64,000 nucleotides of DNA. Origin: Halococcus salifodinae DSM 8989. Its GTDB lineage: Archaea > Halobacteriota > Halobacteria > Halobacteriales > Halococcaceae. A program made the position numbers and the translations under genes. The stretch lies in contig NZ_AOME01000013.1 in assembly GCF_000336935.1 (NCBI RefSeq), positions 60,290 through 124,289 on the forward strand, in the 5' to 3' direction. A model generated the notes under the pieces. It was not told the origin of the DNA and made no database searches. It worked only from the letters and a program-made list of their open reading frames with translations. Shown here piece by piece: positions 1 to 64,000 of this stretch; the stretch's first letter is position 1, and every line of letters starts with the position of its first letter.

Positions 1-27
1 CACCCCCCCCCCCCGCAGTAAAAAGGT

Positions 28-1881
28 TCAGGCGACGAAAAAGAGGAGCACGCTCACCGCCATCAACGCGAGGACGAGGGCAGCGGCGAGCGCGCCGCCC
101 ATCCCGATCATCGCGTTGGCGTGGCTGGCGAGCGCCTCGGTCCGGTCGTTGCCGAACACCGTGACGCGGGCGCGCTCGGTCGCCATCCCGGCGGCGACGG
201 GTTCGCGATCGTCGAGCGCGTCACCGACGAGGGTCTCGATCCGTGCCCTGAGTTCGTCGCGGTCGATCGCGCCGCCGACCTGGTTGGTCGAGTCGACGGT
301 GTTCACGACGTGAGTGTCGGTGGTGAGCACCTCGGCGGTGTCCACAGGAAGGGAATCGACGATCGCATCGCGGAGGCCCGGTTCCATGTTGTTGCCGTCG
401 ATCAGCACGTAGGCGGTGGTGTCACCGCCGACGTCGAACACCGCGACACGGATGCCGAGCGGGCCGATGCCGTCAGTGGGCTCCCACGGCGTCTCGTCCC
501 ACGCGACCCCGAGTTCGAGGGTCGCTTGGGGTGCGTCGGTGAGATCGCTGGCGAGCCTCCCGGCGGCCTCCATCAGATCGAACGACCGCTGGCTGCCGGG
601 AACCACGTGACCGAGATCAGGGCCGTCGAGCCCGTTGTTGGAGTTGTGCGCATCGGCGAGCATCACGTCGGCGAGCCCGCGTGAGCGTGCCTCCGCGGCC
701 GTCGAGAGTCCCACGGAGTAGTCGATGTCGTCGGCGAATCCCGGGGCGTACGTCGCCACGAGCAGCGCGCTGTCACCGATGGCGTGGCCGGTCACGGTGG
801 CCTCGCCGACGGTCGCGCGCCGACTCGGGGTCGCAGTCTCGGTGTACTCGATGCGCTCGTGGGCGCGCGAAACCGCGTCGAGCACCGTATCGACTTCGCG
901 TTCGGTCACGAGGTTGAAGTCGTGGCCGGCGGTCGCGTGTGGCGGGAAACCGAGCCCGTCGGCGCTCTCGGCGACCCGCTCGGGGAGGTTGCCGCCACCG
1001 ATCTCACCCATCGGTCCGGGATGGATCATCGGGAGGACGAACCGCGCTTTCTCGGTGCCGTCGGGCCGGCGGGCCGAAAGCACCGAGACGGGAACGATCG
1101 CCTCCTCGCCGAGCGACTCGAAGAACACCTCCAGCTCCCTCGTTCCCTCGGCGATGTGGCCGACGAACCCACGGAGGAAATCGAGGATGCTCACGCCGAG
1201 GCTCCGTCGCCACGGCCGGTCGATTGCGGCGACGAACACTCGGACGCCGACGGCGTAGAGGGCGCAGGTCAGCCCGAGCAGCGCGAAGTCGAGCGGTTCG
1301 ACCGCCTGGAACTCCGCGGGGCCACGCGTCGGTCGGGAGAGAAACGAGCGCACCAGCGGGCCGCCGACCTCGACGAACCGCATCGTACCGCTGTAGACGA
1401 ACACGAGGAGCGCGACCGTCGCGGTCTGGATGCTCGCGGGAACGCTCGCGGCGAGCAGCGATTTGCGCGAGATCGCCATCACGGCAAGCAATCGGAGCGC
1501 GAACACCGCCGCCAGCCCGATGGTCAGCGCGTCGAAGACGAACCCCTGACCGAGCGGCGTGAGCAGCGCGACGAGCCCCGCCACGACGAGCACGACGACG
1601 AGGAGGAGCTCGGACACGAGCGCGAGCAGGGAGGCACGGTTCGGCGTGAGCTGCCCACCGAGCCGGCGGTCGACCGGTGGTGTGAGCACCGCCGCCACGA
1701 CGGTCGGGATGCCGATGAAGAACACCCCTTGCCACGCGTCTTCGAGAACGAACCGCGAGTCGAACGCCACGACGCCCGCGAGCGCGGCGACCACCAACGC
1801 GAACCCCAGACTCGCGTACCACCGCGGTGCGCGGAACACGTACCGCGAGAGCGCCGCGAGGTCGCCCTGCGTGGCCGTCAT
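28..1881 (-). CDS. DUF2070 family integral membrane protein
   Basis: Protein of 617 aa recognised as the archaeal DUF2070 family: about seven hydrophobic segments in the first 230 residues, then a long acidic soluble domain containing an HPGPMGEIGGGN motif, and one hydrophobic segment at the very C-terminus (about 600-617). The biochemical role of the family is not established. I chose the ATG at 1881 (MTATQGDL) because five extra upstream codons (MVSPP) look unlike the family N-terminus. It is co-oriented with guaAA, whose stop lies 51 bp upstream of this start, so the two could share a transcript. A membrane-anchored hydrolase-like role is possible but not shown by the sequence. Confidence 0.85.
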   Translation of the reverse strand: MTATQGDLAALSRYVFRAPRWYASLGFALVVAALAGVVAFDSRFVLEDAWQGVFFIGIPTVVAAVLTPPVDRRLGGQLTPNRASLLALVSELLLVVVLVVAGLVALLTPLGQGFVFDALTIGLAAVFALRLLAVMAISRKSLLAASVPASIQTATVALLVFVYSGTMRFVEVGGPLVRSFLSRPTRGPAEFQAVEPLDFALLGLTCALYAVGVRVFVAAIDRPWRRSLGVSILDFLRGFVGHIAEGTRELEVFFESLGEEAIVPVSVLSARRPDGTEKARFVLPMIHPGPMGEIGGGNLPERVAESADGLGFPPHATAGHDFNLVTEREVDTVLDAVSRAHERIEYTETATPSRRATVGEATVTGHAIGDSALLVATYAPGFADDIDYSVGLSTAAEARSRGLADVMLADAHNSNNGLDGPDLGHVVPGSQRSFDLMEAAGRLASDLTDAPQATLELGVAWDETPWEPTDGIGPLGIRVAVFDVGGDTTAYVLIDGNNMEPGLRDAIVDSLPVDTAEVLTTDTHVVNTVDSTNQVGGAIDRDELRARIETLVGDALDDREPVAAGMATERARVTVFGNDRTEALASHANAMIGMGGALAAALVLALMAVSVLLFFVA

Positions 1882-1932
1882 TGGCGGTGACACCACACGA
1901 GAGCAGGTAAAACCCCACTACTCGCCGGCAGG

Positions 1933-2484
1933 TTAGGACTCACAGATGGCGCGGAAGTTTGCGAAGACCGCCTCGCCCTCCGCGGTGTGGGCGACCTCGG
2001 GATGCCACTGGACGCCGTAGAGTCCGCGGTCGGGATCGCTCATCGACTCGATGTCACAGACGTCGCTTCTGCCCGTCCGGACGAACCCTTCGGGAAGTTC
2101 GACCACCTCGTCGGCGTGGCTCGCCCAGACCCGGGTTTCGGGCGCAAGCGATCCCACGAGCGGATCGTCGGCATCGTCGATGTCGACCGTGACGTCGGCG
2201 TAGCCACCGTAATCGCCGGCACCGACCGCTCCGTCGAGCTCGTCCGCGATGACCTGCATCCCCAGACAGATCCCGAGAACCGGGACACCGAGATCGAGGT
2301 ACTCGTCACACCGACCGCTCTCGTCGATCGACGGACCGCCAGAGAGCACCAGCCCGTCGGCGTCGATCTCGTCAGGTGCGGTGGTGTTGTCGACGATCTC
2401 GGTCTCGACGCCGATGTCGCGCAACGCCCGGCCCTCGAGATGCGTGAACTGGCCGTGGTTGTCGACGACGACGATTCGTGTCAT
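1933..2484 (-). CDS. guaAA: GMP synthase glutamine amidotransferase subunit A
   Basis: Class I glutamine amidotransferase of 183 aa, the stand-alone archaeal subunit that hydrolyses glutamine and passes ammonia to the separate ATP pyrophosphatase subunit (GuaAB) in XMP to GMP conversion. Visible catalytic triad: nucleophile Cys73 in GICLGMQ, His161 and Glu163 in WHPEV. The oxyanion-strand motif LSGGPS lies at about 47-52. Length and motif order match archaeal GuaAA. The synthetase subunit is not in this window, as is common in haloarchaea. ATG at 2484 is the only sensible start. Divergent from gdh across about 220 bp. Confidence 0.95.
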   Translation of the reverse strand: MTRIVVVDNHGQFTHLEGRALRDIGVETEIVDNTTAPDEIDADGLVLSGGPSIDESGRCDEYLDLGVPVLGICLGMQVIADELDGAVGAGDYGGYADVTVDIDDADDPLVGSLAPETRVWASHADEVVELPEGFVRTGRSDVCDIESMSDPDRGLYGVQWHPEVAHTAEGEAVFANFRAICES

Positions 2485-2603
2485 TGCTGGCTGTTGGTGA
2501 GAGTCGCCTAAAAGCCCCCTGAAACCGCCCGAACAAGGGGAACGATACGTCGTCCCGTGGTCCTAATATTGAACAGTATGCACAGGTATGTCGTAATAGC
2601 ATC

Positions 2604-2616
2604 AGTATTATTAAGA
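2604..2616 (+). promoter_or_regulatory. Putative TATA box upstream of gdh
   Basis: The AT-rich run GTATTATTAAG in an otherwise GC-rich region lies 24-34 nt upstream of the ATG at 2638. That is the spacing of a haloarchaeal TATA box from a leaderless start. It would place transcription initiation at or near the small reading frame at 2638 rather than at the gdh ATG at 2705. Inference from spacing only. Confidence 0.4.
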
Positions 2617-2637
2617 TGCAGCCCGTGAGCCGAGCCA

Positions 2638-2703
2638 ATGCAGACTGCCGACAGCACCGCGGCGCGCACAGCAGCCGACAGCCACTGGCGAGGGAATCGC
2701 TGA
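2638..2703 (+). CDS. Possible 21-codon upstream reading frame before gdh
   Basis: A 21-aa frame starts at the ATG at 2638, about one TATA-to-start distance from the AT-rich box at 2604-2616, and ends at TGA 2701-2703, one base before the gdh ATG at 2705. The peptide ([10 protein letters not shown]... ending HWRGNR) resembles no family I know. If the transcript is leaderless at 2638, ribosomes would translate this peptide first and reach gdh by termination-reinitiation. It may equally be unused 5' leader. A similar arrangement precedes purU. Confidence 0.3.
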
Positions 2704-2704
2704 A

Positions 2705-3994
2705 ATGGCGGCAGCAACCGCCGAGACCGACGAGAGAGAGGACGAAGAGGAGCCCGAATCAGCGCGCGAGACCGCCGAACACCAGCTCGAACGCGCGGCC
2801 GCGCAGCTCGACATCGATCGGAACGTCGTCACCAGACTGTCGAACCCGACCCAGGTCCACCGGGTGTCGGTGCCGATGGAGCGCGACGACGGCACCGTCG
2901 AGGTCTTTACGGGCTACCGCGCCCAGCACGACAGCGTTCGCGGGCCCTACAAGGGCGGCCTTCGCTATCATCCCGGCGTCACCGACGAGGAGTGCGTCGG
3001 GCTCTCGATGTGGATGACGTGGAAGTGTGCGGTGATGGATCTCCCCTTCGGCGGCGCGAAAGGCGGAATCGTGGTCGACCCGAAGTCGCTCTCCGGCGAC
3101 GAAAAGGAGCGACTCACCCGGCGGTTCGCCCAGGAACTCCGGAACGTCATCGGACCGACGCGGGACATCCCGGCCCCCGACATGGGCACCGACGCCGAGA
3201 CGATGGCGTGGTTCATGGACGCCTACTCGATGCAGGAGGGCGAGACGATCCCCGGCGTCGTCACCGGCAAACCGCCCGTCGTCGGCGGGAGCTACGGTCG
3301 CGAGGAGGCCCCTGGCCAGAGCGTCGCGATCGTCGCGCGCGAGGTGTGCAAGTACTACGATCGACCGCTGGCCGAAACCACGATCGCAGTCCAAGGGTTC
3401 GGCAGCGTCGGCGCGAACGCCGCCCGCCAGCTCGACGACTGGGGAGCCTCGATCGTCGCGGTCTCGGACGTCAACGGGGCGATCTACGACCCCGACGGTC
3501 TCGACACCAGTGACGTGCGCTCGCACGAGGAACAGCCCGAGGCGGTCACCGGCTATCCAGGGGCCGAGGCGATCACGAACGCCGAACTCCTCGAACTCGA
3601 TGTCGACGTGTTGATTCCGGCCGCGATCGGCAACGTCCTCACCGAGGCGAACGCCGGCGACGTCCAAGCCGACATCGTGGTCGAAGGCGCGAACGGCCCG
3701 ACCACGACCGCGGCGGACGAGATTTTCGAGGAGCGGGAGATTCCGGTCGTTCCCGATATCCTCGCCAACGCCGGCGGCGTCACCGTCTCCTATTTCGAAT
3801 GGCTCCAGGACATCAACCGTCGGGCGTGGTCGCTGGAGGAGGTCAACGAGGAGCTCGAAGCCGAGATGCTGACCGCGTGGGAGGACGTCCGCGCGGCGTT
3901 CGACGACCACGACGCGACGTGGCGCGACGCCGCCTACATCGTCGCGCTCCGCCGGCTTGCCGAGGCACACGAGGCGCGCGGCCTCTGGCCCTGA
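2705..3994 (+). CDS. gdh: Glu/Leu/Phe/Val-type glutamate dehydrogenase
   Basis: Glutamate dehydrogenase of 429 aa, interconverting glutamate with 2-oxoglutarate plus ammonia using NAD(P). The substrate-binding region [13 protein letters not shown] is at about 80-92, the active-site lysine motif PFGGAKGGI at about 114-122, and the aspartate in [10 protein letters not shown] near 154-163. The Rossmann fingerprint [11 protein letters not shown] starts near 225. The first 25 residues are an acidic haloarchaeal extension. Haloarchaea usually have several paralogues, so cofactor preference and the catabolic or anabolic role cannot be read from sequence. A short upstream reading frame ends one base before its ATG. 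Confidence 0.93.
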
Positions 3995-4046
3995 AAGCGG
4001 ATTTCACCGTTTCGGTCGCTCGCCGTCCCGCCCGCTCATCGAGTTC

Positions 4047-4484
4047 TCAGAGCGCCGTCGGATCGAACGGTTCGTTCATTCCCTGCCACTCGGTGCGGTC
4101 GTTCTCCGCACGGGTGTCGCGGTAGGCTTCGAGCCCGTTACCGTCGGGATCGTCGAAGTACAGCGCCTCGCTGATGCCGTGATCGATCGGATCGACCCGG
4201 ACGCCGCGCTCGTCGAGCGTTTCGTAGATCCGCTTGAGTGCCTCGCGGCTCTCGGCCTCGAACGCAGCATGGTAGAGACCGATATCCGATTCCGTCCCGG
4301 CGGCGTCGGAGCCGACTTCCTGGAGGGCGACGTCGTGGTGATGGTCGCCGAAGGTGAGGAACGCGAACGGGCCGTGGCGATCGCTCACGTCGAGGTCGAA
4401 CACGTCGGTGTAGAACGCGACCGCGCGCTCGACGTCACGGACCTTGAGATGGACATGGCCGAGGTGGGGTGTCGAACGACTCAT
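4047..4484 (-). CDS. VOC-superfamily (glyoxalase/dioxygenase-like) protein
   Basis: Protein of 145 aa made of two beta-alpha-beta-beta-beta halves of the vicinal oxygen chelate fold: LGHVHLKVRDVERAVAFYTD at the N-terminus and GLYHAAFEAESREALKRIYE in the second half. Candidate metal ligands are the early His (HVHLKV), the His in LYHAAF and the Glu in NGLEAYRDT. The DPDGNGLEAYRD ending is typical of ring-cleaving dioxygenase or glyoxalase-like members. The substrate is not predictable. It converges with gdh, with 52 bp between the stops. Confidence 0.85.
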   Translation of the reverse strand: MSRSTPHLGHVHLKVRDVERAVAFYTDVFDLDVSDRHGPFAFLTFGDHHHDVALQEVGSDAAGTESDIGLYHAAFEAESREALKRIYETLDERGVRVDPIDHGISEALYFDDPDGNGLEAYRDTRAENDRTEWQGMNEPFDPTAL

Positions 4485-4594
4485 GCGCGTTCGTGGTACG
4501 GGATAGAAGTAAGGGCTCTGGCGTGCTCAGTCGGTGGAATCGAGTCGTCACAGCTGCGTCACGGATCCCGGTATCGATTCAGCGGTCGTCCGGT

Positions 4595-5323
4595 TCACTC
4601 GTCGTCGTACCGGTCAGCCGCCGACGAGAAGCCGAATTCGTCCTGCTCGCGACTCCGCCGTCCCTCACGTGCGGCGATCGCCTCAGGATCGGGACTGGCG
4701 TCGTCACCGAGCCGCGCCCACGAGTTGTGGATCTTGGCGTGACACCACCGGCAGAGGGAGACCGTGATCTCGTGGCTCGGTTCGTCGTCTGTACCATCGC
4801 TGTTACGATTTTCGCCGTCGCTGGTGTCGGCGTACGAGAGGTGGTGTTCTTCGAGCAGCGGCCGTTCGTCGGAGTGGGTCATCCGGCGTTCGTCGATTCC
4901 ACACCGCGCGCACTCCCGGGAGTGGTTTCGCGCCCGGAAATGGGGGCAGTCCGGCCAGTCCCAGTCGCCGGCGGGATCGGCCGCCGGACAACGGAAGTCG
5001 TCGGCTCGGCGCTTGGCGGCGAACCCGGGATCTCCGTCTCGCGGGTGGTTCGAGAGACGGCCGGGCTGTCTCTCGTCATCCCGAAAGGCTCCGCCTTTCG
5101 GACGACGTCGCCCGTTCGCGGGTCGTTCCTCCCCGCTCACCCCGGGGCGCTCGCTTCGCTCGCGCCCCGCCCTGCTCGACCGTTTCGCGTCCCTCCGGGA
5201 CGCGCTTTCGGCGTGTTCGAGGGCGTACCGACACCGGCCGTCGTCGGTGAGGTGGTCGCATCGCTCGACGAACGAGTAGGGGTCATCGACGCCGACCGAC
5301 GTGCCGGCGGGCGTCTTTTTCAT
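4595..5323 (-). CDS. Haloarchaeal HNH-like zinc protein (DUF7097-like) with palindrome-derived insert
   Basis: Protein of 242 aa. The N-terminus (DPYSFVERCDHLTDDGRC) and the C-terminal half (CARCGIDERR, then EEHHLSYAD, then LCRWCHAKIHNSW) match a conserved haloarchaeal family with paired cysteines and an HNH-like His-His plus CxxC arrangement; I recall it as DUF7097. Family members normally run straight from ALEHA into DPEFAA/DPGFAA. Here about 56 residues of Arg/Ser/Gly-rich sequence (about 39-94) intervene, encoded by perfect DNA palindromes at 5042-5209. The frame stays open and the conserved halves are intact, so the gene may still work. Nuclease activity is an inference from the HNH-like pattern. 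Confidence 0.7.
   Translation of the reverse strand: MKKTPAGTSVGVDDPYSFVERCDHLTDDGRCRYALEHAESASRRDAKRSSRAGRERSERPGVSGEERPANGRRRPKGGAFRDDERQPGRLSNHPRDGDPGFAAKRRADDFRCPAADPAGDWDWPDCPHFRARNHSRECARCGIDERRMTHSDERPLLEEHHLSYADTSDGENRNSDGTDDEPSHEITVSLCRWCHAKIHNSWARLGDDASPDPEAIAAREGRRSREQDEFGFSSAADRYDDE
5042..5209 (-). repeat. Palindrome cluster inserted in frame in a coding region
   Basis: The stretch contains perfect hairpins CCGAAAGGC-TCC-GCCTTTCGG and CGCGTCCC-TCC-GGGACGCG, and GGGGCGC/GCGCCCC arms around TCGCTTCGCTC. It encodes the low-complexity residues about 39-94 of the HNH-like protein. The same palindrome style recurs in intergenic DNA at 5411-5530 and 39616-39800 and inside the pilus ATPase gene at 53281-53620. 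It is best explained as insertion or expansion of a palindromic element in a tolerant linker. Confidence 0.7.
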
Positions 5324-5410
5324 GTCCGTTTTGCGTCTCGGAGGGGTTTGAGTACATCGCTACATCGGATACTCATGGGTTTTGTTGCGACGGCCGACTC
5401 GTCCACGACG

Positions 5411-5530
5411 AATCCTGACGCAACTGAGAACCGTAGGCCACACCCTCCCCAGCCGATTCGCTCAGTCATTTCGCTCCTTCGCTCATCCCTCGCACGAGTC
5501 GCGCCGCGCTCCGCTCCCGCGCGCCACCGC
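5411..5530 (+). repeat. Dispersed intergenic palindromic repeat, copy 1
   Basis: This lies in the 336-bp gap between the HNH-like gene and the citramalate synthase gene. The core runs from AATCCTGACGCAACTGAGA through AGGCCACACCCTCCCC and CATCCCTCGCACGAGTCGCG to CGCTCCGCTCCCGCGCGCCA. The same order of blocks recurs at 39616-39800. Read on the minus strand it gives a spurious peptide ending GWGGCGLR. I see no other gene in this gap; a TTTAAGA-like AT-rich run at 5616-5622 may belong to the downstream promoter. Confidence 0.75.
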
Positions 5531-5659
5531 AACCATACCGCGACCAGAGCGGAGGACACGATAGTCGGCCACAGTTCGACTCGCCCGGACAGCAACATCT
5601 GTCGGAAGGCACCCCTTTAAGAGTCTACCGCGCGGCGGTGCGAGTGGCTATCATGACCA

Positions 5660-7165
5660 GTGACCGATTTATTCGGGGGCCTCCCCGAAACCACTCCGCT
5701 CTCCGACGCTGACGTACAGTTTCTCGATACCACGCTCCGCGACGGCGAACAAGCCCCAGGGGTGTCCCTCGCGCCCGACGAGAAGGTCGACATCGCGCGG
5801 CAGCTCGATCGGGCCGGCGTGTCGGTCATCGAGGCCGGCAGCGCCTGCACCGGTGCGGGCGAGCGCGAGGCGATCTCGCGGGTAACAGGAGAAAACCTCG
5901 ACGCCCGAGTGACGAGTTTCTGCCGCGGGATCCGCCGCGATGTCGATCTCGCGCTCGACTGCGATGTCGACGGGATCAACCTCGTCGTGCCCGCGAGCGA
6001 CCGCCACATCGAGGGAAAAGTCGACTCGACTCGCGAGGACGTGCTCGCGGACGCGGTCGAGCTCGTCGAGTACGCCCGCGATCACGGCCTCTGGGTCGAA
6101 CTCCTCGGCGAGGACGGCTCCCGCGCCGACATCGACTTCCTCTCGCGGCTCGCCCGTGCGGGGTTCGATGCCGGCGCGGATCGGGTGTGTTACTGTGATA
6201 CCGTCGGGCACGCGACGCCCGAGCGCACGGTCGAGGTGGTTTCGACCCTCGCCGAGTGCGGTCCGACGAGCACCCACACCCACGACGATCTCGGGCTGGG
6301 GGTGACGAACGCGCTCGCGAGCGTGGCGGCCGGCGCGGATCTCGTCCACGCGACCGTCAACGGGGTCGGCGAGCGTGCGGGCAACGTCGCTCTGGAGGAG
6401 GTTGCGATCGCGCTCGCGCATGGGTACGGGGTCGAGACCGTCGATACCACCCTCCTCTACGACCTCGCCCGCACCGTCGCCGACGCCACAGGAATCGCGC
6501 TCGCACCCAACAAGGCGGTCGTGGGCGAGAACGCGTTCACCCACGAGTCGGGCATCCACACCGACGGCACCCTCAAAGACGAGGCGATGTACGAGCCCTA
6601 TCCACCCGAGACGGTGGGCCGCGAGCGCCGGCTCGCCCTCGGCAAACACGCCGGCCGCGCGGGCGTCGAAGCGGCGCTCGAAGAACACGATGTCGACGTA
6701 ACTGCCGACGAACTCGCCGCAATCACCGACCGCGTGACGGATCTCGGCGAGGACAAGCGCGTGACCGACGCCGACGTGCTCGCACTCGCGGAATCGGTCC
6801 AAGGCCGCGAGCGCGAGCGCCGGGTCGAACTCCTCGATCTCACGGCCGCGAGCGGCAGCGGGACGCCGACCGCGAGCGTCAGACTCAGGATCAACGGCGA
6901 CGAGCGCACCGCGAGCGGCACCGGCAGCGGCCCCGTCGACGCCGCGGTGGGGGCCGTCCGCGAGGCGCTCGGGCCCGGCGGTGACGCGACGCTCGACTCC
7001 TATCACGTCGACGCGATCACCGGTGGCACCGACGCGGTCGTCACGGTCGAAGTCGAGATGAGCCGTGACGCACAGTCAGTATCGGTCGCCGCGAGCGACG
7101 CCGACATCACTCGCGCGAGCGTCGAGGCGATGGTCGAGGCGCTCGACCGACTGCACGCCGCGTAG
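5660..7165 (+). CDS. cimA: (R)-citramalate synthase / 2-isopropylmalate synthase family protein
   Basis: Protein of 501 aa of the LeuA/CimA/homocitrate synthase family, condensing acetyl-CoA with pyruvate (citramalate, first step of the pyruvate route to isoleucine) or with 2-oxoisovalerate (isopropylmalate, leucine). DTTLRDGEQAPGV at about 23-35 carries catalytic Arg and metal Asp; STHTHDDLGLG holds the metal His-x-His; HESGIHTDG follows. The C-terminal 110 residues look like the LeuA regulatory dimer domain (VRLRINGDERTASGTGSGPVDA). The start is a GTG at 5660; the nearby ATG at 5653 is out of frame. Family-level assignment is firm, but citramalate rather than isopropylmalate specificity is a judgement. 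Confidence 0.82.
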   Translation: MTDLFGGLPETTPLSDADVQFLDTTLRDGEQAPGVSLAPDEKVDIARQLDRAGVSVIEAGSACTGAGEREAISRVTGENLDARVTSFCRGIRRDVDLALDCDVDGINLVVPASDRHIEGKVDSTREDVLADAVELVEYARDHGLWVELLGEDGSRADIDFLSRLARAGFDAGADRVCYCDTVGHATPERTVEVVSTLAECGPTSTHTHDDLGLGVTNALASVAAGADLVHATVNGVGERAGNVALEEVAIALAHGYGVETVDTTLLYDLARTVADATGIALAPNKAVVGENAFTHESGIHTDGTLKDEAMYEPYPPETVGRERRLALGKHAGRAGVEAALEEHDVDVTADELAAITDRVTDLGEDKRVTDADVLALAESVQGRERERRVELLDLTAASGSGTPTASVRLRINGDERTASGTGSGPVDAAVGAVREALGPGGDATLDSYHVDAITGGTDAVVTVEVEMSRDAQSVSVAASDADITRASVEAMVEALDRLHAA

Positions 7166-7251
7166 CGCGCGGAGCCCGGGGTTCGTCTCGTCTCCTCCGG
7201 GTGCAGGCGACGGTCCAGCAGGCTTACGAGCGGGCCGCCCGGAGCGGGGAT

Positions 7252-8112
7252 ATGCGCGAACTCGATTCCGTCGAGCGGGTGGGCGTCGTGGGCGCGGGGA
7301 CGATGGGCAACGGCATCGCTCAGGTCGCCGCCACCGCCGGGTACGACGTGGTGATGCGCGACATCGAACAGGAGTTCGTCGAGAAGGGGTTCGACGCGAT
7401 CGACAGCAGTCTCGATCGGCTCGTCGACGGCGAGAAGCTGTCCGACGACGGGGCGACGGCGACCCGCGAGCGCATCACGGGCACCACGGAGCTCGACGAT
7501 CTCGCCGACTGTGATCTCGTGATCGAGGCCGCAGTCGAGGAGATGGCAATCAAACAGGACATCTTCACCGATCTCGACGAGACGGTGCCCGACGACGTGG
7601 TGCTCGCGACCAACACCAGCACGCTCTCGGTCACATCGATCGCGAGCGCGACCGATCGGCAGGAACTCGTCGTCGGCGTCCACTTCATGAACCCCGTCCC
7701 GGTGATGGACGGCGTCGAGGTCGTCGTCGGCGAGCGCACGGGTGAGAAGACGACCAAACTGGCCCACGACTTCGCCGAGGAGTTGGACAAGGAGACGTGG
7801 GAGTCCGACGACAAGCCGGGCTTCGTCTCGAATCGCATCCTGATGCCGTGGATCAACGAGGGAGTCCGAACTCTCGACGAGGGTGTCGCGACGAAGGAGG
7901 ACATCGACCGCGGGATGAAACTCGGGACGAACGTGCCGATGGGCCCTTTGGAGCTCGCCGATCACATCGGTCTCGACATCTGTCTCGACGCCACCGAGAC
8001 GCTCCACGAGGAGTTGGGCGATCGCTACACGCCGGCGTACCTTCTGAAACGAAAGGTCGAGGCGGGCAACCTCGGCAAGAAGACGGGCCGCGGGTTCTAC
8101 GAGTACGAGTAG
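7252..8112 (+). CDS. hbd: 3-hydroxyacyl-CoA dehydrogenase
   Basis: Protein of 286 aa that oxidises (S)-3-hydroxyacyl-CoA to 3-oxoacyl-CoA with NAD, in beta-oxidation or short-chain acyl-CoA metabolism. The NAD-binding GAGTMGNGIA is at about 14-23. The catalytic His lies in GVHFMNPVPVMDGVEVV, and the substrate-domain motif GFVSNRILMPWINEG and the C-terminal KTGRGFYEYE are typical of the single-domain enzyme. I start at the ATG at 7252; the longer in-frame GTG at 7201 adds 17 residues not expected before the nucleotide-binding strand. It has no partner beta-oxidation genes nearby. Confidence 0.92.
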   Translation: MRELDSVERVGVVGAGTMGNGIAQVAATAGYDVVMRDIEQEFVEKGFDAIDSSLDRLVDGEKLSDDGATATRERITGTTELDDLADCDLVIEAAVEEMAIKQDIFTDLDETVPDDVVLATNTSTLSVTSIASATDRQELVVGVHFMNPVPVMDGVEVVVGERTGEKTTKLAHDFAEELDKETWESDDKPGFVSNRILMPWINEGVRTLDEGVATKEDIDRGMKLGTNVPMGPLELADHIGLDICLDATETLHEELGDRYTPAYLLKRKVEAGNLGKKTGRGFYEYE

Positions 8113-8238
8113 CCCGCCGAGAGCGACAGCCGCCGTTCGATGGAGTCGGCTGCGCAGTCGTTGGCTAGGTCGTCGGTCAGGACCTGGCGTGGCGTCGGTG
8201 TGTTCAGCTGAGCGATACGGTGATGGTCGTTCTGCCGG

Positions 8239-9774
8239 TCAGGAGCCGTAGAGGTCGCCGAACTTCGCCTCGGCGTAGTCGACGAAGTACTCGGCTGTCA
8301 GGGGCTCGCCGGTGGCACGCTCGATGAGTTCGTCCGCGGGATACCGCTGGCCGTGGCGGTGGACGTGCTCGGTCATCCAGTCGTGGAGCGGCTCGAACTC
8401 ACCCGCCCGAATCAGTTCGTCCACGTCCTCGTCGAGGTCCTCCCGGAGTGCGGCGTCGAGCTGGGCGGCGAGCACGCTTCCCACGGTGTAGGACTGGAAG
8501 CTCGCGAACCCGCCGGTCCAGTGGATGTCCTGGAGACAACCCTCGGTGTCCGTGTCGGGCCGGACTCCGAGATACTCCTCCATCCTGTCGTTCCACGCCG
8601 TCGGGATTTCCTCAACGTCCAGCTCGCCCGCGACGAACGCCTTCTCGATCTCCGCTCGAAGGATGATGTGGAGATGGTAGGTGAGTTCGTCCGCCTCGAC
8701 CCGGATCAGGTTGTCGGGGTAGATTCGATTCGCGGCCTCGTAGAGGTCCTGTGGACTCGCCTCGGTCCCGAAGTGCTCGTTCACCGTGTCGGCGTAGCGG
8801 TCCCAGAACGCTTTCGTCCGGCCGACGTGGTTCTCCCAGAACCGCGACTGGGACTCGTGGACGATGCCCCGGGACTGGCCGAGCGGGGTTCCGTAGTGTT
8901 CCTGGGGAAGGCCGAGTTCGTAGGTGGCGTGGCCGAACTCGTGGATCGTCGCCAGCACCGCCCCGAAAGGATCCTCGTCCCGAAAGCGAGTCGTGATCCG
9001 GCAGTCGTGCTGGGAGCCCACAGTAAAGGGATGTGGCGAGGTGTCGAGGCGACCGCGATCCCAGTCGTAGCCGAGATCGTCGAGGAACGCCCGCGAGAGT
9101 GCTTCCTGGGAGTCCTCGTCGAAGCTCCCCTCGGCGAACGGGTCCGCGAGGTCGGGATCGCGGGACTGGAGGTCCTCGATCAGCGGAACGAGTTCGTCGC
9201 GGAGATCGTGGAGGATCGCCTCGACCCGATCGAGCGGGAGGTCGGGATCGACTCCCTCGAACATCACGCGGTAAGGGTCGCGGTCAGCATCGATGTGCTC
9301 GGCGCGCTCGACGTGGAGGTCCCGGAGGGTTTCGAGCGTGGGGGCGAACGCCGCGAACTCGTCGTCGGCCTTCGCGTCCTGCCAGATCTGCTGGGCTTCG
9401 GAGCCCGTCCTGGTGATCTCCTCGACCAACTCGCCTGGCACCCGGGTCGCCTGCTCGTAGTCCCGGCGAGTCTCGCGGACGACCGCCGCCTGGGGATCGG
9501 TGAGCTCGGCCTCGACCGCCCCATCGAGGAGGTCGCCGGTCTCGTCGTCGGTGAGGTACTCGTGTGTGAGACTCGACAGCGCCGACTGCTGGGCTGCCCG
9601 CGCCGGTGCGCCGCCATCCGGCATCGTCACCTGCTGATCCCAGTGGAGCACCCCGCCGACATCGGCGAGATGGGCCAGCCGTTTGGTGCGATCGAGCAGT
9701 TCCCGGTACGCTTCCGGTGTGTCGTCGTCCACGGTCGGTGCTGTGTCGGACTCCTGTGTGGGTGTCTCTGCCAT
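8239..9774 (-). CDS. M32 family metallocarboxypeptidase (carboxypeptidase Taq type)
   Basis: Protein of 511 aa, the usual length for M32 enzymes, which remove C-terminal residues from peptides using a single metal. All family motifs are visible in order: HPFT at about 248-251, DCRITTRF at about 257-264, the zinc site HEFGH at 278-282, and the third ligand Glu308 in HESQSRFWEN. RVEADELTY near 356-364 and the GGFASFQSYTVGSVLAAQ C-terminal region follow. No signal peptide, so cytosolic. Divergent from the next gene over 216 bp. Confidence 0.95.
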   Translation of the reverse strand: MAETPTQESDTAPTVDDDTPEAYRELLDRTKRLAHLADVGGVLHWDQQVTMPDGGAPARAAQQSALSSLTHEYLTDDETGDLLDGAVEAELTDPQAAVVRETRRDYEQATRVPGELVEEITRTGSEAQQIWQDAKADDEFAAFAPTLETLRDLHVERAEHIDADRDPYRVMFEGVDPDLPLDRVEAILHDLRDELVPLIEDLQSRDPDLADPFAEGSFDEDSQEALSRAFLDDLGYDWDRGRLDTSPHPFTVGSQHDCRITTRFRDEDPFGAVLATIHEFGHATYELGLPQEHYGTPLGQSRGIVHESQSRFWENHVGRTKAFWDRYADTVNEHFGTEASPQDLYEAANRIYPDNLIRVEADELTYHLHIILRAEIEKAFVAGELDVEEIPTAWNDRMEEYLGVRPDTDTEGCLQDIHWTGGFASFQSYTVGSVLAAQLDAALREDLDEDVDELIRAGEFEPLHDWMTEHVHRHGQRYPADELIERATGEPLTAEYFVDYAEAKFGDLYGS

Positions 9775-9961
9775 ATATTGTGTTTCGGGTGTTCGCTGAC
9801 GGTGTGCATGCTCGGCCGCCGACCCCTCGACGACGACACGATCGGCATGTCCGTCGATACTCGGCGTTGGGTCGTTCGAGCGACGTGCTACCGGCTACCG
9901 AAGACTACTACAAGAAAGGTCGCATTCGTTCCGACAATCGCGCCACGAACGGCCGCGTGAG

Positions 9962-9968
9962 TTTTATC
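9962..9968 (+). promoter_or_regulatory. TATA-like box for the saccharopine-dehydrogenase-like gene
   Basis: TTTTATC lies 23-29 nt before the ATG at 9991, the spacing expected of a haloarchaeal TATA element on a leaderless transcript. The rest of the 216-bp divergent region 9775-9990 shows no further gene. Confidence 0.45.
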
Positions 9969-9990
9969 GCCGCCGCCCGATGGGAGAACT

Positions 9991-11097
9991 ATGACCGACG
10001 AGCTGTTGATCTACGGATCGTACGGCTACACCGGCGCGTTGATCGTCGAGACGGCGACCGAGGAGGGACTCTCGCCGACGCTCGCGGGCCGGCGTGCAGA
10101 GCCGGTCGAGCGACAGGCCACCGACCGCGGTCTCGATCACCGTGTGTTCAGCCTCGACCATCCCGCGGTGATCGAAGCTCACCTCGACGAGTTCGACGCG
10201 GTGTTGAACTGTGCGGGGCCGTTCTCGGCGACCGCGGAGCCGATGGTCGAGGCGTGTCTCCGGAGCGGTACGGACTACCTCGACATCACCGGCGAGATCG
10301 CCGCCTTCGAAGCTCTCGCCGAGCGCGACCGCGAGGCCGAGAAGGCCGACGTGACGCTGCTGCCGGGGGTGGGTTTCGACGTCGTCCCCACCGACTGCCT
10401 CGCGGCGTATCTCGAAAGCCGGCTCCCCTCCTCGACGCAGCTCCGGCTCGCGATCGATGGGATGGGGACGTTCTCACCGGGAACCCTGAAATCCATCGTG
10501 GAGGGGCTCTCGCGATCGGGCGCGGCGCGGATCGACGGCAAGATCGAAAGCGTGCCGCCGGCGTGGAAGACCCGCCGGATCGACCTCGGCGTGGGGCCGA
10601 AACCCGCGGTGACGATCCCGTGGGGCGATGTCGCGACGGCGTACTACACCACCGGGATCCCGAACGTCGAGACCTACGCCACCGTTCCGCGGCTCGCGGT
10701 CGCGATGATGCGGCGGACGGGAGCGCTCACACCCGTGTTCGGCTCGTCTGCGGTCCAGCGCGCGCTGAATGCGGTGATCGATGCGACCGTTTCGGGGCCG
10801 ACCGCCGCCGAGCGCGCACGGAGCACCACCCGGGTGTGGGCCGAAGTCGAGAACGACGAGGGCAAACGCCTCGCCGCCCGCCTCGAAACCCCCGACACCT
10901 ACGATCTGACCGCACGGACCGCCGTCGAGTCGGCGCGGCGGGTGGCGGCCGGCGAGGTCGCGCCTGGTTTCCAGACGCCGGCATCGGCGTTCGGCCCCGA
11001 GTTCGTGCTGGAGTTCGACGGCGTGGAGCGCGAGGACGTCGCGGGCTCGATGGGTGAGCCGTCCGAGACGGCCACGGCGGACGCCATCGACGACTGA
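9991..11097 (+). CDS. Saccharopine dehydrogenase-like oxidoreductase (trans-acting enoyl reductase type)
   Basis: Protein of 368 aa with an N-terminal Rossmann region (ELLIYGSYGYTGALIVETATEEG, about 4-26) followed by AGRRAEPVERQA, VLNCAGPFSATAEPMVEACLRSGTDYLDITGE and GFDVVPTDCLAAYL. This layout is shared by the saccharopine dehydrogenase-like/trans-acting enoyl reductase family. It is probably an NAD(P)-dependent reductase acting on a lipid-like or other hydrophobic substrate, but the substrate is unknown. It is unlikely to be a true lysine-pathway enzyme, since no lysine genes are adjacent and these motifs belong to the broader family. Confidence 0.8.
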   Translation: MTDELLIYGSYGYTGALIVETATEEGLSPTLAGRRAEPVERQATDRGLDHRVFSLDHPAVIEAHLDEFDAVLNCAGPFSATAEPMVEACLRSGTDYLDITGEIAAFEALAERDREAEKADVTLLPGVGFDVVPTDCLAAYLESRLPSSTQLRLAIDGMGTFSPGTLKSIVEGLSRSGAARIDGKIESVPPAWKTRRIDLGVGPKPAVTIPWGDVATAYYTTGIPNVETYATVPRLAVAMMRRTGALTPVFGSSAVQRALNAVIDATVSGPTAAERARSTTRVWAEVENDEGKRLAARLETPDTYDLTARTAVESARRVAAGEVAPGFQTPASAFGPEFVLEFDGVEREDVAGSMGEPSETATADAIDD

Positions 11098-11144
11098 TCG
11101 GAACCGACGACAACGTTTATTCTCGGGTCCGTGGTCGAGAACGC

Positions 11145-11693
11145 ATGGACGACCCGCTCGCGTGGGCGACCCGCGACGCCGATATCGCGTACTCGTGTCC
11201 GGGGTTCGATATCGTCACCGAGACCGTCGAACTCCCCAATGGGACCGAGACCGATTTCGATTACGTCGACGAGCCCGCCGCAGTCGTAGTGTTGGCGCTG
11301 ACGCCCGACGATCGAGTGGTCGTGATCGAGGAGTGGCGTGAGGCCGTCGGACGGGTGAATCGTGGGCTCCCGGCCGGCACCGTCGAGCCCGATGACGACG
11401 ATCTCGCGACCGCGGCACGGCGCGAACTCGAAGAGGAGACGGGCTACGTGGCCGACGAGCTCGACCACATCACGACCGTCGAGCCGCTCAACGGACTGGC
11501 GAACTCGGTCCATCACCACTTCGTCGCGCGCGGCTGTCGACCGGCTGGCGAACAGCGCCTCGATGACGACGAGTCGATCCGCGTCGAGACGACCACCCGC
11601 GACGAACTCCTCGATGGGCTCGCCGCCGGCGACCTCCGTGACGGCCGCTCCGCGCTCTGTCTGCTCTATCACGAACGGTTTGCCGACGACTGA
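11145..11693 (+). CDS. Nudix hydrolase, ADP-ribose pyrophosphatase-like
   Basis: Protein of 182 aa with a recognisable Nudix box, AARRELEEETGYVAD at about 88-102, preceded by LPAGTVEPDDDD. The upstream VIEEWREAVGR and the downstream TVEPLNGLANSVHHHFVARG match ADP-ribose/NDP-sugar pyrophosphatases. In the first part of the box the usual acidic residue six after the Gly is Asp instead of Glu; the metal-binding REL-EE core is intact. A TTTATT box at 11116-11121 sits about 27 nt before the ATG, consistent with a leaderless start. The substrate is not certain. Confidence 0.88.
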   Translation: MDDPLAWATRDADIAYSCPGFDIVTETVELPNGTETDFDYVDEPAAVVVLALTPDDRVVVIEEWREAVGRVNRGLPAGTVEPDDDDLATAARRELEEETGYVADELDHITTVEPLNGLANSVHHHFVARGCRPAGEQRLDDDESIRVETTTRDELLDGLAAGDLRDGRSALCLLYHERFADD

Positions 11694-11726
11694 GCCGGGT
11701 TGCTGGAATGGAGTTGGCGCGCGGGA

Positions 11727-11743
11727 GGGCGTCGAAGACGCCC
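11727..11743. repeat. Perfect GAA-loop palindrome in an intergenic gap
   Basis: GGGCGTC-GAA-GACGCCC is a 7-bp perfect stem with a GAA triplet loop, located 34 bp after the Nudix stop. It resembles the palindromes at 5042-5209, 39616-39800 and 53281-53620. It could act as a transcription terminator here, but there is no T-run after it. The remaining sequence to 11909 (before tgtA) shows no gene. Confidence 0.55.
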
Positions 11744-11909
11744 GACTCTCGTGGCTTGCGGTACTCATTTGTGCCGTCATCAGTAGCGGTCGCGATCACG
11801 GTAACAACAGTCGAATCGCTCTCAACACCGTCGACGATTACAAACACCTCAACAAGTGCTGGTACGGAGAACGCAATCCTTAGGCGCACGCCAGCGGTTT
11901 TGAACAGGA

Positions 11910-13412
11910 ATGAGTGGAGTTTTCGAGCAACGGACGGCGGACGCTGCGGGCCGGATCGGCGAGCTCGCCGTCCCGCGCTCGGGCGTCACGGTCGAGACGC
12001 CCGCGCTGATGCCGGTCGTCAACCCCCACGTTCAGACGATCGCGCCGTCACGGCTGGAAGAGGAGTTCGGTGTGGAGATCCTGATCACGAACGGCTACAT
12101 CCTCTCGCAGAGCGACGATCTCCGCGAGGCCGCGCTGTCGATGGGACTTCACGATCTCCTCGATTTCTCGGGGGCGATCATGACCGATTCCGGGTCCTTT
12201 CAGCTCGCCGAGTACGGCGAGATCGACGTCACGACGCCCGAGATCCTCGACTTCCAGTACGAGATCGGCTCAGACATCGGCACGCCGATCGACATCCCGA
12301 CACCGCCCGATGCGGGCCGGGATCAGGCGGAACGCGAGCTTTCGACGACCCAGGACCGGCTCGAACGCGCCCGGGAGGTCGAGACCGGCGAGATGCTCGT
12401 GAACGCTCCCGTCCAGGGCTCGACCCATCCCGACCTCCGCGAGGACGCGGGGCGACACGCCCGCGACACGGGTCTCGACGTGTTCCCGGTCGGGGCGGCG
12501 GTCCCCTTGCTGAACGCCTACCGTTACGATGACGTGGTCGAGATCGTCACCGCGGCGAAGCGCGGGCTCGGTGCAGGGGCTCCAGTCCACCTGTTCGGCG
12601 CGGGCCACCCGATGATGTTCGCGCTCGCGGTCGCGGCGGGCTGTGACCTGTTCGACTCCGCGGCGTACGCGCTCTACGCTCGTGACGATCGCTATCTGAC
12701 GGTTCGCGGCACCGAACACCTCGCAGAGCTCGACTACCTGCCCTGTGAGTGTCCGATCTGTGTCGCCAACACACCCGCCGAGCTCCGCGATCTCGGTGAC
12801 GACGAACGCGAGCGACGCCTCGCCGAACACAACCTCCACGTGAGCTTCGGCGAACTCCGTCGGATCAAGCAGGCGATCCGCCGCGGCAACCTCCTCGAAC
12901 TCGTCGAGGTGCGCGCACGGGGCCATCCCGCGATGCTCGACGGGTATCGTGCGCTGCTCGATCACGCCGATCGGCTGGAGAGTTCGGATCCGGCCTCGAA
13001 GAGCGCCTTTTTCCACCTCTCGGCGGAGAGCGCCCGCCGACCCGAGGTCCGCCGCCACCACGACCGTCTCGCACGGCTGGCTCCCGAAGGCGATGTCCTG
13101 CTCACTGAGGGCGGCGAAAACAGCCAGTACGACGAGTCGTGGCGTGTAGTCCCGCCCTTTGGCCCGTTCCCGCGACACCTCTCGGAGACGTACCCGCTCA
13201 CTGCCGAAGTGCCCGAGCGCACCGACCGCGAGAGCTACGAGGCAGCCGCCGAGGGAATCACCCGCCTCGCCGAATCGAACCCCGACACCGGGTTCACGCT
13301 CGCCCATCGGGAGTGGCCGGCGAGCGCGCTCAAAGAAGTTCCCGAGCGCGTCGCGACGGTGCCGCTCGAATCGATGGACGAATACGACGCGGCGGGCGAA
13401 ACGGACCAATGA
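11910..13412 (+). CDS. tgtA: tRNA-guanine(15) transglycosylase
   Basis: Protein of 500 aa that exchanges guanine-15 in the D-loop of archaeal tRNAs for preQ0, the first step of archaeosine formation on tRNA. The catalytic Asp93 is in MTDSGSFQL, and [14 protein letters not shown] and [19 protein letters not shown] are family signatures. The zinc site begins CECPIC at 279-284. The C-terminal part beyond about 350 is the archaeal accessory domain without the PUA, which is carried by the next gene. The stop overlaps the arcS start (ATGA, 13409-13412), so the pair is translationally coupled. Confidence 0.96.
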
Positions 13413-15166
13413 CCGAATCCTTCGAGGTTCACGACCGCGATGGGGCGGCCCGGATCGGGGAGGTGCGCCTCGACGATCCACTTACCACGCCCGCACTCTG
13501 CGACGAGATTCTCGCGGACGCGGGCAGCCGCTGGCCGGAAGAACGCGAGACGCCGACCGGCGACTCCGAGCACCTGACCGTCCTCCCGCATCGCGCGCTC
13601 CCGGCGGGCACCCCCGAGGAGGTCGCGGGTGCGTTCGCTCCCGAGTACCCCGACATCGACGCGCCGAGTGCCGCAGTCGTCTCGACCGAAACGGCGACCG
13701 ACCACGGGACCGACGCCTACGTGCTCTCGGACGCTCAGGGAATCGTCGGCCACGCCCGCGCGTTCGTGGAGGCGATCGTCGCCGTACGGAGAGCGATCCC
13801 CGACGACACGGCGCTCTACCTACCAGGGGTAGCGACACCCGCGAACGCCGCGCTGCTCGCGTACGCTGGCGTCGATCTCCTCGACAGCGATCGTGCTGTC
13901 GTGAAGGGAACCCAAGGGAAATACCTCACTTCGGACGGCGAACACTTCCTCGAAGACCTCACCGAGCTGCCGTGTGCGTGCCCGGCCTGCCAGGTGGAGC
14001 GGGGCGAGTTCGACCGCGAGGACTGTGCGAGCCACAACGCGACCGTCCTCGAAGCCGAACTGTCGACCGTTCGCGAGCGGATCCGTCGAGGACGGCTTCG
14101 GGACTATCTCGAAGGCCAGGCCCGCCACGAGGGGTGGCTGACGGCGGCGCTCAGACGACTCGACCAGGAGTACGCGTATCTCGAAGCACGCACGCCCGTG
14201 ATCCGACGCGCCGAACTGCTGGCCACGAGCGAGGAGACCCTTCGACGGGCCGAGATTCAACGCTTCGCCGAGCGGGTCACGACCCGGTATCACAATCGAT
14301 TCGACAACCCGCTCGTCCTCGTGCCGTGCTCGGCGACGAAGCCGTACAGCGAGTCCCAGAGCCACGAACAGTTCCACAGCGCCATCGGGTTCCGGGCGCA
14401 CACGGTGTCGATGACCTCGCCGATCGGCGTCGTGCCCCAGGAACTCGAATGCACGTACCCGGCCCAGCACTACGATTCGGTCGTGACGGGCGAGTGGACC
14501 GCCGGGGAGATCGAGTTCGTGGCGAGCGTGCTCGAAGCCTATCTCGAACGCAACGAGTACCCCCAGGTGATCGCCCACGTTCCCGAGGACTACCGCCCGA
14601 TAACTGAACGCGTAGAAGACTCGCTCAGGATCGATTTCACGTACACCGTCAGCGACCATCCGACGACGACGGACTCGCTCGCGGCGCTCGACGACGCGCT
14701 CGACGGCGAGCTCAAATACTCCAAACGCGAGCGCCAGCACAACACCGTCCGCGCGATCGCGGACTACCAGTTCGGGCCGCGGGCGGGCGACGCGCTATTT
14801 GGAGAGATCTCCACGGAGAGCTTCTACCCCAAACTCCGGGTTCGAGGGGCCGACGGTGACGAAGACGACCACCTCGCGACGATGGTGCCGCAGTACGGCA
14901 CGCTCTCTCTGACGCTCGCGGGTGCCCGCCGGTGGGTCGAGAGCGACGCCCCCACGAAGCGAGTGGAGATCGACGGGTTCGTCCCGCACGGCAGCGTGCT
15001 CGCACCGGGAATCGTCGACGCGAGCGATGAAATCCGGGTCGGCGACGAGGTCGTCGTCGAGGGACCGAAGGCGTTCGCGGTCGGCCGCGCGGCGATGCAC
15101 GGCTCCGCGATGGCCGAGGGCACCCGCGGCGTCGCCGTCACGGTCCGTCACGTCGAGGAGCGATAG
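13409..15166 (+). CDS. arcS: Archaeosine synthase subunit alpha
   Basis: Protein of 585 aa, the TgtA2/ArcS paralogue that acts after TgtA: it adds lysine to preQ0-15 in tRNA, and a radical SAM partner then yields archaeosine. The degenerate transglycosylase domain is N-terminal, and a CACPAC cysteine cluster lies near 190. The ArcS-specific [17 protein letters not shown] motif is in the middle, and a PUA RNA-binding domain ends the protein (about 505-585, [20 protein letters not shown]). The start ATG overlaps the tgtA stop by 4 bp; longer upstream frames lie inside tgtA and were discarded. Confidence 0.95.
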
Positions 15167-15274
15167 GACCGAGCGAGTCGCCGACCCCGACCGACCGATT
15201 TACTTCGCCCCACCGTGAGCTACGGGCCGTTATGACCAGCCAGTCGATGCTGGAAGCGGCGTTCGAGCCGCTCA

Positions 15275-15775
15275 TCAGGTCGAGGTCATCTGCCAGCGGT
15301 AGTACTCCACGAATAGCAGGAACACACCGGCGAGCAGCGCCACTCCCAGACCGATACCGGGTGTGACGGCAAACGCCGAGGCACTTCCCTCGGCAAGAGG
15401 GTTACCTGCATCGGCAGCCGACCCGATGACCTGCTGTTTGACCCATTCGTTCGAGCCCAGTTGGAGGAAAACCAATCCGATGATGGCGACACCGCCCGCG
15501 AAGCGACACCACGCACCCACCCAGCCCCGAAGCCGCCACGAGAGAAACAGAACGACGACAGCAACGACTGCGACACCGCGACCGGGCCAGAGTTCGAGAC
15601 CCGAGAAGCTTCGCGCCGACCCCAGCGGCACCTGCACGGTCACCCAGCTCAGGACGGTCGACGCGAGAGCCACCATCGGCGGCCCGTACCTGTCGACCCA
15701 CGCCGAAACGAACCACGGGTACAGCCCGCGAGAACCCTCCGATCGCCGATAGCCTCGTCCTGTGCCGTCACCCAT
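15275..15775 (-). CDS. Haloarchaeal small membrane protein, function unknown
   Basis: Protein of 166 aa with four hydrophobic stretches (about 33-50, 66-80, 93-107 and 137-157) and a basic N-terminus (RGYRRSEG). I cannot name the family with certainty; similar three- or four-span proteins of unknown role are common in haloarchaea. The start at 15775 gives MGDGTGRGY; a later start is possible since the first span begins near residue 33. It converges with arcS (109 bp between the stops) and diverges from the GNAT gene. Confidence 0.6.
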   Translation of the reverse strand: MGDGTGRGYRRSEGSRGLYPWFVSAWVDRYGPPMVALASTVLSWVTVQVPLGSARSFSGLELWPGRGVAVVAVVVLFLSWRLRGWVGAWCRFAGGVAIIGLVFLQLGSNEWVKQQVIGSAADAGNPLAEGSASAFAVTPGIGLGVALLAGVFLLFVEYYRWQMTST

Positions 15776-15913
15776 GGATGACGCATCTACCTCGTTCGGC
15801 CACTTTCGCTTTGCCATTCGTCGCCCACTCGATTCGGACGGTTCTCCATGGCGGGAGCCACGCCGGACCGAACGCGGCCAACAGCTAAGGGGGAGAGTCG
15901 TGTTTTTCACGGT

Positions 15914-16798
15914 ATGAGCGCGACGACCGAACCGGAGACGTTCGATGATGACGTGCGACGGCGGCTCTACGAGTACGTCGAGCGGAACGGCGCGGTTCGA
16001 CCCGAAGTGCTCAGAAACGAGGTTCGGGTCGCGGAGGACCGGCCCGGATCGAAACCGCCACGGTCGGCACTGCCGACCAAACGCGTCCGCCTCCCGGCCG
16101 CACAGTTCCGCGAGCACGTCGACGCGCTGATCGAGGCGGGCCACCTCGACGAGCACGACGGCAAGCTCAGGGTCGCGTGGGAGGCCGAAACCACCGAACT
16201 CGACACCGCTGACGGGCCGGTGACGATCCGTCCCGCCCACCAAGAAGACATGGAAGGAATCACCGACGTGATCGGACGAGTCACGGCCGCGGGAACCCAC
16301 ATCCGCGCCGAGACCGTCGGGGAGGCGATCGACCGCGAGAGCGCGCTGTTGCGCCACGACGACCGCCGACGGACGTTCTTCGTCGCGACCGAACGCGAGG
16401 ACGCCGGCGAAACGGACACGGCGGACACGGACGAGACCGACCAGGACGGCGGCGGCGAGGACGACGGCAGCAAGGACGATGACGACGAACAGGTGGTCGG
16501 GTGGGTCCACGTCGACGCGCTCGACGTCGAGAAACTCAGCCACACCGCCGAACTCACCGTCGGGGTCGTCGCCAAGCGTCGCCGACAGGGCATCGGTCGG
16601 GCGCTCCTCGAACACGCCCTCGACTGGGCGGCGTCGGTCGGCTACCACAAGATCTACCAGGCGCTGCCGGCGACGAACGACGAGGCCGTCGCGTTCCTCG
16701 AAAGCGCGGGCTGGGAACGCGAAGCCGTCCACGCCGAACACTACCTGGTCGACGAGGAGTACGTCGACGAGGTGCTCATGGCGACGTGGTTCGACTGA
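15914..16798 (+). CDS. GNAT family N-acetyltransferase
   Basis: Protein of 294 aa. Residues about 1-90 look like a small helical, HTH-like N-terminal domain (RRRLYEYVERNGAVRPEVLR); a GNAT domain follows from about 100. The acetyl-CoA loop is VAKRRRQGIGRALLEHAL, and YLVDEEYVDEVLMATWF ends the fold. A very acidic spacer of about 30 residues (GETDTADTDETDQDGG...) interrupts the GNAT domain, a common haloarchaeal linker. The start at 15914 (MSATTEPE) was chosen over an upstream ATG at 15848. It lies between arcS and the archaeosine radical SAM gene; a link to tRNA modification is only positional. Confidence 0.82.
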   Translation: MSATTEPETFDDDVRRRLYEYVERNGAVRPEVLRNEVRVAEDRPGSKPPRSALPTKRVRLPAAQFREHVDALIEAGHLDEHDGKLRVAWEAETTELDTADGPVTIRPAHQEDMEGITDVIGRVTAAGTHIRAETVGEAIDRESALLRHDDRRRTFFVATEREDAGETDTADTDETDQDGGGEDDGSKDDDDEQVVGWVHVDALDVEKLSHTAELTVGVVAKRRRQGIGRALLEHALDWAASVGYHKIYQALPATNDEAVAFLESAGWEREAVHAEHYLVDEEYVDEVLMATWFD

Positions 16799-16844
16799 GC
16801 CGGCGGACGGCAGGGTTTTGCCGCTCGATCGGGTAGCACCGGCA

Positions 16845-17918
16845 ATGAGCAGTACGCCCGATCCCGAGGTCTACGAGCAGGGCAAGGGGATGGACGCCCA
16901 CAACGCGGCCATGCGCCGGATCCGCGCGCGCAACGATCAGACCTACGATCCCCACGAACCCACCCGGGTCTGGCTCGATGAGGACAACACGCCCGACGGC
17001 GTTCGCCAGTCGCTCACGATCATTCTGAACGCCGGCGGCTGTCGGTGGGCGCGCGCCGGCGGCTGCACCATGTGTGGCTACGTCGCGGAATCGGTCGAGG
17101 GTGGCACAGTCCCCCACGACGCGCTCATGGACCAGCTCGAAGTCTGTCTCGATCACGAGCAAGAGAACGCCGACGAACCCTGCCCGCTCGTCAAGATCTA
17201 CACCTCCGGGAGCTTCCTCGACGAGCGCGAGATCCCCCCCGAAACCCGCGCCGCGATCGCCGAGACGTTCGCCGACCGCGAGCGGATCGTGGTCGAATCA
17301 CTCCCCGATTTCGTCGATCGCGAGCGCCTCGCCGACTTCACCGACCGCGGCCTCGCGATCGACATCGCGGTCGGCCTCGAAACCGCCACCGACCGGGTGC
17401 GCCACGACTGCGTGAACAAGTACTTCGACTTCTCGGAGTTCGTCGCGGCGAGCGAGGCGGCCGACGCGGCGGGCGCAGGGATCAAAGCCTACCTCCTGAT
17501 GAAACCGCCCTTCCTCACCGAGAGCGAGGCGGTCGCGGACATGGAGTCCTCGATCCGACGGTGTGCCGAACACGCTCATACCGTGTCGATGAACCCCTGT
17601 AACGTCCAGCGCCACACGATGGTCGAGGACCTCTATCACGATGGGAGCTATCGTCCACCGTGGCTCTGGTCGGTGGCCGACGTGCTCGAATCGACCGCGG
17701 ATGCCGACGCGATCGTGGTCTCCGATCCGGTCGGCCACGGCTCGGATCGCGGCCCGCACAACTGCGGCGAGTGCGACGATCGGGTTCAGACCGCGATCAA
17801 GGACTTCGACAAGCGACAGGACCCCACAGTGTTCGAGCAGGTGTCCTGTGAGTGCGAGGCGACGTGGAAGGCAGTGATGGAACGGGAGAAGAGCTACGGG
17901 ATGCCGCTGGCGCGGTAG
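16845..17918 (+). CDS. raSEA: Archaeosine biosynthesis radical SAM protein RaSEA
   Basis: Protein of 357 aa of the COG1244 radical SAM family that partners ArcS and lyses the lysine-preQ0 adduct in tRNA to give the formamidine group of archaeosine. The cluster-binding cysteines are in CRWARAGGCTMCGY (C-x7-C-x2-C, near 66-77). GLETATDRVRHDCVNKYFDF and IKAYLLMKPPFLTE are characteristic of this family, as are NPCNVQRHT and the C-terminal CGECDD/CECE cysteines. Its position about 1.7 kb from tgtA-arcS supports the assignment. Confidence 0.92.
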   Translation: MSSTPDPEVYEQGKGMDAHNAAMRRIRARNDQTYDPHEPTRVWLDEDNTPDGVRQSLTIILNAGGCRWARAGGCTMCGYVAESVEGGTVPHDALMDQLEVCLDHEQENADEPCPLVKIYTSGSFLDEREIPPETRAAIAETFADRERIVVESLPDFVDRERLADFTDRGLAIDIAVGLETATDRVRHDCVNKYFDFSEFVAASEAADAAGAGIKAYLLMKPPFLTESEAVADMESSIRRCAEHAHTVSMNPCNVQRHTMVEDLYHDGSYRPPWLWSVADVLESTADADAIVVSDPVGHGSDRGPHNCGECDDRVQTAIKDFDKRQDPTVFEQVSCECEATWKAVMEREKSYGMPLAR

Positions 17919-17936
17919 CTGGGTAGCGACATCCTG

Positions 17937-18215
17937 TCAGATCGCGTCGTCGGGGTCGTGTTCGTCGGCCATTCGACTCACTTCGCTGGCGTAGCGCTCG
18001 CGGGTTTCGGGATCGCTGACATCGCCGAGGTTGCCCGGATCGACATCGAGCGCGGCGGTCGTCTCGCGGCCCGGTCCCGAAAAACTCGGCAGGGCGCGTT
18101 CCTTCCGGAAGTCGTGCTCGCCGTCGGGCGTCGCGTAGGTCAGGATGATGAGGTTCTGTTCGTCGTCCGAATACGTGCGCTCGACCAGCCAGACCCGGAT
18201 CGTCTCGTCGGTCAT
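17937..18215 (-). CDS. Small acidic orphan protein (intact copy of a local duplication)
   Basis: Protein of 92 aa (MTDETIRVWLVERTYSDDEQ at the start, ending HDPDDAI) with no domain I recognise. The N-terminal half reads as a short beta-rich unit (RVWLVERTY, NLIILTYATPDGEHDF), then PSFSGPGRETTAALDV and a helical end. A second, broken copy lies at 19190-19349 in the same orientation, so the gene was duplicated around the lipoprotein gene. It converges with raSEA, with 18 bp between the stops. Confidence 0.7.
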   Translation of the reverse strand: MTDETIRVWLVERTYSDDEQNLIILTYATPDGEHDFRKERALPSFSGPGRETTAALDVDPGNLGDVSDPETRERYASEVSRMADEHDPDDAI

Positions 18216-18326
18216 TCCGGCGGCAGTACGGACGGCCAGCGGTTAGTGTTGTGGGCTCGACATCGGAGGGGTTGTATCGCGGATACCGACACAAAGCTGA
18301 TACTGGCGGAGTATGACCCGAGAACG

Positions 18327-19184
18327 ATGACGTTGCCCCTCACTCGCCGTCGGCTGCTCGGTGCCTGTGCGGTCGGTCTCTCGGTCGTCTCGGCCGGCTG
18401 TGGCGGTGCGATGTCGTTCGGCACCGATCAGACGGAGTTCGAGCGTGGTCTCGGGACGGATGTAGCGCGGATCACTGTCGAGACGGACAGCGGCGATGCG
18501 AGGGTGAGCCGAACGGACGCGGAGTCGGTTCGCGTTCGCGGCACCAAGGAGACGGGATCGGTGTTTACGGATCTCGACGACTTGACCGTCGAGACGGCGC
18601 GCGACGGCGATCGACTCCACATCAGCACGGATACAAGCGGCGGCTCGTTTCTCGGCCTCGGTGGCGGATCGATCTCCCTCGATATCGGGGTGCCCGAAGG
18701 CGTCGCCGTCGAGAGGGTTTCGTCGGGGAACGGCGTCGCCACCGCAACCAACGTCGCCGGTGACGTGAGCCTCGAAGCGACGAACGGGATGGCGAGGGCG
18801 AACGATGTCGACGGGTCCGTCTCGCTGGCGTCGACGAACGGCCCGCTCAGTGCGCGCGGGATCACCGGTCTCGACGGGGCTGAGACGACCAACGGGGAGG
18901 TCGATGTGGCCGTTCCCGCGATCGATGGCGACGTGTCGATTTCGTCGATAAACGGAACCGTCATCGCGGCGCTAGCTCCCGATCTCGATGCGACGGTCGT
19001 CGCTTCGACGGAGAACGGCACCGTCAACGTCGACGATCTCCCCTTCGAACGGGATGGGCCAAAGGACACGCTTCGCGGGACGCTCGGCGACGGCACGCAC
19101 GAACTCACCGTCGAAACGACGAACGGCAGCGTGCTCCTCACTCGACTGCGCCGCCCCGTCCGACAGTCCCAACAGTCCCAGTGA
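18327..19184 (+). CDS. Tat-exported DUF4097-type lipoprotein
   Basis: Protein of 285 aa. The N-terminus LTRRRLLGACAVGLSVVSAGC combines a twin-arginine motif with a lipobox ending at Cys25, so it should be exported folded and lipid-anchored outside the membrane. The mature part is a right-handed repeat of short beta rungs (GVATATNVAGDVSLEATNG, VDGSVSLASTNGPLSARG, TTNGEVDVAVPAIDGDVSIS), typical of DUF4097/DUF4098 adhesin-like domains. Function unknown; probably a cell-surface scaffold. The gene sits between the intact and decayed copies of a 92-aa orphan gene. Confidence 0.85.
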   Translation: MTLPLTRRRLLGACAVGLSVVSAGCGGAMSFGTDQTEFERGLGTDVARITVETDSGDARVSRTDAESVRVRGTKETGSVFTDLDDLTVETARDGDRLHISTDTSGGSFLGLGGGSISLDIGVPEGVAVERVSSGNGVATATNVAGDVSLEATNGMARANDVDGSVSLASTNGPLSARGITGLDGAETTNGEVDVAVPAIDGDVSISSINGTVIAALAPDLDATVVASTENGTVNVDDLPFERDGPKDTLRGTLGDGTHELTVETTNGSVLLTRLRRPVRQSQQSQ

Positions 19185-19189
19185 GCCGG

Positions 19190-19349
19190 CGGTCCTCGAA
19201 GCGGCCCGGTCCCGAAACGCTCGGGAGGGCGCGCTCCTTCCGGAGGTCGTGCTCGTCGTCGGGCGTCTCGCCGGCAGAATGATGGGGTTCTGCTCGTCGT
19301 CGGAGTACGTCCGCTCGACCAGTCAGAACTGAACCGTCTCGTCGGTCAT
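19190..19349 (-). pseudogene. Decayed, truncated copy of the 92-aa orphan gene
   Basis: Read from the ATG at 19349 the frame gives MTDETVQF then a TGA, then LVERTYSDDEQNPIIL. This matches MTDETIRVWLVERTYSDDEQNLIIL of the intact copy (17937-18215), with the Trp codon changed to stop. About codon 25 the frame shifts, and in the next frame ETPDDEHDLRKERALPSVSG continues the match. Homology stops near 19190, so the last third is missing. It carries a nonsense mutation, a frameshift and a truncation and is clearly non-functional. Confidence 0.85.
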
Positions 19350-19359
19350 CCCAGCGACG

Positions 19360-19520
19360 GTACGCAGGGTGTCATAGAACACTTCACATACCTCACCAGC
19401 GGTCCGAGAAACGGTGTCTGACAAGCAGCCAGTATCACCGATATTTAGAGCCGGCCGTAGCGGACCTCTTGAGCGACATCCGAAAACCATGCCAACCGTT
19501 CTATGACACCCTAACGGTAC
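19360..19520. mobile_element. MITE-like element with about 21-bp imperfect terminal inverted repeats
   Basis: The left arm ends AGGGTGTCATAGAAC (19366-19380) and the right arm begins GTTCTATGACACCCT (19498-19512), a perfect 15-bp inverted repeat. It extends outward, with a two-base gap, to GTAC at both ends (19360-19363, 19517-19520). The 117 bp inside code for nothing recognisable. Size, terminal repeats and lack of a transposase suggest a miniature inverted-repeat element. No target-site duplication is obvious. It abuts the pseudogene copy. Confidence 0.5.
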
Positions 19521-19577
19521 GGCCAACCGGTGGTAGTGCTGATCCACCCTTTCGTTGATTTCGGCCATGCGTCGTCG

Positions 19578-19688
19578 TCATCCGTCGGTCTCGAGGTCCG
19601 CACCACACCCCGGACAGGTCTCGTCGGCGATCGATACCTGAAGATCGCAGTTCGGACAGACAGCGCGATAGCACGCACGCTCTCCCAT
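19578..19688 (-). CDS. 36-aa double-CxxC zinc microprotein
   Basis: From the ATG at 19688 the frame encodes MGERACYRAVCPNCDLQVSI and ends CPGCGADLETDG: 36 aa with two CxxC pairs (CPNC, CPGC) spaced like a small zinc ribbon. Haloarchaea carry many such microproteins, some linked to motility, biofilm and stress phenotypes, but this one has no assignable role. It is short, so coding status rests on the well-formed cysteine pattern and the clean ATG-to-TGA frame. It is co-oriented with purQ, 51 bp upstream. Confidence 0.6.
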   Translation of the reverse strand: MGERACYRAVCPNCDLQVSIADETCPGCGADLETDG

Positions 19689-19739
19689 GTGAGTTAATAC
19701 CGCGCTGCCGATGAAAAACGCTGGGGTCGGTATGAGTGG

Positions 19740-20417
19740 CTACTCCGCGAACCCGCGCAGGATCGCCCGCCCGTCGGTGCCGCCGAGCTCGGGCAGGGTC
19801 GCACGCTCGGGATGGGGCATCAACACGGCAACGGACTCGCGCTCGCCGCACACGCCCGCCACCGCGTCCGTCGATCCGTTCGGGTTCGATTCCGGTGTCA
19901 CGTTCCCGTCGGCATCGCAGTACCGAAAGAGGACTCGATCCTCGCGATCGAGATCGGCGAGACGTTCCTCGCTGATCTCGAATCGGCCCTCGCCGTGGGC
20001 GATCGGGAGTTCGATCACCTCGCCCGGCTCGAAAGCCTGGGTCCACGGCGTGTCGGCGTTCTCGACCCGGAGGTGGACGTGCTCGCACTGGAAGCGCGCG
20101 CTCGCGTTGGTGGTGAACGCGCCGGGCGTGAGGCCCGTCTCGCAGCCGACCTGCGCGCCGTTGCAGATCCCAAGCACTGGCATGCCCCCGTTCGCGGCAT
20201 CACGGACGGCCTCCATGATCGGTGCGCGCCCGGCCATCGCGCCCGCCCGGAGGTAATCGCCGTACGAAAAGCCACCGGGAAGGACGATCCCCGAGGGGTT
20301 CTCGGGGAGTCCGTCCTCGTGCCACGTCCGCTCGGCGTCGATCTCAACATCCTGGAGCGCGCGAACCGCGTCGCGATCGCAGTTCGAGCCGCCGAACTGG
20401 ATGACCGAGACCGTCAT
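19740..20417 (-). CDS. purQ: Phosphoribosylformylglycinamidine synthase subunit PurQ
   Basis: Class I glutamine amidotransferase of 225 aa that supplies ammonia for FGAR to FGAM conversion in purine synthesis, working with PurS and the large subunit PurL (not in this window). The N-terminal VIQFGGSNCDRDAV is diagnostic. The nucleophile Cys is in VLGICNGAQVG, LPGGFSYGDYLRAGA precedes it, and the catalytic His-Glu pair is in MPHPERA near the C-terminus. The start at 20417 overlaps the purS stop (ATGA), so PurS and PurQ are co-translated. Confidence 0.96.
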   Translation of the reverse strand: MTVSVIQFGGSNCDRDAVRALQDVEIDAERTWHEDGLPENPSGIVLPGGFSYGDYLRAGAMAGRAPIMEAVRDAANGGMPVLGICNGAQVGCETGLTPGAFTTNASARFQCEHVHLRVENADTPWTQAFEPGEVIELPIAHGEGRFEISEERLADLDREDRVLFRYCDADGNVTPESNPNGSTDAVAGVCGERESVAVLMPHPERATLPELGGTDGRAILRGFAE

Positions 20418-20665
20418 CGCGACTCGACTTCCACGGTGTAGTCGTGGATGGTCGGATTGGCGAGCAGGCGTTCGGCCATCGCGTCGGCGCGCTCTGCGGC
20501 CGCATCTTCGCTCGCGGCGTCGAGATCGACCTCGAAACGATCGGCCGCGCGGAGCTCCTCCAGCTCGAACCCGAGGCGTTCGAGCGCGCGGGCGGTGGTC
20601 TCGGCCTCGGGATCGAGCACGCCCCGTTTCAGCCGCACGGTGACGACGGCGGTGTAGGCGGTCAT
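20414..20665 (-). CDS. purS: Phosphoribosylformylglycinamidine synthase subunit PurS
   Basis: Protein of 83 aa matching PurS, the small dimeric subunit that bridges PurL and PurQ: YTAVVTVRLKRGVLDPEAETT at the N-terminus, then ALERLGFELEELRAADRFEV and a C-terminal IHDYTVEVESR. Length is exactly that of the family. Its ATG at 20665 is about 35 nt from a GAAGGGTTTTCGCC element that also occurs, mirrored, upstream of purU, suggesting a shared bidirectional promoter. Confidence 0.95.
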   Translation of the reverse strand: MTAYTAVVTVRLKRGVLDPEAETTARALERLGFELEELRAADRFEVDLDAASEDAAAERADAMAERLLANPTIHDYTVEVESR

Positions 20666-20686
20666 GAGCGGCGGAACGGAGCGGTC

Positions 20687-20747
20687 GGCGAAAACCCTTC
20701 TGCATCGGTTCGGCCGCGAGTGCTGCTGCAAACGAAGGGTTTTCGCC
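20687..20747. promoter_or_regulatory. Symmetric divergent promoter: 14-bp perfect inverted repeat
   Basis: GGCGAAAACCCTTC at 20687-20700 and its exact complement GAAGGGTTTTCGCC at 20734-20747 flank 33 bp between purS (minus) and purU (plus). Each arm, read in the direction of its gene, starts 35-36 nt before an ATG (purS at 20665; the upstream frame at 20770), where haloarchaeal BRE/TATA elements lie for leaderless transcripts. The simplest reading is two identical core promoters facing outward; a dimeric regulator site is the alternative. Confidence 0.55.
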
Positions 20748-20769
20748 CGCGTTCGGCGAAACGACGCCA

Positions 20770-20802
20770 ATGAACACGACCGACACACAGTGGTGGCGAT
20801 GA
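20770..20802 (+). CDS. Possible 10-codon leader peptide before purU
   Basis: The ATG at 20770 opens a frame encoding MNTTDTQWWR. Its TGA (20800-20802) overlaps the purU ATG (20799-20801) in an ATGA junction. It begins 36 nt from the start of the putative promoter arm at 20734, so a leaderless transcript would begin at this codon. The tandem Trp codons just before the stop are reminiscent of attenuator leader peptides, but no hairpin follows, so translational coupling is the likelier role if any. Confidence 0.35.
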   Translation: MNTTDTQWWR

Positions 20803-21761
20803 ACCCACGACTCACCGAGATCACGGTGATCGGCGACGACGACACCGGCCTCATCGCTCGGATCACCTCGCTCCTCTTCGAGCGCGGCGTGAACATCGAG
20901 GACCTCGATCAGGCGGTTCGTCAGGACCTGTTCCGGATGACGATGCGGGTCGACACGAGCGAGATGGACGGCTCGAAGGACGACCTCCGCCGGGCGCTCG
21001 ACGACCTCTGCGAGGAGCTGGGAATGGACGTTCAGGTCCGATTCCCCGCCGATCGCGAGACGAGACAGGTCGCGGTGCTCGCCACGAAGGAATCACACTG
21101 CCTCGACGCGCTGTTCGACGCGTGGGAGACGGGCGATCCCGACGCCGAGATCGGGGTCGTAGTCGCGAACCACGACGACCTCGCGCCGATCGCCGAGGCT
21201 CACGACGTGCCGTTTTACGATGTCGGCGATGCGGGCGGCGTGCCCGACGAGGAGTGGTTGCTCGATGTCCTCGCCGATCACGACGTCGATCTCGTGGTGC
21301 TCGCGCGCTACATGCGCATCCTGAGTCCCAACGTGGTGTTTCGCTACGAGAGCCGCATCATCAACATCCATCCTTCCCTGTTGCCCGCCTTCCCCGGCGC
21401 GGAGCCGTACCGCCAGGCGCTCGACGCCGGGGTCCGGGTCGCGGGCGTCACCGCCCACTACGTCACGACCGACCTCGACCAGGGGCCGATCATCACCCAG
21501 CGCGCGTTCAACGTGCCCGACGACGCCACCGTCGCCGATCTCGAACGCCGCGGCCAGCCCCTCGAAGCCGAGGCGCTCGTCGAAGCGGTGCGGCTCCACC
21601 TCGAAGACGATCTCGTCGTCGGTCGAGGCCGAACCCACCTCCGCAACGGCGAGAACGCCGCCCTCGGGCTTCCCGACGAGATCGAACGACTAAACCCGGA
21701 TCGGCCGGTCGACGCGGAGACACCACCCGCCGGCGAACCGGCCGGAACGAGCGACGACTGA
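20799..21761 (+). CDS. purU: Formyltetrahydrofolate deformylase
   Basis: Protein of 320 aa: an N-terminal ACT domain (ITVIGDDDTGLIARITSLLFERGVNIEDLDQ, about 7-37) followed by a formyltransferase-like hydrolase domain. The catalytic Asn-His-Asp set is visible in IINIHPSLLPAFPG and AHYVTTDLDQGPIITQ. The enzyme releases formate from 10-formyl-THF, supplying formate for purine synthesis and balancing one-carbon pools. The ATG at 20799 was chosen at the ATGA overlap. It converges with purC, with 24 bp between the stops. Confidence 0.93.
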   Translation: MNPRLTEITVIGDDDTGLIARITSLLFERGVNIEDLDQAVRQDLFRMTMRVDTSEMDGSKDDLRRALDDLCEELGMDVQVRFPADRETRQVAVLATKESHCLDALFDAWETGDPDAEIGVVVANHDDLAPIAEAHDVPFYDVGDAGGVPDEEWLLDVLADHDVDLVVLARYMRILSPNVVFRYESRIINIHPSLLPAFPGAEPYRQALDAGVRVAGVTAHYVTTDLDQGPIITQRAFNVPDDATVADLERRGQPLEAEALVEAVRLHLEDDLVVGRGRTHLRNGENAALGLPDEIERLNPDRPVDAETPPAGEPAGTSDD

Positions 21762-21785
21762 CAACTAACGACTGACGATTGATTC

Positions 21786-22835
21786 TCAGTTCCCGAGCGA
21801 ACGCACAGTCGCAACCGCGTCGTCGAGCGCCGGTGCGTCGAAGATGTCGCGATCGAGATAGGCGTTCGCGCCCGCAGTATAGAGATCGCTCGCGGTGTCG
21901 ATCACGCTCTCGGCGAGCGGTTCGGGGTCGCGCTCACACAGCGCACGCCAGTCGGTCTCGCCCTGCTCGTCGGCCTCGGTCTTCGCAGCACTGACCGCTG
22001 CGACCCACTCCGGCTGCGTGCGCTTGTGGTACTGGCGGAGCACCTCCTTCGAGAGCTGCTGGCCGTCGTAGGAAAACCGGTTCTCGTCGAACGTGCCGAC
22101 CACATCGGCGACCCGGACCTCGCCGTCGACGTAACAGCACTCGATCTTGCCGTCCTCGTGGGTTATCCCGATCGATTCGGCCCGATCTGTCACGATCCGG
22201 TTGACCTCGCGTGCGACCGCCGCGAGGTCGTCGAGCGCCGCCCGTCCCGCGATCCGGTCGGCTTCCTCGCGCGTGAGATACCGGTCCTGTTCCTCGAACT
22301 TCGTCGAGAACTCGACGACCGGCTCCGGGAGATCGACCGGGTCGTCGGGCCACTCGGCCGCACCGAGCCCCACCTCGCCGGGATCGCGGCGCGAGCGCAG
22401 GCTCGATCCCACCGGGACGCTGTTCCGGAAGACGATTTCGAGCGGGACGAGGTAGTTCTCGCCCGCTGCGGCGTGGAACGTCTCGTAGTCGTAGCTTCCG
22501 TCTTCGGGGGGAAGATCCGGCACCTGGACGAGATCGATCGCCATCTCACGGGGCGGTGCCGCGACGGCGTCCAGTTCGACCGCCTCGGACTCCCCACCCG
22601 TTTCGTCGGCCGTCGGATCGACGACACCCCGGTAGTGGGTCGGCACGTCTTCGGCTTCGAGCAGTTCGAAGTTGTACGCGCCCATCGCACAGAGGGAGCG
22701 ACCTTTCTCGGGAACGGTGTCGGGCATCTGCCCCCAGTCGAACACGGAATAGGCGTCGGTGAACACGAACCGCCCGCTGCCGGGCGTGTCGGCGGTGGCG
22801 GGCTCCTCGATCCGGAACTCCTTGACACTGGTCAT
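21786..22835 (-). CDS. purC: Phosphoribosylaminoimidazole-succinocarboxamide synthase
   Basis: Protein of 349 aa that couples CAIR and aspartate with ATP to give SAICAR in purine synthesis. Typical SAICAR synthetase landmarks are visible: [21 protein letters not shown] near the N-terminus, [20 protein letters not shown] in the middle, and the aspartate/ATP region [29 protein letters not shown]. It is longer than the bacterial enzyme, as in haloarchaea. A GATATAGC box about 33 nt upstream of the ATG on the minus strand is a plausible TATA element. With purQ, purS and purU it forms a purine cluster. Confidence 0.93.
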
Positions 22836-22950
22836 GCGGGGGAGTTCCGTCGGTCGAACTAAGCGGTTGCTATATCGCCCTCGACGATCGAGCGGAGCAA
22901 AGGTATAACACCGGTCCGTCTCGAAGCTTCGAGGTACCGATCCACACGCA

Positions 22951-23097
22951 ATGACCGAACACATCTGTGGGAAGTGTGACACCGAAGCCGAGTCTCAGTG
23001 GGCGATCCGCCTCGAACGCGATGCGGACGAACGTACCTACCGGCTCTGTCGGGGCTGCTGGGACGATCTCAGCGGCCGGTTCGGCGAGGGGGAGTGA
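22951..23097 (+). CDS. 48-aa zinc microprotein, first of a tandem pair
   Basis: The frame encodes [20 protein letters not shown] and ends [17 protein letters not shown]. Two CxxC pairs (C6/C9 and C33/C36) predict one zinc site. The next gene starts 3 bp after the stop and has the same plan (CxxC, a strand ending in an IR motif, then CxxCW-x-x-L), so the two look like tandem paralogues in one transcript. No function is assignable; a role as a small regulatory or protein-binding zinc finger is possible. Confidence 0.7.
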
Positions 23098-23100
23098 TCG

Positions 23101-23352
23101 ATGACGGACGATTCCGACGGGTCGACGGCCGACGCGACGCCCGCCGACTCGACCCCCGCTGGCACGGAATGTGCGCTCTGTGAGACCGACCTCAGTCCCC
23201 GGGACTATCCCGACTGTCGGGCGGTCCTGATCGACGAAAGCGGGCCCGACGGCGACGAGGAGACGATCCGGATGGTGTGTGCGGACTGCTGGTCGGGGTT
23301 GGACGACGAGCTCGGTGATCCCTCGGGCTCGCCGTCGACTCGCTCGGCGTAG
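23101..23352 (+). CDS. 83-aa zinc-finger protein, second of a tandem pair
   Basis: An acidic N-terminal tail (about 24 residues) is followed by ECALCETDLSPRDYPDC, an insert of 20 residues, then RMVCADCWSGLDDELG. The CxxC pairs and the CxxCW-x-x-L ending match the preceding 48-aa gene. It is a haloarchaeal small zinc-finger protein of unknown role and converges with the Tat-exported propeller gene (15 bp between stops). Confidence 0.75.
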   Translation: MTDDSDGSTADATPADSTPAGTECALCETDLSPRDYPDCRAVLIDESGPDGDEETIRMVCADCWSGLDDELGDPSGSPSTRSA

Positions 23353-23367
23353 CCGGCCCCTTCGAAC

Positions 23368-24435
23368 TCAGTCCCACGCCGCTTCGACAGCACCCTCCGC
23401 GTACCGTACCACCGATTTGTTGCCGCTCGGTGGCTCGGCGTCACGATCGACCGAGCGCTCGACGATAACCCCGCCAGCGCCGACCGCCACATCGTAGGTG
23501 TCCGTGCGCGCGACGCCGTTGAGCTTCGTCTCGACCGGCGCCTGGAATCGCCGCCACTGGCCGGCAGACTGGCGCTCGTAGACTTTTCCGCCCGAGCCTG
23601 CCGCGAGCCCCATCGCGCCGTCGCGGTCGATCGCCCGGATCGCCTGGCGGCCGCCATCGATGACGTGGGGCGTCCATCGGAACCCGTCGTAGCGGTAGAC
23701 GATCCCGCCGCCGGCGGCCACATTGACGTCCTTCGGGCCGACGCTCGCGGCGTCGAAGAAGGCCCCGCCAGCGAAGTCGATCCCGATCTTGTTCCATTTC
23801 ATGCCGCCGTCGCCCGTCGCGGCGACGAACTGGCTGGTCGAGACGACGTGGCCCTTCTTCCGCGCGTGGAAGTCGATCGCCGGGATCGTGGAGCCACCGC
23901 CGGGTTTGGTCACGTCCTCGTACTTGACTGCGCCGCTCTCCTGGCGGACGCCGATCAGTAGCTCGCCCGAACCGTTGACGAAGTAGAGCCGCTCGTTCTC
24001 GCCCGCAGTGCCCCGCACCGCACAGCCTTCCCACGTGCTCGTCTTCTCCTTCGGCGCGGAGTAGTTCGTGAGCGTCTCAGTGTCGACGCGATACTCGCCG
24101 ATCACACCCGAGCCGCCGACGAACCAGAGCGCCTTGCCGTCGTCGGTCACGTCGACACCCGTCAGCGGCCGGCTCCGTGCCTGAGGGCCGTACTCGACGA
24201 CCTTCTGCCAGCCGTCCTTCCGTCTCGCGAGTACGTCGCCACCGGCCCCGACCGCGAACGGCCCCTCGGCGGTGTCGACCGCACCGTTCAGGGTCTTCGT
24301 GGTCGGCGACTCTGCCTCCGTCCACTCGATGTCGGGCGTGTCGTCCTGCGCAAGACCGACGCTCGGAACGCCGACCGCGGCCGCCGCCGTCGCCCCGGTC
24401 AGTTTCAGCAACTCGCGCCGCGTGTGGTTGGTCAT
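23368..24435 (-). CDS. Tat-exported beta-propeller-like protein
   Basis: Protein of 355 aa with a twin-arginine signal (TRRELLKLTGATAAAAVG, about 5-22) and a likely cleavage site after VGLA, so it is exported. The mature part is built of repeated glycine-rich beta units: AVGAGGDVLARRKDGW, WFVGGSGVIGEYRVDT, AAGGGIVYRYDGFRWTPHVI, AAGSGGKVYERQSAGQWRRF, AVGAGGVIVERSV. These resemble blades of a photosystem-assembly or BNR-like propeller. Probably a surface binding protein; ligand unknown. The ATG at 24435 gives the compact Tat signal. Confidence 0.78.
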   Translation of the reverse strand: MTNHTRRELLKLTGATAAAAVGVPSVGLAQDDTPDIEWTEAESPTTKTLNGAVDTAEGPFAVGAGGDVLARRKDGWQKVVEYGPQARSRPLTGVDVTDDGKALWFVGGSGVIGEYRVDTETLTNYSAPKEKTSTWEGCAVRGTAGENERLYFVNGSGELLIGVRQESGAVKYEDVTKPGGGSTIPAIDFHARKKGHVVSTSQFVAATGDGGMKWNKIGIDFAGGAFFDAASVGPKDVNVAAGGGIVYRYDGFRWTPHVIDGGRQAIRAIDRDGAMGLAAGSGGKVYERQSAGQWRRFQAPVETKLNGVARTDTYDVAVGAGGVIVERSVDRDAEPPSGNKSVVRYAEGAVEAAWD

Positions 24436-24616
24436 TCGTGTCCTCACCACACCCTCATCCACGGCGAAGCGTGTTGAATAACCGAGATATTCCGGAAGAA
24501 CGATCGGTTCGCATGGAGTGTTCCGATCCGCTCAGCGACGAGCCGTTATTCGCTCGCCAATCCGAAACGGTCGGCGAGGCGGGGAGTTAATTGTACTGAG
24601 AGAGAACCGAGGATCG

Positions 24617-25393
24617 ATGGCCGACTCCGTCCGTGTCGCGGTTCGAGAGCGGGTGAGTTCGCGGGCGATACTGGCGTGGCTCGGGGTCATCGCCATCTCC
24701 GTGTGGGTCTTCGACGGATCGGCGACACAGACCGCGACGGGCCTCACGGTGACGGGAATTTTCGGTCTTTCGGAGCTCCTGACGGAGGTGTACGATCTCC
24801 GCGAGACAGTCAGAACCCTCGGTTTCGGTCTCATGGCGTTGCTCTCCGGCGTTGCCCTGTTCGTGCTTGGCGGCACTGGTACGTGGTGGCTGCCGGTGGT
24901 TTTCGCGGCCGTCGGCGGGTGGCTCGCCCTCGATTCGGTCCAGACGCTCCGTCACGAGGGGCTCTTCATCGACGAGGGCGACGGTGAGAGCCCCGACGGC
25001 CGGGACGTCTACCACGACTACGTCACGAGGAAGGTCGACGAGACGCTCCGCGAGCAACCTCTCACCCGTCGAGAGCTGTCCGACGCGCTCGACCCAGACG
25101 ACGCGACGCTCGATCACGCGCTCGCCGAACTCGACGACCGTGACCTCCTCGTTCGGCAGGGCAGCGAACTCCGTACCGAGTCCCCGTCGGAGCCGGGAGG
25201 GGTAGCACGGGCTCGGCATCTGGCCGCGACCACGGCTGCCCGACTCGCACGGCCGCTCACCGTCGAGTTCGACGACGAATCGACGGCCGACGACGGGACC
25301 GATCGGTACAGTCCGACACCGGAGCCAGTCGATTCACGGTCGCGCTCCGACGACAATCAAGAGCGCGAACGCGAACCCGCAAGACGCCGGTAG
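24617..25393 (+). CDS. Membrane-anchored winged-helix protein
   Basis: Protein of 258 aa. Hydrophobic segments at about 18-35, 42-55, 72-86 and 89-103 form the N-terminal membrane part. A winged-helix-like domain lies at about 130-185: LREQPLTRRELSDALDPDDATLDHALAELDDRDLLVRQG. A disordered acidic-basic tail ends ERERPARRR-like. The combination suggests a membrane-tethered transcription regulator, which is an inference. The start at 24617 was chosen after a short AT-containing stretch; longer in-frame extensions lack family-like features. Confidence 0.65.
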   Translation: MADSVRVAVRERVSSRAILAWLGVIAISVWVFDGSATQTATGLTVTGIFGLSELLTEVYDLRETVRTLGFGLMALLSGVALFVLGGTGTWWLPVVFAAVGGWLALDSVQTLRHEGLFIDEGDGESPDGRDVYHDYVTRKVDETLREQPLTRRELSDALDPDDATLDHALAELDDRDLLVRQGSELRTESPSEPGGVARARHLAATTAARLARPLTVEFDDESTADDGTDRYSPTPEPVDSRSRSDDNQEREREPARRR

Positions 25394-25445
25394 CTGGCGA
25401 GGTGTCCGTGTTTCCGATCGCAACCGGGATCAGGCTGACGTGGGC

Positions 25446-26558
25446 TTAGACTCCGGCGGGGTTCTCGCCGTGTTCGAGCACCGATCGGAAGCGCTCGCCG
25501 TGGACGGTGTCGGCGGCGAGCGCCGCCTCGATGCGCTCGTCGATCCAGCCGCCGTCGTCGACGAACCGCTCGTACACCGGCAGGCGCTCGTCTAGTGGGA
25601 CGCCAGCCTCTCCCGCGATGGCTTCGAGCTCGTCGAGGCCTGGCCACGCGTAGTCGGGGTTGATGTGATCGTCGGTCACGGGCGACACCCCACCGAGGTC
25701 GTCGACACCGCAGTCGAGCACCTCACGGACGGGCGCGAGGTTCGGCGGCACCTGGATCGAGACGTCCTCCGGGAGCGCAACGCGGGCCATCGCGACCGCA
25801 CGTCGGAGGATCTCGGCGTCGGGCGTCGGACTGTTCCACCGCTCGTTTTCGACGACGGGCTGGACGAGCACTTCCTGGATGTGCCCGTATTGCTCGTTGA
25901 GTTCGCGGATCGCCAGCAGTGATTCGGCCCGGTCCTCCCAGTCCTCGCCGATCCCCACCAGAATTCCGGTGGTGAAGGGAATCCCGACCTCGCCGGCCGC
26001 ACGGATGGTGTCGAGGCGCTGTTCGGGCGTCTTCTGTCGGGGGCCGGCGTGAGCGCCGACGTCGGCGGTGGTTTCGAGCATCACGCCCATCGAGGCGTTC
26101 ACTTCGGCGAGCATCGCCATCTCGTCGTGCTGGAGATCGCCGGGGTTGCTGTGGGGGAGGAGCCCGACGTCGAGCGCGAGTTCGCACATCTCGTAGAGGT
26201 AGTCGTGGATCGAGTCGTGGCCCCACTCATCGAGCTGGTCGTGGATCGCGTCGTAGCGGTCGTCGGGTTTGTCGCCGAAGGTGAACAGCGCCTCGGTGCA
26301 GCCGGCGTCGGCTCCGGTTTCGAGCACCTGTCGGACGTCCTCGCGACTCATCAGACTGGCTTCGCCGGGCGGGTCGAAGTACGTGCAGTAGGTACAGGTG
26401 TACCGACACGCCGTGGTCAGCGGAACGAAGACGTTGCGCGAGAACGAGAGGCGGGGTGCAGGATCGACGTCGTTGGAGTCGACAGCACACAGCCGATCGA
26501 CGTCGTGCGGCGTGACGTCGATCGCATCGAGTGGATCGCGCGTGTCGGCCTCCTGCAT
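25446..26558 (-). CDS. cofG: 7,8-didemethyl-8-hydroxy-5-deazariboflavin synthase subunit CofG
   Basis: Radical SAM protein of 370 aa. With CofH it joins a ribityl-pyrimidine and tyrosine-derived unit to form Fo, the deazaflavin chromophore of coenzyme F420. The cluster motif CRYTCTYC (C51, C55, C58) is preceded by FVPLTTA. HSNPGDLQHDEMAMLAEVNASMGVMLETT and GILVGIGEDWEDR are family signatures, as is the C-terminal GGVSPVTDDHINPDYAWP. CofC lies 200 bp upstream on the same strand, giving an F420 pair. A perfect inverted repeat lies in that gap. Confidence 0.95.
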   Translation of the reverse strand: MQEADTRDPLDAIDVTPHDVDRLCAVDSNDVDPAPRLSFSRNVFVPLTTACRYTCTYCTYFDPPGEASLMSREDVRQVLETGADAGCTEALFTFGDKPDDRYDAIHDQLDEWGHDSIHDYLYEMCELALDVGLLPHSNPGDLQHDEMAMLAEVNASMGVMLETTADVGAHAGPRQKTPEQRLDTIRAAGEVGIPFTTGILVGIGEDWEDRAESLLAIRELNEQYGHIQEVLVQPVVENERWNSPTPDAEILRRAVAMARVALPEDVSIQVPPNLAPVREVLDCGVDDLGGVSPVTDDHINPDYAWPGLDELEAIAGEAGVPLDERLPVYERFVDDGGWIDERIEAALAADTVHGERFRSVLEHGENPAGV

Positions 26559-26608
26559 GGATCGGGTGAAGACCGCGGACGGCTAAAAGGCTCTCACTCA
26601 GCGGGGAT

Positions 26609-26645
26609 GCCCGGTATCCAAGGAGGGGGAGTGGGGATACCGGGC
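26609..26645. promoter_or_regulatory. 11-bp perfect inverted repeat between cofC and cofG
   Basis: GCCCGGTATCC (26609-26619) and GGATACCGGGC (26635-26645) form a perfect inverted repeat around a 15-nt purine-rich spacer. It lies 51 bp upstream of the cofG start and 113 bp past the cofC stop, both on the minus strand. It could be an intercistronic terminator/processing hairpin or an operator controlling cofG. No T-tract follows on the minus strand, which weakens the terminator reading. Confidence 0.45.
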
Positions 26646-26758
26646 CGGGAGCGGTGGGCACCACAGCCGACGGCCACCCGCGCGAACCGGTAAGAGGGTT
26701 CGCGCAGTTCGTCCTCGGTGACGACTGCTTGAAAGGATTGTCCCAACTCTCACCCGAT

Positions 26759-27412
26759 TCAGCCCGTCTCTGGCCCCTCATCCCGCTGCACAGCGGTCGT
26801 ACCGTCCCGTCGGATATCGACGCGATCGTCCCCGCTCGTGTCGAGTCGAACGTCTTGCCTTTCGAGCCACCGACGCGTTTCCCCTGTTCCGTGGAGCAGC
26901 ACTTCCGCGAGGTCCGCGGACTCGTCGACATCGGTCGCGAGCCGGTGGGAATCGACCGTCGCAAGGCTCGCACCGACCTCACGGGCGCGTTCGCGGTGAT
27001 CGCGGTACGACGCGCCGTGGTAGTCGACCCGGAACTCGGGATGACGCGTCACGAACGCGTTCGTTCCGCCGCCCCGACCGGGTGCGAGCACCACGTCGGC
27101 GTCGGGCGCGAACAGCCGCGTGAGCGCGTCCGGAGTTGCGAGCGGGAGATCCGCCATCACCACTGCGACCGGCGTTCCCGCCGCCAGCACCGCATCGACG
27201 GCCGTGCTCAACGGACGATCGTCGACGATCGTGGGTGCGTCCACGTCGATCCCGGCCGTCGTGAGCACTTCGGGCGTGTGGCCGGCCTCGCGGAGCGCAC
27301 GGAGTACGTCGTCCAGCATGACGCGGGCGAACTCGCGGCGCTCGGCAGGCGTGAACACGTCCGCGAGCCGGGTCTTCGGCTGTTCGGCCGCGAACGGGAC
27401 GACGACGCGCAT
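26759..27412 (-). CDS. cofC: 2-phospho-L-lactate guanylyltransferase CofC
   Basis: Nucleotidyltransferase of 217 aa that activates 2-phospholactate (or a related phosphoacid) with GTP for attachment to Fo in F420 synthesis. The N-terminal VVPFAAEQPKTRLADVFTPAERREFARVML is the family nucleotide-binding start; VVMADLPLATPDALTRLF and LAPGRGGGTNAFV hold the metal-binding Asp and GTP loop. It is co-oriented with cofG. The start at 27412 gives the expected MRVVVPF; longer versions were discarded. Confidence 0.94.
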   Translation of the reverse strand: MRVVVPFAAEQPKTRLADVFTPAERREFARVMLDDVLRALREAGHTPEVLTTAGIDVDAPTIVDDRPLSTAVDAVLAAGTPVAVVMADLPLATPDALTRLFAPDADVVLAPGRGGGTNAFVTRHPEFRVDYHGASYRDHRERAREVGASLATVDSHRLATDVDESADLAEVLLHGTGETRRWLERQDVRLDTSGDDRVDIRRDGTTAVQRDEGPETG

Positions 27413-27503
27413 GCGCCATGCTCGGCCGTTCGGCGTCAAATGGGTGCCGGTCGGCGGGGAAAGAGAGTTCCGTCGGCGGCGCTGCTGGCGACGGAGCGGT
27501 GAG

Positions 27504-28391
27504 TTACGCCACGCCGAGGTAGTCGGCGAGCGAGCGCAGATCGCCCATGTCACGACCGAACGCGGTGACGTCGTTGTCGGCGACCGTGTTGTCCATTTCG
27601 AGCGAGCGCGCCTGGTCCGAGCCGAACGGGACCACCGGCAGCGGGTCGGCGAGCCCCATCCCGAGCTTCGTGAGCGCCATCGGCACCGGGGCGATCGAGA
27701 CCGACTTCCCCTCCGCCCGGTAGGCGAGTTTGGCGACGTCGGCGAGCGTCAGGGTCGCCGGCCCGCCGATCTCGTAGGTTTCGCCGGTGTGGCCATCCTC
27801 GGTGACGGTATCGGCGAGCATCGGCGTGAGATCGCCGATCCAGATCGGCTGGAACCGGGTGCGACCGCCGCGGGGCAGCGCCGCGAGATACGGTGTCGTG
27901 AGTTTCTTCGTGAACGGAACGAACTCGCCGCCGTCGCCGAACACCACCGATGGCCGGACGATCGTCCAGTCGAGCGCCGAGTCACGGACCACTCCCTCGG
28001 CCTCACCTTTCGACCGGATGTACGCCGTCGGTCCCCGAGGATCGGCTCCGAGCGCGCTCATCTGGACGAACCGCTCGACACCGTGTTCCTCGGCCGCCCG
28101 AACCGCGTTCTCGGTGCCGCCGAGATGGATCTCGAAGTGCTGCTCGTCGCCGCCCGAGGGCTGGAAGAGCGGCGAGAGCGCGACGAGATTGACGACCGAA
28201 TCCTGGCCCGCGAACGCCCCTTCCATCGAGTCGTAGGCGGTCACGTCGCCGATCGCGGTGTCGACGTCCGCCTCGAACACCGAGGGATCGGGATCGCGCG
28301 AGAGCGCCGTCACGTCGTGGCCGCGTTCCGCCAGTTCGTCACACAGATTCCGTCCGACGAAGCCGTCGCCACCGGTCACGAGCACGTCCAT
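27504..28391 (-). CDS. Complex I NDUFA9-family NAD(P)-binding protein
   Basis: Atypical SDR of 295 aa: MDVLVTGGDGFVGRNLCDEL gives the GxxGxxG nucleotide-binding site (about 7-13), followed by RDPDPSVFEADVDTAIGDVTAYDSM, SVVNLVALSP and RSKGEAEGVVRDSALDWTIVRPSVVFG. These patterns match NDUFA9-like/NAD-dependent epimerase-type proteins. The haloarchaeal members are not shown to be complex I subunits, and no nuo genes are here. Probable role: NAD(P)-binding reductase or quinone/lipid-linked protein. Confidence 0.82.
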   Translation of the reverse strand: MDVLVTGGDGFVGRNLCDELAERGHDVTALSRDPDPSVFEADVDTAIGDVTAYDSMEGAFAGQDSVVNLVALSPLFQPSGGDEQHFEIHLGGTENAVRAAEEHGVERFVQMSALGADPRGPTAYIRSKGEAEGVVRDSALDWTIVRPSVVFGDGGEFVPFTKKLTTPYLAALPRGGRTRFQPIWIGDLTPMLADTVTEDGHTGETYEIGGPATLTLADVAKLAYRAEGKSVSIAPVPMALTKLGMGLADPLPVVPFGSDQARSLEMDNTVADNDVTAFGRDMGDLRSLADYLGVA

Positions 28392-28471
28392 ATTCTGATT
28401 ACTCGGGGAGCTAACCTAAAACCACCGTCACCGGCAGGGAAGGCTTACCCGTCGGCGGGCGAAGTCGCGGT

Positions 28472-29062
28472 ATGCTCATCACGCTCGAAGGCATCGACGG
28501 CAGCGGAAAGACCACGGTCTGGGAGGCGCTTCACGACACCGTCGACGCCACCTTCACCCGCGAGCCGACCGACTCGTGGTACGGCGAGGCGGTCGCGCGC
28601 TCGATCAACGATCCCGACGCCGACCCGCTCGCCGAACTCTTTCTGTATACGGCTGACCACGCCGCCCACCTCTCCTCTACTGTGCGCCCCGCACTCGACG
28701 CCGGCGACGTCGTGATTGCGGATCGGTACTCCGACTCGCGGTACGCCTACCAGGGCGCGGCGCTCGACGGGCGGGTGAAACGCCCGATGGAGTACGTTCG
28801 TGGCGTTCACCAGCCGTGGACGCGCCCGCCGGACGCGACGATCTATCTCGACCTCGATCCCGAGCAGGGGGCAGCGCGAAGCGGCGCGACCAACAAGTTC
28901 GAGCAGGCGGAGTATCTCGACCGGGTCCGGACGAACTACGAGCAACTCATCGAGTACGAACCCGAGCGGTTCGTGCGAGTCGACGCGACCCAGTCGCCCG
29001 AGACGGTGATCGAAGCGGCCGAATCGACGGTCGAGCGGCTGCTCGATACGGCTACCGAGTAG
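28472..29062 (+). CDS. tmk: dTMP kinase
   Basis: Protein of 196 aa that phosphorylates dTMP to dTDP with ATP. The P-loop GIDGSGKTT is at about 8-16, [14 protein letters not shown] gives the TREP substrate motif, and [15 protein letters not shown] holds the DR(Y/S) signature. [12 protein letters not shown] and the lid [17 protein letters not shown] follow. Length is standard. A GGCTTACC element about 30 nt upstream fits a leaderless promoter. It diverges from the NDUFA9-type gene. Confidence 0.95.
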
Positions 29063-29131
29063 CTCATCGAGTCGGTCGTCGCCCGGTTTCCCGTCCGACG
29101 ACTCCATCGCTGCCGATACACGCCGACGACG

Positions 29132-29413
29132 TTACCCTGAGGACCACTGAAGCGTGGCTTCGAGATGCTCGTGTGGATCGGCGTCGCGGCGAAGGAGTTC
29201 CCGAGACCAGCCGGAGTCGTCGTACGAGAAGCCGCACACGTCACCGTCGACGAGCGCAACGGCCTCGGTTGCGGGGTCGTCGTACCGACTCCGGCGGGCG
29301 TACATCGAGGAAGTCCCGAGCACGATGAGCGCATCCACATCGTTGCGGGCGCGTATCGCCTCTGCATCCGCTTGCTCCAGCGGAGCGGGCGGCAACGCGC
29401 CGATCAGACTCAT
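29132..29413 (-). CDS. Conserved small haloarchaeal protein, function unknown
   Basis: Protein of 93 aa (MSLIGALPPAPLEQADAEAI at the start, then DALIVLGTSSMYARRSRYDD and a C-terminal helix). No motif or domain is recognisable and no membrane segment is present. I chose the ATG at 29413; an earlier frame adds residues with no sign of conservation. The clean acidic haloarchaeal composition supports coding. It is convergent with tmk. Confidence 0.55.
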   Translation of the reverse strand: MSLIGALPPAPLEQADAEAIRARNDVDALIVLGTSSMYARRSRYDDPATEAVALVDGDVCGFSYDDSGWSRELLRRDADPHEHLEATLQWSSG

Positions 29414-29514
29414 TGTCGGTACTACTCGGCGAGTGGTTTGTATCCGTTGAGGTTGCGAATGAAAGCACAGTTCCACGGTACGGTCGCTCGTGAACGAGCG
29501 GGAAGATCCCGTTC

Positions 29515-30192
29515 TCAGGACTTCCCATCGTGATCCGGGACGGCCCCGACCAGCAGCGCGTCCTCGACGAGCGCGCCGGTCGCGCGCCGGAGGCGTTCGG
29601 AGAGCGCCTGATGGGAGATCCCGAGCTTCTCGGCGAGATCGTTCTGATCGATGTCGCGCGGGACCTCGTAGTAGCCCGCTTGGAGCGCGGCTTCGAGCGC
29701 CTCGAACTGTTCGGTCGTCAGGCCGTACCGACCGGCGGGCTCGCCCTCCAGCTCACGGATCGCGGTGATATCGAACGTCAACCCCTGCTCATCGCGGAAC
29801 TCGGTCGTCTTCGTCAACGACTCGCGGTCGGGATAGAGCACCCGAAGATGCCACCGGCCGTCGGTGCCGTACGCGTCGGTGATGGTCGCCTCGGAGTTCG
29901 TGAGCATCTGGAGAACGAGATCGACCTCGGTGACCCACTCCATCCGGTAGAGCTGTTCGTTGTCGAACTCCGAGAGGAGTTCGATCTCCTGCACACTCGG
30001 ATCGTTCTCGAAGACGTCCGCAACGGCCTCGTGGTCGGCCCCCCGGACCCACACGAGTGGCATTGCGGCATCCGTTCCAGTCTCGATGATCCGTTCGACC
30101 TCGAACTCGATGTCGGGCGACGACGAGAGCGCCTCGTAGAGCGCGAACTCGTCGGCCGGAATCTCACCCCTGATAACGCATGCACTCCCCAT
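29515..30192 (-). CDS. Bat-type (HTH_10) transcriptional regulator
   Basis: Protein of 225 aa. The C-terminal 55 residues, LTTEQFEALEAALQAGYYEVPRDIDQNDLAEKLGISHQALSERLRRAT, are the bacterio-opsin-activator HTH (HTH_10). The N-terminal domain, beginning GSACVIRGEIPADEFALYEAL, is the DUF-type sensor region common in haloarchaeal Bat-like regulators without PAS or GAF. It probably controls a neighbouring or unlinked metabolic gene in response to an unknown signal. The start at 30192 removes 31 upstream residues that lie in non-family sequence. Confidence 0.85.
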   Translation of the reverse strand: MGSACVIRGEIPADEFALYEALSSSPDIEFEVERIIETGTDAAMPLVWVRGADHEAVADVFENDPSVQEIELLSEFDNEQLYRMEWVTEVDLVLQMLTNSEATITDAYGTDGRWHLRVLYPDRESLTKTTEFRDEQGLTFDITAIRELEGEPAGRYGLTTEQFEALEAALQAGYYEVPRDIDQNDLAEKLGISHQALSERLRRATGALVEDALLVGAVPDHDGKS

Positions 30193-30289
30193 GGCCGTGT
30201 CCAGACGACGATCTCGGTTAAAAATTCGCTTCGAGTTGTCGTGGTTCGGCCCGCCCGTTTCGAGTGGAGATCGTGAACACACCACAATC

Positions 30290-30370
30290 TTTGGCCGTGC
30301 GGTGAAGCGGTGGCTGTGGTGACTGTAGTGTCTGTAGCGGCCGTGGTAGCTGTGGTGGCTGTGGCGGCGA
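30290..30370. repeat. GTGG-rich low-complexity intergenic stretch
   Basis: Between the Bat-type gene and the small membrane protein gene, near-repeats of GGCTGTGGTGACTGTAG and GTGGTAGCTGTGGTGGCTG occur. The composition recalls the GCGGTGGCGG-rich stretch at 41880-42000. There is no credible reading frame. It lies just downstream of the minus-strand membrane gene stop (30373), so it may be a 3' region or slippage-generated DNA. Confidence 0.45.
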
Positions 30371-30372
30371 AC

Positions 30373-30699
30373 TCAGGATTCCCGGAGCGTGTCGGGGAGT
30401 TCGACTTCCTCGGGGGCCGGCATCCAGAAGTAATCGAACGCGACGCCGAGCGCGAACGGCAGCGCGACCGCGACACCGAGCACCGCCGTTGCGCCACCGA
30501 GGTCCGGTCCGAGTCCGACGGGGCCAGTCGCGACGAGCGTCGTCACGAACAACACTGTCGGCACGAGCAGGGCGATGTAGAGCGCGACGCCCCACTGGGT
30601 GTCGAGCCGGACGCGGATGAAACGCGTGGCGAGCGCGGCGATGACGGCGTTGACGCCGACGACCACGGCGAGCCCGACGAGGTCGGCAACCGAGACCAT
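30373..30699 (-). CDS. Small three-span membrane protein, function unknown
   Basis: Protein of 108 aa with hydrophobic segments at about 5-25, 38-58 and 65-88 (DLVGLAVVVGVNAVIAALAT, WGVALYIALLVPTVLFVTTL, ATAVLGVAVALPFALGVAFD) and a short acidic tail. Similar small membrane proteins are widespread in haloarchaea with no known role. It is divergent from the E1-alpha gene, 71 bp apart. Confidence 0.7.
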   Translation of the reverse strand: MVSVADLVGLAVVVGVNAVIAALATRFIRVRLDTQWGVALYIALLVPTVLFVTTLVATGPVGLGPDLGGATAVLGVAVALPFALGVAFDYFWMPAPEEVELPDTLRES

Positions 30700-30770
30700 A
30701 TCGCCCCTCGGGGCCCGCGGGACTTCGGCGTATCGGAACGGCTTTCGGGCGGGCCCGTGGGAGAGCAGAT

Positions 30771-31787
30771 ATGCACCGGGTCATCGGCGAGCGCGACCTC
30801 GAAGCGACCCAGTTCGACGCCGACGATGCGCGCGACCTGCTCCGGGACATGATCCGCGCGCGGCGGTTCGACGAGCGCGCCGTGGCGCTCCAGCGCCGCG
30901 GCTGGATGAGCGGCTATCCACCCTTTGCGGGCCAGGAGGCCACCCAAGTCGGGACGGCCCACGCGCTGGCGGCCGACGACTGGCTGTTCCCCACCTACCG
31001 CTCGAACGCGATGCAGATCGCCCGCGGCGTCCCGATGAGCGATCTGCTCGCCTTCCGGCGTGGTCATCCCGAGTTCAACTCCGATCACGATCTCCCGATC
31101 TTCCCACAGGCAGTCCCGATCGCGACCCAGCTCCCTCACGCCGTCGGCGCGGGAATGGCCGCCGACCACCAGGACGAAGACCACGCGATCGTCTGTGATT
31201 TCGGCGACGGCGCGACGTCGGAGGGCGACTTCCACGAGGCGATGAACTTCGCGGGCGTGTTCGACGCGCCGGTCGTCTTCCTCTGTGAGAACAACGGCTG
31301 GGCGATCTCCCTTCCTCGGGAACGCCAGACCGCGAGCCCGAGTATCGCCGAGAAGGCCGAAGCGTACGGGTTCGAGGGCGCACAAGTCGACGGGATGGAC
31401 CCGCTCGCGGTACGGGAGGCAGTCGAGATCGCCCTCGATCGCGCTCGCGACGGCGAGCCGGTGCTCGTCGAGAGCCTGACCTACCGTCGGGGAGCCCACA
31501 CCACGAGCGACGATCCGAGCCGCTACCGTGACGACGATCCCGATCTCCCCGCGTGGCGCACCAGCGACCCCGTCGAGCGATTCACCGAGTATCTCACCGA
31601 CCGTGACGTAATCGACGAGACGTTCGTCGAGCAATGCGAAGAAGACGCCGACGACGAACTCGCGGACGCGGTCGAGACCGCCGAGGCGATCCCCGACCCC
31701 GCAAGCGACGAACTGTTCGAGCACGTCTATGCCGAGCCGACGCCCGAACTCGAGCGACAACGTGCATCGATCGCGGGCGACGACTGA
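30771..31787 (+). CDS. Thiamine-diphosphate 2-oxoacid dehydrogenase E1 component, alpha subunit
   Basis: Protein of 338 aa, the E1-alpha of pyruvate/branched-chain 2-oxoacid dehydrogenase type. The ThDP-binding motif runs from GDGATSEGDFHEAMNFA to CENNGWA at about 145-180. RRFDERAVALQRRGWMSGYPPFAGQEATQ at the N-terminus and the phosphorylation-loop region TYRRGAHTTSDDPSRYR are typical. E1-alpha functions as an alpha2beta2 enzyme, yet no beta subunit, E2 or E3 gene is adjacent: the next gene is a TrkA-type protein. The partner must be elsewhere or the protein has another role. Confidence 0.88.
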   Translation: MHRVIGERDLEATQFDADDARDLLRDMIRARRFDERAVALQRRGWMSGYPPFAGQEATQVGTAHALAADDWLFPTYRSNAMQIARGVPMSDLLAFRRGHPEFNSDHDLPIFPQAVPIATQLPHAVGAGMAADHQDEDHAIVCDFGDGATSEGDFHEAMNFAGVFDAPVVFLCENNGWAISLPRERQTASPSIAEKAEAYGFEGAQVDGMDPLAVREAVEIALDRARDGEPVLVESLTYRRGAHTTSDDPSRYRDDDPDLPAWRTSDPVERFTEYLTDRDVIDETFVEQCEEDADDELADAVETAEAIPDPASDELFEHVYAEPTPELERQRASIAGDD

Positions 31788-31861
31788 GGAGCCGGGACAG
31801 TCCGCCGTCGAGACTGCGGGAACGGAGTAAGGTTATTGGTAGTCCTCGGTGTACAGGAGGT

Positions 31862-32551
31862 ATGCGATTCGTCATCGTGGGTGCCGGCCGGGTCGGGCTC
31901 CGAACAGCGAGAGTGCTCGCCGAGGAGGGCCACGAAGGAACCGTGGTCGAGAACGATCCCGACCAGCTCGAACAGCTCTGGGGCGAACGCCTCGAAATCG
32001 TCGACATCCTCGACGGCGACGGCGGCAGCGAGGACGACCTCGTCGACGCGGGCATCGAGGAGGCCGACGCGGTGGGGGCGCTGACCGGCGACGTGACCAC
32101 CAACATCATGGCGTGTCTGATCGGGAAGTCGAGAGGCTGTCGTACCGTAATGCGCATCGACAACGACGAGTACGAGGGAATCTACCGGAAGTACGCCGCG
32201 GAGGTCGACGAAGTGGTCTACCCCGAGCGCCTCGGCGCGATCGGCGCGAAAAACGCTCTCTTGGGGGGAACGATCCGCGCGATCGCCGACATCGCCCATC
32301 ACCTCCAGCTCGTGGAGTTTACCATCACGCCCGAGTCGCCGACCCGGGGGTACACCCTGAGCGAACTCGAACTCCCCGGCGACGCCCGGCTGTTGGCGTT
32401 CGGCAAGGAAGGGGCGGCGCTCGGGCTGCCCCACGCCGACGACTCGCTCGAAGAGGGCGATCGGGTGGTGGCGCTCGCGGACTTCGACGTGCTCGGCGAC
32501 GTTCGTCGGATCATCGCCGGCGACACGAGCCGTGCGGCCGGCGAGGCCTGA
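31862..32551 (+). CDS. trkA: TrkA-type K+ transport regulatory protein (RCK N+C domains)
   Basis: Protein of 229 aa with a Rossmann NAD-binding half (MRFVIVGAGRVGLRTARVLAEEG, about 1-23, with Asp/Glu at the end of strand 2 in VVENDPDQ) and a C-terminal RCK_C/TrkA_C half (EFTITPESPTRGYTLSEL). Such soluble subunits gate TrkH-type potassium transporters in response to nucleotide; K+ uptake is central to salt-in halophiles. No transporter subunit is in this window. An AGGTTATTGG stretch lies about 30 nt upstream of the ATG. Confidence 0.88.
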   Translation: MRFVIVGAGRVGLRTARVLAEEGHEGTVVENDPDQLEQLWGERLEIVDILDGDGGSEDDLVDAGIEEADAVGALTGDVTTNIMACLIGKSRGCRTVMRIDNDEYEGIYRKYAAEVDEVVYPERLGAIGAKNALLGGTIRAIADIAHHLQLVEFTITPESPTRGYTLSELELPGDARLLAFGKEGAALGLPHADDSLEEGDRVVALADFDVLGDVRRIIAGDTSRAAGEA

Positions 32552-32570
32552 GTCTTCTCTCTCCTCGCAC

Positions 32571-33077
32571 TCAGAGCGGCATCGCGCCGCTCGACCCTTC
32601 TCCGTCGCCCTCGTCGCCCTGCTGACGCGCTCGGGAGAGCAGATCGGCGACGGGCGGCTCGTAGGTGTAGCCGGGGACGATACCCTCGACGTAGGTCCCT
32701 TCGACGTACTCCGCCAGCGCCTTCGCGGCGTCGGCCGCCCCCGCAGGATCGTCGTGCTCGAACGCGAACTCGACCCTCACTGTGCCGGCGTCGCGTTCGA
32801 CGGTCGGTGCCGGTACGTCGATCGCCCCGCGCGTCACGCCGCCGGCATCGGCGAGTCGCCGCTCGAACGTCTCGAACCAGCCCTCCCGCAGCGCCTCCGC
32901 GATCGACTCCCCGGCAGCGGCGTCGAGCGTCGGGACGTGGATCGTGATACGATAGCCCGACTCAGTAGCCTCGGCGCGGCTGTCGAACGGGATGGTGGTG
33001 AGCGCGAACCCGTCGTCGATCGGCTCGAACGCCCTATGACTGTCGAACCCGTCGGTTCTGGGCGCGTTGTGGGTCAT
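32571..33077 (-). CDS. DUF5813 family haloarchaeal protein
   Basis: Protein of 168 aa recognised as the haloarchaeal DUF5813 family: FEPIDDGFALTTIPFDSRAEA near the N-terminus, GYRITIHVPTLDAAAGESIAEAL, and VRVEFAFEHDDPAGAADAAKALAEYVEGTYVEGIVPGYTYEPPV. It is soluble, acidic and has no catalytic motif that I can identify. Function unknown. It converges with the TrkA-type gene. Confidence 0.8.
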   Translation of the reverse strand: MTHNAPRTDGFDSHRAFEPIDDGFALTTIPFDSRAEATESGYRITIHVPTLDAAAGESIAEALREGWFETFERRLADAGGVTRGAIDVPAPTVERDAGTVRVEFAFEHDDPAGAADAAKALAEYVEGTYVEGIVPGYTYEPPVADLLSRARQQGDEGDGEGSSGAMPL

Positions 33078-33129
33078 GTGGTCGGTTCGCCCTTCGCGGG
33101 CAAAAGCGCGTCGTCACCCGCTCGCGGAA

Positions 33130-33531
33130 CTACTCGGTTCGGTCCTCTAAAACGGTGGTGACCGCGTTCGCAACCGCCTCGAAGTCCTGCATCGTCAGCC
33201 CGTCGGTGGTCACGAACACGCCGTCGCGCTCGGTGGTGATCCGGAGGAGAAAACCGTTCTCGAAGGTCCGGATGGTGTGGCGGTAGGTCCCGAGCTCGGA
33301 GTTCTGATAGGCGTTGCGGGTGTTCTTGAAGTCGTGCCACTCGTGGCCGATGAAGCTCATCAGATCGGCGTCCTGTTCGAGATCGTCCCGGAGGTAGAGC
33401 TGGTCGTAGTCGCTCCGCGTGAAGTACGTGACCGAGCGGAGGCTGTCGCCGGTCGCGGTCCGGGCGACCCGAACGAGGCGGTCGGCCGGCCCGTCGGCGA
33501 GGAGGTCGGAGTCCATCGTCCGGGTGCTCAT
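33130..33531 (-). CDS. Conserved haloarchaeal protein, function unknown
   Basis: Protein of 133 aa with a compact alpha/beta composition: LVRVARTATGDSLRSVTYFT, DYDQLYLRDDLEQDADLMSF, LGTYRHTIRTFENGFLLRIT and a helical end. This looks like a small ligand-binding or roadblock-like domain, but I cannot name a family with confidence (possibly a haloarchaeal DUF). It is co-oriented with DUF5813 (52 bp apart) and ends 46 bp from the tRNA gene region on the other side. Confidence 0.65.
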   Translation of the reverse strand: MSTRTMDSDLLADGPADRLVRVARTATGDSLRSVTYFTRSDYDQLYLRDDLEQDADLMSFIGHEWHDFKNTRNAYQNSELGTYRHTIRTFENGFLLRITTERDGVFVTTDGLTMQDFEAVANAVTTVLEDRTE

Positions 33532-33577
33532 GGGGAATCGTGATAAAATCGTCGCTGTTCGGCGATCCGGCGAAACG

Positions 33578-33662
33578 TGCGAGGGATGCGATTTGAACGC
33601 ACGAACTCCTAAGAGATCGGGTCTTAAGCCCGACGCCTTTGGCCAGACTCGGCCACCCTCGC
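33578..33662 (-). tRNA. tRNA-Leu (UAA)
   Basis: The minus strand reads acceptor GCGAGGG paired with CCCTCGC, discriminator A, a D-arm GGCCGAGTCTGGCC-type sequence, and the anticodon arm TCGGG-CTTAAGA-CCCGA with anticodon TAA (UAA, reading UUA). A long class II variable arm follows, then the T-arm GTGCG-TTCAAAT-CGCAT. The long variable arm confirms leucine. CCA is not encoded after the discriminator, and no intron is seen. Confidence 0.95.
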
Positions 33663-33707
33663 GCGTTCGCCCCTACGCGCTCGAAGGAAAGTCGGTTTCG
33701 GTCTCGG

Positions 33708-34043
33708 TTACCAATCGACCGAGAGCGTGCCGTCGCCCTCGAGATCGGGCGCGATCTCCTCGTCCGTGCGACGGTCGACCACGTGGATCACACCTCTGTC
33801 TTTCTTCGCGGGACAGACCTCGGCCGCCTCGACGTTCGCTGCGAGGTCGTCCTCGCCGATGAAGTACGATTCGGGCTGGGCGATCCCGCTCGTGAGGTTC
33901 ATCGACCAGTTGTCCGACACCTCGGCACATTTGCCCGCCGCGATACATTTGTTCGCCTCGAAGATGATCTTGTAGGGTTTCTCGGCGATCGGCGGCGCGT
34001 CGCGCTCGCCGATGTCGCTCGGATCGACGGGTTCGTCGGCCAT
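33708..34043 (-). CDS. fdx: Three-cysteine ferredoxin, probably [3Fe-4S]
   Basis: Protein of 111 aa. It has KCIAAGKC in the middle (C-x5-C) and a third cysteine in AEVCPAKKD near the C-terminus, the pattern of small [3Fe-4S] ferredoxins rather than the C-x2-C-x2-C of [4Fe-4S] ones. Acidic head and tail extensions are typical for halophiles. It would act as a soluble one-electron carrier; the partner is unknown. The start at 34043 (MADEPVDPSDIG) avoids an unrelated upstream extension. Confidence 0.8.
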   Translation of the reverse strand: MADEPVDPSDIGERDAPPIAEKPYKIIFEANKCIAAGKCAEVSDNWSMNLTSGIAQPESYFIGEDDLAANVEAAEVCPAKKDRGVIHVVDRRTDEEIAPDLEGDGTLSVDW

Positions 34044-34136
34044 ACCACAAGGTCGGGCCTCGATCGGTTTCCGTGTACCGTTCGGCTGGCAGCCGTCGGG
34101 CCCGTCGAGACGAACCACAGCTCGGCTCTCCCGGTG

Positions 34137-34283
34137 TCACGAGCGCGTGTAGATATCGGTACTCCCGCACTCGGGACACTGCGTGAGTGCGCCCAACGGT
34201 GGCGCGTCGACCGAATTCCACTGGTTTATCCCTGTGGCTTCGAATCCACACTTCAGACAGCGCGTCGTGGTATCGTCGACCAT
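34137..34283 (-). CDS. 48-aa zinc-ribbon microprotein
   Basis: The minus strand frame from the ATG at 34283 encodes MVDDTTTRCLKCGFEATGIN and ends LTQCPECGSTDIYTRS. The two CxxC knuckles (CLKC and CPEC) separated by about 25 residues form a classic rubredoxin-like zinc ribbon. It is one of four such tiny proteins in this window. It has no assignable function. It lies between the ferredoxin and cyclophilin genes on the same strand and could be co-transcribed with them. Confidence 0.7.
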   Translation of the reverse strand: MVDDTTTRCLKCGFEATGINQWNSVDAPPLGALTQCPECGSTDIYTRS

Positions 34284-34340
34284 ACGCACGCGTACTCGCC
34301 CGACTCGCAATCAGTGTTTCGCTCGGTGTCGTTTCCGGTC

Positions 34341-34841
34341 TCAGTCGTGGATCTCGACCGATTCGAGAACGACCTCCTCCTGGGGCTGGTCGTTCGCGTC
34401 GGTCGAGACCGAGCCGAGTTCGCGGACGACGTCCATCCCGTCGGTGACCTCGCCGAACACCGCGTGGCGGTCGTCGAGGTGGGACTGGGCGTCAAGGGTG
34501 ATGAAGAACTGCGAGCCATTGGTGTCGGGCCCGGAGTTCGCCATCGAGAGCGTGCCCGCCGAGTCGTGGCGCAGCTCGTCGTGGAACTCGTCGTCGAACT
34601 GGTAGCCAGGTCCGCCGCGACCCGATTCGTCGGGGTCGCCGCCCTGAATCATGAACCCCTCGATCACGCGGTGGAAGGCCACGTCGTCGTAGAGGGGTTC
34701 CTCGACCGTTTCGCCGTCGTCTTCCCACTCCTGCTCGCCGGTCGCGAGCCCGACGAAGTTCTCGACCGTGCGCGGTGCGCGCTCGTCGTGGAGTTCGACC
34801 TCGATGTGGCCTCGATTGGTGTGCAGCGTTGCGTCCGTCAT
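34341..34841 (-). CDS. Cyclophilin-type peptidyl-prolyl cis-trans isomerase
   Basis: Protein of 166 aa of the cyclophilin family, catalysing prolyl isomerisation during protein folding. The core active-site block VAFHRVIEGFMIQGGDP, with catalytic Arg in FHRV, is at about 55-72. SMANSGPDTNGSQFFITL and HAVFGEVTDGMDVV follow in canonical order. There is no signal peptide, so it is cytosolic. Length matches small prokaryotic cyclophilins. Confidence 0.96.
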   Translation of the reverse strand: MTDATLHTNRGHIEVELHDERAPRTVENFVGLATGEQEWEDDGETVEEPLYDDVAFHRVIEGFMIQGGDPDESGRGGPGYQFDDEFHDELRHDSAGTLSMANSGPDTNGSQFFITLDAQSHLDDRHAVFGEVTDGMDVVRELGSVSTDANDQPQEEVVLESVEIHD

Positions 34842-34958
34842 ACCCGCTCGAACGACGAGCCGGCGGAAAAGGGTGCTGGTGACCGATCGCTCCCGTCCGT
34901 TCCGTGCAACGTGGCGACCGCCGGAGCCAGAACGACGATCGACGCACCGTCGCCGGCG

Positions 34959-36110
34959 TCACGCGACGTTTCGCTCGACGAGTTCGTCGCCGTCGTCCTC
35001 GAACCGGCGACTCGACAGCGGCTCGACGTCGACCAGCGACGCCTCGCCGTCGGTGCAGAGTTCGGCCACCAGCCGTCCGGTGGCTGGCGCGTGCTGGAAC
35101 CCGTGGCCCGAGAACCCCGCCGCGGTGACCAGGCCAGGTACCGTTTCTTCGAGGATGGGGTGGTGATCCGGCGTCACGGCGTACAGCCCCGCCCACCCAC
35201 GGCGGATGCGCGAATCGCCGTCGAAGTAGCTCGTGTACGCCGCCGCGCGTTCGACCGCCGTGGCCGCCCAGTCGAGATCCATCGAGTCCGAGTAGGCGCT
35301 CGGATCGACGTCGGACCCGGTCTCGGCGAAGTGGCCACCGACGAGCGCGGCCCCGTCCCGTTCGGGGCGGAAGTACGACCCCTCCTCCAGATCGATCGTC
35401 AGCGGGACATCCGCCGACACCGGGCGGCTGGGATCGACGACCGCGATCTGGCGGCGGCGCGGGTGAATCGGGAGGTCGATCCCCGCCAGGTCGGCGACGG
35501 TCGCCGCCCACGCGCCCGCAGCGTTGACCACGAACTCCGCGTCGATCCGTTCGGCGTCGGTTTCGACGCCCGTGACCCGGCCGCCGTCGGTGACGAGATC
35601 GACGACGGGCGTCCCCGTTCGGACGTCGACGCCGGCCTCCCGAGCGCTCGTCGCGTACCCCTGGACGGCGAGGTTCGGGTCGGCGAACCCGTCGGCAGCG
35701 TTGTAGGTCGCTCCGACGAACTCGTCGGGATCAAGGCCCGGACAGCGCTCGACGGCCTCGCTGGGCGAGAGGAACTCGCTGTCCACGCCGAGGTCGTGCT
35801 GCATCGCCACGTTCTCGCGGAACCGATCGGCCGTCTCGGGGGTGCGGGCGAGGAAGCAGTAGCCTGGCCGCCGGTGGGCGATGTCGACGCCGAACTTCGC
35901 CTCGAACGCCTCCCAAACCCGCAGGCTCTCGATCGAGAGGCGGACGTTGACCGGCGTCGAGAACTGGGTCCTGATCCCGCCCGCCGAGCGGGCGGTGCTC
36001 CCCGTTCCGAGCGAGCCGCTCTCACAGAGGGTCACGTCCGCACCGGCCGCGGCGAGCGCGTTCGCGGACGAGAGCCCCACGATGCCGCCCCCGACGACGA
36101 CCACATTCAT
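34959..36110 (-). CDS. FAD-dependent D-amino-acid/sarcosine oxidase-type oxidoreductase
   Basis: Protein of 383 aa of the DAO (glycine/D-amino acid/sarcosine oxidase) family. The FAD dinucleotide site is VVVGGGIVGLSSANALAAAG at about 4-23, followed by GSTARSAGGIRTQFSTPVN. The second FAD contact FVVNAAGAWA is near 190, and the C-terminal GWAGLYAVTPDHHPILEE and AAGFSGHGFQHAPATG complete the signature. It oxidises a small secondary amine or amino acid; which one is not visible. It is the last GC-rich gene before the AT-rich island. Confidence 0.9.
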   Translation of the reverse strand: MNVVVVGGGIVGLSSANALAAAGADVTLCESGSLGTGSTARSAGGIRTQFSTPVNVRLSIESLRVWEAFEAKFGVDIAHRRPGYCFLARTPETADRFRENVAMQHDLGVDSEFLSPSEAVERCPGLDPDEFVGATYNAADGFADPNLAVQGYATSAREAGVDVRTGTPVVDLVTDGGRVTGVETDAERIDAEFVVNAAGAWAATVADLAGIDLPIHPRRRQIAVVDPSRPVSADVPLTIDLEEGSYFRPERDGAALVGGHFAETGSDVDPSAYSDSMDLDWAATAVERAAAYTSYFDGDSRIRRGWAGLYAVTPDHHPILEETVPGLVTAAGFSGHGFQHAPATGRLVAELCTDGEASLVDVEPLSSRRFEDDGDELVERNVA

Positions 36111-36427
36111 GCTGGCGAATCTGAGCCGCGTGGTGGAATAAGTCTACTGGCGACGCCGGAAGCGGTGCCCATCGGAGCCCTCTCCGAGGAATCGTTCATT
36201 CGGCTCCGTCAAGACACTCAATGATTGGTGGAAGTGGCTTAATAATTGTGTAGTTTTTATTGGAAAGAAAGTAGCTCAAACATATCCGTTGTGTATATTC
36301 CACTTGAGTGGCTGTTTCGAGCAATCCTTTCTTTCTCTTTTTGACCTTCGTGTCGTAGTCTTAAGCGGAAGTCGACTGGAGAGCAATAGTATAAACGGTT
36401 TTGGATTTTGCCCGCTTCTGAGAAGAT
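36111..36427. other. AT-rich left flank of the island, no gene
   Basis: The sequence shifts from GC-rich to AT-rich near 36220. No reading frame with family likeness is present on either strand. A short hairpin (CGGAG-CCCT-CTCCG near 36174) lies at the GC-rich end. The AT-rich part may hold the leader and promoter of the 36428 gene. I found no clear attachment-site repeat between this flank and 37181-37380 by eye. Confidence 0.5.
36388..36397 (+). promoter_or_regulatory. TATA-like box for the island gene
   Basis: AGTATAAACG lies about 31-40 nt upstream of the ATG at 36428, placing the likely transcription start within about 10 nt of the start codon. It fits a haloarchaeal promoter, though the whole region is AT-rich so the match is less informative. 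Confidence 0.35.
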
Positions 36428-37180
36428 ATGCTCTCGCTGGATGAGGCAGAAAATCTCGGTGCAGTAGCACAAGAAGCGGCGCTAATTACTCGTGACACCA
36501 CCCTGGGCGTATCGGATGAGGAAGATATTACTGATGAATTCATCCACAATCTAGTTAGCAAACTGAATAGCGCCTCGATGAAGCATCTCGTCGCGGCTGA
36601 CGAACTTTCTAAGATTAATCCACGGGCTGAATCTGTCGTGGGAGCCGATTTTATATTTATGGTTGTGTATGCGACGAGAGCCGCAATCACAGACTGGGGA
36701 TTTCTATCGCAGGCCAAGTACTATGCTAATGCGACAAATCGATCAGGTGCGACAACCAAACTCGTCGATCAATGCAACACAATGCAGGGACACACTCCAG
36801 CCAGCTTTGCGAATATCTATTACAATGACACCTATCGATTCTTCCCTGCATCCCAACTCGTAGCAGACGGTCTTGCTGACACTAAACTTTCACTACCAGA
36901 AATGAGCAAGAAGTTTTCAAATCGAGCGACACGAAACTTCTTTAAAGAAGTGTTCTACGGTCTATGGGGTGATCGATGGGTCGCTCAACACTATAATCAA
37001 TTACTTGAAGCCAATTCCAGTGACGATGTCCCTAACCGAACAGCTGCGACTGACGGTGGTGAAAATGTCTCTGCCAAGCGAGTGGTCATCACGATTGTTA
37101 AAGAAAGAGATGTGAACTATCGTGTTACCGACGAGCTTGGCTACGAGGATGCAGAGATGTTCTCTGATAGAGATATTTGA
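36428..37180 (+). CDS. AT-rich orphan protein with possible PD-(D/E)XK nuclease fold
   Basis: Protein of 250 aa that I do not recognise by name. Its codon use and composition (Asn, Lys, Tyr, Phe-rich, few acidic residues) differ sharply from all neighbours, indicating transfer. A GADFIFMVV strand followed about 14 residues later by GFLSQAKYY recalls the D...(E/Q)xK core of restriction-endonuclease-like folds. The downstream LVDQCNTMQGHTPASFANIY and FFPASQLV recall hypothetical proteins with that QAK core that I associate with defence loci. Residues: Asp near 76, QAK near 97-99. Nuclease or defence function is inference. No methylase, toxin or antitoxin partner is adjacent. Confidence 0.55.
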   Translation: MLSLDEAENLGAVAQEAALITRDTTLGVSDEEDITDEFIHNLVSKLNSASMKHLVAADELSKINPRAESVVGADFIFMVVYATRAAITDWGFLSQAKYYANATNRSGATTKLVDQCNTMQGHTPASFANIYYNDTYRFFPASQLVADGLADTKLSLPEMSKKFSNRATRNFFKEVFYGLWGDRWVAQHYNQLLEANSSDDVPNRTAATDGGENVSAKRVVITIVKERDVNYRVTDELGYEDAEMFSDRDI

Positions 37181-37222
37181 TTCTCTGCTATCGTCACACG
37201 TTCGTTAGAAAACGCTATTTGT

Positions 37223-37243
37223 TGTATACGACCCTTATATACA
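37223..37243. promoter_or_regulatory. Small inverted repeat after the island gene
   Basis: TGTATA and TATACA face each other across a 9-nt spacer, 43 bp after the island gene stop. It may be an intrinsic 3' end structure or an operator-like site. The remaining 37181-37380 sequence is AT-rich to about 37310 and then GC-rich, with no gene. A CCATAACCC stretch at 37351-37359 is a plausible promoter element for the next gene. Confidence 0.3.
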
Positions 37244-37380
37244 GCATGACTTAAAATCCAATCATCATTCAGGAACCTCAACAAACCCGTTCGTTTCGCT
37301 TTTCGAATATTTCTACGACCGTTCCCGCCCTCACACCGAAGCGGGGAAACCCATAACCCGGTCGCTGGCGAGGCGAACGC

Positions 37381-38352
37381 ATGGTCCTGGTGCTCACCGA
37401 CGCCGAGATCGACGAGGTGCTCGCCCTCGAATCGCTCGCCAGTGAGGTCGAGCACGCGCTCGTCAAGCAGGCCGCGGGGGCGGTCGAACGCCCGGAACGA
37501 CCCCACTACCCGGTCGGCGAAGGACTCGACTCCGACGACCCCCTCGGAACGGGCCTCGTGATGCCCGCGTACGTTCACGGCGAGGACTACTTCGCGACGA
37601 AGCTCGCCAGCATCCACGAGGGCAACGCCGACCGCGGGCTGCCGACGCTCCACGCCCAGATCGTGCTCGCCGACGCACGCACCGGCCAGGCCGTCGCCTT
37701 CCTCGACGGGACGCGGATCACCAACGCACGAACCGGCTGCATCGGCGGCCTCGCCGCCCGCGAGCTCGCGACCGACCCGGTTCGAATCGGCGTCGTCGGG
37801 GCGGGCGCGCAGGCGCGGTGGCAGACCAGGGCCATCGCCGCGCTGTGTGACGTCGAGAGCGTCGCGATCTACTCGCCGAGCGACTCGAAACACGAGTGCG
37901 TCGACGCGCTCGACGAGGAGGGAATTCCGGCGGAGGCCGTCGAATCGGCCGCCGACGCCGTTCGCGACAAAGACGTGGTCGTGACGGCGACCACGAGCAC
38001 CGAACCGGTGTTCCCGGCCGACGCGCTCGGACCCGGAACGCTCGTGGTGGCGATCGGGGCGTACGAGTCGGGGATGCAGGAGCTCGAACCAGGAGTGTTC
38101 GATCGTGCGGCGCGTGTGTTCGCGGACGTGCCCGAGGAGGCGGCGACGACCGGCGATCTCGCCGCGACGTCGCTGACCGCCGCCGATCTCGTCCCGATGG
38201 CGGCGCTGTTCGAGGACGACGCAGGCCGGGAGTCCGCCGACGAGATCGTCGTGGTCGAAAGCGTCGGATCGGCGGTGTTCGACGTCGCCGCGGCCACGGC
38301 GATCTACGGGGCGGCACGGGAAGCGGGGCTCGGCACGGACCAGGCACTCTGA
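37381..38352 (+). CDS. Ornithine cyclodeaminase/alanine dehydrogenase family protein
   Basis: Protein of 323 aa of the OCD/mu-crystallin family. The NAD site is IGVVGAGAQARWQTRAIAAL at about 138-157. Substrate-side motifs are HGEDYFATKLASIHEGNADRGLPTLHAQIVLAD, with the Lys, and DGTRITNARTGCIGGLAARELA. The family includes ornithine cyclodeaminase, archaeal alanine dehydrogenase and other imine reductases. The archaeal context makes alanine dehydrogenase a fair guess, but specificity is not decidable. It starts immediately after the AT-rich island. Confidence 0.88.
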   Translation: MVLVLTDAEIDEVLALESLASEVEHALVKQAAGAVERPERPHYPVGEGLDSDDPLGTGLVMPAYVHGEDYFATKLASIHEGNADRGLPTLHAQIVLADARTGQAVAFLDGTRITNARTGCIGGLAARELATDPVRIGVVGAGAQARWQTRAIAALCDVESVAIYSPSDSKHECVDALDEEGIPAEAVESAADAVRDKDVVVTATTSTEPVFPADALGPGTLVVAIGAYESGMQELEPGVFDRAARVFADVPEEAATTGDLAATSLTAADLVPMAALFEDDAGRESADEIVVVESVGSAVFDVAAATAIYGAAREAGLGTDQAL

Positions 38353-38437
38353 TCGCTCCGAAATCGGCAGTTGGCCGGCGGAAAGCTGGTCTGCCGAACG
38401 GGTTCCGGTCGTGGACTCGACGACAGCCCCGGCGGTC

Positions 38438-39502
38438 TCAGAACGCGCGGAGGTCGTCGAGGACCGCTTCGGCGCTCCCGTCGGCGATGGCGTCGCGGGC
38501 CATCGCGAGGCCGTCGTCGAGCGACTCACAGTCCTCGCGGGCGTAGATCCGGAACGCGCCGTTGAGCGCGATGGCGTCGGCGAACGCTCCCTCGCGCTCG
38601 CCCGCGAGTACGTCCTCGGTAATCGCCGCGGAGTCGGCGGCCACGTCCTCGACCCCGAGATCCTCTTCGTCGAAGTCCATCCCGTACTCGGGGGTCTCGA
38701 TCGTGAAGTCCTCCAGCTCGCCGGCTTCGCCCACGGCGACCGTCGTCGAGCCCGGCCGGATGTCGTCGTACCCCTCCATCCCCTGGAACATCACGACCCG
38801 GGGCACGTCGTAGCGCTCGCTGGCTTCGAAGGTGTCGATGATCCGCTTCGCGTAGGGCAGATGGTAGAAACTCCCGAGGTGGACGTCGGCCCCGGCAGGG
38901 TTCGCGAGCGTCTCGATCGTGTTGACGAACGTCCGCACCCCCATCATGTCGCGGCGATCGGCGAGCGCGTCGATCCCCGGATTGAATTGCGGCTGGTAGT
39001 AGAAGCCGAACCCGGTTTCGTCGACCATCGCAGCGCTTTCGTCGGGTTCGATCTCGGTCCGGATCTCCAAGGCGTCGAGGACGTGCTTGTAGGCGTCCTG
39101 CTTCTGCGTGGGGACGCGGTCGCCGGAGTGGGCGACGACCGGGGTGCCGGCGGCGGCAGCGACCACGCCCGCTCCGACACCGAGGATCGCGGAGCGTCCC
39201 TTGCCATCGTAGTTCGCACCGCAGTCGACGGGATCGCAGTCGGGAGCGGCGACGTTCACCGACTCCTCGGCCATGACGTCGATGTACGCCGCGAGCTCCT
39301 CTGGGGTGTTGCGCTTCCAACGGTTCGCGAGCCAGAACGCGCCGAGGGTGGTGTGGTCGGGTTCGTGATCGAGGATCCGCGTCATCGCCTCGCTGGCCTG
39401 GTCGCGCGTCATGTCGTCGGCGGACTTGTGTCCCGAGCCGACGACCTCGGTCATGAGTCGCTTGAGCGGCCACTCGCCGTACTGTTCTGTGATCTGGGCC
39501 AT
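38438..39502 (-). CDS. TrpD-like protein lacking the anthranilate phosphoribosyltransferase signature
   Basis: Protein of 354 aa with the overall layout of anthranilate phosphoribosyltransferase-type folds: an N-terminal helical part (SADDMTRDQASEAMTRIL...) and a Gly/Ala-rich middle, ILGVGAGVVAAAAGTPVVAHSGDRVPTQKQ. The canonical GTGGD PRPP loop is absent; the equivalent stretch reads DCGANYDGKGRS. The following HLGSFYHLPYAKRIIDTFEASERYDVPRVVMFQGMEGYDDIRPG resembles the later TrpD region (RxxxxGxEG, DE). It is probably a paralogue of the YbiB/TrpD2 sort, possibly nucleic-acid binding or acting on another substrate, not tryptophan synthesis. Confidence 0.78.
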   Translation of the reverse strand: MAQITEQYGEWPLKRLMTEVVGSGHKSADDMTRDQASEAMTRILDHEPDHTTLGAFWLANRWKRNTPEELAAYIDVMAEESVNVAAPDCDPVDCGANYDGKGRSAILGVGAGVVAAAAGTPVVAHSGDRVPTQKQDAYKHVLDALEIRTEIEPDESAAMVDETGFGFYYQPQFNPGIDALADRRDMMGVRTFVNTIETLANPAGADVHLGSFYHLPYAKRIIDTFEASERYDVPRVVMFQGMEGYDDIRPGSTTVAVGEAGELEDFTIETPEYGMDFDEEDLGVEDVAADSAAITEDVLAGEREGAFADAIALNGAFRIYAREDCESLDDGLAMARDAIADGSAEAVLDDLRAF

Positions 39503-39615
39503 GACTCGTGTTGGATCGCGTGGCGCAAAAGGCTCCCGCTCGGTGCGCTCCTGAATCGAACACCATCGAACTCGGCGATTGGAATTCGGTGAGGACAGCT
39601 GACTTGGCTATAGCT

Positions 39616-39800
39616 AATCCCGACACAAACGAGAGACCGCAGGCCACACCCTCCCCAACCGACCCCCTCGTTCGCTACGCTCACTCGGTCATCCCTCGCG
39701 CGAGTCGCGCGTCTTCGACGCGCTCACGGGTCGTCCCTCCCCGTTCACGTCCGCGGCCCTCCCTTCGGTCGCGCCGCGCTCCGCTCCCGCGCGCCACCGC
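39616..39800 (+). repeat. Dispersed intergenic palindromic repeat, copy 2 (longer)
   Basis: This lies in the 338-bp gap 39503-39840 between the TrpD-like and SDR genes, which shows no gene. The block order is the same as copy 1 at 5411-5530: AATCCCGACAC, AGGCCACACCCTCCCC, CATCCCTCGCGCGAGTCGCG, and CGCTCCGCTCCCGCGCGCCA. Relative to copy 1 it carries about 60 bp of extra palindrome DNA after GAGTCGCG, including the perfect hairpin GCGCGTC-TTC-GACGCGC. Confidence 0.75.
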
Positions 39801-39840
39801 GGTTGACAGCAGCCGGCTTTCGTCGATCTGGGTGCTCGGG

Positions 39841-40716
39841 TCACGGCCACGCGGGATCGACACCGACGAAGTCGGCGCTCGCCTTCCAGAGACGTTCACG
39901 CAGTTGGTCGTCGTGGACGCGCGGGTCCGGGTCGGCGCGCTCGCATCCTTCGAAGTACACACCATTGACTTCGGCCACTTCGGACGCTGCGGCGAGTCGA
40001 ACGAGACCGTCGGCGGCATCTTCGACTGAAGTCCCCACAAAGGGGAGGCGTGCGGCGACGGCCGTAGCGGCGCGGACGGGCAGTGAGGCGTCCCGGTAGA
40101 GCCCGCTGCCGGGGACGAACCCGGGATGGACGGCGTTCGCGGTCACGCCAGTCCCGTCGAGGCGCGCGGCGAGCTCGATGGTGAACAGGAGATTCGCGAG
40201 CTTCGAGCGCGCGTAGGCGTCGAGCGCGTCGTAGCCCGATTCGAGGTGGAGGTCGTCAACGTCGATTTCGCCGCGTCGGTGGACCGTCGAAGAGGTGCTG
40301 ACGACGCGGGCCGGTGCGGACGCACGGAGCAGGTCGAGCAGTTCGTGGGTCAGGAGATACGGCGCGAGATGGTTGACAGCGAGCGTTTTCTCGTACCCGT
40401 CGTCGGTGAGCCGGCGGTCGTCGTGTGAGCAGGCGGCGTTGTGGACCAGAACGTCGAGGCGGTCGTACCGCTCACGGAACGCGTCGGCGAGCCCGCGAAC
40501 GGCGTCCGTCGTAGCGAGGTCGGCGCAGACGAACGCTCCCTCGCCGCCCGCGCGCTCGATCTCATCGACGGCTGCCTGGCCGCGCTCGCGCGAGCGTCCG
40601 ACCACGACCACGGTCGCGCCGCGGCCGCCGAGTCGCCGCGCCACGACACGCCCGATGCCGCCGGTCGCGCCCGTCACGAGCGCGACCCGATCAGTGAGAT
40701 CTTCGAACCCGGTCAT
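39841..40716 (-). CDS. SDR family NAD(P)-dependent oxidoreductase
   Basis: Classical short-chain dehydrogenase of 291 aa. The cofactor site TGATGGIGRVVARRL is at about 15-29, NNAG is replaced by the variant HNAA near 92-95, and the catalytic region shows STSSTV and YARSK (Tyr and Lys of YxxxK) near 140-175. The sequence resembles the retinol dehydrogenase/WWOX-like branch (NHLAPYLLTHELLDLL). Substrate unknown. It is upstream of the second dispersed repeat and divergent from the siroheme decarboxylase gene, 76 bp away. Confidence 0.9.
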   Translation of the reverse strand: MTGFEDLTDRVALVTGATGGIGRVVARRLGGRGATVVVVGRSRERGQAAVDEIERAGGEGAFVCADLATTDAVRGLADAFRERYDRLDVLVHNAACSHDDRRLTDDGYEKTLAVNHLAPYLLTHELLDLLRASAPARVVSTSSTVHRRGEIDVDDLHLESGYDALDAYARSKLANLLFTIELAARLDGTGVTANAVHPGFVPGSGLYRDASLPVRAATAVAARLPFVGTSVEDAADGLVRLAAASEVAEVNGVYFEGCERADPDPRVHDDQLRERLWKASADFVGVDPAWP

Positions 40717-40792
40717 GCGGTGAGTGGACGCGCGAACGGGATAGTTCCGCCGAACCGATAGACCGTTGTGTCGAGGGCTCCTCCTCCAAACA

Positions 40793-41833
40793 ATGAGTTC
40801 GCTGGCGGAGGGCTGGCGCGCGGATCTCGACGACGTCGACGCCGCACTCGTCGACGGCTATCAGAGCGGGTTCCCCGTCCGCGAACGTCCCTTCGAGGCC
40901 GTCGGCGACGAGCTGGGCGTGAGCGAGGCCGAAGCGCTCGCGCGCGTCGAGCGGCTGCGCGAAGCGGGCGTCTTCCGGCGGTTCGGCGCGGTCCTCAACC
41001 CGCCCGTGATCGGATCGTCGGCGCTCGCCGCGGTCAGAGCCCCCGAAGAACGCTTCGACGAAATCGCGGAAGTCGTCAACGGCTATCGTCAGGTCAACCA
41101 CAACTACCGGCGCGATCACGACTGGAACATGTGGTTCGTGGTTACTGCGGGATCGCGCGAGACCCGCGACACGATCCTCGACGAGATCGAGGAGCGGACG
41201 GGCTGTGGCGTGTTGCGGCTCCCGATGCTGACCGACTTCTACATCGATCTCGAATTCCCCGTGGTCAACACCGATCGGTTCGCTCGGGAAGGAGTCGACG
41301 AAACCGACGTCTCGCCGACCCGGATCGGTGAGGACGCCGCCGGCGATCTTTCGGCGCTCGACGCGCGCTTGCTGCTTGCGATCCAAGAAGGATTCCCGCT
41401 AACTGCGACGCCGTACCGCGACGTTGCCGAGGAGATCGACGCTCCCGTGGACGAGGTGCTCGACGCCGTTCACCGATTGCGCGATGCGGGCTGTATCAAG
41501 CGGATCGGCTGTATCGTGAACCACGTCGTCACCGGGTTCGACGCGAACTGCATGGTGGTCTGGGACGTGCCCGACGACGCACTCGACGCCCGCGGGACCG
41601 AGGTGGGGGCGCTGCCGTACGTCACGCTCTGCTATCACCGTCCGCGCCGGCCCGAGCAGGACTGGCCGTACAACCTCTTCACGATGATCCACGGCCGCGA
41701 GTCCGACGCCGTCGACGCGAAAGTCGACGAACTCGCCGGCGACCATCTGCCCTACGACCACGAACGTCTCTACTCGACCGAGACGCTGAAACAAACTGGC
41801 GCGCGCTACGACGACCTCGTTGGCGAGGGCTGA
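40793..41833 (+). CDS. ahbAB: Fused siroheme decarboxylase (AhbA/AhbB-type), Lrp/AsnC-like
   Basis: Protein of 346 aa made of two Lrp/AsnC-like halves, each a winged helix plus RAM-like domain. It matches siroheme decarboxylase, which converts siroheme to 12,18-didecarboxysiroheme in the alternative haem and haem d1 routes. Half 1 has VNGYRQVNHNYRRDHDWNMWFVV; half 2 has LPYVTLCYHRPRRPEQDWPYNLFTMIHG. These HNY.R...N.WF and CY.R..W.YNL..MIHG blocks carry the His/Arg residues used for decarboxylation. Such genes are often mis-called Lrp regulators. In most organisms AhbA and AhbB are separate; here they are joined. The ATG at 40793 begins MSSLAEGW. Confidence 0.82.
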   Translation: MSSLAEGWRADLDDVDAALVDGYQSGFPVRERPFEAVGDELGVSEAEALARVERLREAGVFRRFGAVLNPPVIGSSALAAVRAPEERFDEIAEVVNGYRQVNHNYRRDHDWNMWFVVTAGSRETRDTILDEIEERTGCGVLRLPMLTDFYIDLEFPVVNTDRFAREGVDETDVSPTRIGEDAAGDLSALDARLLLAIQEGFPLTATPYRDVAEEIDAPVDEVLDAVHRLRDAGCIKRIGCIVNHVVTGFDANCMVVWDVPDDALDARGTEVGALPYVTLCYHRPRRPEQDWPYNLFTMIHGRESDAVDAKVDELAGDHLPYDHERLYSTETLKQTGARYDDLVGEG

Positions 41834-41859
41834 GTTTGCGGCTGCGGCGCGGGTGCGGT

Positions 41860-42015
41860 GCGGCAAAGTGGTCGGCGGTCAGCGGAGCGGTGGCGGTCCT
41901 GGCGGATCGAGGGCGAAGGCCACGAACGGAGTGAATGGCCGAGGGCTCGGGCGGTGCTGCGTGGTTGTGGTGGCGGTCAGCGGTGCGGTTCATCGGTGAA
42001 TCACGGTTGCGGTCC
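41860..42015. repeat. GCGGTGG-rich low-complexity intergenic stretch
   Basis: This follows the siroheme decarboxylase gene. It contains near-repeats of GGTCAGCGGAGCGGTGGCGG and GGTGGCGGTCAGCGGTGCGG, and an imperfect palindrome GGCCACGAACGGAGTGAATG with GGCC. The stretch resembles 30290-30370 and reads poorly as protein in every frame. It may be a degenerate haloarchaeal intergenic repeat. Confidence 0.45.
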
Positions 42016-42026
42016 GTGTGCCGATC

Positions 42027-42284
42027 ATGACCATAGTGCAAAACTCATACAACAACGAACAGAAACATCAGTTTATGAGGGGGATTCGTACAGCGGGTGT
42101 GGCGGTGTTGTTCCCGATCATTTCGGTGGTCGCCAGTGCTGTCGTGCTTTTCCTCCTCAGCCTGATCGGTGTCGGGAGAGGCGTAGTGTGGGAGATGGCA
42201 GGTATTATCGCGTTTATGTCGGTACTTACACTCCTAGACACACTGGTATGGTACCGTGATCGCCAGACAGTGGGAGGGGATTGA
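42027..42284 (+). CDS. Small two-span membrane protein, function unknown
   Basis: Protein of 85 aa (ATG at 42027; GTG 42018 and ATG 42075 are alternatives). The N-terminus is polar and Asn-rich (VQNSYNNEQKHQF), then two hydrophobic segments at about 24-47 (VAVLFPIISVVASAVVLFLL) and 57-74 (MAGIIAFMSVLTLLDTLVWY). The base composition is more AT-rich than the neighbours. No family recognised; coding is likely from the membrane pattern but unproven. Confidence 0.5.
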   Translation: MTIVQNSYNNEQKHQFMRGIRTAGVAVLFPIISVVASAVVLFLLSLIGVGRGVVWEMAGIIAFMSVLTLLDTLVWYRDRQTVGGD

Positions 42285-42356
42285 TACACTCAAATACGGA
42301 CTGATCTAGCAGATTCAGGGAACGGACACAATAACGTTTGTTCGAGTTTTCATGTA

Positions 42357-42923
42357 TTATTGCCACTTGATCGAGCAGCCACGCGACGGCCGGAACTCGT
42401 GGTCCACCGGGACGCCAGTGAGCACCGATTCGATCGCACCCGCCATCTCGAAGCCTGGCTCGCCGGAGGGCTGTTCGTCGGGGCCGTGGGCGTCGTCGAG
42501 CCGGCCGTGGTAGGCGAGTTCGAACCCGTTGTTGGTACTTTTGAACAGGAACGGATCGGGGGTGCAGACCGCGCCGTAGGCCCGCGCGACGTCCTGGGAC
42601 TCGTCGCGGAGGTAGGCGTCGTAATCGATCGTACCCTCGTCGACGAGCTCCTGCATCGTCTCGAAGGAGTCGTCGGGATACTCTTCGGCGTCGTTGGGGT
42701 TGATCCCCACGACAGCGGCGTTGTCGTAGTCGTCAGCGAGCCGATTCAGGGTGTCGAACTTCGCCTGGGCGTAGGGACAGTGGTTGCAAGTGAACGTCAC
42801 CAGCAGCGCCTTGTGGTCGGCGAAATCGGCGAGAGCATGAGTTTCGCCGTCGGCACCGGGGAGTTCGAAGTCGGGAGCTTCGTCGCCACGGTCGAGTTCG
42901 CGTGCGGATTCTTCGAGAGTCAC
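42357..42923 (-). CDS. Thioredoxin-fold (AhpC/TSA-like) protein
   Basis: Protein of 188 aa with the opening RGDEAPDFELPGADGETHALADFADHKALLVTF of AhpC/TSA-type proteins. The active site TCNHCPYAQA, a CxxC pair, sits at about 46-55. A GVCTP-like AVCTPDPFLF follows, then AYHGRLDDAHGP. It is likely a thiol-disulphide oxidoreductase or peroxidase-like protein of the CNHCPYV-containing group. It starts with GTG at 42923 (VTLEESARELDRG); no in-frame ATG gives the same N-terminus. Confidence 0.85.
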   Translation of the reverse strand: MTLEESARELDRGDEAPDFELPGADGETHALADFADHKALLVTFTCNHCPYAQAKFDTLNRLADDYDNAAVVGINPNDAEEYPDDSFETMQELVDEGTIDYDAYLRDESQDVARAYGAVCTPDPFLFKSTNNGFELAYHGRLDDAHGPDEQPSGEPGFEMAGAIESVLTGVPVDHEFRPSRGCSIKWQ

Positions 42924-43047
42924 GGCCGACCCACGTGCGCGAGGACCAAAGATGGCTCGACACCGCTTGGAGCCGCTCGCTGTCGGTCGTCGGCGGAATG
43001 GTGCAGATAGGTTTTTGCCAGCGGCGACGCACTCGACAACAACGAGC

Positions 43048-46000
43048 ATGAATGGCGAGATCGCGGTGCTGTTGGTCGACGACGAGCCGGCGGTTGCGGA
43101 CCTCGCGGCGACGCACCTCGAGCGGCTTCGCGACGACTTCGACGTCACGGTCGTCGAAGGTGGCGCGGCCGCACTCGCCCGGTTCGAACGCGATCCGGCG
43201 GCGTTCGACTGCATCGTGAGCGACTACACGATGCCCCGGATGAACGGGCTCGACTTCCTCGCCGCGGTACGAGAGATCGACACCGATCGCCCGTTCGTGC
43301 TGTTCACCGGCAAGGGATCGGAAGAGATCGCGAGCGAAGCCGTCTCGGCGGGTGTCACCGACTACCTCCAGAAGGGAACCGGAACGGAGCAGTACGAACT
43401 GTTGGCAAACCGAATCGAGAACGCGGTCGAGGCCCACCGTGCCGAGCGCCGGGCGGACGAACTCGCCCGGATCAACGGCGTGATCAGCGACGTCCAGCGC
43501 GAACTCGTCGGCCAGTCGACTCGCGGGGGGATCGAGGAGCAGGTCTGTGCGCGTCTCGCCCGGTCGACACCGTACACGCTCGCGTGGATCGGCGAGCCCG
43601 ATGACGGCGACCGGGTCGTGATCAGCGAGCGCGCGGGATCGGGGACGGGGTATCTCGACGAGATCACCGTCCGGGCCGACGACACACCCCGTGGTCGCGG
43701 CCCGGCCGGACGAGCGCTCCGCTTGGGGGCCGTTCAAACCACGCGGAACTTGACTGAGGACGAGACGTTCGAGCCGTGGGCGGAGACCGCCAATCGCTAC
43801 GACCACGAGTCAGTGATCGCACTGCCGCTCTCGTACGATGAGGTCGAGTACGGCGTGCTGGTGGTCTATTCGAGTCGGCGGTACGCGTTCGGCGAGGAGG
43901 AGCGAACGGCGCTCGCGGAGCTCGCGGGCACGATCGGGCAGGCGATCGACGCGGCCGAGACCCGGGCCGCACTCGAACGGCGCGAGCGCGAACTCCGCGA
44001 GGAGCGCGCGGTCGCAGAGGGGGTCTTCGACGCGATTCCCGACGCGATCTACGCGTTCGATCCCGAGGGCCGAATGCTCCGGTGGAACGACGCGTTCGCC
44101 GCGACGGTGGGGTACGACGACGAGACGATCGCGGAGATGAACGCCCTCGAGTTCGTCCCCGAGGCCGACCAAAATCTGATCGCCGATCGGATCGCGGCGA
44201 TCGCAGAGCGCGGCGAAACCGTCACCGTCGAGTCGGCGTTCGTGACTTCGGATGGGGAGGCGATCCCCCACGAGTTCAACGGCGCACCGCTCACCGACAG
44301 CGAGTCGGTGTACGGAGTGATCGGTTCCGGTCGCGACATCACCGGTCGCAAACGTCGCGAGGCGGCGATCACGGCGCTCCACGAATCGACCCGTGATCTC
44401 GTCCGCGCGGACGACCGGGTGGGAGTCGCGACGGCGACCATCGAGGCCGCGGCGGAGGTGCTCGGTTTTTCGGCGACGGCCGTGCGACTGCACGACTCGG
44501 ACACCGACACGCTCGAACCCGTCGCGGTGTCCGATGCCGCGAGACGGCTGCTCGGCGAACGACCCAGCTACGCCCACGGCGAGGCACTCCCGTGGCGTGC
44601 GCTCGATTCGGACGAGCCCGTCCTGACCGCGGGGAGCGTCGCCGAGTACGGTGCGGACGACCTCCCGTTCGAGAGCTCCATGTACGTGCCGCTCGGCGAC
44701 CACGGAACGCTGAGCATCGGCCTGTCCGACGACGCGTTCGACGACGCTGACATCAGGCTGGCACAGGTGCTCGCGGCGAACGCGGCAGTCGCGCTCGATC
44801 GGGTCGACCGCGAGGCACAGCTGCGACGCCACGAACGCATGCTCGACGCCGCCGGTGACGGGATCTACGCACTCGATACCGACGGGCAGGTCACGAGCGT
44901 CAACGACACCATCGTCGAGAAAACGGGCTACGCGCGCGAGGAGCTGCTCGGCAAGCACGTCTCGACGTTCCTCGAAGCGGCGGACATCGAACACGGACGG
45001 GCCCTGATCCGCGATCTGCTCTCGCGGGATTCGTTCGGGAGCGTCAGCGAGTCCTTCGAGGCCACCGTGCATCCCGCCGACGGCAGTACGTTCCCGTGTG
45101 AGATTCAGGTCGCACTGCTCCCGACGGCGGAAGCAGAAGCGTTCCAGGGGACCGTCGGCGTGATCCGCGACAGTACCGAGCGCAAGCAGCGTGAGCGCGA
45201 GCTGGAACGCTACGAGACGATGGTCGAAACCGCGCCGGTCGGGATGTTCGTGGTCGATCCCAATGGGACGGTCGTCGGGGGGAACGAGCGGGCGGGATCG
45301 ATGGCAGGCTACCCCATGATGGAGCTCCGCGGGAAACCGTTCCGGACGCTCGTCGAGAACGGAATCGTTCCGCCGGAAAGCATCGAGAAGTACGCCACGA
45401 CAGTACGAGACCTGCTCTCGGCGGACACCGAGCGCACGACCGGGACGTACGAACTCACCATCACTCCGCCCAACGGGGATCGGCGTACGCTCAAAATCCG
45501 GGTTTCGTTGCTCCCGTACGACACGGAGTTCGAAGGGACAGTCATGATCTGTGAGGACGTCACCGAGCGCAAGCAGCGTGAGGGGGAACTCGAGGCAGCG
45601 CGGGCGCGGTTCCGGGCGCTGGCCGAGAACACCACGCTCGCAGTCGTCACCATCGACGAGAACAGTACGATTCGGTACGCGAACGACGCGGTCGAAGGGG
45701 TGTTCGGCTATTCCGCCACCGAACTCGAGGGCGAGTCGCTCACGACGGTCATGCCCGACCGGCTTCACGATCCCCACTTCGCAGGGCTCGACCGGTATCT
45801 CCGAGAGGGAGACAAGCATCTCGACTGGGGGTGGATCGAGCTCCCCGGTCGACACCGAGACGGACGCGAGATCCAGCTCGGCGTCTCGTTCGGCGAACAC
45901 GCCGCCGAGGGCGAGCATCGCTTCACCGCCACGATCCGAGACATTACCGCCCAGAAACGCCACGAAGCGGCGATCGAGACGCTCCACGACGCGACGCGGG

Positions 46001-47586
46001 CGATGATCGACGCGGCCGACCGCGACGAGATCGCCGAGATCGCCGTCGCGACGGTCGAGCGCGTGCTCGACATGCCGATGTGCGGCATCTGGCTCCACGA
46101 CGAGGCCGACGCGGTGCTCCGCCCGGCAGCGATCTCCGAGCGCGGCGTGGAGCTGTTCGGGACGGCCCCGACATACACCGGGGGCGAGAGCCTGTCGTGG
46201 CAGGCGTTCGAAGACGGCGAGACCCGTCGGTACGACCACGTCAACCGCGAAGCCGACGTCTTCGATCCCGAGACGCCGCTCCGCAGCGAGATCGTGGTCC
46301 CGATCGGCGAGTTCGGCGTGTTGAACATCGGATCGACCGAGCCGGGCGCGTTCGACGATGACAACGTTTCGCTCGCGAAGCTCCTCGCCACCAACACCGA
46401 GGCGGCGCTCTCGCGTGCAGACCGCGAGCGACGGCTCGTCGCCGAACACGATCGGCTCGCGGCGCTGTTCGAGAACGTTCCCGACGCCGCGCTCCGCTAC
46501 GACCTCGTCGACGGCGAGCCGATCGTCCGGGACGTCAACACGGCGTTCGAGGAAGTCTTCGGCTACTCGTCCGAAACGGTGGCCGGCGAGAACATCGACG
46601 AGTTCATCGTTCCAATGAGTGACGACGACGAGGCCGACGAGCTCAACGAACGGCTGCTGGCGGGCGAACGGCTCCGAACGACCGCACGCCGGCGGACGGC
46701 CGACGGGGTCAGGGATTTCCTGTTGCACGTGGTGCCGATCGCACTCGACGAGCGCAACGCCGAGGGCTACTCGATCTACACCGACATCACCGATCAGCAA
46801 CGCCGCCAGCGCGAGCTCGAACGCCAGAACGAGCTGTTGGAGGAGTTCGCGAGCGTCATCAGCCACGACCTCCGGAACCCGCTTTCGGTCGCGCGCGGCC
46901 GACTCGAACTCGCACGCAGGGAACAGGACTCCGAACACCACGAGGAGATCGACGCGGCGCTCGTCCGGATGAACGAGCTGATCGAGGACGTGCTCACGCT
47001 CGCGCGACAGGGACGGGTGATCGGCGCAACCGAGCGCGTCTCGCTCGCGACGGTCGCCAAGCGAGCGTGGCACACCGCCGGCACCGAAACCGCGGAGCTC
47101 ACCGTCGACGATCCCGGCGAGGTCGAGGCCGATCCCGACCGGCTCGCGCGGCTGTTCGAGAACCTGTTCCGGAACGCCGTCGAACATGGTTCGACGAGCA
47201 GCCGGTCGGAGGCCGGCGACGCTGTGGAGCATGGCTCCACAAACCCACCTTCGCAGGCTCAGGAGGACGCTGTCGAACACGGCTCCACGAACAGTCAGGC
47301 TTCACCTGACGACACAACGGAACACGACGACGTCGCCGTGACCGTCGGCGCGCTCGACGATGGCGGGCTCTTCGTTGCAGACGACGGCCCGGGAATCCCC
47401 GACGGGGAGCGCGAGAACGTGTTCGAGGGTGGGTACTCCACCGCCGACGACGGCACGGGGTTGGGGCTCTCGATCGTCCGATCCATCGCCGAAGCTCACG
47501 ACTGGACGGTGACCGTCGACGAAAGCGAGGCAGGCGGCGCACGCTTCGAGATCCGGACACAGACGTCCGATGAGACACGAATGTGA
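43048..47586 (+). CDS. Giant soluble multi-sensor histidine kinase with N-terminal receiver
   Basis: Protein of 1512 aa with no membrane segment. Order: receiver domain (about 1-120, phospho-Asp59 in VSDYTMPRMNG), GAF (about 150-310), PAS (about 320-440), GAF (about 441-590), PAS (594-715), PAS (721-840), PAS (852-970), GAF (974-1125), PAS (1134-1255), HisKA with H1273 in ISHDLRNPLS, and a HATPase domain to the end (DDGPGIP and GTGLGLSI boxes). The N box FRNAVEHGSTS is followed by a tandem VEHGST insert (about 1380-1420) absent from canonical kinases. It probably senses several cytosolic signals. The receiver/GAF/HTH regulator just downstream is a likely partner. Confidence 0.9.
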   Translation: MNGEIAVLLVDDEPAVADLAATHLERLRDDFDVTVVEGGAAALARFERDPAAFDCIVSDYTMPRMNGLDFLAAVREIDTDRPFVLFTGKGSEEIASEAVSAGVTDYLQKGTGTEQYELLANRIENAVEAHRAERRADELARINGVISDVQRELVGQSTRGGIEEQVCARLARSTPYTLAWIGEPDDGDRVVISERAGSGTGYLDEITVRADDTPRGRGPAGRALRLGAVQTTRNLTEDETFEPWAETANRYDHESVIALPLSYDEVEYGVLVVYSSRRYAFGEEERTALAELAGTIGQAIDAAETRAALERRERELREERAVAEGVFDAIPDAIYAFDPEGRMLRWNDAFAATVGYDDETIAEMNALEFVPEADQNLIADRIAAIAERGETVTVESAFVTSDGEAIPHEFNGAPLTDSESVYGVIGSGRDITGRKRREAAITALHESTRDLVRADDRVGVATATIEAAAEVLGFSATAVRLHDSDTDTLEPVAVSDAARRLLGERPSYAHGEALPWRALDSDEPVLTAGSVAEYGADDLPFESSMYVPLGDHGTLSIGLSDDAFDDADIRLAQVLAANAAVALDRVDREAQLRRHERMLDAAGDGIYALDTDGQVTSVNDTIVEKTGYAREELLGKHVSTFLEAADIEHGRALIRDLLSRDSFGSVSESFEATVHPADGSTFPCEIQVALLPTAEAEAFQGTVGVIRDSTERKQRERELERYETMVETAPVGMFVVDPNGTVVGGNERAGSMAGYPMMELRGKPFRTLVENGIVPPESIEKYATTVRDLLSADTERTTGTYELTITPPNGDRRTLKIRVSLLPYDTEFEGTVMICEDVTERKQREGELEAARARFRALAENTTLAVVTIDENSTIRYANDAVEGVFGYSATELEGESLTTVMPDRLHDPHFAGLDRYLREGDKHLDWGWIELPGRHRDGREIQLGVSFGEHAAEGEHRFTATIRDITAQKRHEAAIETLHDATRAMIDAADRDEIAEIAVATVERVLDMPMCGIWLHDEADAVLRPAAISERGVELFGTAPTYTGGESLSWQAFEDGETRRYDHVNREADVFDPETPLRSEIVVPIGEFGVLNIGSTEPGAFDDDNVSLAKLLATNTEAALSRADRERRLVAEHDRLAALFENVPDAALRYDLVDGEPIVRDVNTAFEEVFGYSSETVAGENIDEFIVPMSDDDEADELNERLLAGERLRTTARRRTADGVRDFLLHVVPIALDERNAEGYSIYTDITDQQRRQRELERQNELLEEFASVISHDLRNPLSVARGRLELARREQDSEHHEEIDAALVRMNELIEDVLTLARQGRVIGATERVSLATVAKRAWHTAGTETAELTVDDPGEVEADPDRLARLFENLFRNAVEHGSTSSRSEAGDAVEHGSTNPPSQAQEDAVEHGSTNSQASPDDTTEHDDVAVTVGALDDGGLFVADDGPGIPDGERENVFEGGYSTADDGTGLGLSIVRSIAEAHDWTVTVDESEAGGARFEIRTQTSDETRM
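47179..47310 (+). repeat. In-frame tandem VEHGST repeat built of palindromes in the kinase domain
   Basis: Three VEHGST(S/N) units occur between the N and G1 boxes of the ATPase domain. The DNA is palindromic: GTCGAAC-ATG-GTTCGAC at 47179-47195, TGTGGAGC-ATG-GCTCCACA at 47223-47241, then a degenerate third copy (47274-47293) and TCAGG-CTTCA-CCTGA near 47298-47312. It lies in the variable ATP-lid region, where extra sequence is tolerated. Arm sequences differ between units while the peptide is kept. Confidence 0.75.
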
Positions 47587-47666
47587 CCGCTCGAACTGCA
47601 AGAGAGATCGAATTCGTCGGCCGTCTGTCGGTAAACACCGAAAAACTGAGTGCGAACTGACAGACG

Positions 47667-47676
47667 ATATATTAAT
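47667..47676 (+). promoter_or_regulatory. TATA box for the receiver-GAF-HTH regulator
   Basis: ATATATTAAT is a clear AT-rich box in GC-rich surroundings, 28-37 nt before the chosen ATG at 47704. It indicates that this regulator has its own promoter and is not simply co-transcribed with the upstream kinase. Confidence 0.6.
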
Positions 47677-47703
47677 ACGTCGAGCGGAATGGTTTTGAGA
47701 GGA

Positions 47704-49350
47704 ATGTCGTCGGACGACGAGGCGAGCGTGACCGAGCCGATCCGCGTGCTGTTCGTGGACGACGAGCAGCGCCTCGTCGAGGTCGCCGCGCGCTTTCTCG
47801 AGGACCTCCAGGAGTCGTTCGTGGTCGTCACCGAAACCAGCGCCAGCGACGCTCTCGACCGGCTCGATCACGAGGGAGTCCCCGATTGCATCGTCAGCGA
47901 TTACCGGATGCCGGGGCTCGACGGACTGGAGTTCCTCGAAGCGGTTCGTGAGGAGCACTCGAAAGTTCCGTTCGTCCTCTCGACGGGGAAAGGGAGCGAG
48001 GAGGTGGCGAGCGAAGCGATCTCGGCGGGCGTCACTGACTACCTCCGGAAGGACACCGGCACCGACCAGTACGCGGTGCTCGCGAACCGGATCGAGAACG
48101 CGGTGGCCCAGCGCCGGGCGGAGCGGGCGTTGGCCGAGCGCGAACGCCGGCTGGCCGCCCAGCGCGACGAACTCGCGACGTTCGATCGAATCAACGCAGT
48201 CATCCAGGGGATCATCCGTAACCTCGTCGCCGCGGCGACGCGCGACGAGATCGAACACACGATCTGCGAGCGCCTCGCCGCCTCGGAGCTCTACGAGTTC
48301 GCGTGGATCGCCGAGCGCGGCGCGGGTGGCGACCTCGCGGTACGGACCGGAGCCGGGATCGACGACACCGACGGGGTCGATGTCGCGACTGACGGCGGGG
48401 CGGTCGCGGAACCGGCAGCACGCGCGCTAGAGACGGGTGGGGTACAGGTTCTCGATCCAGCCGACGGCTCGATCGTGGAGGACGAAGCTGCGACCGATCA
48501 CGAGCACCGATCGGCGGCGGCCATCCCGCTGTCCTACGAGAACGTGGTGTACGGCGTGCTCGCGGTGTACTCCACGCGACGGGACGCCTTCAGCGAGCGC
48601 GAACAGTCCGGGTTCGCGGTGCTCGGCGAGATCGCCGGGTTCGCGATCAACGCCGCCCAGAACATGCGGCTCCTGCTGTCGGACACCGCGGTCGCGCTCG
48701 AACTCCACGTTCCCGACGGCTCGGGGTTCGCCACCCGCCTCACCGAGCGCCTCGACTGTCGGTACAGCCTCGACGGCGTCGTTCCCGGTGCCGACGGAAC
48801 GCTCCTCCAGTACGTCGTCGTCGACGGCGTCGCGCCCGAGCGCGTGCTCGATGCCGCCGACGAATCGGACCTCGTCGCGTCAGCGCGACTCGTCAGCGAG
48901 CGCGAGACGGGTAGCGTGTTCGAACTCGCCATCACCGACTCGCCCGTGAACACGCTGATCGAGGTCGGGGGAACGGTCCAGGAGTTCACGGCCGAGGACG
49001 GCGAAGCACGGGTGGTGGCGGAGATCGCCACCGACGCCGACGTTCGCACCGTGGTCGACGGGTTCGAGGCGGCGTACCCGGGGGCAGAGCTGCTGTCGAA
49101 ACGCACCGTCGAACTCCCGCTCCGGACCGAGGGTACGTTCCGACAGACCCTCGACGAGCGCCTCACCCAGAAACAGCGCTCCGCGCTGCGGGCGGCGTAC
49201 TTCGCGGGGTATTACGACTGGCCCCGTGACTCCACCGCCGAGCAGGTCGCGGAGTCGATGGGGATCACCTCCCCCACGCTTCACAACCACCTCCGGAAAG
49301 CCCAGCGCGAGCTGGCGGCGGCGTTCCTCGAAAACGACCCCGACGCGTAG
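47704..49350 (+). CDS. Receiver-GAF-HTH_10 (Bat-type) response regulator
   Basis: Protein of 548 aa. A receiver domain at about 10-130 has acceptor Asp66 in VSDYRMPGLDG. A GAF domain follows (about 165-320, beginning INAVIQGIIRNLVAAATRDEIEHTICERL). The bacterio-opsin-activator middle domain and a C-terminal HTH_10 (LTQKQRSALRAAYFAGYYDWPRDSTAEQVAESMGITSPTLHNHLRKAQ) end the protein. It resembles the receiver and first GAF of the preceding kinase, suggesting shared origin and a cognate pair. The ATG at 47704 was chosen; 47689 is in frame but too close to the TATA box. Confidence 0.9.
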   Translation: MSSDDEASVTEPIRVLFVDDEQRLVEVAARFLEDLQESFVVVTETSASDALDRLDHEGVPDCIVSDYRMPGLDGLEFLEAVREEHSKVPFVLSTGKGSEEVASEAISAGVTDYLRKDTGTDQYAVLANRIENAVAQRRAERALAERERRLAAQRDELATFDRINAVIQGIIRNLVAAATRDEIEHTICERLAASELYEFAWIAERGAGGDLAVRTGAGIDDTDGVDVATDGGAVAEPAARALETGGVQVLDPADGSIVEDEAATDHEHRSAAAIPLSYENVVYGVLAVYSTRRDAFSEREQSGFAVLGEIAGFAINAAQNMRLLLSDTAVALELHVPDGSGFATRLTERLDCRYSLDGVVPGADGTLLQYVVVDGVAPERVLDAADESDLVASARLVSERETGSVFELAITDSPVNTLIEVGGTVQEFTAEDGEARVVAEIATDADVRTVVDGFEAAYPGAELLSKRTVELPLRTEGTFRQTLDERLTQKQRSALRAAYFAGYYDWPRDSTAEQVAESMGITSPTLHNHLRKAQRELAAAFLENDPDA

Positions 49351-49393
49351 GTCGGGCGGAAGTCTTTTGCCCCGGGCTGGTGGCCTCGGTAGT

Positions 49394-49882
49394 ATGAGCG
49401 TTCGCGAGGAGGTGCTTTCGCTGCTGTGCGAGAACGCGCGCTACTCGACCACCGATCTCGCCCGACAGATCGACGCCGACGAAGGCGAGATCGAGGCGAT
49501 CATCGAGACTCTCGAAGACGAGGGCGTGATCCGGGGGTATCAGGCGGTCGTCGACTGGCGGCAGGTCGACGACGAGCCGGTGCGCGCGCTGGTCGAGTGC
49601 AACGTCACGCTCGACCGCGAGACGGGCTACGACGACATCGCCGACCGGCTCGCGAAGTTCCCCGAAGTCGAGTCGCTCCGGCTGGTCTCCGGCGAGTACG
49701 ATTTCTCGCTAGGGGTGCGCGCCGACTCGATGAGCGACGTCTCGCGGTTCGTCTCCGAGAAGGTCGCACCGGTGCCCGAGATCACCCAGACCGTGACCCA
49801 CTACCTGATGACGACGTACAAGGAGCGCGGGGTCGAATTCGACGACGGCCACGACGACGATCGGCTGTCGGTCTCTCCATGA
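49394..49882 (+). CDS. Lrp/AsnC family transcriptional regulator
   Basis: Protein of 162 aa with an N-terminal HTH (VREEVLSLLCENARYSTTDLARQI, about 3-26) and a RAM ligand-binding domain (about 64-150, with YDFSLGVRADSMSDVSRFV). The stop overlaps the aminotransferase start (ATGA at 49879-49882), so both are co-translated. An amino acid handled by the aminotransferase is the natural candidate effector, by inference. It uses the DNA-binding form, unlike the siroheme decarboxylase at 40793. Confidence 0.9.
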   Translation: MSVREEVLSLLCENARYSTTDLARQIDADEGEIEAIIETLEDEGVIRGYQAVVDWRQVDDEPVRALVECNVTLDRETGYDDIADRLAKFPEVESLRLVSGEYDFSLGVRADSMSDVSRFVSEKVAPVPEITQTVTHYLMTTYKERGVEFDDGHDDDRLSVSP

Positions 49883-51018
49883 ATCCCTCGGAGCGCACCC
49901 AACGCGTCCCTCCTTCCGGGATTCGGCGATTTTTCGAGCTCGCCGAGGAGATGGACGACGTGATCTCGCTCGGGGTCGGCGAGCCCGATTTCACCGCGCC
50001 GTGGAGCGCGCGCGAGGCCGCCATCGACTCCCTCGAACGGGGCCGGACCTCCTACACCGCGAACCGCGGGATGGCCGAACTCCGCGAGGCGATCGCGACG
50101 AACGTCGACGAGCAGTACTCTCTCGACTACGATCCCGACGAGGAGATCATCGTGACCGCGGGCGCATCGGAGGCGATCGACGTCGCCTTCCGCGCACTCC
50201 TCGATCCCGGCGATCGCGTCGCGGTCGCCCAGCCCGCCTACATCTCGTACGTGCCGGGCGTGATCTTCGCCGGCGGCGAGCCGCTTCGCGTGCCGACCCG
50301 CGAGGAAGACGCGTTCAAGCTCACCCCCGAGGTCCTCGACGCACACGATGCGGGGGAGGCCGACATGCTGGTGCTCTGCTATCCCAACAACCCCACTGGC
50401 GCGATCATGACCCGCGAGGAGCTCGCCCCGATCGCGGCGTTCGCCCGCGAGCACGACCTCACCGTTCTCTCGGACGAGATCTACGCCGAGCTCACGTACG
50501 GACGGGATCACACGTCGATCGCGACGTTGCCGGGGATGCGCGAGCGAACCATCGTGTTCAACGGCTTCTCGAAAGCCTACGCGATGACCGGCCTCCGGCT
50601 CGGCTACGCACTCGCACCGCCGGAAACGATCCGGGCGATGAACCGGATCCACCAGTATTCGCTCTTGTCGGCCCCCACGACCGCTCAGTACGCCGCGCTC
50701 GACGCACTCGAACACGCCGACAACGCGGTGGCGGAGATGTGCACCCAGTACGACCGTCGCCGTCGGTTCGTGCTCTCGCGCTTCGAGGAGATGGGAATCG
50801 ACTGTTTCGAGGCCGAAGGGGCGTTCTACGTCTTCCCCGAGAGCCCGTGGCCCGACGCCGAGGCGTTCGCGGAGGCGCTGCTCGACGAGACGGGCGTGGC
50901 GGTCGTCCCCGGCGACGTCTTCGGCGCGGGCGGCGAGGGCCATCTCCGGGTGTCGTACGCCACCGGTCTCGAGGACCTCCGCGAGGCGATGGCCCGGATC
51001 GAGGCGTTCGTCGAGTAA
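49879..51018 (+). CDS. Class I/II PLP-dependent aminotransferase
   Basis: Fold-type I aminotransferase of 379 aa. The PLP lysine lies in FNGFSKAYAMTGLRLGY (near 232-248). Earlier motifs are VGEPDFTAPW, YTANRGMAELREAIA, ITAGASEAIDVAFRAL-like and CYPNNPTG (near 170-177), with DEIYAELTYG preceding the lysine. It resembles archaeal aspartate/aromatic aminotransferases. The substrate is not certain. It is translationally coupled to the Lrp regulator upstream. Confidence 0.92.
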   Translation: MNPSERTQRVPPSGIRRFFELAEEMDDVISLGVGEPDFTAPWSAREAAIDSLERGRTSYTANRGMAELREAIATNVDEQYSLDYDPDEEIIVTAGASEAIDVAFRALLDPGDRVAVAQPAYISYVPGVIFAGGEPLRVPTREEDAFKLTPEVLDAHDAGEADMLVLCYPNNPTGAIMTREELAPIAAFAREHDLTVLSDEIYAELTYGRDHTSIATLPGMRERTIVFNGFSKAYAMTGLRLGYALAPPETIRAMNRIHQYSLLSAPTTAQYAALDALEHADNAVAEMCTQYDRRRRFVLSRFEEMGIDCFEAEGAFYVFPESPWPDAEAFAEALLDETGVAVVPGDVFGAGGEGHLRVSYATGLEDLREAMARIEAFVE

Positions 51019-51159
51019 CTGCACGCCCAGGGTCCGCCAGAGACCGGCGGTCGTTTGATGGACACGGCGGCAGCAGCGACCGACGGGACAACGGGCCGAC
51101 GCGGAGCCGATCGGGCGGCAGGTGAGGGTTTTTGTACGATAACCGGACCACCACCGGTG

Positions 51160-53658
51160 ATGGACGTGTTCGGTTCGCAGCGTCACACCGACGAACGCGC
51201 CGCTGGCGGTCGGGAGAGCAACGGTACCGAATCCGGATCTCCGGACGGCACCGGAACGGTCGTCGAACGAATCGCGGCTGGGGCCGAAACCGCGAGCACG
51301 CTCGCCAGGGTAGTCGATCGGCGCACGGTCGACACCGATCCGTCGGTCGACGAAGACGGATTCTTCTCGACCGCCGACGGACGGACGACGGTCGCCAACC
51401 GCTACGACCTCGCGAAGGCGGTCCCCGTAGAGAAGCGCACACACTTCCGAGAGGTGACGCGCTACTGGGTCAACAAACCCTACGCGTTCGTGGTGATCTT
51501 CCACTCCGCGAAGGAAAACGAGGAGAAATACTACCTCGTCGAGCCCCACGTCACGGAAATCGAGGGGGATTTAGAGGAGTTCCTGACCCGGAAGTTGAAG
51601 ACCGCGATCAAGTATTCGAGCGACGAGGTCATGGTCGAGGGCAGCGACGCCGACCGCGGACAAGTCATCGAGACCGAGACCGCCCGACTGCTCGATCGCT
51701 ATGGTCTCTACGACGGCCCGATCACGGGGGCCGGCGAGTCGGGCGTGATCGCTCGGCTGAAACGCGCCCTCGGAGTGGGGGCGGACGACGGCGACGACGA
51801 AGCGCAGGACGGGAACCTCGTCGGGATCGCCGCCAGACCCGAGGCCGCGGTGCTCGACGAGGATGCGAAAGACCTCTCGGAGTACCAGGTCGAAAAGCTC
51901 CTCTACCGACTCAAGCGCGATTTCATCGGCTACGGCCGGATCGACGGGATCAAACACGACGTCAACGTCGAAGACATCTCGTGTGACGGCTACAACAGCC
52001 CGGTGTTCGTCTACCATTCCGATCGCGAACAGCTGATCTCCAACGTGTACCACGGTGAGGACGAACTCGACGATTTCGTCGTCAAGCTCGCCCAGCGCTC
52101 GGGCAAGGGCATCTCGAAGCGCCAGCCCCAGGTCGACGCCACCCTGCCGGATGGGTCGCGCGCCCAGCTCACCCTCGGCTACGAGGTCTCCGATCACGGG
52201 ACGAACTACACGATTCGGCAGTTCAAGGACGTTCCTTTCACCCCGATCGACCTCATCAACTGGGGAACCTTCAGTCTGGAGGAGATGGCGTACATCTGGC
52301 TCTGCATCGAGAATAACAAGTCGATGCTGTTTGCGGGCGGCACCGCCTCGGGCAAGACCACGAGCCTGAACGCGGTCTCGCTCTTCATCCCGAGCAAGGC
52401 GAAGATCGTCTCGATCGAGGACACCCGAGAGCTCGAGATCCCCCAGCGCAACTGGGTCGCCTCGGTAACGAGACCGTCGTTCAGTGCGGATGACGCTGGC
52501 GACGTCGACGAGTTCAAACTCCTCGAAGCGGGTCTGCGCCAGCGCCCTGACTACATCCTGATGGGCGAGGTCCGGGGCGAGGAGGGTCGGACGCTGTTCC
52601 AGGTGATGAGCACGGGTCACACCACGCTCACCACCTTCCACGCCGACAACGTCGGCGAGGTCATCAAGCGCTTTACGACCGATCCGATCAACGTCTCGAA
52701 GACGTTGTTCACGGCGCTCGACCTCGTGAGTATTCAAACTGCGACTCGCGTGCGGGGGCAGAAGGTTCGTCGGAACAAGGTGCTGACCGAGATCAACTAC
52801 TACGACGCCGAGAACGACGAGATCAACGTCCAGGACGTGTTCCAGTGGCAGGCCGAAACCGATGAATTCCTCCGAATGGGGAGTTCGACCACCCTAGAGG
52901 AGATCAAGTTTGATCGCGGCTGGGATCAGGATCGGCTTTCATCGGAGCTGTTCCAGCGGAAGGTCGTGCTCGCCTATCTGATCGATAACGGGCTCAACAC
53001 CTACACCGAGGCCGCCGCGACGCTCCAGGCGTTCATCAACGACCCCGACACGATTCTCGGACTGATCGCGAACGACCGGCTGGAGAGGAGCCTCGACGAT
53101 CTCCGCGGGATGGAGAGCGTGCTGATCGACACCGATCCGGCGGCGGAGGCAATGGTACCGCGGCCCGATCCCGACGAAGAGTTGGAGGAGCTGACGGGCG
53201 CGATCTTGGAGGAGGCCGACGATCGACTGTTCGACGAGTACCGACAGGGAGCGACGCCGCATCTCACCACCGCGCTCGCCGATGGGGGTGAGTGCGCCGA
53301 AGGCGCGCGATCCTCGCCAGACCTCCGGTCTGGCGGCGGTGAGCCGAGCAAAGGCCTGCGAACGTCGGAAGACGAGCGAAGCGAGTCTTCCGGAAGTAAG
53401 CCGAGCGAAGCGAGGCGAGCCTCGTCAGTCGAGCGAAGTGAGTCTGGCGGTGGTGAGCGCGAGCGCAGCGAGCGCGAACGTCATCGGGCTCCGCCCGATG
53501 GAAGTGAGCGCGCCGAAGGCGCGCGATCCTCGCCAGGCATCCGGTCTGGCGGCGGTGAGCAGGCCGGAGGCCTGCGAACCACGCCGGACGAGGACGACGA
53601 GTCCGGCGGCGGGCGTGATACAGACGAAACCGACGACGGCGCGGAGGGCGGGAAGTGA
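51160..53658 (+). CDS. pilB: Type IV pilus assembly/secretion ATPase (PilB/GspE family)
   Basis: Protein of 832 aa that powers assembly of archaeal type IV pili. The N-terminal domain has EKRTHFREVTRYWVNKPYAFVV; the ATPase core has Walker A GGTASGKTTS (near 391-400), an Asp box IEDTRELEIPQRNWV, Walker B YILMGEVRGEE and the His box STGHTTLTTFHAD. The last 125 residues (about 708-832) are low-complexity Ser/Gly/Arg/Glu repeats encoded by palindromes. I chose the ATG at 51160; an in-frame ATG at 51055 is possible. The stop overlaps the next start (GTGA), so the ATPase and platform protein are coupled. Confidence 0.92.
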   Translation: MDVFGSQRHTDERAAGGRESNGTESGSPDGTGTVVERIAAGAETASTLARVVDRRTVDTDPSVDEDGFFSTADGRTTVANRYDLAKAVPVEKRTHFREVTRYWVNKPYAFVVIFHSAKENEEKYYLVEPHVTEIEGDLEEFLTRKLKTAIKYSSDEVMVEGSDADRGQVIETETARLLDRYGLYDGPITGAGESGVIARLKRALGVGADDGDDEAQDGNLVGIAARPEAAVLDEDAKDLSEYQVEKLLYRLKRDFIGYGRIDGIKHDVNVEDISCDGYNSPVFVYHSDREQLISNVYHGEDELDDFVVKLAQRSGKGISKRQPQVDATLPDGSRAQLTLGYEVSDHGTNYTIRQFKDVPFTPIDLINWGTFSLEEMAYIWLCIENNKSMLFAGGTASGKTTSLNAVSLFIPSKAKIVSIEDTRELEIPQRNWVASVTRPSFSADDAGDVDEFKLLEAGLRQRPDYILMGEVRGEEGRTLFQVMSTGHTTLTTFHADNVGEVIKRFTTDPINVSKTLFTALDLVSIQTATRVRGQKVRRNKVLTEINYYDAENDEINVQDVFQWQAETDEFLRMGSSTTLEEIKFDRGWDQDRLSSELFQRKVVLAYLIDNGLNTYTEAAATLQAFINDPDTILGLIANDRLERSLDDLRGMESVLIDTDPAAEAMVPRPDPDEELEELTGAILEEADDRLFDEYRQGATPHLTTALADGGECAEGARSSPDLRSGGGEPSKGLRTSEDERSESSGSKPSEARRASSVERSESGGGERERSERERHRAPPDGSERAEGARSSPGIRSGGGEQAGGLRTTPDEDDESGGGRDTDETDDGAEGGK
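53281..53620 (+). repeat. Palindrome array forming the C-terminal tail of the pilus ATPase
   Basis: Consecutive perfect hairpins include CGCCAGACC-TCC-GGTCTGGCG, CATCGGGC-TCC-GCCCGATG, GCGCGCC-GAA-GGCGCGC, CAGGCC-GGA-GGCCTG and GAGGC-GA-GCCTC, joined by GGTGAGC-like spacers. They encode SGGGE, SERAEGARSS and GGLRT-type peptides. The block AEGARSSP.(L/I)RSGGGE appears twice (about 53293-53344 and 53515-53563), so part of the array is duplicated. All hairpins keep the reading frame open to the stop. Confidence 0.8.
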
Positions 53659-55706
53659 GCCACGAAGTAGGAAGCGCGGGCTACGGGGGTGGATCGAGCA
53701 CGCTCGGCGATCGGTTCTACCCGCTCTATCGGTGGCTGTTCGACGAGGACGGCGATTTCGTCGACGACATGGAGCGCAAGCTCGCGGAGGCGCGGATGGG
53801 TGACACCGTCGAGATGTATCTCTCGCGGGCGCTCGGGGTCGGCGTCATCGCGGGTGCGCTGCTGTGGCTCGTGGTTACGCTGGCCGGCTACGCTGCCGTC
53901 GAGCTCTACGTCACCGAAACGCCGAAGCTGACCGATCTCCGGGTGCTCCACGGGACGGCGCTCGAACTCTTCGAGGCGATCAAGATCCCGCTGTTCGTCG
54001 CGGTCTCGGGCCTCGTCTTCGGGCTCGTCGGCTTCACGTTCGGGTTCGGTACGCTGATCGCGATCCCCTACTTCCGGGCGAGCTCGCGGAAACGGGAGAT
54101 CAACATGCTGCTCGCGGACTCGGTCTCCTTTATGTACGCGCTCTCGATCGGCGGGCTGAACCAGCTCGAAATCTTCGAGGCGATGGCCGAGGCCGACGAC
54201 ACCTACGGCGAGGTCGCGCGGGAGTTCGAGAGCATCTACCTCGAAACCGAGTACTTCGAGACGGATTACCGAACGGCGATCAGAAAACAGACCACACGGA
54301 CGCCGAGCGGGGAGCTGAGTCAGTTTCTGACCGATATGCTCTCGATCATCGACTCCGGTGGTGACATGACCGACTTTCTGCAAGACAAGAAGGACAAACA
54401 CCTCCGGACCGCGAAACAGGAACAGTCGCTGGTGCTCGAAACCCTCGAACTGTTCGGCGAGATGTACATCACGCTCTCGGTGTTTCCGCTCCTGCTCATC
54501 ATCATCCTCGTCGTGATGAGCATGATTGGCGGTTCCCAGACCACGCTGCTCTACGTCACCGTCTACGCGCTGATCCCGCTGATCGCGATCGGGTTCATGA
54601 TCCTGGTCTCGACGGTCCAGCAGGACGAGGTCGGCGACGGCTACCTCCGACCGGACGACGTCGAGGGCGAGTGGGTCGGGAAGACGGGGCTCGGCCGGAT
54701 CACGGATCTCGGTGCGGTTGAGCACTACGCCGGCACGCACGCCGTGTTCGATCGAATCCGGGACCGTGAGGGGACGTATCAAACGGCGAAGCTGCTCGAA
54801 CGGCCCCACCTGTTCTTCCGAGATCACCCGCTCGCGGTGCTCGCGCTCACGATCCCGGCCACGATCGTGCTGCTCGGGTTCGCGCTCGTCTCGGGTGCCG
54901 CGCCACTCTCGATCGATGGGTTCGTCGCGAACCCGATCGGGAGCACGGTGCTGTGGATCTACGTGCCGCTCTATCTGAATCTCCTGCCGCTCGCGGTGTT
55001 CTACGAGTGGAACGTCAGGTCGCGCCGACGGATCACCGGCAAACTCTCCGAAAGTCTCCGGAAACTGTCGAGTGCGAACAGTACAGGCCTCACCCTGCTG
55101 GAGTCGCTGCGTCTGGTCGCCGACACCTCTTCGGGCCGGCTCGCCGACGAGTTCCGGACGATGCACGCGAAGGTCAACTATGGGACGAGCCTGACCACGG
55201 CGCTGGTCGAGTTCAACAACACCTACCACATCCCGCGGCTCGCTCGGACGGTGAACGTGATCGGCCACGCTCAGGAGGCCTCCAGCCGGATCACGGAGGT
55301 GCTCACCACGGCGGCGCGGGCAAGCGAAAATCAGGACGACCTCGAACGCGAGCGCCGGTCACGTGCCCGGATGCAGGTCGCGATCATCGTGATGACCTTC
55401 CTCACGCTGCTCGGGGTGATGGCGATGCTAAAGGTCAACTTCCTCGGCACGATGGCGAGCACCGCCCAGGAGACGAGTGCGAGCGGCGCGAGCGGGGGTG
55501 CGGCGAGCGGTGCAGGCGGCCCGACGAGTTTCGGGAGCAACGTCGACGTCGACCTGATGGGAATGCTGTTCTTCCACGCGGTGACGATCCAGGGGATCAT
55601 GTCGGGGTTCATCGCGGGCTACATCCGGAGCGGCGATCTGCTCACGGGGACGAAGTTCGCGGTGGTGCTTCCGACGGTTTCGCTGATCGTGTTCGCAGTG
55701 ATCTAA
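53655..55706 (+). CDS. pilC: Type IV pilus membrane platform protein (PilC/TadC family)
   Basis: Protein of 683 aa of the GspF/TadC type: two tandem T2SSF-like halves with several membrane spans. SFMYALSIGGLNQLEIFEAMAE and LSQFLTDMLSIIDSGGDMTDFLQDKKDK belong to half 1; LRKLSSANSTGLTLLESLRLVADTSSGRLADEF and RTVNVIGHAQEASSRITEVL to half 2. It is the platform at the base of the pilus that works with the ATPase. It starts at GTG 53655 overlapping the ATPase stop. A Gly/Ala/Ser-rich loop (TSASGASGGAASGAGG) lies between the last spans. Confidence 0.92.
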   Translation: MSHEVGSAGYGGGSSTLGDRFYPLYRWLFDEDGDFVDDMERKLAEARMGDTVEMYLSRALGVGVIAGALLWLVVTLAGYAAVELYVTETPKLTDLRVLHGTALELFEAIKIPLFVAVSGLVFGLVGFTFGFGTLIAIPYFRASSRKREINMLLADSVSFMYALSIGGLNQLEIFEAMAEADDTYGEVAREFESIYLETEYFETDYRTAIRKQTTRTPSGELSQFLTDMLSIIDSGGDMTDFLQDKKDKHLRTAKQEQSLVLETLELFGEMYITLSVFPLLLIIILVVMSMIGGSQTTLLYVTVYALIPLIAIGFMILVSTVQQDEVGDGYLRPDDVEGEWVGKTGLGRITDLGAVEHYAGTHAVFDRIRDREGTYQTAKLLERPHLFFRDHPLAVLALTIPATIVLLGFALVSGAAPLSIDGFVANPIGSTVLWIYVPLYLNLLPLAVFYEWNVRSRRRITGKLSESLRKLSSANSTGLTLLESLRLVADTSSGRLADEFRTMHAKVNYGTSLTTALVEFNNTYHIPRLARTVNVIGHAQEASSRITEVLTTAARASENQDDLERERRSRARMQVAIIVMTFLTLLGVMAMLKVNFLGTMASTAQETSASGASGGAASGAGGPTSFGSNVDVDLMGMLFFHAVTIQGIMSGFIAGYIRSGDLLTGTKFAVVLPTVSLIVFAVI

Positions 55707-55710
55707 CACC

Positions 55711-57156
55711 ATGTTCGAACCACTCACACAGCGATTACAACGGCTGAGCGAGGATGAACGTGCGGTCTCCCCGGTCGTGGGGTTCGTGTTGATCTTCGCG
55801 CTGATCATGCTGGTGTTCACGATCTACCAGGCCGACGTGGTGCCGGCTCAGAACGAGGAAGCCGAGTTCAAGCACAGTCAAACAGTCGAGAAGCAGATGA
55901 GCCAGTTGAACGACGCGATGACGGCAGTCAGCGCTACCGGGGCATCGCGCTCACGAACCATCGCAACTGGGATGCAGTATCCGAGTCGCGCGCTTGCGAT
56001 CAATCCGGGGCCACCCGCGGGATCGCTGCGGTTGGGTCAGAAGAACACGATCGGTCTCAGGGAGGTCAGCGTCGATGGGAGCGGATACTGGGACGAGGCG
56101 GACGATGGGAGTGGGGAGCCAGCGTTCGAATCGAAGCCAGTCGTCTACACGGTAAACTACAACAATCAGCAGAACGATCCCCGGTTCACGATCAGGAACG
56201 GGCAGTTGTTCAGACAGTACGGCGGTAGTGAGGCGCTTTCGGACGGCGGTCAGGCCGGCGATCCGATTCCCGACAAGCAGATCGATTTGGTACTGGTCGA
56301 TGGCGACATCAGCCGGAGCGGTCAGAGCACCAGTGTAACGACAAGTGAAGTGAGTAGCTCAGCTGGGTATTTGACGGCTACCACTCACGGAGATACGGTG
56401 CTCACGTTCCCGACGACGCTCACTCAGTCGGAGGCACAAAGCACCTTTAACGGCAAATCATACGCCACCCTCGAGGGCTACAACAGCAGGAGCGACAAAC
56501 CGAACACCATCGACGTCACACTCACATCGGGCGAGCAGTTCCGGTTCCGGATCACGAAGGTCAGTTTGGGCAGTGACGGCAACGCGCCTGCTCACGAGGT
56601 CGTCCCGACCGAAGACACGATCGCTCCAGACACGCCGACAGCTACACTCAACGCCACGGTCAACGAATCGGTCTCGTTCAGCGTACTCGTCCGCGACAAG
56701 TACGGCAACCCGGTTCCCGGTGTCGAAGTCGAGGCCAACAACGGGACCAACGTCGTTCCCGATTCGACGACGACCGACGACGACGGGGAGGCGACGTTCA
56801 GCTACACACCGACAGCGAGCGCCAATCGGACGGTCAACATCACGGCGGGCGAAGTGACATCGACCTACGACACCGCAAGCTACGATGTCACCGTCGAGGA
56901 GGGCGAGGAAACCGTCTCGACCGACAACAGCTCCGTCGTCAAGACTGGTTGTGCCGCCTCCGGGAACGCCTCTCTCATTGTCGAGAATACGTATAGCCAT
57001 CCAGTAGAAGTCAGTATTAGCACTCGGAGTGGGAGTCCGTTTACGCTCCCACCCGATAGCAAAACGACCTATACAGTTGGTGGTGGAGCGATGTCATACC
57101 AAATAACCAACAACACGGACCTGATAGCTTCGGGAAATCTCGACTGTAGCGGTTGA
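55711..57156 (+). CDS. Large type IV pilin-like surface protein with Ig-like domain
   Basis: Protein of 481 aa. The N-terminus SEDERAVSPVVGFVLIFALI is the haloarchaeal pilin-type signal (type III, processed by a prepilin peptidase), with a hydrophobic stretch to about 41 followed by ADVVPAQNEEAEFKH. The body is Ser/Thr-rich beta. An Ig-like (Big) domain lies at about 325-395: SFSVLVRDKYGNPVPGVEVEANNGT, then DDDGEATFSYTPTASANRTVNITAG. It starts 4 bp after the pilC stop, so it is probably the dedicated pilin or adhesin subunit of this cassette. A Thr-rich tail with two cysteines, TGCAASG...LDCSG, may be disulphide-linked. Confidence 0.82.
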   Translation: MFEPLTQRLQRLSEDERAVSPVVGFVLIFALIMLVFTIYQADVVPAQNEEAEFKHSQTVEKQMSQLNDAMTAVSATGASRSRTIATGMQYPSRALAINPGPPAGSLRLGQKNTIGLREVSVDGSGYWDEADDGSGEPAFESKPVVYTVNYNNQQNDPRFTIRNGQLFRQYGGSEALSDGGQAGDPIPDKQIDLVLVDGDISRSGQSTSVTTSEVSSSAGYLTATTHGDTVLTFPTTLTQSEAQSTFNGKSYATLEGYNSRSDKPNTIDVTLTSGEQFRFRITKVSLGSDGNAPAHEVVPTEDTIAPDTPTATLNATVNESVSFSVLVRDKYGNPVPGVEVEANNGTNVVPDSTTTDDDGEATFSYTPTASANRTVNITAGEVTSTYDTASYDVTVEEGEETVSTDNSSVVKTGCAASGNASLIVENTYSHPVEVSISTRSGSPFTLPPDSKTTYTVGGGAMSYQITNNTDLIASGNLDCSG

Positions 57157-57194
57157 ACCATATCCCGATCGATGTTCCGTTCGCCAGCGAGTGT

Positions 57195-57497
57195 TCACTC
57201 CGGCGCGTACCGCCACGTCGCCGTGCCCGGCCCGGGCGGTGAAACACCAGGCAGTTCGTTCAACAGCGGCGCGACGAGTTTGTCATACCAGTCTTCCGCA
57301 TCGAGCCCCGCGTCGCGCCGCGGGTAGACGTTCGCCACGAGACTCAGCCGCGAGGCGGTCCGGTGGGTGATGAGGTACTTGTACGCCGCGATCACGGCGT
57401 CGTCGCGGGTGCGTGTCTTATCGAGCGACGAGTGTTCGTAAGAGAGTGCCTCCACGAACGCTCTCGTGTTCGCCGAGCCGACGGCAGAACTGGCCAT
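57195..57497 (-). CDS. Small haloarchaeal protein, function unknown
   Basis: Protein of 100 aa (MASSAVGSANTRAFVEALSY, then KTRTRDDAVIAAYKYLITHR, then VANVYPRRDAGLDAEDWYDK). It is probably helical; I cannot assign a family. It converges with the pilin gene (38 bp between stops). A perfect 8-bp palindrome lies 36-53 nt upstream of its ATG, just beyond the expected TATA position, suggesting regulation by a dimeric protein. Confidence 0.6.
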   Translation of the reverse strand: MASSAVGSANTRAFVEALSYEHSSLDKTRTRDDAVIAAYKYLITHRTASRLSLVANVYPRRDAGLDAEDWYDKLVAPLLNELPGVSPPGPGTATWRYAPE

Positions 57498-57532
57498 AAT
57501 CCACCTCAATCGGCGGTACAAGAAAACGTTCA

Positions 57533-57550
57533 GTCAGACGGTCGTCTGAC
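57533..57550. promoter_or_regulatory. Perfect palindrome, candidate operator
   Basis: GTCAGACG-GT-CGTCTGAC is an 18-bp inverted repeat with 8-bp arms, 36-53 nt upstream of the minus-strand ATG at 57497. That location is where archaeal activators or repressors bind next to BRE/TATA. It could also influence the opposite-strand region, but no plus gene starts nearby. Confidence 0.45.
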
Positions 57551-57659
57551 GCCGATCGCGGCGATCGGGAACGGTGGCATTCACGGATGGCGTTTCGGTC
57601 GGACGGAGGGCTCGACGAGCGCGTGTGACGATGAACAATCCGGTGGAGGAGTGCCGATA

Positions 57660-58097
57660 CTAGAGGCGACCACTTCCGACGACGGCAAGCCCGAGGCTCC
57701 CGGCGAGTAGCAGCCCCGCGAACACGACATCCGGAAGCGACACAGCCCCCTCACCCAGAGCACCGGCAACGATGGCTACGATGGCGAGAACGGTCGGCAG
57801 CGGATGGACGACCAGTTGCCGAGCGAAAACGCGGACCGACCAGTAGCTCGTCTCCAGCATGGCGGCGATGGCGGCCCCGAACGGACGGTTCCCATCCGGG
57901 TTCTCGACAGGTTCGAACTCGTCGAAGGCGTCGTCACTGACCGTGATTATTTCGCCAGTGTGGACCCGTCGACCATCGGGAGTCCCGACTCTGAGGAGCG
58001 TCACGCTCTCGCCGACGGTCCCGACCACACGGTAGATGCCGTCAGGAGAGTCGAAGTCGGTCGAGCGGACGTGATCGTTGACCGACGGAGAAACCAT
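57660..58097 (-). CDS. Small two-span membrane protein, function unknown
   Basis: Protein of 145 aa (ATG at 58097; a GTG at 58124 would add 9 residues). The N-terminal 90 residues form a soluble, beta-rich part (GIYRVVGTVGESVTLLRVGT, GRRVHTGEIITVSDDAFDEF). Two hydrophobic stretches follow, VVHPLPTVLAIVAIVAGALG and VSLPDVVFAGLLLAGSLGLA. It resembles haloarchaeal proteins with an OB-like or DUF front end and a membrane tail, but I cannot name the family. Confidence 0.6.
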   Translation of the reverse strand: MVSPSVNDHVRSTDFDSPDGIYRVVGTVGESVTLLRVGTPDGRRVHTGEIITVSDDAFDEFEPVENPDGNRPFGAAIAAMLETSYWSVRVFARQLVVHPLPTVLAIVAIVAGALGEGAVSLPDVVFAGLLLAGSLGLAVVGSGRL

Positions 58098-58305
58098 TGT
58101 CGGACTGGTATTATCCGCCACCACGGTAAGTATGGAGGCCGAGTCCGTCTTCTCGCCGCAAGCCGATCCGGTGGCGACTTCGCGTCGAGACCGGCCTCGA
58201 TCGAATCGTTCCGCTGGCTACGTGGAGGAACTACGAGATCTATTTGTCATGGGTGACTAGTTTATGCTGTTGTAGGTTCTATACTGTAGTCGGTAGTGAA
58301 ATATC

Positions 58306-58911
58306 ATGAGTGAAGAAACCACAGTTACCGACAACGGACAGTCACTGGCGACGAGCTGGCGCTCGCTCGCGATCGTCGGCGTCCTGACCGCGCTGTTCGG
58401 CGTGTTAGCGATCGTGTTCCCGTTCGTGACCGGCGTGTCGTTCTCGGTCCTGCTGGGTGTGTTGCTCGTGGCCGGCGGCTTCGTGCACGTCGCTCACGCG
58501 TTCACCGCACAGGACTGGAAAGGAAGGCTTTGGCAAGTCCTGCTCGCAGGGCTCTACGGGGTGGCAGGGATCGCCCTGCTGGTGAACCCACTGTTCACGC
58601 TGGCGACGCTGACGCTCATCCTCGCGGCGTTTTTCTTCGCCGACGGGATCATCGAGACGATCATGGGTCTCCGGCTTCGGGGTGAGGACGGCTGGGCGTG
58701 GCTGCTCGCCAGCGGGGTGCTCAGCATCGTCGTCGGCGCTGCGATCTGGATCGGATGGCCAAGCACTGCCCTCTGGGTGGTCGGCCTCCTGTTCGGTATC
58801 AACCTCCTCAGCACCGGCCTCTCGATGCTCGTGCTCGCCATGGGCGGACGCAACCACGCTCGTGGGACGGAGGACGTCAGCCAACCCGGCACGAAGCCCC
58901 GCGGCGCGTGA
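58306..58911 (+). CDS. HdeD/DUF308 family membrane protein
   Basis: Protein of 201 aa with six hydrophobic spans in three pairs typical of the HdeD (DUF308) family: LAIVGVLTALFGVLAIVFPF, VLLGVLLVAGGFVHVAHAFT, VLLAGLYGVAGIALLVNPLF, TLTLILAAFFFADGIIETIM, LASGVLSIVVGAAIWIGWPS and ALWVVGLLFGINLLSTGLSM. In bacteria HdeD is linked to acid resistance; the archaeal role is unknown. A TATACTG-like stretch about 25 nt upstream may be the promoter. Confidence 0.85.
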   Translation: MSEETTVTDNGQSLATSWRSLAIVGVLTALFGVLAIVFPFVTGVSFSVLLGVLLVAGGFVHVAHAFTAQDWKGRLWQVLLAGLYGVAGIALLVNPLFTLATLTLILAAFFFADGIIETIMGLRLRGEDGWAWLLASGVLSIVVGAAIWIGWPSTALWVVGLLFGINLLSTGLSMLVLAMGGRNHARGTEDVSQPGTKPRGA

Positions 58912-59229
58912 GCGGTCCCGGGTAGTTCTCGGTGGCTACCGCCTCGGGGAAGATAGCACGACGGATCACGAGGAGGGGAACACGATTTTGCGCTCGGCGT
59001 ACGGTATCGATCGATGACGGAGTGAATACTCCCGTTCATCGCTCATCGTCCTGCCTGCGCCACGGAACCCTCCCCTGTCGGCGCACATGATCCCGATAAA
59101 CCCGAAGGCGGTGCGACGTATCGGCCGAAGGGACACAGGTGCGCTCGAGAGAAACTCACACAAACCCACGCCATCTCGGTTCCTCCCAGTGTCGACACAG
59201 TACTTGACGATCCAGACCAAGCAGGGAGC
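58912..59229. other. 318-bp gap with no recognisable gene
   Basis: Between the HdeD-type and cyclase genes. I see no convincing frame, palindrome cluster, or tRNA-like structure. A GACACAGTACTTGACG stretch about 25-35 nt before the cyclase ATG contains a weak TATA-like core. The rest could be 3' untranslated or unannotated regulatory DNA. Confidence 0.5.
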
Positions 59230-59865
59230 ATGCAGATCGATCTCAGCCACCGAATCGAGACCGGCATGACGACCTATCCGGGCGATCCGTCGGTCGCCGT
59301 CGACCCGCACGCGACGCATCCTTCCGACGACTGCCACGTCGACAGCGTGGAACTGGGGAGCCATACGGGGACCCACGTCGACGCACCGCTGCATATCGTG
59401 CCGGACGGGCGAGCCCTCGACAGCTATTCGCTCGACGAGTTCACGTTCGAGGCCGTTCGGGTGGATTGCACGTCTCTGGACGATCGTGATCCCGTTTCGA
59501 TCGAATACGTTCCCGACTGTGCTGCGGAGATCGTCGTCTTCTGGACCGGCTGGAGTGCCCACTGGAACACCGAGCGGTATCTCGATCATCCCTACCTGAC
59601 GCCCGACGCCGCCACGGCGTGTGCCGAACGAGGCTATGCAGTCGGTGTGGACACACTGAATCCCGACCCAACGCCCACCGAAAACGCCGTCGAGAGCGAA
59701 CCGGACGGGTTTCGGGCACATCGGGCGCTCCTCGGTGCCGACGAACTCATCGTCGAAAACCTCCGCAACCTCGGGGCGGTCGACGAACGCTTCGAACTCC
59801 GTGCGTATCCCCTGGCACTCGGTGGCGATGGCGCGCCGGTCCGCGCGGTCGGCGTCGTCGAGTGA
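59230..59865 (+). CDS. Cyclase/kynurenine formamidase-like metal hydrolase
   Basis: Protein of 211 aa of the cyclase (PF04199) family, which includes kynurenine formamidases and related amide or lactone hydrolases. The metal motif HTGTHVDAPLH at about 46-56 follows the opening DLSHRIETGMTTYPGDP, both diagnostic. VGVDTLNPDPTP and a late VENLRNLGAVDERFELRAYPL complete the fold. The substrate cannot be deduced; no tryptophan catabolism genes are nearby. Confidence 0.88.
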   Translation: MQIDLSHRIETGMTTYPGDPSVAVDPHATHPSDDCHVDSVELGSHTGTHVDAPLHIVPDGRALDSYSLDEFTFEAVRVDCTSLDDRDPVSIEYVPDCAAEIVVFWTGWSAHWNTERYLDHPYLTPDAATACAERGYAVGVDTLNPDPTPTENAVESEPDGFRAHRALLGADELIVENLRNLGAVDERFELRAYPLALGGDGAPVRAVGVVE

Positions 59866-60060
59866 CGGTGGACTGGCTGCTCGTCCGATCGGTAGTGCGG
59901 AGCTCATCCTCGGAGAACGAGGCCGAACGAGACGGGTCTCGAAAACCGCGTTCTCCCGAGCCATCGTCCCGGAGGCGATAGTTTCCTCCGAACGGCCGGT
60001 GGATGACCGATCGAGAGCGACCGGCTACAGGTAGCGGTCCTGAATGGACGACGCTCTCGT

Positions 60061-60474
60061 TCAGTTGGAGGAAGCTGTATCCGCTGTGACGATCCGGTTC
60101 GTCACCGCAAGGGCGATACCGATGGCGAGCAGCGCTGCCAGAACCCATCCCCAGATCGGGATCAACGGTCCGCCGGTCAGTTCTATCAGACTGCCGGTCA
60201 CGATGACGACGACCAGCCCGAGTACGGTGGTGGCTGCTGTCACAGCCGGCTGGAGGTTCCGTGTCCGGTAGGAGTAGACACCCGTAGAGATCACCCCGAG
60301 ACCGACGGCCACTGAAATCGCTTGAAAAACGCGGACCGCGACCGCGATCCGTCGGCTTTCGCTGGGAGGATGGATGGCGAACAGTGGAACGATGGCGACG
60401 AGAACCCCGAGGACGATCACCGGAAGGATGCGACGATCGCCGTTCGATGACGTCAGCCGTCCATCTTGGTTCAT
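60061..60474 (-). CDS. Four-span membrane protein, function unknown
   Basis: Protein of 137 aa with hydrophobic segments at about 17-34 (LPVIVLGVLVAIVPLFAI), 47-65, 78-96 and 105-127 (WGWVLAALLAIGIALAVTN). There is no recognisable motif; it looks like a haloarchaeal small membrane protein. The ATG at 60474 was preferred over a TTG 24 bp upstream. It diverges from the PfkB gene, 142 bp away. Confidence 0.6.
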   Translation of the reverse strand: MNQDGRLTSSNGDRRILPVIVLGVLVAIVPLFAIHPPSESRRIAVAVRVFQAISVAVGLGVISTGVYSYRTRNLQPAVTAATTVLGLVVVIVTGSLIELTGGPLIPIWGWVLAALLAIGIALAVTNRIVTADTASSN

Positions 60475-60616
60475 CGCCGGCTCAGTTACCGTATCCAAGC
60501 AACCACGTCTTTATCCTTTCGGGAGCACAGCGACACATCGAATACGACTCGGTTTTCAGAACTGCGAACGTTTCGTTCCCGCACGTTCAAGTGGTCCAGT
60601 CGCGTGAGTGGGCTCG

Positions 60617-61549
60617 ATGTCGTCGCCGGCAGTCGTCACGGTCGGCAGTGCGGTCGTCGACCGGATCTACACGCTGTCGAACCTCCCCCAGCCCGACGGC
60701 GGAGCGTTCGTTCGGGATCACACCACCGCCGTCGGTGGTGTCGCCGCGAACGTCGCGTCCGGACTCGCCGAACTCGGGCGCGAGACCGGGATCGTCACGC
60801 GGCTCGAGACGGACGCTGCCGAGCGCATCGAGACGGATCTTCGAGAGCGGGGCCTCGACTGTACTCGGGTGCGCTCCGGCCCCGAAACGTCGTCGTACAC
60901 GCTGATCCTGCGGGGACCGGATGGCGAACGGATGGTCGTCGCCGGTGGCCAGAGTGTCCCCAACCTCCGGCTCGACAACGCCGATATGAGCTACGTTAAC
61001 GACGCAAGCGTGGTGTTCACGAGCGCCTACGCGCCCGATGCGGTCGTGTCCAGACTCGTGACGGCTCGTGAACGCGGTGAACTCTCGACGCTCGTGTTCG
61101 ATCTCGCTGGCCCGCTCTCGGAGCTCGAAGGACGCGGGACGTCGCCCGCGACCATCGATCGCCTCCTCGACGTCGCCGATCTCTTCGTGGTCGGTGCGGT
61201 CGCCGCACGATCGTCTTTCGGCGGGTGCGACGAAGCCATCACAGCGCTCGAACGACGGGGCGTCGGTCGGGCCGCCGTGACTCGCGGTGACGCGGGCGCG
61301 GTGCTGCTCAACGAAGGGACGACGGTCGACGTTCCGGCTATCGAGGTGGCTGTCACGGACACGACGGGGGCCGGTGACGTCTTCACTGCGGGGCTGATCC
61401 ACGCGTGGTTGCTGAACGGGCTGTCGGCGAAGGAAGCGGGACGGTTCGCCGCCGGTGCGGCCGCGCTCAACTGTGCTGCCGAGGGTGCGCGCGGTCATCT
61501 TCCGACCGACGCCGTGGTCCGGTCGTTCTTAGACGAAAAGGACGACTAA
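60617..61549 (+). CDS. PfkB/ribokinase family sugar kinase
   Basis: Protein of 310 aa with the ribokinase-family layout: GGVAANVASGLAELG (about 37-51, signature 1) and the catalytic DTTGAGDVFTAGLIHAWL (about 249-266, signature 2) with the base Asp in GAGD. It phosphorylates a sugar, sugar phosphate, nucleoside or similar. Its stop overlaps the BtpA-like stop by two bases, converging. In haloarchaea such kinases include ribose-1-phosphate and ketodeoxygluconate kinases; the BtpA neighbour might indicate a pentose or nucleoside route, but this is inference. Confidence 0.88.
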   Translation: MSSPAVVTVGSAVVDRIYTLSNLPQPDGGAFVRDHTTAVGGVAANVASGLAELGRETGIVTRLETDAAERIETDLRERGLDCTRVRSGPETSSYTLILRGPDGERMVVAGGQSVPNLRLDNADMSYVNDASVVFTSAYAPDAVVSRLVTARERGELSTLVFDLAGPLSELEGRGTSPATIDRLLDVADLFVVGAVAARSSFGGCDEAITALERRGVGRAAVTRGDAGAVLLNEGTTVDVPAIEVAVTDTTGAGDVFTAGLIHAWLLNGLSAKEAGRFAAGAAALNCAAEGARGHLPTDAVVRSFLDEKDD

Positions 61550-62340
61550 GGAACGGCCTCGACGACACGCTCGACCGCGGCTTCGTCCACCGGGTTGGTC
61601 GTCTCGCCGTCGTGTTTGAGCGCCGTCCCGACGATCGCTCCATCGGCAACCGAGAGCAGATCGGGGGCCGTCTCGGGGGTGACGCCGCTGCCGAGGAAGA
61701 CGGGTGCATCGAGTCCGCGGGCGTCGCGGCACTCGACCACGCGATCGAGAAACGCTTCGTCGACGGTCGCACCGGTTCCAGCCCCGCTCACGACGACGGC
61801 GTCGGCACCGCCACGTTCGACGAGATCGGCGAGTTCTTCCGTGAGAGAGCGCTCGGCGAGCGGTGCGGAGTGTTTCACGTCGAGATCGGCGAGGATCGCG
61901 ACGTCGGCGTCGAGTCGCTCGCGGAGTCGCAGCGTCTCGTGGGCCATGCCCTCGACGACGCCCTGATCGGTGAGGCGCGCGCCGGTGTGGACGTTCACGC
62001 GAACGAACGTGCCTCCTGTGGCGGCCGCAACGGCGAGCGCGCTGTGGACGTCGTTCCTGAGGACGTTCACGCCGAACGGGATCGAGACGTGGTCGCGAAG
62101 CGTGGCAGCGAGCGATGCGATGTCGGCGACGACGTGGCGGGGCACGCGGTCGGGATAGAACGGCGCATCGCCGAAGTTTTCGAGCATGATGCCGTCGACG
62201 CCACCCGCTTCGAGCGCCGAGGCGTCCCGACACAATCGCTCGCGGATCGCGTCTCGGTCGCCCTCGAACCCGGGCGATCCGGGGAGCGGCGGCAAGTGGA
62301 CCATGCCGATGAGCGGCGTGTCCGTACTGAAGACGTCCAT
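61546..62340 (-). CDS. BtpA/SgcQ family TIM-barrel protein
   Basis: Protein of 264 aa of the BtpA/SgcQ family: PLIGMVHLPPLPGSPGFEGD at the N-terminus is the family hallmark. GVDGIMLENFGDAPFYPD, FVRVNVHTGARLTDQG, ILADLDVKHSAPL, DAVVVSGAGTGA and PVFLGSGVTPETA follow in TIM-barrel order. BtpA was named from a photosystem I stability role in cyanobacteria; most members are probably barrel enzymes of unknown reaction. It converges on the PfkB gene with overlapping stop codons, which suggests a functional pair. Confidence 0.88.
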   Translation of the reverse strand: MDVFSTDTPLIGMVHLPPLPGSPGFEGDRDAIRERLCRDASALEAGGVDGIMLENFGDAPFYPDRVPRHVVADIASLAATLRDHVSIPFGVNVLRNDVHSALAVAAATGGTFVRVNVHTGARLTDQGVVEGMAHETLRLRERLDADVAILADLDVKHSAPLAERSLTEELADLVERGGADAVVVSGAGTGATVDEAFLDRVVECRDARGLDAPVFLGSGVTPETAPDLLSVADGAIVGTALKHDGETTNPVDEAAVERVVEAVP

Positions 62341-62558
62341 AGGATAGTGTGAACGTCGCCGGGCTTAATCCTGCAGGTCGCCAGCGAAGCGACGGTCACC
62401 GCCACCGTCGAAAACGTGCCGTCCACGCTCTCGTGTAGACTAATGGAGTGGCGTGCGAATGGTTCGGAAATCCGATGGCGACGAATCGACCCAGCTTCCG
62501 TCAGCCGGAGCGGTCCGTGCTGAAAACGGCTCGAAGTGATCGACGATGAGAGTCCGAT

Positions 62559-64000
62559 TCAGCCGCTGAACGTGGCCAACGCCAGTACGGATCCGAGGTA
62601 GACGACCGTCACCACGACGGCGACGACCGAGACCGTGTTCACGAGTTCGAAGTTCGCCGACGCCCGCTCCAACAGTCCGGTCGAGGAGCGTTCGGAATCC
62701 GGGCCGAAGTCGGTTTCGCCCCGTTCGATTTCGGCGACGGTCGGCATCACTGCCGGGAGGTTCTTTCGGCGAGCGTCGATCGTGTTGAGAACGAACACGG
62801 CTCCAGCGGTGACGACGAGTGCGGTGGGCAGGATCACGGCTGGTGACGTGATTCCCAGCGCGTACAGCGTGTACATCACGACCGCGACGCCACCAGCAGT
62901 GAGCGCGAAGGGGATCTGGGTGTTCACGTGATCGATGTGATCCGATCCCGAGAAGATCGACGACATGACCGTGGTATCGCTGATCGGTGAGCAGTGATCG
63001 CCCATGATCGCCCCGCCGAGTAACGCGCCCAACAGAACGGGGAGAATTTCTGCCCCGACCGTCTCGTAGCCGAGCGGCAGCGCAAGCGGCGTGACGATCG
63101 ACATCGTCCCCCACGAGGTGCCGGTCGTGAACGCGATGAACGCCGAGATGGCGAAGATCAGGATCGGGAGCGTCTCGCCAGGCAGGCCACTCCCGGTCAC
63201 CACGTTGATGATGTACTGAGCGGTACCAACCTGTCCGGCCGCGAGACCGATCGTCCACGCGAGAACGATGATCGCCACCGCGATCATCATGGTCTTGAAC
63301 CCGTCGACGATCGTGTCGCTCGCCGTATCGAGATCGAGTGCGCCGGTCGCCACAGTACCAAGAAACCCGACGACGGCGAACGCGAACGCCGAGAACAGCA
63401 ACGCTCGGGCGATGTCCGTCTCCTGGAAGGCTTCGGCGATGCCAACGCTCGGGGACGCACCACCACCGAGCCACCACATCGAAACGAGTCCGGCGACGAC
63501 GAGGGCGACGATCGGCGCGAAGAAGTTCACCAGCGTCGGGTTCGTTTCGCTCGGCTCGCCGACATCGGAGCTGACGTCCGACAGCGGGGACGCACCCTCC
63601 CGCATCGTTTTTCGCTCGCTCCGCGCGCGCCACTCTGCATCGAGCATCGGGCCGTAGAAGCGTTGGGTGATGGCGATGAGTCCCACCATGAGGAAGGCCA
63701 TGAGACAGTAGATGTTCCACGGAATGCTCTGTAAGAACAGCTCGTAGGGAGACGCGCCGATGGCGGCAACAGTCAGGGTACCGGCAGTGATGACCTGTGC
63801 GATGACCGAGACCTGGAACCCGATCCAGTTCGAGATCGGCCCGAACGTCGTCACGGGAGAGGTCGTCGAGTCGAGCACGTAGGCGTGCATCTCCCGCGAG
63901 GAGTACCGCGAGTTGGCGAGCTCCTTCGTCGCATTCCCCGTGATGATCGTGCTCGTGTACGAGTCGAAAAAGATGAAGATGCCGATCAGCCAGGTGAGTA
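62559..64000 (-). CDS. nhaC: Na+/H+ antiporter, NhaC family (5' end outside window)
   Basis: At least 480 aa, open at the window edge. Multiple membrane spans are visible with NhaC-type motifs: IFIFFDSYTSTIITG near the cut end, ITTGTSWGTMSIVTPLALPLG-like FTTGTSWGTMSIVTPLA, and LLGGAIMGDHCSPISDTTVMSS. The C-terminal tail is soluble with one last span. It exchanges sodium for protons, which is central in halophiles. The first part of the gene (start codon and first spans) lies beyond position 64000. The gene is minus-strand, with no adjacent subunit. Confidence 0.9.
   Translation of the reverse strand, partial: LTWLIGIFIFFDSYTSTIITGNATKELANSRYSSREMHAYVLDSTTSPVTTFGPISNWIGFQVSVIAQVITAGTLTVAAIGASPYELFLQSIPWNIYCLMAFLMVGLIAITQRFYGPMLDAEWRARSERKTMREGASPLSDVSSDVGEPSETNPTLVNFFAPIVALVVAGLVSMWWLGGGASPSVGIAEAFQETDIARALLFSAFAFAVVGFLGTVATGALDLDTASDTIVDGFKTMMIAVAIIVLAWTIGLAAGQVGTAQYIINVVTGSGLPGETLPILIFAISAFIAFTTGTSWGTMSIVTPLALPLGYETVGAEILPVLLGALLGGAIMGDHCSPISDTTVMSSIFSGSDHIDHVNTQIPFALTAGGVAVVMYTLYALGITSPAVILPTALVVTAGAVFVLNTIDARRKNLPAVMPTVAEIERGETDFGPDSERSSTGLLERASANFELVNTVSVVAVVVTVVYLGSVLALATFSG

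Follow-up and report, generated by a model that had tools for sequence, protein, structure and literature searches.

A mini-ORF overlapping the purU start codon in most haloarchaeal genera and its probable role in translation reinitiation

In a haloarchaeal genome of 4.2 Mb, a frame of ten codons with two adjacent Trp codons ends on the start codon of purU, which raises the question of what so short a frame does for the translation of the gene and whether its Trp codons matter. A sequence-only reading of the locus had proposed that purU is transcribed leaderlessly from the right-hand arm of a promoter repeat, the first codon being that of the short frame, that translation of purU depends on termination–reinitiation, and that the level of Trp-tRNA or the codon context could affect it. 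We compared the locus, which lies in a stretch of 64,000 nucleotides (the window), with purU leaders from across the class.

The intergenic region between purS and purU

In the window, purS and purQ run leftward and purU rightward from a common intergenic region, with the following features.

19740–20417, minus strand: purQ, downstream of purS (NCBIfam TIGR01737, 300 bits)
20414–20665, minus strand: purS, the divergent neighbour (NCBIfam TIGR00302, 81 bits, cutoff 39)
20689–20699, minus strand: left promoter arm, an identical box facing purS, recognized from the sequence
20735–20745, plus strand: right promoter arm AAGGGTTTTCG, candidate TATA-like box for the purU transcript, with TTTT from 20740
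20770–20802, plus strand: mini-ORF (upstream ORF) MNTTDTQWWR-stop, predicted to be translated leaderlessly on the basis of the sequence and of counterparts across genera
20790–20796, plus strand: GTGGTGG, a weak Shine–Dalgarno (SD)-like stretch within the mini-ORF and the source of both TGG (Trp) codons
20799–20802, plus strand: ATGA tetramer, the purU start overlapping the mini-ORF stop
20799–21761, plus strand: purU, formyltetrahydrofolate deformylase-like (ACT and formyl transferase domains), 320 aa

The nearest relatives of this purU among named records are haloarchaeal. In NCBIfam, its product matches PRK06027 with 251 bits (above the cutoff of 223) and TIGR00655 PurU with 243 bits (below the cutoff of 286). 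The mini-ORF reads ATG AAC ACG ACC GAC ACA CAG TGG TGG CGA TGA, and its TGA (20800–20802) shares bases with the purU ATG (20799–20801), giving a 4-nt overlap; on both the frame at 20770 and the overlap, the sequence-only reading was right to the base. The 3′ end of 16S rRNA, GGCTGGATCACCTCCT, found in the window's genome, is complementary to GGAGGTG, and the SD match to this consensus in the window is only 4 nt long (GGTG), 3 nt from the purU ATG.

The interval separating purS from purU contains a perfect 11-bp inverted repeat, CGAAAACCCTT at 20689–20699 and AAGGGTTTTCG at 20735–20745, both arms of which spell AAGGGTTTTCG when read towards their own gene. The TTTT of the right arm begins 30 nt 5′ of the mini-ORF ATG (20770), and that of the left arm, on the minus strand, 29 nt 5′ of the purS ATG (20665). 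The repeat is best read as two divergent TATA-like boxes at equal distance (29–30 nt) from the purS and mini-ORF ATGs, and purS itself, with TTTT 29 nt 5′ of its ATG, appears positioned for a leaderless start. Scanning the genome for the AACGAAGGGTTTTCG box (15 nt, at most 2 mismatches) returned 6 matches, only purU's own being exact, against 1 for the reversed control; on these counts, we rejected the box as a purine regulon motif.

Conservation of the frame and of its promoter spacing

We searched 391 genomes of the class for purU and found a purU-like match at 1e-60 in 332, from 74 of 86 genera. From these, 122 purU loci covering all 74 genera were drawn, and all counts rest on these 122 only; per-genus figures take one locus each, that with the lowest locus number within the genus. 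Seven loci whose match started late in the protein, and loci lacking a tblastn match at 1e-20, were set aside. The named loci L002–L017 stand outside the counts, and some of them duplicate leaders (L002/L040, L009/L054, and L016/L123). A strict rule asked for an uninterrupted ATG frame beginning 18 to 75 nt upstream and ending on a TGA that overlaps the purU start; a relaxed rule accepted mini-ORF stops as far as 14 nt upstream or 20 nt downstream of the purU start. A short frame ending on the purU-start TGA, whose conservation the sequence-only reading had named as a check, was present in 65 of the 74 genera under the strict rule (66 without the 18-nt minimum); the relaxed rule, with its shifted stops, admits 70. 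Over all loci with a start call, 105 of 121 carry the strict form, and 70 of 74 genera have an A directly after the purU start codon.

The frame itself is strongly biased. Leader ATGs located 10 to 75 nt upstream of purU, several per genus in places, are distributed 78:5:3 between the TGA frame and the other two. Among other leading genes, called in 344 kb and 120 kb of two genomes with our own crude gene caller, upstream ATGs fall evenly into the three frames (45:37:47 for the window's genome, 17:15:15 for the second). An overlap together with an upstream ATG was found at 13 of 213 and 3 of 81 of these genes; when a promoter box is also required, 2 of 212 and 2 of 81 pass, purU included. The box requirement was applied in a relaxed form, and the stricter TATA criterion that came first also fails purU's own box.

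Because the genera are related and their counts not independent, we added two checks. In a frame-blind pick, which takes the A/T box and then the first ATG 22 to 45 nt on, an ATG was found in 62 of 74 genera, mostly 29 to 33 nt after the start of the box, and the frames were again skewed (56:4:2). For the other check, distances from the small ATG to purU were mapped by parsimony onto one quick tree of the purU protein from 116 loci, which omits the second copies L032 and L033, L153 (no start found), L123, L111, and L148 and keeps the second copy L154; in this test, no leader ATG with an adequate box was available at 14 of the 116 loci. In 37 of 65 genera the distance measures 35 nt, and the others span 23 to 65 nt. 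The distance changed about 34 times on the tree, and about 27 of these changes are multiples of three (binomial against 1/3, 5e-8). A distance that varies, and varies by threes, implies that the frame was retained through many insertions and deletions. The peptides meanwhile diverge, from MNTTDTQWWR here to MYHGSRP and MSTHQGRWR in congeners, MDRHSLERRWQR-like sequences in family f4 and MFGLEQSEVTV-like ones in family f5, so that placement is kept across genera and the peptide is not. The arrangement is not due to chance, and these data suggest that selection maintains it across the class. The purU mini-ORF is a strongly conserved archaeal upstream ORF that could be detected by sequence alone.

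The promoter spacing is conserved along with the frame. Over 66 genus representatives aligned on the small ATG, A+T content reaches 71 to 80% at positions −30 to −27; the rest of the leader is mostly below 50%, with lesser peaks of 56 to 58% between −41 and −39 and of 64% at −11. A fixed rule recognizes the box in 52 of 65 genus representatives; across genera it sits 27 to 31 nt upstream of the small ATG. In Haloferax volcanii, leaderless transcripts make up 72% of protein-coding transcripts (PMC4983044). Taken with that proportion, the box spacing makes it likely that the purU transcript begins on the small ATG. The distance from box to ATG is kept while the length of the frame varies, and so is the ATGA or GTGA ending; in these respects, comparison favors the parts of the sequence-only reading that made the right arm the purU promoter, placed a leaderless first codon at 20770 and coupled the purU start to the mini-ORF stop.

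We consider it probable that ribosomes initiate leaderlessly on the mini-ORF and reach purU by termination–reinitiation. The purU mRNA would start at or next to the ATG at 20770, without a 5′ leader; a ribosome would initiate on this 5′-terminal ATG, translate ten codons and terminate at the TGA (20800–20802). The four-base overlap, usually helped by an SD inside the mini-ORF, would then hold the ribosome for a restart at the purU ATG (20799). The short SD match in the window's own genome, GGTG only, counts against this account. The role of the mini-ORF would be to deliver ribosomes to purU, its peptide not being the product that matters. In Haloferax, the translation of overlapping gene pairs is strictly coupled (PMC6728339), the SD aids reinitiation to a varying degree (PMC6728339, PMC3986360), and coupling requires an overlap or very short spacing, being nearly gone at about 20 nt (PMC10666635). 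For de novo initiation at 5′-UTRs, the SD of Haloferax volcanii is nonfunctional (PMC3986360, PMC6728339). Given an SD that is inert at 5′-UTRs and the coupling of overlapping pairs, a purU start that has an SD but does not itself stand at the 5′ terminus would probably be poorly served if it lacked an upstream frame, and the mini-ORF would supply the ribosomes. An upstream ORF of this kind would be useful where mRNAs are leaderless and the SD, as in the one species tested, fails to initiate at 5′-UTRs.

Several lineages depart from the common form. In the representatives of genera g11 and g83, the mini-ORF stop lies 8 to 13 nt inside purU. In g13 (L072 and L129), a 13-codon frame ends on TGATG and is followed by a second short frame, MRV-stop or MRA-stop, that runs into the ATGA of purU, an arrangement resembling a two-step relay. 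In g6 (L093 and L153), the small ATG and purU share one reading frame, so that PurU gains residues at its N terminus and the mini-ORF appears fused to the gene. The representatives of g71 and g72 lack an ATG mini-ORF, which another member of each possesses (L149 and L144), and the second purU copies L032, L033, and L154 lack the arrangement. The fusion in g6 and the g71 and g72 representatives imply that the mini-ORF is dispensable; judged by these natural variants, the arrangement would be useful, not indispensable. With their varied lengths, two SD phases, in-frame fusion and probable two-step relay, the purU leaders offer a natural setting in which termination–reinitiation could be tested.

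Trp codons, the embedded SD, and regulation

The best-conserved part of the mini-ORF is the SD block, GGAGGTG or a portion thereof, with a match of at least 5 nt in 52 of 65 genus representatives. Its spacing to purU falls into two main classes. Where the spacing is 6 or 3 nt, the final bases of the motif fall in a TGN codon, and 44 of 46 genera have Trp; where it is 5 or 8 nt, the motif reads Glu-Val, and 1 of 16 has Trp. The remaining 3 of 65 genera fit neither class. The large family f5 is mostly without Trp (3 of 14 have it). The base after GGTG follows the same phase: A, the best SD base at this position, occurs in 0 of 48 genera in the phase in which it would create a premature TGA, against 11 of 16 genera of the second phase; a further 10 of the 74 genera lack GGTG. 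The contrast rests on few evolutionary events because the second-phase genera belong mostly to one family. In place of A stands usually G, which can wobble-pair and gives TGG. The Trp codons thus look like a by-product of a GGTGG-type ribosome-binding motif read in one phase.

This bears directly on the proposal that Trp-tRNA affects purU, in which stalling at the tandem Trp codons would sense charged tRNA-Trp and alter purU translation. The tandem of the window recurs in the two closest congeners (MNVTDTRWWR and MDATDTRWWR), but congeners L025 (MYHGSRP-stop) and L026 (MSTHQGRWR-stop) lack it, and of the 65 genus representatives 7 carry tandem Trp and 47 at least one Trp. In that sample, we found no conservation of Trp independent of other signals; its presence tracks SD spacing. 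Folding of 65 leaders from the mini-ORF ATG to purU +45 gave no excess of RNA structure (mean z −0.02; 2 of 65 below −2), and we know of no pathway link between purU and Trp. We regard a Trp-responsive leader as highly improbable: Trp sensing was rejected on the SD phase and the lack of Trp conservation, and RNA structure on the missing folding excess. This part of the sequence-only reading found no support in the comparison, and tandem Trp codons in such leaders may be the shadow of an SD motif.

The same motif could be taken to mean that the frame is incidental, purU having an ordinary 5′-UTR in which only the SD and the promoter are conserved. A best-conserved SD block within an unconserved peptide fits this account, which nonetheless leaves unexplained the 78:5:3 frame bias, the length changes by multiples of three and the phase-dependent avoidance of A after GGTG, and places the SD where it is nonfunctional in Haloferax volcanii (PMC3986360); we consider it quite unlikely. 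The phase of the SD also weighs on whether purU starts further upstream, at GTG 20790 or 20793 or in a longer form from 20664, without a 4-nt overlap. Our gene caller chose GTG 20790, and the frame is open to 20664. Such a start seems very unlikely, since the residues preceding MNPRLTE are unconserved, the in-frame GTG depends on SD spacing and falls out of frame in spacing-5 genera, and 20664 is upstream of the promoter box.

Selection on the peptide was likewise rejected. In f4, the codons CTC GAG CGG AGG TGG are near-invariant at third positions, which suggests constraint at the nucleotide level and not on the peptide. The f4 purU leaders (for example, L042, L046, and L056) carry a conserved palindrome, CGCTCGAGCG, within the mini-ORF directly 5′ of GAGGTGG, and f5 leaders have CTCGAA at a similar place. 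The f4 palindrome may serve as a binding site or form a small hairpin.

Leaderless initiation followed by reinitiation admits a stronger form, not an exclusive rival, in which the coupling is regulated: the rate of reinitiation would depend on a protein, on a small RNA or on the ribosome pool's state, and purU would track one-carbon or purine status. The ancestral, class-wide upstream ORF would then be a control point at which cell state regulates the reinitiation yield after the leaderless mini-ORF, and that yield would set purU output because SD-led de novo initiation fails at 5′-UTRs. Retention across the class at one metabolic gene and the nucleotide-level conservation of the CGCTCGAGCG block before the SD in f4 speak for regulation; against it, no ligand, regulator or conserved fold was found (65 leaders folded), and an unrelated gene in f4 has the same architecture. 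We advance this form tentatively and hold it to be doubtful, and, if true, it would make the mini-ORF a deeply conserved archaeal upstream ORF with a regulatory role.

The unrelated gene is a DUF7343/MarR-like gene (L173, 13086–13436, minus strand, and relatives L212–L241), identified by weak Pfam matches, both below cutoff. In most of its f4 loci, a leaderless-type mini-ORF ends on GTGA. Overall, the arrangement occurs in 15 of 30 analyzed loci (1 of 31 lacked a start call), mostly in f4; outside f4, the gene itself is apparently leaderless directly in most families. Its mini-ORFs often contain Trp from the SD and, as read from the listing, obey the Trp and phase rule of purU. This appears to be an independent recurrence of the purU architecture. 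At L164 (18332–18997, plus strand), a gene that we take to be METTL5-like, for which Pfam yields methyltransferase domains only, has a mini-ORF MSVGYRRR-stop and a promoter box; its two closest congeners keep the arrangement, which is found in 4 of 30 analyzed loci overall (1 of 31 unanchored).

Relation to known leader and overlap systems

The trp leader attenuator has a short leader frame with tandem Trp codons. The purU mini-ORF of the window shares the tandem but differs in having neither Trp conservation, excess folding nor a Trp-related target, and no alternative hairpins or terminator were found from the mini-ORF ATG to purU +45 in the 65 leaders folded.

Closer parallels come from Haloferax volcanii. 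Its overlapping pairs (Huber et al. 2019, PMC6728339; Huber et al. 2023, PMC10666635) are described with a 4-nt overlap and an SD in the upstream frame, as at purU; their upstream partner is a normal gene, whereas that of purU is a mini-ORF, usually of 8 to 13 codons, with no evident protein role. Haloarchaeal termination–reinitiation is marked by an overlap of 4 or 1 nt, which purU has, and commonly but not essentially by an SD, which is also present; by analogy with these pairs, strict coupling would be expected at purU. The 5′-UTR uORFs of the same species (Babski et al. 2016, PMC4983044) are likewise small ORFs upstream of a haloarchaeal gene but, as 16 ORFs of 15 to 31 aa within UTRs of 150 to 250 nt, unlike the purU case; purU is absent from the uORFs in Table 2 of that article, and the term has no match in its main text.

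The nearest precedent is mycobacterial: leaderless small ORFs that end on RTGA and whose architecture is more conserved than their peptide (Shell et al. 2015, PMC4633059). Shared with purU, where the RTGA is the ATGA at 20799–20802, are the RTGA overlap and an unconserved peptide; the 5′-end position of the mycobacterial ORFs on a leaderless transcript is predicted for the purU mini-ORF, with a box spacing that agrees, and ribosome delivery has been proposed there as it is here; a 2025 review also gives it as a proposed function of short ORFs (PMC12548453). The mycobacterial cases are bacterial and supported by Ribo-seq, with conservation between two mycobacteria, whereas the purU case is archaeal and drawn from genome comparison; unlike them, it concerns one gene kept in most genera of a class, with TATA-box spacing and an SD phase constraint. 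The accessible portions of the literature searched on haloarchaeal purU, archaeal reinitiation, ribosome profiling and RTGA coupling yielded no earlier description of an upstream ORF at purU. Small leaderless ORFs with RTGA coupling are already known in mycobacteria, and the archaeal, class-wide case at purU appears to be new.

Follow-up and report, generated by a model that had tools for sequence, protein, structure and literature searches.

The 64 kb window (the whole 64,000-nucleotide stretch of Halococcus salifodinae DSM 8989 DNA, to which positions refer unless another contig is named) carries an AT-rich insert of ~1069 bp (~1.07 kb) that holds a single gene, whose protein is here called P0001; the insert is bordered by divergent genes for a dadA-like FAD oxidoreductase and an ornithine-cyclodeaminase-like (ocd-like) protein (Table 1). 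The G+C content of the insert is 0.443 compared to 0.662 for the remaining window, the minimum among windows of 1069 bp (mean 0.659, sd 0.033), and over the 64 kb scanned a G+C below 0.55 occurs only in windows that overlap it. The ends were placed by nucleotide comparison with two congeneric genomes, G044 and G073; against G044 they fall at ~36209 and ~37277, with flank homology stopping at 36208/37278, and against G073 at 36190 and 37333, with homology stopping at ~36189/37334. An earlier note, made from the letters of this DNA, had singled out ~36220-37310 for its base composition and described one 250 aa protein alone in that region; both observations are borne out, the latter by an intact frame with an ATG start. 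A boundary search gave just short imperfect repeats, none of them marking an end of the insert, so there are no grounds for claiming a transposon or integrase signature. A tRNA-Leu (TAA) gene (33577-33662, reverse strand) lies 2.6 kb away from the insert; it is not at the border and therefore is not the integration site. Within the window the flanks are metabolic, and no defence neighbour is seen beside P0001.

Table 1. Features of the insert, its single gene and its borders (positions in the window; residue numbers refer to P0001).
Feature	Position	Strand	Basis and remarks
dadA-like FAD oxidoreductase gene, left border of slot	34959..36110	-	93-94% identical orthologues in G044 and G073; name from sequence
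AT-rich insert, one gene	36209..37277		between divergent dadA-like and ocd-like genes; ends from G044 alignment
TATA-like element (around TATAAAC), candidate promoter	36389..36395	+	by eye; usual haloarchaeal promoter layout
P0001, 250 aa, predicted stand-alone PD-(D/E)XK nuclease	36428..37180	+	ATG start; 17-row alignment; AlphaFold model
Codon of E31, candidate metal ligand	36518..36520	+	near start of helix A (28-48 in model); nearly invariant column
Codons E68-S-V-V-G-A-D74	36629..36649	+	E68, G72 and D74 invariant; D74 directly before β2 (75-82)
Codons Q95-A-K97, (E/Q)xK half-site	36710..36718	+	strand β3 (87-98); Q and K invariant
Codons LVDQCNTM (112-119)	36761..36784	+	in helix B (106-122); M119 invariant
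Codons FPASQLV (139-145)	36842..36862	+	end of strand β5 and start of next helix; A141 nearly invariant
ocd-like (ornithine-cyclodeaminase-like) gene, right border of slot	37381..38352	+	91-93% identical orthologues in G044 and G073; name from sequence

The gene for P0001 is present as a single copy in the genome (4.2 Mb, 109 contigs), and the TATA-like element stands ~35 nt 5' of its ATG. P0001 has a pI of 4.7 and a D+E content of 13.6%, while six neighbour proteins have a pI of 4.1-5.1 and a D+E content of 15.5-24.7%; the acidic bias that the note had found lacking is thus reduced relative to most neighbours, but the protein is still acidic. The motifs picked out by eye are all present, GAD at 72-74 and SQAK at 94-97 together with the LVDQCNTM and FPASQLV blocks, although the numbering first given for the Asp (~76) and for QAK (97-99) was ~2 too high.

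Relatives of P0001 are found in both archaea and bacteria. A class-wide search with P0001 alone yielded three distant haloarchaeal relatives, and a plasmid search yielded one from Roseomonas; a scan of genome contigs with P0001 alone gave no match. Iterated searching added more haloarchaea and plasmids of Enterobacter, Rhizobium and Polymorphobacter, and an alignment-based search of genome contigs gave six loci (a bacterial MAG, Citrobacter, Variovorax, Janthinobacterium and Rhizobium among them); relatives also occur in 3 of 5426 E. coli genomes. The haloarchaeal members include one from the same taxonomic family as the source (a Halobacteriales MAG), and a further relative belongs to an archaeon of another, distant family of the same archaeal phylum. 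The relatives are 205-250 aa in size; most are complete genes that stand alone, their neighbours differ, and they are carried on plasmids and in a prophage among other places. Phage records gave no family match, and the viral contigs searched gave only two, both of them enterobacterial prophage-type contigs.

The 17 aligned relatives share 16-25% identity with P0001, yet E68, G72, D74, Q95, K97 and M119 are invariant in all rows, giving the pattern E...GxD...QxK; E31 (at least 90% of rows), L112, S126, A141, G181 and D182 are nearly invariant. The residues noticed by eye are therefore those kept by selection, and the motifs are more than chance likenesses. Four distant haloarchaeal relatives from two genera, L012 (1393-2157, reverse), L013 (1288-2083, forward), L036 (1300-2154, forward) and L037 (1462-2310, reverse), keep the Asp and the C-terminal half while the QxK half is lost or changed (VAK or LAT); judged by these changes, they are apparently inactive.

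Single-sequence searches with P0001 gave no match in Pfam, PADLOC, PHROGs or PDB, and at the level of the family no significant match was found in Pfam, NCBIfam, PADLOC, PHROG or PDB sequences when members were scanned. Two relatives scanned alone against PADLOC likewise had no match; a PADLOC scan of the set A1 gave two weak matches, each for an individual member (E 0.02-0.03), and one of the two was to CARF_PDDEXK. PGAP and plasmid records label the relatives hypothetical proteins. A search of the open-licence literature gave no paper that names the E. coli relative WP_000842629, nor, going by titles and abstracts, any obvious description of the family. A likeness to a DUF6615-type motif was dropped, as it had no Pfam support.

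The structure of P0001 was modelled with AlphaFold from an eight-row alignment; the model is weak (pLDDT 59, pTM 0.62) and leaves the last 50 residues unmodelled. It features a helix at 28-48, strands at 53-59, 75-82 and 87-98, a helix at 106-122 and strands at 126-131 and 136-140. The model of the Citrobacter relative is confident (pLDDT 85, pTM 0.84) and has the same order of elements: helix 35-49, strand 57-63, strand 81-88 (after D80), strand 93-104 (with Q101 and K103), helix 113-129, and strands 133-138 and 143-147. Both models contain an α-β-β-β-α-β core, the full order in P0001 being α-β-β-β-α-β-β; this arrangement is the classic PD-(D/E)XK superfamily core. The motif, an acidic residue followed by QxK, is placed on strands 2 and 3 of this core, in P0001 through the weak model. 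Judged from the secondary structure, D74 and Q95/K97 are predicted to lie on facing strands of the β2-β3 hairpin, since a register with 82/87 at the turn would set residue 74 opposite 95. The earlier suggestion of a D...(E/Q)xK nuclease-like core, with the Asp and QAK brought together in a nuclease fold, thus agrees with the invariant residues and the predicted models.

The top Foldseek match, and the sole one at E ≤ 0.001, is human Rep15 (E 2.6e-5), a eukaryotic Rab effector that is not described as a nuclease; it resembles the P0001 family in overall fold, so that the common feature is a PD-(D/E)XK-like superfold and not a function. The nearest fold to Rep15 according to its authors is the Hjc resolvase 2EO0 (PMC9308819). 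Below significance, Foldseek returns MspJI, the SPARDA nuclease, RecU, Hjc, Dna2, HinP1I and SwaI; for the first four E is 0.006-0.05 and the probability mostly 0.6-0.94, with low TM-scores of 0.3-0.46. PD-(D/E)XK families (Mrr_cat, Hjc, RecU, MspJI, SPARDA DREN) supply most of the matches after Rep15 and, like the core predicted for P0001, have an Asp before β2, (E/Q)xK in β3 and an acidic residue in helix A; they differ in that none has a significant sequence or profile match to the P0001 family, and overall TM-scores are low. In HMM-HMM comparison Mrr_cat aligns with the D and K in register at P 0.067 and Hjc at P 0.4, neither of them significant (reversed and unrelated controls, P 0.21-0.65); membership of the PD-(D/E)XK superfamily therefore rests on the invariant residues and the predicted fold.

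The genes surrounding the relatives were scanned with PADLOC at 17 loci, taking ORFs up to four genes away as a pooled set and selected ORFs individually. A defence gene is present at at least 8 of the 17 loci, a raw tally with no random-locus baseline and a lower bound, since the pooled scan gave the best 25 of 161 matching families. The E. coli prophage relative is near PD-T4-3 (2e-140) and a PD-T4-6-like kinase, and the Roseomonas relative is near Lit (5e-21); in Enterobacter the neighbour is the FRG candidate PDC-S15 (2e-31), in Citrobacter DzbA (4e-51), and in Variovorax PDC-S06 (2e-174), which ends 57 bp upstream of the relative. The Janthinobacterium copy, which runs into a contig end, is accompanied by an HNH protein of effector type (3e-24, a domain-level match). 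The G282 locus contains SspF, SspG and SspH (SspFGH; SspH 2e-68), the G039 locus a SPARDA-type Argonaute (1e-52) and its nuclease, and Aga_REase (1e-98) is also among the neighbours; a PIN_8 protein next to the Rhizobium tubonense relative was left out of the tally. The defence systems differ from one to the next of the Citrobacter, Variovorax, Janthinobacterium and enterobacterial prophage relatives, although all of these show 73-86% identity to the Citrobacter protein; a defence gene that is mobile would be expected to show this pattern. The link to defence first drawn from the motifs is thereby matched by the homologues' surroundings. For the plasmid and E. coli relatives, the annotated neighbours include no methylase. 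In G126 the relative has as its immediate neighbour, encoded on the same strand, a 306 aa protein with apparent membrane segments (L071:7950-8867), which is a possible partner of it in that lineage; an Orc1/Cdc6-like gene lies on the other side.

The dadA/ocd pair is found in the same divergent arrangement in G044 and G073, where the gap holds other AT-rich cargo. In G044 the sole cargo is a 314 aa orphan ORF with an apparent N-terminal membrane segment (L066:526-1470); it has no match in Pfam, PADLOC, PDB or plasmids and no relatives were found, and by its position it is a defence candidate. In G073 a 90 aa ORF (L067:672-944) lies directly upstream of a 570 aa HD protein (L067:953-2665) that matches the PADLOC dGTPase defence model (3e-75); the small ORF has no Pfam or PADLOC match and is possibly a regulator or partner of the dGTPase-like gene. 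This dGTPase gene is, like the P0001 insert, AT-rich cargo between the same two genes, whereas its product is an HD phosphohydrolase unrelated to P0001 and has a small companion ORF. Four sister-genus genomes have the divergent pair with just an empty gap of ~170-190 bp between the two genes. Because flank homology stops at the insert ends in both comparisons, the site has received three unrelated inserts; exchange of cargo through recombination in the conserved flanks would be the simplest explanation. The P0001 family was found neither in G044 or G073 nor in the other searched genomes of the genus, and no description of the dadA/ocd slot was found in the open-licence literature.

On this evidence P0001 is likely a small stand-alone PD-(D/E)XK nuclease of a family unnamed in the libraries searched, serving as a single-gene defence against viruses or other invading DNA. 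Computation supports this through the invariant E/GAD/QxK residues and the predicted fold, the occurrence of the family in both archaea and bacteria, the defence genes near its members and the swapping of cargo in the slot. The chances are about even for the wider proposal of a new compact single-gene antiviral PD-(D/E)XK family that haloarchaea and bacteria share, that functions with neither a methylase nor a partner, and that in this genus is one of several swappable cassettes in a minimal dadA/ocd slot with no recognisable integrase. The nuclease and defence interpretation put forward in the earlier note is supported; its alternative, a remnant of a larger system, is less likely, as the relatives are mostly complete lone genes and their neighbours vary. 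The PD-(D/E)XK superfamily and a single-gene life style are already known; the family itself is absent from the libraries searched.

In the proposed mechanism D74, Q95 and K97, with E31 or E68, would bind Mg2+ and cut DNA. P0001 would restrict foreign DNA without a cognate methylase, since none is nearby, and would thus either recognise a mark or structure of foreign DNA or be switched on by infection. The first of these modes, which is that of type IV enzymes and would rely on a mark or structure specific to foreign DNA, is considered the most likely, with activation by infection as the alternative. The insert was probably gained as a complete cassette, one gene together with its promoter, that entered by recombination through the conserved flanks. 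As expected of a type IV enzyme, the gene stands alone in its insert, with no cognate methyltransferase; MspJI, Mrr and PD-T4-3 likewise consist of a single gene with a nuclease domain and no methylase. PD-T4-3, which adjoins a P0001 relative in the E. coli prophage, is reported to be a one-gene type IV restriction enzyme (PMC12923530). It belongs to the GIY-YIG group whereas P0001 is predicted to be PD-(D/E)XK, and unlike type IV enzymes the models of the P0001 family (205-250 aa proteins) have no separate visible domain for reading modified bases.

The main rival to a type IV-like mode is infection-triggered suicide, in which P0001 would be an abortive-infection toxin, quiet until infection and then degrading host and viral nucleic acid to stop the cell. 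A small lone nuclease without a methylase could act in this way, the neighbours of the relatives include the suicide-type Lit and the SPARDA-type Argonaute pair, and the Citrobacter model shows no separate sensor domain; but the family has no antitoxin or inhibitor gene as a consistent companion, and a lone constitutive nuclease toxin needs tight built-in control, of which none is visible. Such a toxin is a possible but clearly less probable identity for P0001 than a nuclease that recognises foreign DNA. It is unlikely that P0001 is instead a DNA-processing nuclease of the Holliday junction resolvase or recombination type, serving replication or repair of mobile elements rather than defence: Hjc and RecU are among its fold neighbours and relatives occur on plasmids and in a prophage, but the one-gene insert lacks replication or recombination partners, the neighbours vary by locus and are often defence genes, and the genome already has its own Hjc. 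That the gene is a functionless remnant or chance ORF is very improbable, for although it is a lone AT-rich gene in a GC-rich genome and is missing from the other searched genomes of the genus, its frame is intact and every family-invariant residue is kept at such low identity, and decay would be visible given that relatives with a changed site exist elsewhere.

If P0001 is indeed a defence nuclease, it represents an unnamed family, spread across archaea and bacteria, that is missed by current Pfam, NCBIfam and PADLOC models. The dadA/ocd site would then be a defence slot of very small size, with constant metabolic genes on either side and a changing load of one or two genes, exchanged with no recognisable integrase, so that small AT-rich inserts of this kind could serve as a guide to more haloarchaeal defence genes. 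The E. coli member of the family makes the question of phage defence testable at once. In E. coli M8 and two further strains the end of the prophage (L025:8850-12662) carries PD-T4-3, the PD-T4-6-like kinase and the relative in a row, which is a probable three-part defence cargo region.
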